Below, piece after piece: positions 1 to 10,080 of a stretch of 10,080 nt of DNA. Positions within the stretch are counted from its first letter, which is position 1. Every line of letters begins with the position of its first letter. Position numbers and translations under genes: made by a program. Below the pieces are notes generated by a model. That model was not told where the DNA came from, searched no databases, and worked only from the letters and a program-made list of their open reading frames with translations. This DNA comes from Isotricha intestinalis (Eukaryota; Ciliophora; Litostomatea; Vestibuliferida; Isotrichidae). The stretch covers positions 1-10,080 of the forward strand of contig JAJJLU010001091.1 of assembly GCA_023807065.1 (NCBI GenBank), given 5' to 3'.

Positions 1-66
1 CCCAATCCCCAATCCCCAATCCCCAATCCCCAATCCCCAATCCCCAATCCCCAATCCCCAATCCCC
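1..66. repeat. Telomeric repeat array, (CCCCAAT)n, left chromosome end
   Basis: The window opens with CCCAAT, then eight perfect tandem copies of CCCCAAT, then a terminal CCCC before the sequence turns AT-rich. A short, perfect C-rich array at the very start of a sequence, with the C-rich strand reading 5' to 3' inward, is the layout of a left telomere; the G-rich strand unit is ATTGGGG. Ciliate macronuclear telomeres are C4A2- or C4A4-type, so this 7-mer is a close relative. The first coding region begins 167 bases further in, which suits compact macronuclear chromosomes. A simple internal minisatellite is possible, but its position at base 1 makes a chromosome end much more likely. Confidence 0.9.
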
Positions 67-232
67 TTCTCTTTATTTTCTTTTTTATTTTATTTAATTC
101 TTTTTTTTAAATTTAAAATAGATAATTTTTTTTTATTAATATTTTTTTTTTTAACATCTTAATTTCTTTTAATTAAATAATTTATAAACATAATTATATT
201 TTGAAAAAAAATAATATTTGATGAATTAAATT
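67..232. other. Short subtelomeric spacer and 5' flank of the CAP-like gene
   Basis: Almost pure A/T with T-runs between the telomere array and the ATG at 233. I see no subtelomeric repeat, no RNA gene and no recognisable promoter element beyond A/T runs. The A-rich sequence just before the ATG resembles that before the starts at 2374 and 9352. Confidence 0.5.
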
Positions 233-1018
233 ATGGGATGCCAATGCAAAAAATGTAAAAATGAAGAAATATTAGAAGAAAAAGATTTAAGACAAATTGA
301 AAATGGAATGAACAATCAGTCAATAGAACAAAAATATGTAGATTTTAATACAAAAGATTCAGTAAATAATAGTTCAAGAAATCCTTTAAGTGTAAGAAAT
401 TTAAAAAATTATGCTTCAAAATATCAAAAAGAAATATCAAATATGAATTATATTACAAGTAATTTATCTTTTTCATTATATGAAATTATAAATAAAATAA
501 GAACAGATCCAAAATTTTTTATAGATAAAATTAAAATATATAAAGAGAAAATAATAAGAAAAGATTATCAATTTTTATTACCAATTGAGAAAGAAATTTT
601 TATAACTTTAAATAGAGGTCCAAAAGCCTTTGATGAAGCAATAGAATATTTGAATAAATTAGAACCTATGAATTCTTTAATAATGAAAAATGAATTAAAA
701 ATTGATATTGATAATACCATTAATAATTTTGAAATGAATTTTACATCTTTTTCTTTTTTAGAAAAAATAATAAAAAATAAAAAAAAAGAATTAGAAAAAA
801 ATAAAAAAAATTATAAAATTGAAGGTTTTCATTATGATAAAAGTACTAATAATGCTGAAATAAGTGCAATTCTTCAAATTGTTGATGATAATATGGGTGA
901 TTGTTCTAGAAGAAAGAATTTACTTAATCCTCATTTTACTTATGTTGGGATTTCATGTGTAAATATTAAAGAAAATGTATTTTGTTATTATATGTTATTT
1001 GCTAATAAAAAAAATTAA
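233..1018 (+). CDS. Divergent CAP/SCP-domain protein with Cys-rich N-terminus
   Basis: 261-residue protein. The C-terminal half (about residues 76-258) follows the layout of protist CAP (CRISP/Antigen 5/PR-1, SCP-like) proteins. It has an opening NKIRTDP element at 87-93, the helix ending in EAIEYLNKLEP at 135-145, and the strand block at 215-242 containing IVDDN, RRKN and YVGISC. In typical members that last block reads roughly DDG...GHRKN...GIA. Here the usual GH before RKN is replaced by CSR, and the earlier GH and HxxN elements that give the metal-binding cavity are absent, so canonical metal binding is doubtful. The N-terminus is MGCQCKKCK: Gly2 followed by Cys3, Cys5 and Cys8, typical of N-myristoylated and palmitoylated membrane-anchored proteins. 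There is no signal peptide, so it is probably cytosolic-face rather than secreted. Residues 10-75 are polar linker. No intron is needed. The family call is good; the function is unknown. Confidence 0.8.
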   Translation: MGCQCKKCKNEEILEEKDLRQIENGMNNQSIEQKYVDFNTKDSVNNSSRNPLSVRNLKNYASKYQKEISNMNYITSNLSFSLYEIINKIRTDPKFFIDKIKIYKEKIIRKDYQFLLPIEKEIFITLNRGPKAFDEAIEYLNKLEPMNSLIMKNELKIDIDNTINNFEMNFTSFSFLEKIIKNKKKELEKNKKNYKIEGFHYDKSTNNAEISAILQIVDDNMGDCSRRKNLLNPHFTYVGISCVNIKENVFCYYMLFANKKN

Positions 1019-2373
1019 TAAAATAGTTTTAAGAAAAAGAGAGACTTAAAAAAATTATTGTATTGGCTCATATATTTATTTTAATATAAATGATTAACAA
1101 ATTACTTTAATTTTTAGAAAAATAATTATAAATATACTATTAAATTCAAAATAATAGATTACTGATTTTATCAAGTTTTTAAGTGATAAATAAATTAAAA
1201 ATTTTTTCTTTTCTCCTAAAATAATATATTCCTAATTATTATCAAATATTTTTCAAATGAGAAAAAGAACCAATATATAGTCTTATTATTTTTTGTTTTA
1301 TTTATAATGTTTTTTTCTTTTTTTAATTTTACAACATTTTTTTAAAAATAAGTTCAAAATTATGGTATTAAATATTATTATGTGATTCAAATCTATTGTT
1401 TCTTTTTATAATTTCAGTTAAGAATTAATACAATAGCAAACTATAATAATCTTATAATTTAATCAAAAGAAAATATTATTTTAATTTGTTGACATAATAT
1501 AATATAATACTTTATTTTTTTTAAAGTTAAAAATAAATTTGAACGATACTGAAATGTAGAACATAATTTAAATATGTTTTCTAAAAAAATTCAATTATAT
1601 TTAATCTAATTTTATTTATTATATTGATTTTCTTTAATATATGAAATTTTTTTTGGAATTGAGCCCTTAATAGTTTTTACAAATTAAATTTTTTACTTTT
1701 CCTCTATCAACCTCGATTCAACTTTAATTTCATTAATTGTCCCTTTATTCTGTTGATATTGATATTTTTCTTTTAACTATATAGTTCTAAATAAACATTT
1801 GATTAGAATTAGATATTTGCAAAAATCGAAAAAATTGATAAATATATTCTCTCAATTATGATTAGATTTTTGTATCATCTAGAATCTAAGGCGTTAAAGT
1901 TGAATCTATTTTTACAATATCATTTTTTAAAGATAATAAATATTTTTAAATTAATTCTTCATTTTCTTTATGTAACATTATCTCTTTTATTAATAATATG
2001 ATAAATTTTTACATTGGTTCATTTTTTCTATAAAAAAAAGTTTTACTTTTCAATATAGTAATTTAAATTTATTAATGACAAAAACATAAAATTTTATGAA
2101 CAATTATATTTTTAAAAAAGAATATATCACCATCATTTAGTGAATGAAATTATATAATCTGTATTTTTTCTTTTTCATCAACAATCCTTTTAAATTGTAT
2201 GATTTAAATGGACAAATTTTCCTTTTAATTTTATTCTTTCATAATTTTAATTTTTCCTTAATTGTTTTTGGAAAGTATTAACATTTTTTTTATTATTTAA
2301 AATGAATAAATAATGATTTAATTAAAACAAAAGATTCAAAATAAAAAATTAAAATAATTTAAAATTATAAAAA
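1019..2373. other. AT-rich spacer, with one candidate minus-strand exon pair
   Basis: About 1.35 kb between two plus-strand genes. No long ORF, tRNA, tandem repeat or single-codon-exon array is visible on either strand. The 1650-2000 portion is less A/T-monotonous than the rest and contains the spliceable minus-strand reading listed separately. The last 30 bases before 2374 are A-rich leader for the coiled-coil gene. Confidence 0.5.
1581..1776 (-). CDS. Candidate 3' exon pair of an unrecognised spliced gene
   Basis: On the minus strand, a 3' splice-like TATATAG (ending at 1777) is followed by 26 open codons (1776-1697), containing GTINEIKVESRLIEE. Next comes a 31-nt GT-AG intron (1696-1666, GTAAAAAA...TTAAG). 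The frame then continues for 27 more codons to TAG at 1583-1581. Without splicing, the first exon hits TAA at once. Codons such as TCG, AGG, GAG and GGG make the first exon richer in G/C than its surroundings. I could not find a clean upstream exon: a partly open frame lies at 1780-1980 on the same strand but carries several TAA/TAG codons. It may be a decayed gene or a chance reading in AT-rich DNA. No family recognised. Confidence 0.25.
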
Positions 2374-3789
2374 ATGTCAGCCGAAGCATCAACATTAGAA
2401 GAATTAAAGCAAAAAAAAATATCTTTAGAAAATGAAATATCATCTTTAGAATCTCAATTACAAATATCATTAGAAAAAGAAAAATTACATCAATCAACTT
2501 TATCAAAAATAAAAAAAATTCAAAGTGAATATGAACAAAGTTATTTATCTTCATTAAATGATTATAAAAACAGAGAAAATTCTTTAAAATCACAATTTTT
2601 AAATTATCAAAATCTTTTAGAAAAACAATATAATGAAAGTGAAAAAAGATTAAACGATGAAATAACATTATTAAAAAATCAATTAAAGCAAAAAGATGAA
2701 ATAATATCAACATTACAAAAACAAGCAAATGATTTAAATAATACTTTATCAAAAGGAGAATTAGACTTTCATTTTAAAGAAAAAAAATTACAAGAAGATA
2801 TTTTATCAAAAACAAGAAGAATTGATGAATTAAAAGAACATGGTCAAGAACTGGCAAAAGGAGCACAAGAAGAAATTGAAAAATTATTAGTTGAATTAGA
2901 AACTTATCATCAACAAAGAAAAAGCAATAATAATAATGAAGTTAATTTAAATAATATGAATAATAATAATGTTGTTGATGAAAATATGGGAAATTTAAAT
3001 GTTAATGAAGAAGTTGAAATTCCAAATAGTGAATTGGATACTAATATTAATTCTAATATGCGATCAAATTCTATTCTTTCTCCTATTATTCAAGGTTCTT
3101 TATTACAAATGAATACTCCTGAAAATAATAGTATTAATTTTAATAATAACATGAATAATAATATAAATAATGTTAATTTTACTGATTCTAAAATTCAAAT
3201 TTATACTTTAGAAAGTGAAAATAGAGCATTGAAAGAAGAATTGATGAAAAAAGAAGAAGATTTAAATTTTTGGAAAAGTATCAGAGAAAATTTAAATAAA
3301 AATGTTACTCATTCTATAAATAGAAATGATTATTATAGTACAATGAAAATTCAACAATTGGAAAAAATATTATTTGATTATGGAAAAAAAATTAATGATT
3401 TAAAAAATTTATATAATAGGACTTTAATAGAGCAAAGAAGAGAAAAAGAAGAATTAAAAAGAAATTATGAAAATAATTTAACTCAAATGCAGAATTTAAA
3501 TTTAAATACTAATAATTTGAATGTAAGTAATAATATTATCAATATAGAAAATACAAATAATTCAATGGGTAATAAAAGTCCTTCCGTTAATTTAAGCCCT
3601 CAAAAAATTCCAACTAGTCCTTCCAATAATAATGTTAATTTAAATAATATTTTAAACACTATTCCTTCTGCTACTGAAAATACAGTTACTAATTCTAATT
3701 ATAATTTTATAAATAACGAAGAAGGAATGAGAAATCAATTTATTCAAGAAAAATTAGAAAGTATTAAAAAAAATAATCCTGATATTTAA
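2374..3789 (+). CDS. Asn-rich coiled-coil protein, function unknown
   Basis: 471 residues, starting at an ATG after an A-rich leader. Residues about 5-182 form a long heptad-rich coiled coil dense in Leu, Lys, Glu and Gln. Residues 184-270 are low-complexity and Asn-rich. Residues 271-375 form a second coiled coil with a central LNFW patch near 297-300. The tail from 376 is again Asn-rich and holds proline-directed phosphorylation-type motifs at 402-417 (KSPS, LSPQK, TSPS). No catalytic motif, signal peptide or membrane segment is present. Such proteins in ciliates are often structural parts of the cortex, basal bodies or cilia, but nothing here fixes a role. Asn runs are common in AT-rich protist genomes (AAT/AAC codons). 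A 138-residue Phe/Leu-rich frame on the opposite strand is its shadow. Confidence 0.85.
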   Translation: MSAEASTLEELKQKKISLENEISSLESQLQISLEKEKLHQSTLSKIKKIQSEYEQSYLSSLNDYKNRENSLKSQFLNYQNLLEKQYNESEKRLNDEITLLKNQLKQKDEIISTLQKQANDLNNTLSKGELDFHFKEKKLQEDILSKTRRIDELKEHGQELAKGAQEEIEKLLVELETYHQQRKSNNNNEVNLNNMNNNNVVDENMGNLNVNEEVEIPNSELDTNINSNMRSNSILSPIIQGSLLQMNTPENNSINFNNNMNNNINNVNFTDSKIQIYTLESENRALKEELMKKEEDLNFWKSIRENLNKNVTHSINRNDYYSTMKIQQLEKILFDYGKKINDLKNLYNRTLIEQRREKEELKRNYENNLTQMQNLNLNTNNLNVSNNIINIENTNNSMGNKSPSVNLSPQKIPTSPSNNNVNLNNILNTIPSATENTVTNSNYNFINNEEGMRNQFIQEKLESIKKNNPDI

Positions 3790-4180
3790 AAGAAACTTTT
3801 GTTTTTTTTAATTTTTGTTTTTAAAGACTTTTAATTTTTTTTAAATTTTTTTTGAATATTAATTGGATAGAAATTATTAGAGAATAAATATTCAAAAGAT
3901 GATAAATAGGTTATAAGAAGAAAGCTATTGACAAATTATATATAAAGAAGATAATTATCATTGAAATGAAATAATGAATAATATTATTTCAAATATTAAT
4001 AAAAAAATATTATATATGATTCCTCATAATAACATTCAAAGACTAGATTTTTTCAAATAAGACATTAATTATGGAAATTTAATTTTATGAATAAATCTAT
4101 ATTATTTAAAAATCTTTGAACTCCAGAATAAAAACAATAATAAAAAGATTAAAATAAATTTTTCAAAATAGAAATAAAGA
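3790..4180. other. Convergent intergenic spacer
   Basis: About 390 bases between two genes whose 3' ends face each other. It is A/T-rich with a T-run just after the upstream stop, as expected for two 3' untranslated regions. I see no gene, hairpin or repeat in it. Confidence 0.6.
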
Positions 4181-6175
4181 TTAATAATGATAATATTCTT
4201 TCAATCCAAAATAAACTTTATTTTTATCAGGTTCTATTCCCCAAACATTTTTAATTAAATCTTCAAATTCTTCATCTTTTGATATACAGATAGAAATTTG
4301 ATTATAAAAATTAATAAATTCACCAAAATTCATTAAATCCATAGCTGCTTTATTTTTTACGAAACCATATTCTTTAAATATATCTAAATAATATTTTAAT
4401 TCACTTTTTACCATATCTTTATTCTTTCTTCCTGAAATCACATCAGGATCTCTTTCATAATTATAATCATTTAATATATCTTTTATTTTCACATATCCAT
4501 TTACATCAGGTCTTAAAGAAATAAAAATTTTTTTTACTAAATCTGCTCTATTTTCTGGCATATTATCAACTAAAGATTTTATTACTAAATCATAATCAAT
4601 CATTTTTGTTTGATATTTATCAAAAATATTTTCTAATTCTTCAACTTCCTCTTTATTAAGTGAATAATTATAACATATATTTTCAAAAATCTTATAATCT
4701 ACTTTACCTGTTCTTCCTATATCAGAATTATAGAAATTTCTTTCAATTTCAAATAAACCTTTTTTACCCAATGAAAGTATATAATTTCTTAATTTTGTTA
4801 TAGGATTTTGACGAGGCAACCAATATTTATTTTTGGAACTTAAGTTATTATTTTCATTTAAATTAGTTTCTTGAATAATATTTTGAGTGTTTAATGTATT
4901 GTCTTTATAATTATCAAATTTTTTTTCATATAGATTTTGAGAAATGAAAATATTGCTAATCATATTATTAAAAATTGAATCACTTGCAAAAGTTGCAGAA
5001 ATACCAGTAAAAAATTCAAGGAAATCATCAAAGGACATTTTATCTTTTAATCCCTTATATATATTAAAATTATTTAAAGAAAACATAAATTCTTTATATA
5101 TCTCATCAGCAGTTTTTTTTCCTGAAATAACTTCTGGATGATTATTTGGGTTAAATAATCTTTTTAATTTTTCAATATCGACATAATTTTTTCTTTCTGA
5201 ATCTAAATAAGCAAAAACTTCAATGATTACTTTTCTTCTAATATCACTTAAATAACCTCTTAATAGTCTTAAAATTTCAACAATAGAAACTTTGTTATGG
5301 TTATAAATATCCAAAATTCGATAAAAATCTTTTATATTTATTTTACTATAGTTTATTTTAGCCTCATTCAGACAAGAAACAAAATCCTCAAATGTTATTG
5401 TTCCAGTTATAGGGTCTTGTTTATTTTTTAATAAAATACTTAAATAAGAATAAATCATACTATTAGAATTTATTTCATATTGTAATAATTGAACAAGAGA
5501 CTGGAGATATCTTCTTACACCTTCTGATTCTCCTTTTTCCCAAACTTTTATTCTATATTGATTAGGATGCATTAATTGGTTATCCATTGAATATTGTTGA
5601 ATGTAAGAATTATTATCTTTAAATTTATAATCATATTGAATATAGTTATCCGGATTTAATTGATTTATTTCTAAGGTTGATGAATTACTAAAATTATTAT
5701 TTTGGGGGTTTTCATAATTTGAGTTTTGAGAATATTTATAATTTATATTTTCATTGGTTTGATTATTTATATTTATGGTATTTAGGTTTTGTTCTTTTAT
5801 GTTATATGAATTACTATAATTAATGTTATAATTTGAATTTTTATTTTCTTCTTTATTATAATTAATATTATTATTTATATTTGGTTGATTTATATTAAAT
5901 TGAAGTTTTGAAAAATATTCACTAAAAATTAAATAATTTACAAGACCTGAATCATTTGTATCATAGATATAAAATAATGTATCAAGGTCATTATCACTAA
6001 AATTATTTAATCCCAAATTTTTAAAAGTTAATTGCCATCCATCTCTATTAACAAAACCTGTTTTATTATTATCATATATTGAAAATGCTCTATCTAATAT
6101 TAATTTTTTATTAGTAGATGAAGATAATTTTTGGAACAATTCGTATTCAAATGCATTTCTTAAAGCTGAAGTCAT
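4181..6175 (-). CDS. Calcyphosin-like EF-hand protein with tandem calcyphosin modules
   Basis: 664 residues. The N-terminus (about 24-92) is an EF-hand pair with loops near 35-46 (DNNKTGFVNRDG) and 72-83 (DTNDSGLVN). Both keep the Asp/Asn and central Gly but lack the final Glu, so calcium binding may be weak. Residues 95-200 are an Asn/Tyr-rich linker. The middle (about 205-412) and the end (about 452-650) each follow the calcyphosin plan: an EF-hand pair, then the hallmark HPEVISGKK (346-354) or DPDVISGRK (576-584), a helix, a loop before FDDFLEFF or NFGEFINFY, and an ISA/ISI strand followed by the F-x2-hydrophobic-I-x-N-hydrophobic-W/F helix. Calcyphosin and CAPSL are normally about 200 residues, so this is a multi-module version, as in larger ciliary axonemal EF-hand proteins (CFAP115-type; inference). 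Intronless. Its 3' end faces the coiled-coil gene. Confidence 0.85.
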   Translation of the reverse strand: MTSALRNAFEYELFQKLSSSTNKKLILDRAFSIYDNNKTGFVNRDGWQLTFKNLGLNNFSDNDLDTLFYIYDTNDSGLVNYLIFSEYFSKLQFNINQPNINNNINYNKEENKNSNYNINYSNSYNIKEQNLNTININNQTNENINYKYSQNSNYENPQNNNFSNSSTLEINQLNPDNYIQYDYKFKDNNSYIQQYSMDNQLMHPNQYRIKVWEKGESEGVRRYLQSLVQLLQYEINSNSMIYSYLSILLKNKQDPITGTITFEDFVSCLNEAKINYSKINIKDFYRILDIYNHNKVSIVEILRLLRGYLSDIRRKVIIEVFAYLDSERKNYVDIEKLKRLFNPNNHPEVISGKKTADEIYKEFMFSLNNFNIYKGLKDKMSFDDFLEFFTGISATFASDSIFNNMISNIFISQNLYEKKFDNYKDNTLNTQNIIQETNLNENNNLSSKNKYWLPRQNPITKLRNYILSLGKKGLFEIERNFYNSDIGRTGKVDYKIFENICYNYSLNKEEVEELENIFDKYQTKMIDYDLVIKSLVDNMPENRADLVKKIFISLRPDVNGYVKIKDILNDYNYERDPDVISGRKNKDMVKSELKYYLDIFKEYGFVKNKAAMDLMNFGEFINFYNQISICISKDEEFEDLIKNVWGIEPDKNKVYFGLKEYYHY

Positions 6176-7031
6176 TGTTTCAGTTATTTATATTATTATT
6201 TTAATTTTTGTATAAAAAATAATTTTCACATTTTATATTTAAATAATTTACATAAAATTTAGATTTTTTAAATTGAAAAAAATGAATAACTTTGAGTTGG
6301 TGTATTTAAAAATCGGAAAAAAAAAATTTATAATTTTTTAATATTAAGTGATAATCATTAAAAATATTAAAAATAGAAAAAAAGATAATGCCTTACCAAA
6401 AATAAAAATTATTATAAACATTACTTTGTATAAGTACATTTTTTATAATAATTTTCATTTTATAATTATAATTAAAAGTTTCTCATAATAATTTAATAAC
6501 TTAAGATAAATTATAATTAGATTGATTCATTCATTATAAAAAACTATATTTTAACAAAATTTTTTTTCTATTCATACAAGGAAAAAAAAATAATTTTTAT
6601 TATTTTTGTTTAACAATGATAATATTATTTATAATTTTTTTATTAAATTCAAATTTTTAAAAATAAAATTTATTCAAAATTAATAGTGTAACTATTATTT
6701 TTGGATGATTTTAATTTAAATTTTTCTGGTATACATTATTCATTGAAAATTTCAAATTGTTTTCTTTATTTCTGAACTTAAGAATAAATTTTAATTTAAT
6801 AAAATTATTATTATGATTAAATTATTTAATTTTATATCATTTAAACTTTATTTATTTTTTTTTATCAAATTTATATAAACATTTGGAAAAGCTCTATATA
6901 TTTTTTTAATGATGATTTTTAAAAATAACTTAATGTAATATTTAGTATATTTGTATTTTTTGTATTTTTAATTTTTTTTTTACAAATTATTTGAATATAT
7001 TTTTTTATTCATCTAGTCAAAATTTTAAAAA
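6176..7031. other. AT-rich spacer, no gene seen
   Basis: Upstream of the minus-strand calcyphosin-like gene. About 850 bases of A/T-rich sequence with long T- and A-runs. No ORF worth reporting, no regularly spaced AG-NNN-GT pattern on either strand, no tRNA-like hairpin. It presumably contains the promoter of the calcyphosin-like gene, but no motif stands out. Confidence 0.5.
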
Positions 7032-7316
7032 ATGTTATTATTTAATTTTCAATTCTTTGAAGATATTCTTATTAATAAGAGGAATAAAATCTTCATTTCA
7101 TTCAATGTTTTATGTTTTTTCTTCATTTGTAGAATCTATTGTTTTATATATTTTTTCTACATATTATAAAAATAAAATTTTTAGTTTTAGGGAGTATTAA
7201 TGAAACTAGATATTAAAAATCTCTATGAAAAAGCCAATAATATGGAAGAATATCATCTATTATTAAAAATGTTTAATTTGATAGTTTTTAACCACTTTGG
7301 ATTGAAAAAATTATAA
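7032..7316 (+). CDS. Weak candidate spliced small gene
   Basis: An ATG at 7032 opens 25 codons (MLLFNFQFFEDILINK...). If GTTTTATG...TTTGTAG (7107-7132, 26 nt) and GTATTAATGAAACTAG (7193-7208, 16 nt) are removed, the frame stays open into a reading with a coding-like segment around 7212-7262 (NLYEKANNMEEYH) and stops at TAA 7314-7316. Without splicing, the same DNA gives only a Phe/Tyr-rich 69-codon frame (6991-7200) and a 38-codon frame starting at 7200. Short GT-AG introns of this size are used in the downstream gene, which makes the model possible, but AT-rich DNA offers many such combinations. No family recognised. It could be decayed sequence. Confidence 0.2.
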
Positions 7317-7560
7317 AATTTTTTCAATTATATTGGTAGAATTAAGATTTGGAAATTTAAATTTTTATTGAAGAATGAATATAGTAAAGAATATTAAATT
7401 TGAATCAAATATTTTGAAAAATTTAAAAATAAATTGAATAAACTTTTATTTTATGTAAAAAGAAAAATTAATATAGACTTCTTTGGTTATAAATAATTTT
7501 AAATGTGTTGTTTTAAAATTATTTCTTTAAAGACAAAATATATTTAAAATCAAAAATGTT
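7317..7560. other. Spacer downstream of the single-codon-exon gene
   Basis: A/T-rich sequence containing the presumed 3' untranslated region of the minus-strand gene that ends at 7561. No ORF or repeat seen. Confidence 0.4.
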
Positions 7561-7857
7561 TTATTCAAGTAAATGTTTTTCTTTCTTCATTATGATAATT
7601 ATTCATATACTTTTTGCTGTGAAATAAATAATAATTTTACTTTCTACATTTTTATTTTTTTTTACTTCCTTAGAATTAAAAAAATTATACACACTAAATC
7701 TTAGTCATAAATTTTACTTTCTAAAATTATTTAATATTTACAGGCTATTTTAAACTTATTTATAAAATACACACTAATCATTAATAAATAATATACTATC
7801 TAAGATAATTATCAATGATTTACTTCCTTTAGATGAATTAAAAAATAATCTGACATG
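7561..7857 (-). other. Exon block E: CPxC knuckle and stop codon
   Basis: Exons: 7855-7857 H, 7824-7826 E, 7797-7799 I, 7771-7773 C, 7742-7744 P, 7718-7720 K, 7691-7693 C, 7666-7668 E, 7641-7643 K, 7611-7616 Q K, then 7561-7584 KEKHLLE and TAA. Every intron here is GT-AG, 21-28 nt, so this is the cleanest part of the array. C74 and C77 (CPKC) form the second knuckle. If the last intron (7585-7610, 26 nt) is not removed, the frame instead runs on from QK to VYE and stops at TAA 7599-7601. Confidence 0.78.
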
Positions 7858-9352
7858 CTTAAAATAAAAAAAGAAATATTACATCATAACACTAATTTTA
7901 GTAAAAATATCATTATACAACATAAAAAATAAATAATATTATTTTAATTCCTATAATTCATAAATCAATATTATCATATATACTATATTATAATTAATTC
8001 TTGAATTTACATACTAAAAGTGAATTAATATTAATTACAGGCTATATTATTAATGAATTATTAAAGCTTACTTTCTATCATTAATGTTTATATTGAACCT
8101 ATAATTATTAATAGTATTTTACATACTAAAAATAATTATTTAAAAAACTTACAGACTATAATTAATTAATAATATTTCTTATTCTCTGAAATTGAATATA
8201 CAATTATTTTACCCCCTGATAATTAAAAATATTTTCTTAAAATCAATATCAATTAAATATTTAATTTTACTCCTTACTATTAATTAATATTAATGTCTTA
8301 TAGACTATTATTTATAATATTATTTTACTTCCTATAATTATAAAATAACTTCAAATTACCTAAAATAAATCATATTATCTTACAGACTGAAATAATAATA
8401 AAAATAATATTTATTACAAATTATAATAAATCAATAATATTATCTTATTTGCTTTCAATGATTTGATAATATTTTTTACTTTCTAAATTAACTAATAAAA
8501 TAATTCTTACTTTCTATGATAGGTAATAACTTATCTAACTATCTAAAAATAATTATTGATATTATCGTATAAACTAAAATTAATTAATAATTATTTTTAA
8601 CCCATTATAATAAATTAAAGATATTATCTTATTAACTATAATTATTAATAATGTTGTTTTTCATCCTATAATTAATGTAATTTTACTCTCTATGATTAAT
8701 CCATAATAATACATCCTTTAATTAAAAAAACTATCTTTTACTTTTTATATTTTATTAATAATATTATCTTATATTCTATAATTAATAAAAAATATTATTG
8801 AACTCCCTAATATGAATTAATATCTTACAAATTGAAATGCTTTAATAATATTATCTTATTGGCTTTTATTTTTTTTATTTCTTTTTTTTACTTCCTATTT
8901 TGAATTTTAATTTTACTTTCTATAATTATTTTTTTATTGACTTCCTTGATTGATAATTATTATTTTAATTTACACCCTTCTTATTATTATTTTTATTACT
9001 TTCTTATATTATTTTTTATTTAACCCACTTTTTTTATTATTATTTTACAAACTATTTTAAAATTATTATTTTACTTGCTTTTTTTGTTTAAAGAAATTTA
9101 TTACATACTAACAATTAATTATTTTTACATGCTTTAGTATTATTATTATTATTCTAACACACTAAAATTATTATTATTATACTTCCTGTTAAAATTAACA
9201 ATATTGAAACAGTCTATTTAGATTTTTTATTAATATTTACGCACTAATATTATGCATTCAATACCCTTAAACACTATATAATTATTTTACCTTATTTCCC
9301 ATATATCTATGGGGTTTCCTATAACTTGAATAGTTGTTTTGTTTGATGACAT
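7561..9352 (-). CDS. Zinc-ribbon-like protein encoded by about 58 exons, most of them one codon long
   Basis: Not visible as an ORF. On the minus strand the stretch is a string of units AG|NNN|GT. The NNN triplet varies while the flanks stay TAG/AAG/CAG and GTAA/GTAT/GTTA. Exon 1 (9352-9296) has 19 codons; after it come about 52 exons of exactly 3 nt and five of 6-24 nt, ending in TAA. Introns are mostly 21-30 nt and all fall between codons. Joined, about 88 codons contain no stop, although roughly one random triplet in ten here would be one. The triplets are also enriched in TGT, TGC, TGG, GGA, CCT and CCA compared with the flanks. The product has Cys at about 20, 23, 26, 68, 74 and 77, giving CxxC and CPxC knuckles about 47 residues apart, with W, F and Y in between: the plan of a small zinc ribbon. 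The exact family, and so the role, is unknown. Only about 15% of the span is coding. Exon coordinates are in the five block entries; a few junctions are ambiguous. Confidence 0.8.
7883..8185 (-). other. Exon block D: Tyr-rich segment before the second knuckle
   Basis: Exons: 8183-8185 R, 8153-8155 S, 8123-8125 Y, 8072-8074 K, 8039-8041 P, 8011-8013 Y, 7980-7982 Y, 7948-7950 E, 7883-7891 C Y D. Introns at 8156-8182 and 7951-7979 begin AT and end AG. Between 8123 and 8074 two 24-nt GT-AG introns abut exactly at 8099/8098 (TAG then GTTC), so either a zero-length exon (recursive splice point) or one 48-nt intron is implied. The stretch 7892-7947 after the E codon begins TT and is 56 nt; this is the least certain junction in the gene. 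Confidence 0.6.
8274..8301 (-). other. AT-AA intron, 28 nt
   Basis: Starts ATAAGACATTAATATT and ends ATAGTAA, between TCT (S) and GGA (G). The internal ATAG would give a 6-nt exon TAAGGA, with an in-frame stop. The AA ending avoids the stop and gives one codon. Confidence 0.6.
8421..8448 (-). other. AT-AA intron, 28 nt
   Basis: Starts ATAAGATAATATTATT and ends TTATTATAA, between CAA (Q) and TTT (F). Its 3' half nearly matches that of the intron at 8605-8632. Confidence 0.62.
8605..8632 (-). other. AT-AA intron, 28 nt
   Basis: Starts ATAAGATAATAT and ends TTATTATAA, between TTA (L) and TGG (W). No AG occurs in a position that would give a frame-keeping exon here. A Trp codon follows directly and then a GTTA 5' splice site. 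Confidence 0.62.
8745..8772 (-). other. AT-AA intron, 28 nt
   Basis: Starts ATAAGATAATATTATT and ends ATATAA, between AAT (N) and AAA (K); the next intron then starts GTAAAAG. The length equals that of the other AT-AA introns. Confidence 0.62.
8832..8859 (-). other. AT-AA intron, 28 nt
   Basis: Starts ATAAGATAATATTATT and ends CAA, between the codons CCA (P) and TTT (F). An AAAG inside it could serve as a 3' splice site, but that would make an 11-nt exon and break the frame. Ending at AA after exactly 28 nt leaves a single codon and keeps phase. Confidence 0.62.
9025..9352 (-). other. Exon block A: start exon and first CxxC knuckle
   Basis: Exon 1 is 9296-9352, starting MSSNK and ending IDIWE; its ATG sits in the same A-rich context as the other genes. 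Exon 2 is 9265-9273 (CLR) after a 22-nt AT-AG intron (9274-9295). Single-codon exons then follow: 9241-9243 C, 9211-9213 T, 9183-9185 E, 9159-9161 C, 9129-9131 H, 9105-9107 Y, 9075-9077 Q, 9049-9051 F, 9025-9027 W. The introns between them are 21-27 nt, all GT-AG (GTAA, GTAT, GTTA or GTTT starts; TAG, AAG or CAG ends). C23 and C26 form the first knuckle. The exon 1/exon 2 junction has an alternative reading, given in the findings. Confidence 0.78.
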
Positions 9353-9665
9353 TTAATTTTATAAATAATTAGAATTTTTTAAATTTATATAATTCAATCT
9401 TGTATTAAATTTATGTTTGTTTTATTGTAAAAAGATTATTCTAATTGATAATATTTTAGATTTACTATCTTAAATATAATAAATTGATATAACATTCATT
9501 TGAAAAGATTTATTCTTTAAATAAATAATCATGAGAACATGAGATACAAATGTTATTTCCATTAGAAAAAATGGATGGGGGCTCTAATGGTACCCATAAT
9601 TGTTTTCAATATATACTTTTTAGAAATGAAGGATAGCTAAATTTAAAAAATCCCGATTAAATAAA
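9353..9665. promoter_or_regulatory. Divergent spacer between two opposite starts
   Basis: 313 bases between the minus-strand ATG at 9350-9352 and the plus-strand ATG at 9666. It must hold both 5' flanks if both genes are real. It is A/T-rich except for a G/C-rich patch at 9571-9597, which includes GGTACC and a 5-bp inverted repeat (ATGGG / CCCAT, 13-base loop). A 21-codon frame (9571-9636, MDGGSNGTHNCF...) covers the patch. No promoter motif can be named. Confidence 0.35.
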
Positions 9666-9851
9666 ATGAAAAGTATTTCTATTTTAATTGTTGTATTATC
9701 ATTCATTTTTTTATATTTTGATTCCTATTCTATCAATATATTCTCCAATATATCTTCTACTGAACTTAATAATTTAAATCGGCTTTACAAAAAATTACTT
9801 TTGATTTTTCCATATTTATCCTCTAAAAATAAAATTACAGTAAATAATTAA
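9666..9851 (+). CDS. Possible small secreted protein or first exon
   Basis: 61 codons from ATG to TAA. Residues 1-22 (MKSISI...DSYS) have one Lys, then a long hydrophobic run rich in Ile, Leu, Val and Phe, then a Ser/Tyr stretch: the pattern of a signal peptide. The rest is Leu/Asn/Ser-rich with no Cys and no recognised domain. Near the end is ACA|GTAAATAATT, which resembles the 5' splice sites of the neighbouring gene, so this could be the first exon of a spliced gene. I could not trace a convincing next exon before the window ends. A chance ORF is also possible. Confidence 0.35.
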   Translation: MKSISILIVVLSFIFLYFDSYSINIFSNISSTELNNLNRLYKKLLLIFPYLSSKNKITVNN

Positions 9852-10080
9852 TAAATCAATATATTATTGATAAATAATATTATTGTTGTGATGAGTGGAG
9901 ATAGAGTATGTTTATATAAAGAATTATAAATGGTAAATCAAATCTATTTTAATATTAAATTTAAGGTTCCCTAAGAGTTTTTTATTATTATTTATTATAT
10001 ATTGAATTCCATTTGACATTCTGTTTTATACTTTAAAATTTTTCTGAATATTTTTGATTTTAACTGCGAAGTAATAATGA

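Follow-up and report, generated by a model that had tools for sequence, protein, structure and literature searches.

The minus strand of a 10,080-nucleotide stretch of Isotricha intestinalis DNA (contig JAJJLU010001091.1; below, the window means this whole stretch) very probably carries a gene of a family whose conserved motif is written in triplets parted by segments of 21-31 nt. The segments are likely to be spliced out, to give a protein of about 85 residues that is predicted to resemble a zinc ribbon. The ordinary spliceosome would take out these segments and join about 60 exons, of which 55 are one codon long. Seen directly in the sequence are the spacing of 3 nt, the family's open frame, the motif shared across contigs and the predominance of third-position change at conserved codons. 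In the literature we were not able to find any precedent for a gene with almost one codon per exon.

Spacing and layout of the predicted codon-sized exons

Between positions 7540 and 9360 the minus strand holds 17 occurrences of TAGNNNGTAA and 38 of AGNNNGT; the opposite strand has none of either there, and the remainder of the window has 0 and 4, respectively, on the minus strand. The minus-strand TAG-NNN-GTAA series that a preliminary description had reported for 7561..9352 is thus confirmed. If the distance between AG and GT is varied, k = 3 gives the 38 sites in this region and the remaining values between 0 and 12 give 1-8 each. The same holds on the array strand of 26 loci (the window and 25 others from this genome), where k = 3 gives 1044 sites as compared to 53-198 for k = 0-2 and 4-18; the count rises to 336 across k = 19 to 30 because the next unit comes within reach. 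On the opposite strand of these loci the 59 sites at k = 3 lie inside the range of the other k up to 18 (34-87). In the whole genome there are 617 paired consecutive TAGNNNGTAA sites, against 31 for the reversed pattern. The 3-nt exon pattern is not due to chance.

In the models of the 26 loci 1113 of 1149 exons are 3 nt long, a count that is biased since the parser favours 3-nt exons (weight 0.75); the raw spacing counts alone are unbiased. While exons are held at 3 nt, intron lengths (median 26 nt) fall into the three classes modulo 3 in the numbers 398/395/330. The GC content is 29% in exons and 5% in intron interiors.

The gene model for the window runs on the minus strand from 9352 to 7599 and consists of 60 exons and 59 introns of 21-31 nt (Table 1). 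The exons measure 62 nt, 1 nt, 55 times 3 nt, once 6, once 9 and, at the end, 18 nt. This retains the architecture proposed initially, about 58 exons with about 52 single codons, and corrects its numbers. The stop-free frame of about 88 codons that had been claimed holds in part: the predicted product has 85 sense codons, but the best parse includes one in-frame TAA. The paired CxxC motifs are there, as CTEC and CPKC.

Table 1. Features of the window and their coordinates
Feature	Position	Strand	Description
Exon 1	9291..9352	minus	62 nt, ATG...TGG GAA ATA AG; encodes MSSNKTTIQVIGNPIDIWEI and two bases of an R codon
Exon 2	9265..9265	minus	single G, finishes the R codon; 25-nt intron upstream and 21-nt intron downstream, both GT-AG
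Codon array	7641..9243	minus	57 exons, namely 55 triplets, a 6-nt and a 9-nt exon; introns 21-31 nt
Conserved N-terminal motif CTECHYQFWK	9000..9243	minus	each exon one codon
Variable middle of the array	7948..8831	minus	contains or adjoins all 14 introns that are not GT-AG
Doubtful exon TAAGGA	8271..8276	minus	contains in-frame TAA
Conserved C-terminal motif CYDHEICPKC	7691..7891	minus	9-nt exon 7883-7891, then single-codon exons
Last exon	7599..7616	minus	18 nt, CAA AAA GTA TAT GAA TAA = QKVYE + stop, standard code
Telomeric repeat (CCCCAAT)n	1..66	plus	at contig end

The end of exon 1, WE[LI] followed by AG or AA, is found again in other loci of the family (family A), and the same 1-nt exon, there an A, was found by pattern in nine other loci (L033, L035, L037, L039, L042, L047, L056, L057 and L058). 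For the window, a T elsewhere fits as well; the G was chosen because R/K is conserved at this place.

Three neighbouring genes contain no TAA, TAG or TGA in 1396 codons and each terminates in TAA. The organism uses the standard code, and a ciliate code with TAA and TAG as glutamine was rejected on the same count. The gene end at 7561 in the preliminary description required TAA/TAG to be sense codons; with the standard code the last exon stops at the TAA at 7599-7601 instead.

A protein family written in separated codons

When joined, the triplets of loci from different contigs give a single protein family, WE(L/I)R-CxxCxYxFWKGExxP-[variable]-ICxDDxxCPxCG, so that the locus is one member of a family and not a singleton. 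Among 17 loci chosen by AG-NNN-GT spacing alone, 9 show the full or partial motif. For the sampling, 19 array stretches were taken; the counts omit L046, with 6 triplets, and L049, with none, and L050 represents one base. L040, L043 and L045 are partial members, and L036 and L038 belong to no family.

In frame 0 of the 18 family A loci we count 4 in-frame stops where about 92 are expected from shuffled bases, and the sole open frame of the six phase-1 loci has none (about 20 expected). Pairwise differences at 13 conserved motif columns are distributed as 108/115/312 over codon positions 1/2/3, that is, 312 of 535 are at the third position. Together with the motif in the spacing-picked loci, this supports the original reading as single-codon exons with tiny introns. 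Split into three separated codons, FWK occurs at 15 sites of the genome (the window's included), and CPxC with P, x and C as separated codons occurs at 7 (again with the window's), as compared to none for either in the reversed control; loci L055-L062 were picked for a split FWK or CPxC, so these columns are not independent in them.

The variable middle is rich in W, Y and G (counted in 13 of the 18 family A loci, leaving out L040, L043, L047, L057 and L062), and some members start with kinase, B-box or trypsin-like domains. Not every locus is intact: in L061 a C codon seems to be missing and a TAA to have arisen, and L036 is without an open frame.

Pfam matches of the family to zinc ribbons are weak, the best reaching E 0.007 among 16 members and none lying above the curated cut-off; a PDB profile match to ribosomal L37Ae is weak as well (E 0.02). 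The CxxC/CPxC pairs may bind metal, and the middle between them could form a binding loop. A LITAF-like identity was rejected, as Pfam gave no such match, and SH3-like PDB matches (E 0.46-0.65) were rejected as chance. For the spliced product, none of 3785 candidates matched at E<=1. A search with the kinase-fused member (14 candidates) yielded one match, P0032, which is an unspliced exon-1 protein that reads into the first intron. Neither in the genome nor in the databases did we find an uninterrupted, contiguous copy of the family.

Splice signals, intron turnover and competing explanations

In the 26 loci 1003 of 1123 introns begin with GT and 1082 end with AG. The genome encodes U6 (2 copies), the U6-binding domain of Prp8, and a U1 that carries ACTTACCTG near its 5' end and is able to pair with GTAAGT. 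G at position +5 is found in 66 of 120 non-GT donors but in only 159 of 977 GT-AG introns, in a parse blind to +5; within loci the excess corresponds to a Mantel-Haenszel odds ratio of 17 (standard parse), to be read with the caveat that introns of one locus are related and the counts not independent. Splicing of the array introns is thus likely, being consistent with the GT-AG ends, the U1, U6 and Prp8 components and the +5 G at weak donors; the route would be U1 pairing to GTAAG-like donors with intron definition.

Introns that start with A do not end in G in 15 of 71 cases, as compared to 3 of 1033 for those that start with G, a difference that is weaker in a neutral parse and partly a parser effect. 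Ordinary neighbouring genes are nearly intronless, with one weak candidate in 163 kb in a crude scan, and no clear introns were found in L074 (Cpn60-like, with internal stops) or in two tubulin stretches as sources of ordinary introns.

Possibly, though we regard it as doubtful, the window copy is a decaying relic whose middle has seen its splice sites drift and has acquired a stop, while other members work. In its favour, 14 of the 59 window introns are not GT-AG (45 are), 13 of them by their donor dinucleotide, the best parse has the TAA, and a sister locus, L061, appears broken. On the other hand, the 85 remaining codons are open, and both conserved motifs are whole with GT-AG introns around them; all 14 deviating introns lie within or at the edges of the variable middle (7922-8859). 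The deviating donors look compensated, since 10 of 13 non-GT window donors have G at +5 as compared to 8 of 43 GT donors, and members without stops are likewise rich in non-GT-AG introns (L037, 18/90; L042, 13/62). The TAA itself disappears if the intron upstream of the TAAGGA exon is taken to have 28 nt and AT...AA ends, like four others of the gene (8832-8859, 8745-8772, 8605-8632 and 8421-8448).

Adjacent introns are 0.68-0.86 identical in 10 of 25 arrays (L043 was too short for this table), and in L038, L041, L062 and L036, where the units are much alike, 0.78-0.86; in the window the value is 0.61, against a background of 0.60 between loci. Identical introns can separate differing codons. 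For example, L061 has seven identical 28-nt introns between CCA GAA TTA GAT TGG GGA GAA GAA. Neighbouring triplets are not significantly enriched for identity in 24 of 25 arrays, L036 being the only one with p < 0.05. For the arrays with identical introns, plain tandem duplication of units followed by neutral drift was therefore rejected, as the triplets differ. Since identical introns lie between quite different codons, either the codons turn over faster or introns are copied independently of codons.

Because exon length is fixed at exactly 3 nt, we infer that 'intron plus one codon' units would be gained or lost singly, which would never break the frame. A tentative alternative for the origin, one we would not favour, is that an Introner-like element was inserted at every codon boundary of an uninterrupted coding sequence. 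In its favour, the flanking triplet is shared in only 15-17.5% of 80 pairs of identical introns, as compared to 7% of other pairs, the introns of L061 would suit such copying, and the Introner families described in PMC9860276 include ones with a median of 30 nt and one that adds 12 nt to the transcript. However, random insertion would give all exon lengths and phases, whereas here nearly all exons are 3 nt with one phase per gene, and an uninterrupted homologue was found neither in the genome nor in the databases.

It is very improbable that the segments are internal eliminated sequences (IESs), cut from the DNA during nuclear development, with the assembly representing the germline form. Ciliates do eliminate DNA in this manner, and the shortest IESs of Paramecium have a length around 26-28 nt, which the segments recall. 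However, the contig is capped by a telomere at one end, which is unexpected for germline DNA with such elements. The (CCCCAAT)n repeat is also described from Entodinium (PMC6211341), Balantidium (PMC10978948) and Muniziella (PMC11316547); with the standard code and the GC content, it points to a probable trichostome ciliate of the gut. With a telomere on it, the contig is probably somatic (macronuclear) DNA; IESs should be absent from such DNA, and the segments are present in it, as far as the telomere indicates its status. Furthermore, the segments end in GT...AG and not in flanking TA repeats, weak donors have a +5 G as for U1 pairing, and a codon is split 2+1 by a 1-nt exon in nine loci.

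Least probable of all is a non-coding AT-rich minisatellite with AG-NNN-GT produced by repeat homogenisation, for although the units of L038, L041, L062 and L036 are much alike, their likeness lies more in the repeat part than in the triplets, and yet the triplets of many loci spell one motif with few stops, the window introns are no more alike than the between-locus background, and similar patterns in prokaryote (53 stretches) and viral contigs (13) are repeats of a different composition. Sites in these contigs form chains of 11 at most (L106, AGG every time); the prokaryote stretch L125, in which site spacing varies, was rejected as an array, as its triplets are all AAA and it is a plain repeat.

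Relation to known systems

Exons of 1 and 3 nt are known from Arabidopsis APC11 (PMC4674806), from plants more generally (1 nt, PMC8831610) and from Drosophila homothorax (3 bp, PMC7392893). As these sources describe them, they too can be spliced and are overlooked by annotation, but they stand singly among normal exons, whereas in the window gene dozens come one after another and account for most of the coding sequence. Schistosoma micro-exon genes, in the account of PMC10526429, have exons of 3-81 bp, introns of up to 5 kbp and variable secreted proteins; this size range fits 59 of the 60 window exons, the 1-nt exon lying below it. Tiny exons and variable proteins are common to both, while the introns here measure 21-31 nt, the exons are almost all single codons, and some members have the array part behind kinase, B-box or trypsin-like domains. 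Aphid bicycle genes (PMC9168663, compared by description) are likewise a fast-evolving family known by gene structure over sequence, with microexons mentioned, but they are an animal effector family, and single-codon exons do not figure in that description. Introners, as described in PMC9860276, resemble some of the arrays, though not that of the window, in their many near-identical short introns, some of which add residues, and in the occurrence of GA and GC donors; their copies are spread across many genes of a genome, whereas here they stand every 3 nt in one gene, in one phase. Very short spliceosomal introns are reported in the ciliates Stentor (PMC9505925) and Nyctotherus (PMC2633312); codon-sized exons do not come up in the descriptions compared here. 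New are the identical introns between differing codons, the W/Y/G-rich middle, and the kinase, B-box or trypsin-like starts of some members.

How exons are defined, how small they can be and how faithfully introns are spliced out back to back are standing questions, and this would be a natural gene from which about 59 introns have to be removed accurately, each a single codon from the next. Annotation would miss this class of genes; the database protein P0032 just reads into the first intron. In several arrays the usual rule is inverted and introns are more alike than their codons, which makes them a direct test of introns as a scaffold for protein diversity. More speculatively, and with less confidence than we would give to either decay or Introner-like insertion, the family could be a receptor-like repertoire: a variable loop between two zinc knuckles, built of single-codon cassettes on near-identical introns and joined to kinase, B-box or trypsin-like parts, where the scaffold would allow codons to be gained, lost or exchanged one by one with the frame intact. 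If true, it would parallel, one codon at a time, the cassette systems by which immune receptors are diversified.

Predicted single-codon exons and the family they spell

The regular series of triplets that the preliminary description had reported for the minus strand was found again: at 7540-9360 we counted 38 AGNNNGT and 17 TAGNNNGTAA on that strand, and neither on the plus strand of this stretch. Among AG-N(k)-GT patterns on the minus strand of this region, k = 3 is the sole peak, every other k from 0 to 12 occurring only 1-8 times. The gene was modelled by a dynamic-programming parse that scores donor and acceptor weights, intron length and exon length (favouring 3), after which its first exons were adjusted by comparison with sister loci. 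The model has 60 exons (62 nt, 1 nt, 55 of 3 nt, one of 6 nt, one of 9 nt and 18 nt) separated by 59 introns, each 21-31 nt long; GT-AG ends occur in 45 of these. The predicted product is MSSNKTTIQVIGNPIDIWEIRCTECHYQFWKGEKEPFGNKDRDLWFIKKQFSVES(TAA?)GIGRSYVKPYYEVCYDHEICPKCEKQKVYE followed by a stop, that is, 85 residues and one doubtful TAA. The gene end proposed earlier was not kept, because the organism uses the standard code and the last exon thus stops at 7599. With 14 of the 59 introns not GT-AG and one in-frame TAA in the best parse, this copy could plausibly be in decay and other members still functional.

Coordinates of the array gene, its neighbours and a further array
Feature	Sequence	Position	Strand	Remark
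Triplet series	window	7540-9360	-	region of the pattern counts
Array gene	window	9352..7599	-	
1-nt exon	window	9265	-	read as G
28-nt segments	window	8421-8448, 8605-8632, 8745-8772, 8832-8859	-	all four start ATAAGATAAT and have AA at their ends, as though a G-to-A change had struck both terminal intron bases together
EF-hand protein	window	4181-6175	-	intronless, 664 aa; 99% match represents 36 database sequences, source ENA
Ordinary frame	window	233-1018	+	intronless, 261 aa; Pfam match sub-threshold only
Array L041	G000:C439:1-7000	2452-4738		about 50 introns of ~33 nt, closely similar to one another; the triplets between them are diverse and their translation is strongly hydrophobic; exon 1 ahead of the array is trypsin-like (sub-threshold Pfam)

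Judged from the sequence, the array triplets are codons, as had been proposed from the window; loci chosen by spacing alone share a motif, stops are few and the third position is biased. Nine of the 17 spacing-picked loci (L033, L035, L037, L039, L040, L042, L043, L045 and L047) spell one family, family A, with W-E-[LI]-R/K, CxxCxYxFWKGExxP, a variable middle and ICxDDxxCPxCG, although L040, L043 and L045 show this motif in part only. By-eye reading of four loci in the other phase (L031, L032, L034, L041) gives a start of C-F-K-C or similar, and a CxxC at the end of L032, L034 and L041. A third group comprises L044 and L048; L036 and L038 match no family.

Split over exons, F/W/K has 15 matches in the genome, P/x/C has 7 and three consecutive strict sites have 11, with 0 in the reversed control each time. 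The joined-triplet frame (frame 0) of 18 family A loci contains 4 stops, compared with about 92 expected from shuffled bases, and six phase-1 loci contain none, with about 20 expected. Pairwise differences at 13 conserved columns number 108, 115 and 312 at codon positions 1, 2 and 3; note that loci L055-L062 were selected by FWK or CPxC, and there those columns are no independent evidence. Pattern matching located, in nine loci, a 1-nt exon that follows exon 1, precedes the first C codon and completes an R or K codon.

Array loci across the genome and the possible origin of their units

Genome-wide there are 617 pairs of consecutive TAGNNNGTAA sites, against 31 for the reversed pattern. Array loci were drawn from the first ~100 matches listed, reaching contig C519; 17 of the 19 stretches fetched had usable arrays, and with the window and 8 loci fetched by motif they make a pooled set of 26. 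In the parse of this set, 1113 of 1149 exons measure 3 nt, and 1003 of 1123 introns start with GT and 1082 end with AG. Raw counting, independent of the parse, gives 1044 instances of AG-N3-GT on the array strand, compared with 53-198 for any other spacing up to 18; the opposite strand has 59, within the 34-87 of its other spacings. Intron lengths modulo 3 number 398/395/330, and GC content is 28.7% in exons and 4.8% in intron interiors. As raw, uncontrolled counts, 12 of the 1113 triplets begin with GT and 5 end with AG, as expected if exons must not resemble splice sites.

In 15 of 25 arrays, neighbouring introns have an identity of 0.57-0.63, equal to the level between loci (0.60); in the other 10 it is 0.68-0.86. 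L036, L038, L041, L042, L055 and L062 show 0.73-0.86 identity between adjacent introns, with adjacent triplets sharing 0.32-0.44 of their bases. Among 80 exactly identical intron pairs within loci, the left triplet is the same in 15% and the right in 17.5%, compared with 7% for other pairs. For example, L061 has seven identical 28-nt introns between CCA, GAA, TTA, GAT, TGG, GGA, GAA and GAA. Tandem duplication followed by neutral drift is an unlikely source of identical introns between such differing triplets. Intron copying that leaves the codons behind could account for them, as could codons evolving much faster than introns. Units of an intron plus a codon are favoured by the constant 3-nt exon length and by each gene keeping to one phase, because adding such a unit never shifts the frame.

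L061 and L062 (contigs C1349 and C1306), and also C748 and C1954, are sister copies whose conserved ends match intron by intron and whose middle varies in both length and codon content. The contigs C748 and C1954 start at most 60 bases from their FWK site and thus break off inside the array.

Probable splicing, genome and comparisons

The intron-like segments are likely spliced out. The genome carries two U6 genes, a Prp8 domain and one U1 gene with ACTTACCTG near its start. In a parse ignoring +5, G stands there in 66 of 120 non-GT donors and in 159 of 977 GT-AG introns (within loci, Mantel-Haenszel odds ratio 17 in the standard parse, which scores +5), which we read as a putative compensation of weak donors through U1/U6 pairing, intron kinship within a locus weakening the count. 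Across 13 loci, introns other than GT-AG are commoner in the variable middle (79 of 357) than at the conserved ends (18 of 318).

Introns seem nearly absent from ordinary genes. The best nine of 16 chaperonin matches are open frames of 547-580 aa with no internal stops, and a crude scan of 163 kb for introns between long open frames gave 1 weak candidate. None of TAA, TAG and TGA occurs within the 1396 codons of three neighbouring genes in the window, each of which ends in TAA. The window, which is the entire contig C891 (10,080 bases; assembly 57.3 Mb, 2153 contigs), starts with (CCCCAAT)n, the telomere given in reports on Entodinium caudatum (PMC6211341), Balantidium ctenopharyngodoni (PMC10978948) and Muniziella cunhai, the last with the standard code (PMC11316547). 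We infer the macronuclear genome of a gut trichostome (litostome) ciliate. Tubulin genes stand in divergent pairs on G000:C1640, C1974 and C1462, in stretches of ~31% GC, higher than the 14-21% of array stretches.

With 16 members as query, none of 3785 candidates was a relative at E<=1. A search of the genome for a contiguous family copy found none, an empty result that shows little. Kinase-fused L035 matched one of 14 candidates, the database protein P0032; this is the unspliced exon-1 protein, ending LLIIIL within the first intron, where gene prediction carried on into the array. In Pfam and PDB the family shows a weak zinc-ribbon resemblance only. A pattern looser than three strict sites in a row drew 13 viral and 53 prokaryote stretches, in collections that may omit records from the window's own genome or near ones. 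Their longest chain of neighbouring sites (all 66 compared) is 11, of a single repeated triplet, and the eight inspected by eye are plain tandem repeats of few triplet types.

In the literature, serial single-codon exons were not found among the titles and abstracts listed, a scope that leaves outside most subscription papers and all preprints; the titles and abstracts matching ciliate, litostome and introner headings likewise gave no codon-sized exon arrays. The matches listed for 1-nt and 3-nt microexons concern isolated ones, such as the constitutive 1-nt exon described for Arabidopsis APC11 (PMC4674806).

The variable middle and attached domains

In the 351 codons of the variable middle from 13 loci, W makes up 8.3%, Y 9.4% and G 8.8%, and C is absent; the window's three ordinary genes have 0.4% W, 5.6% Y and 2.5% G. 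The middle contains 2 stops versus about 44 expected from position-wise shuffling, and by eye both fit inside introns under an alternative reading.

Exon 1 is a long reading frame in some members and a short one in others, including the window. Exon-1 frames of 10 of 21 members were scanned with Pfam. Matches above the cut-offs are protein kinase and B-box in L035 and L044, B-box in L048, and Trypsin_2 in L032; those below are Trypsin_2 and B-box in L041 and L060; L033, L034, L047 and L057 have no match at E 0.01. The long N-terminal frame of L047 (G000:C21) may resemble an ADP-ribosyltransferase. Given the kinase, B-box and trypsin-like matches, the split tails therefore sit at the ends of signalling or enzyme proteins of several kinds, much as a recognition module might be carried by different effectors. 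Their composition and domain company suggest a possible receptor-like reading.
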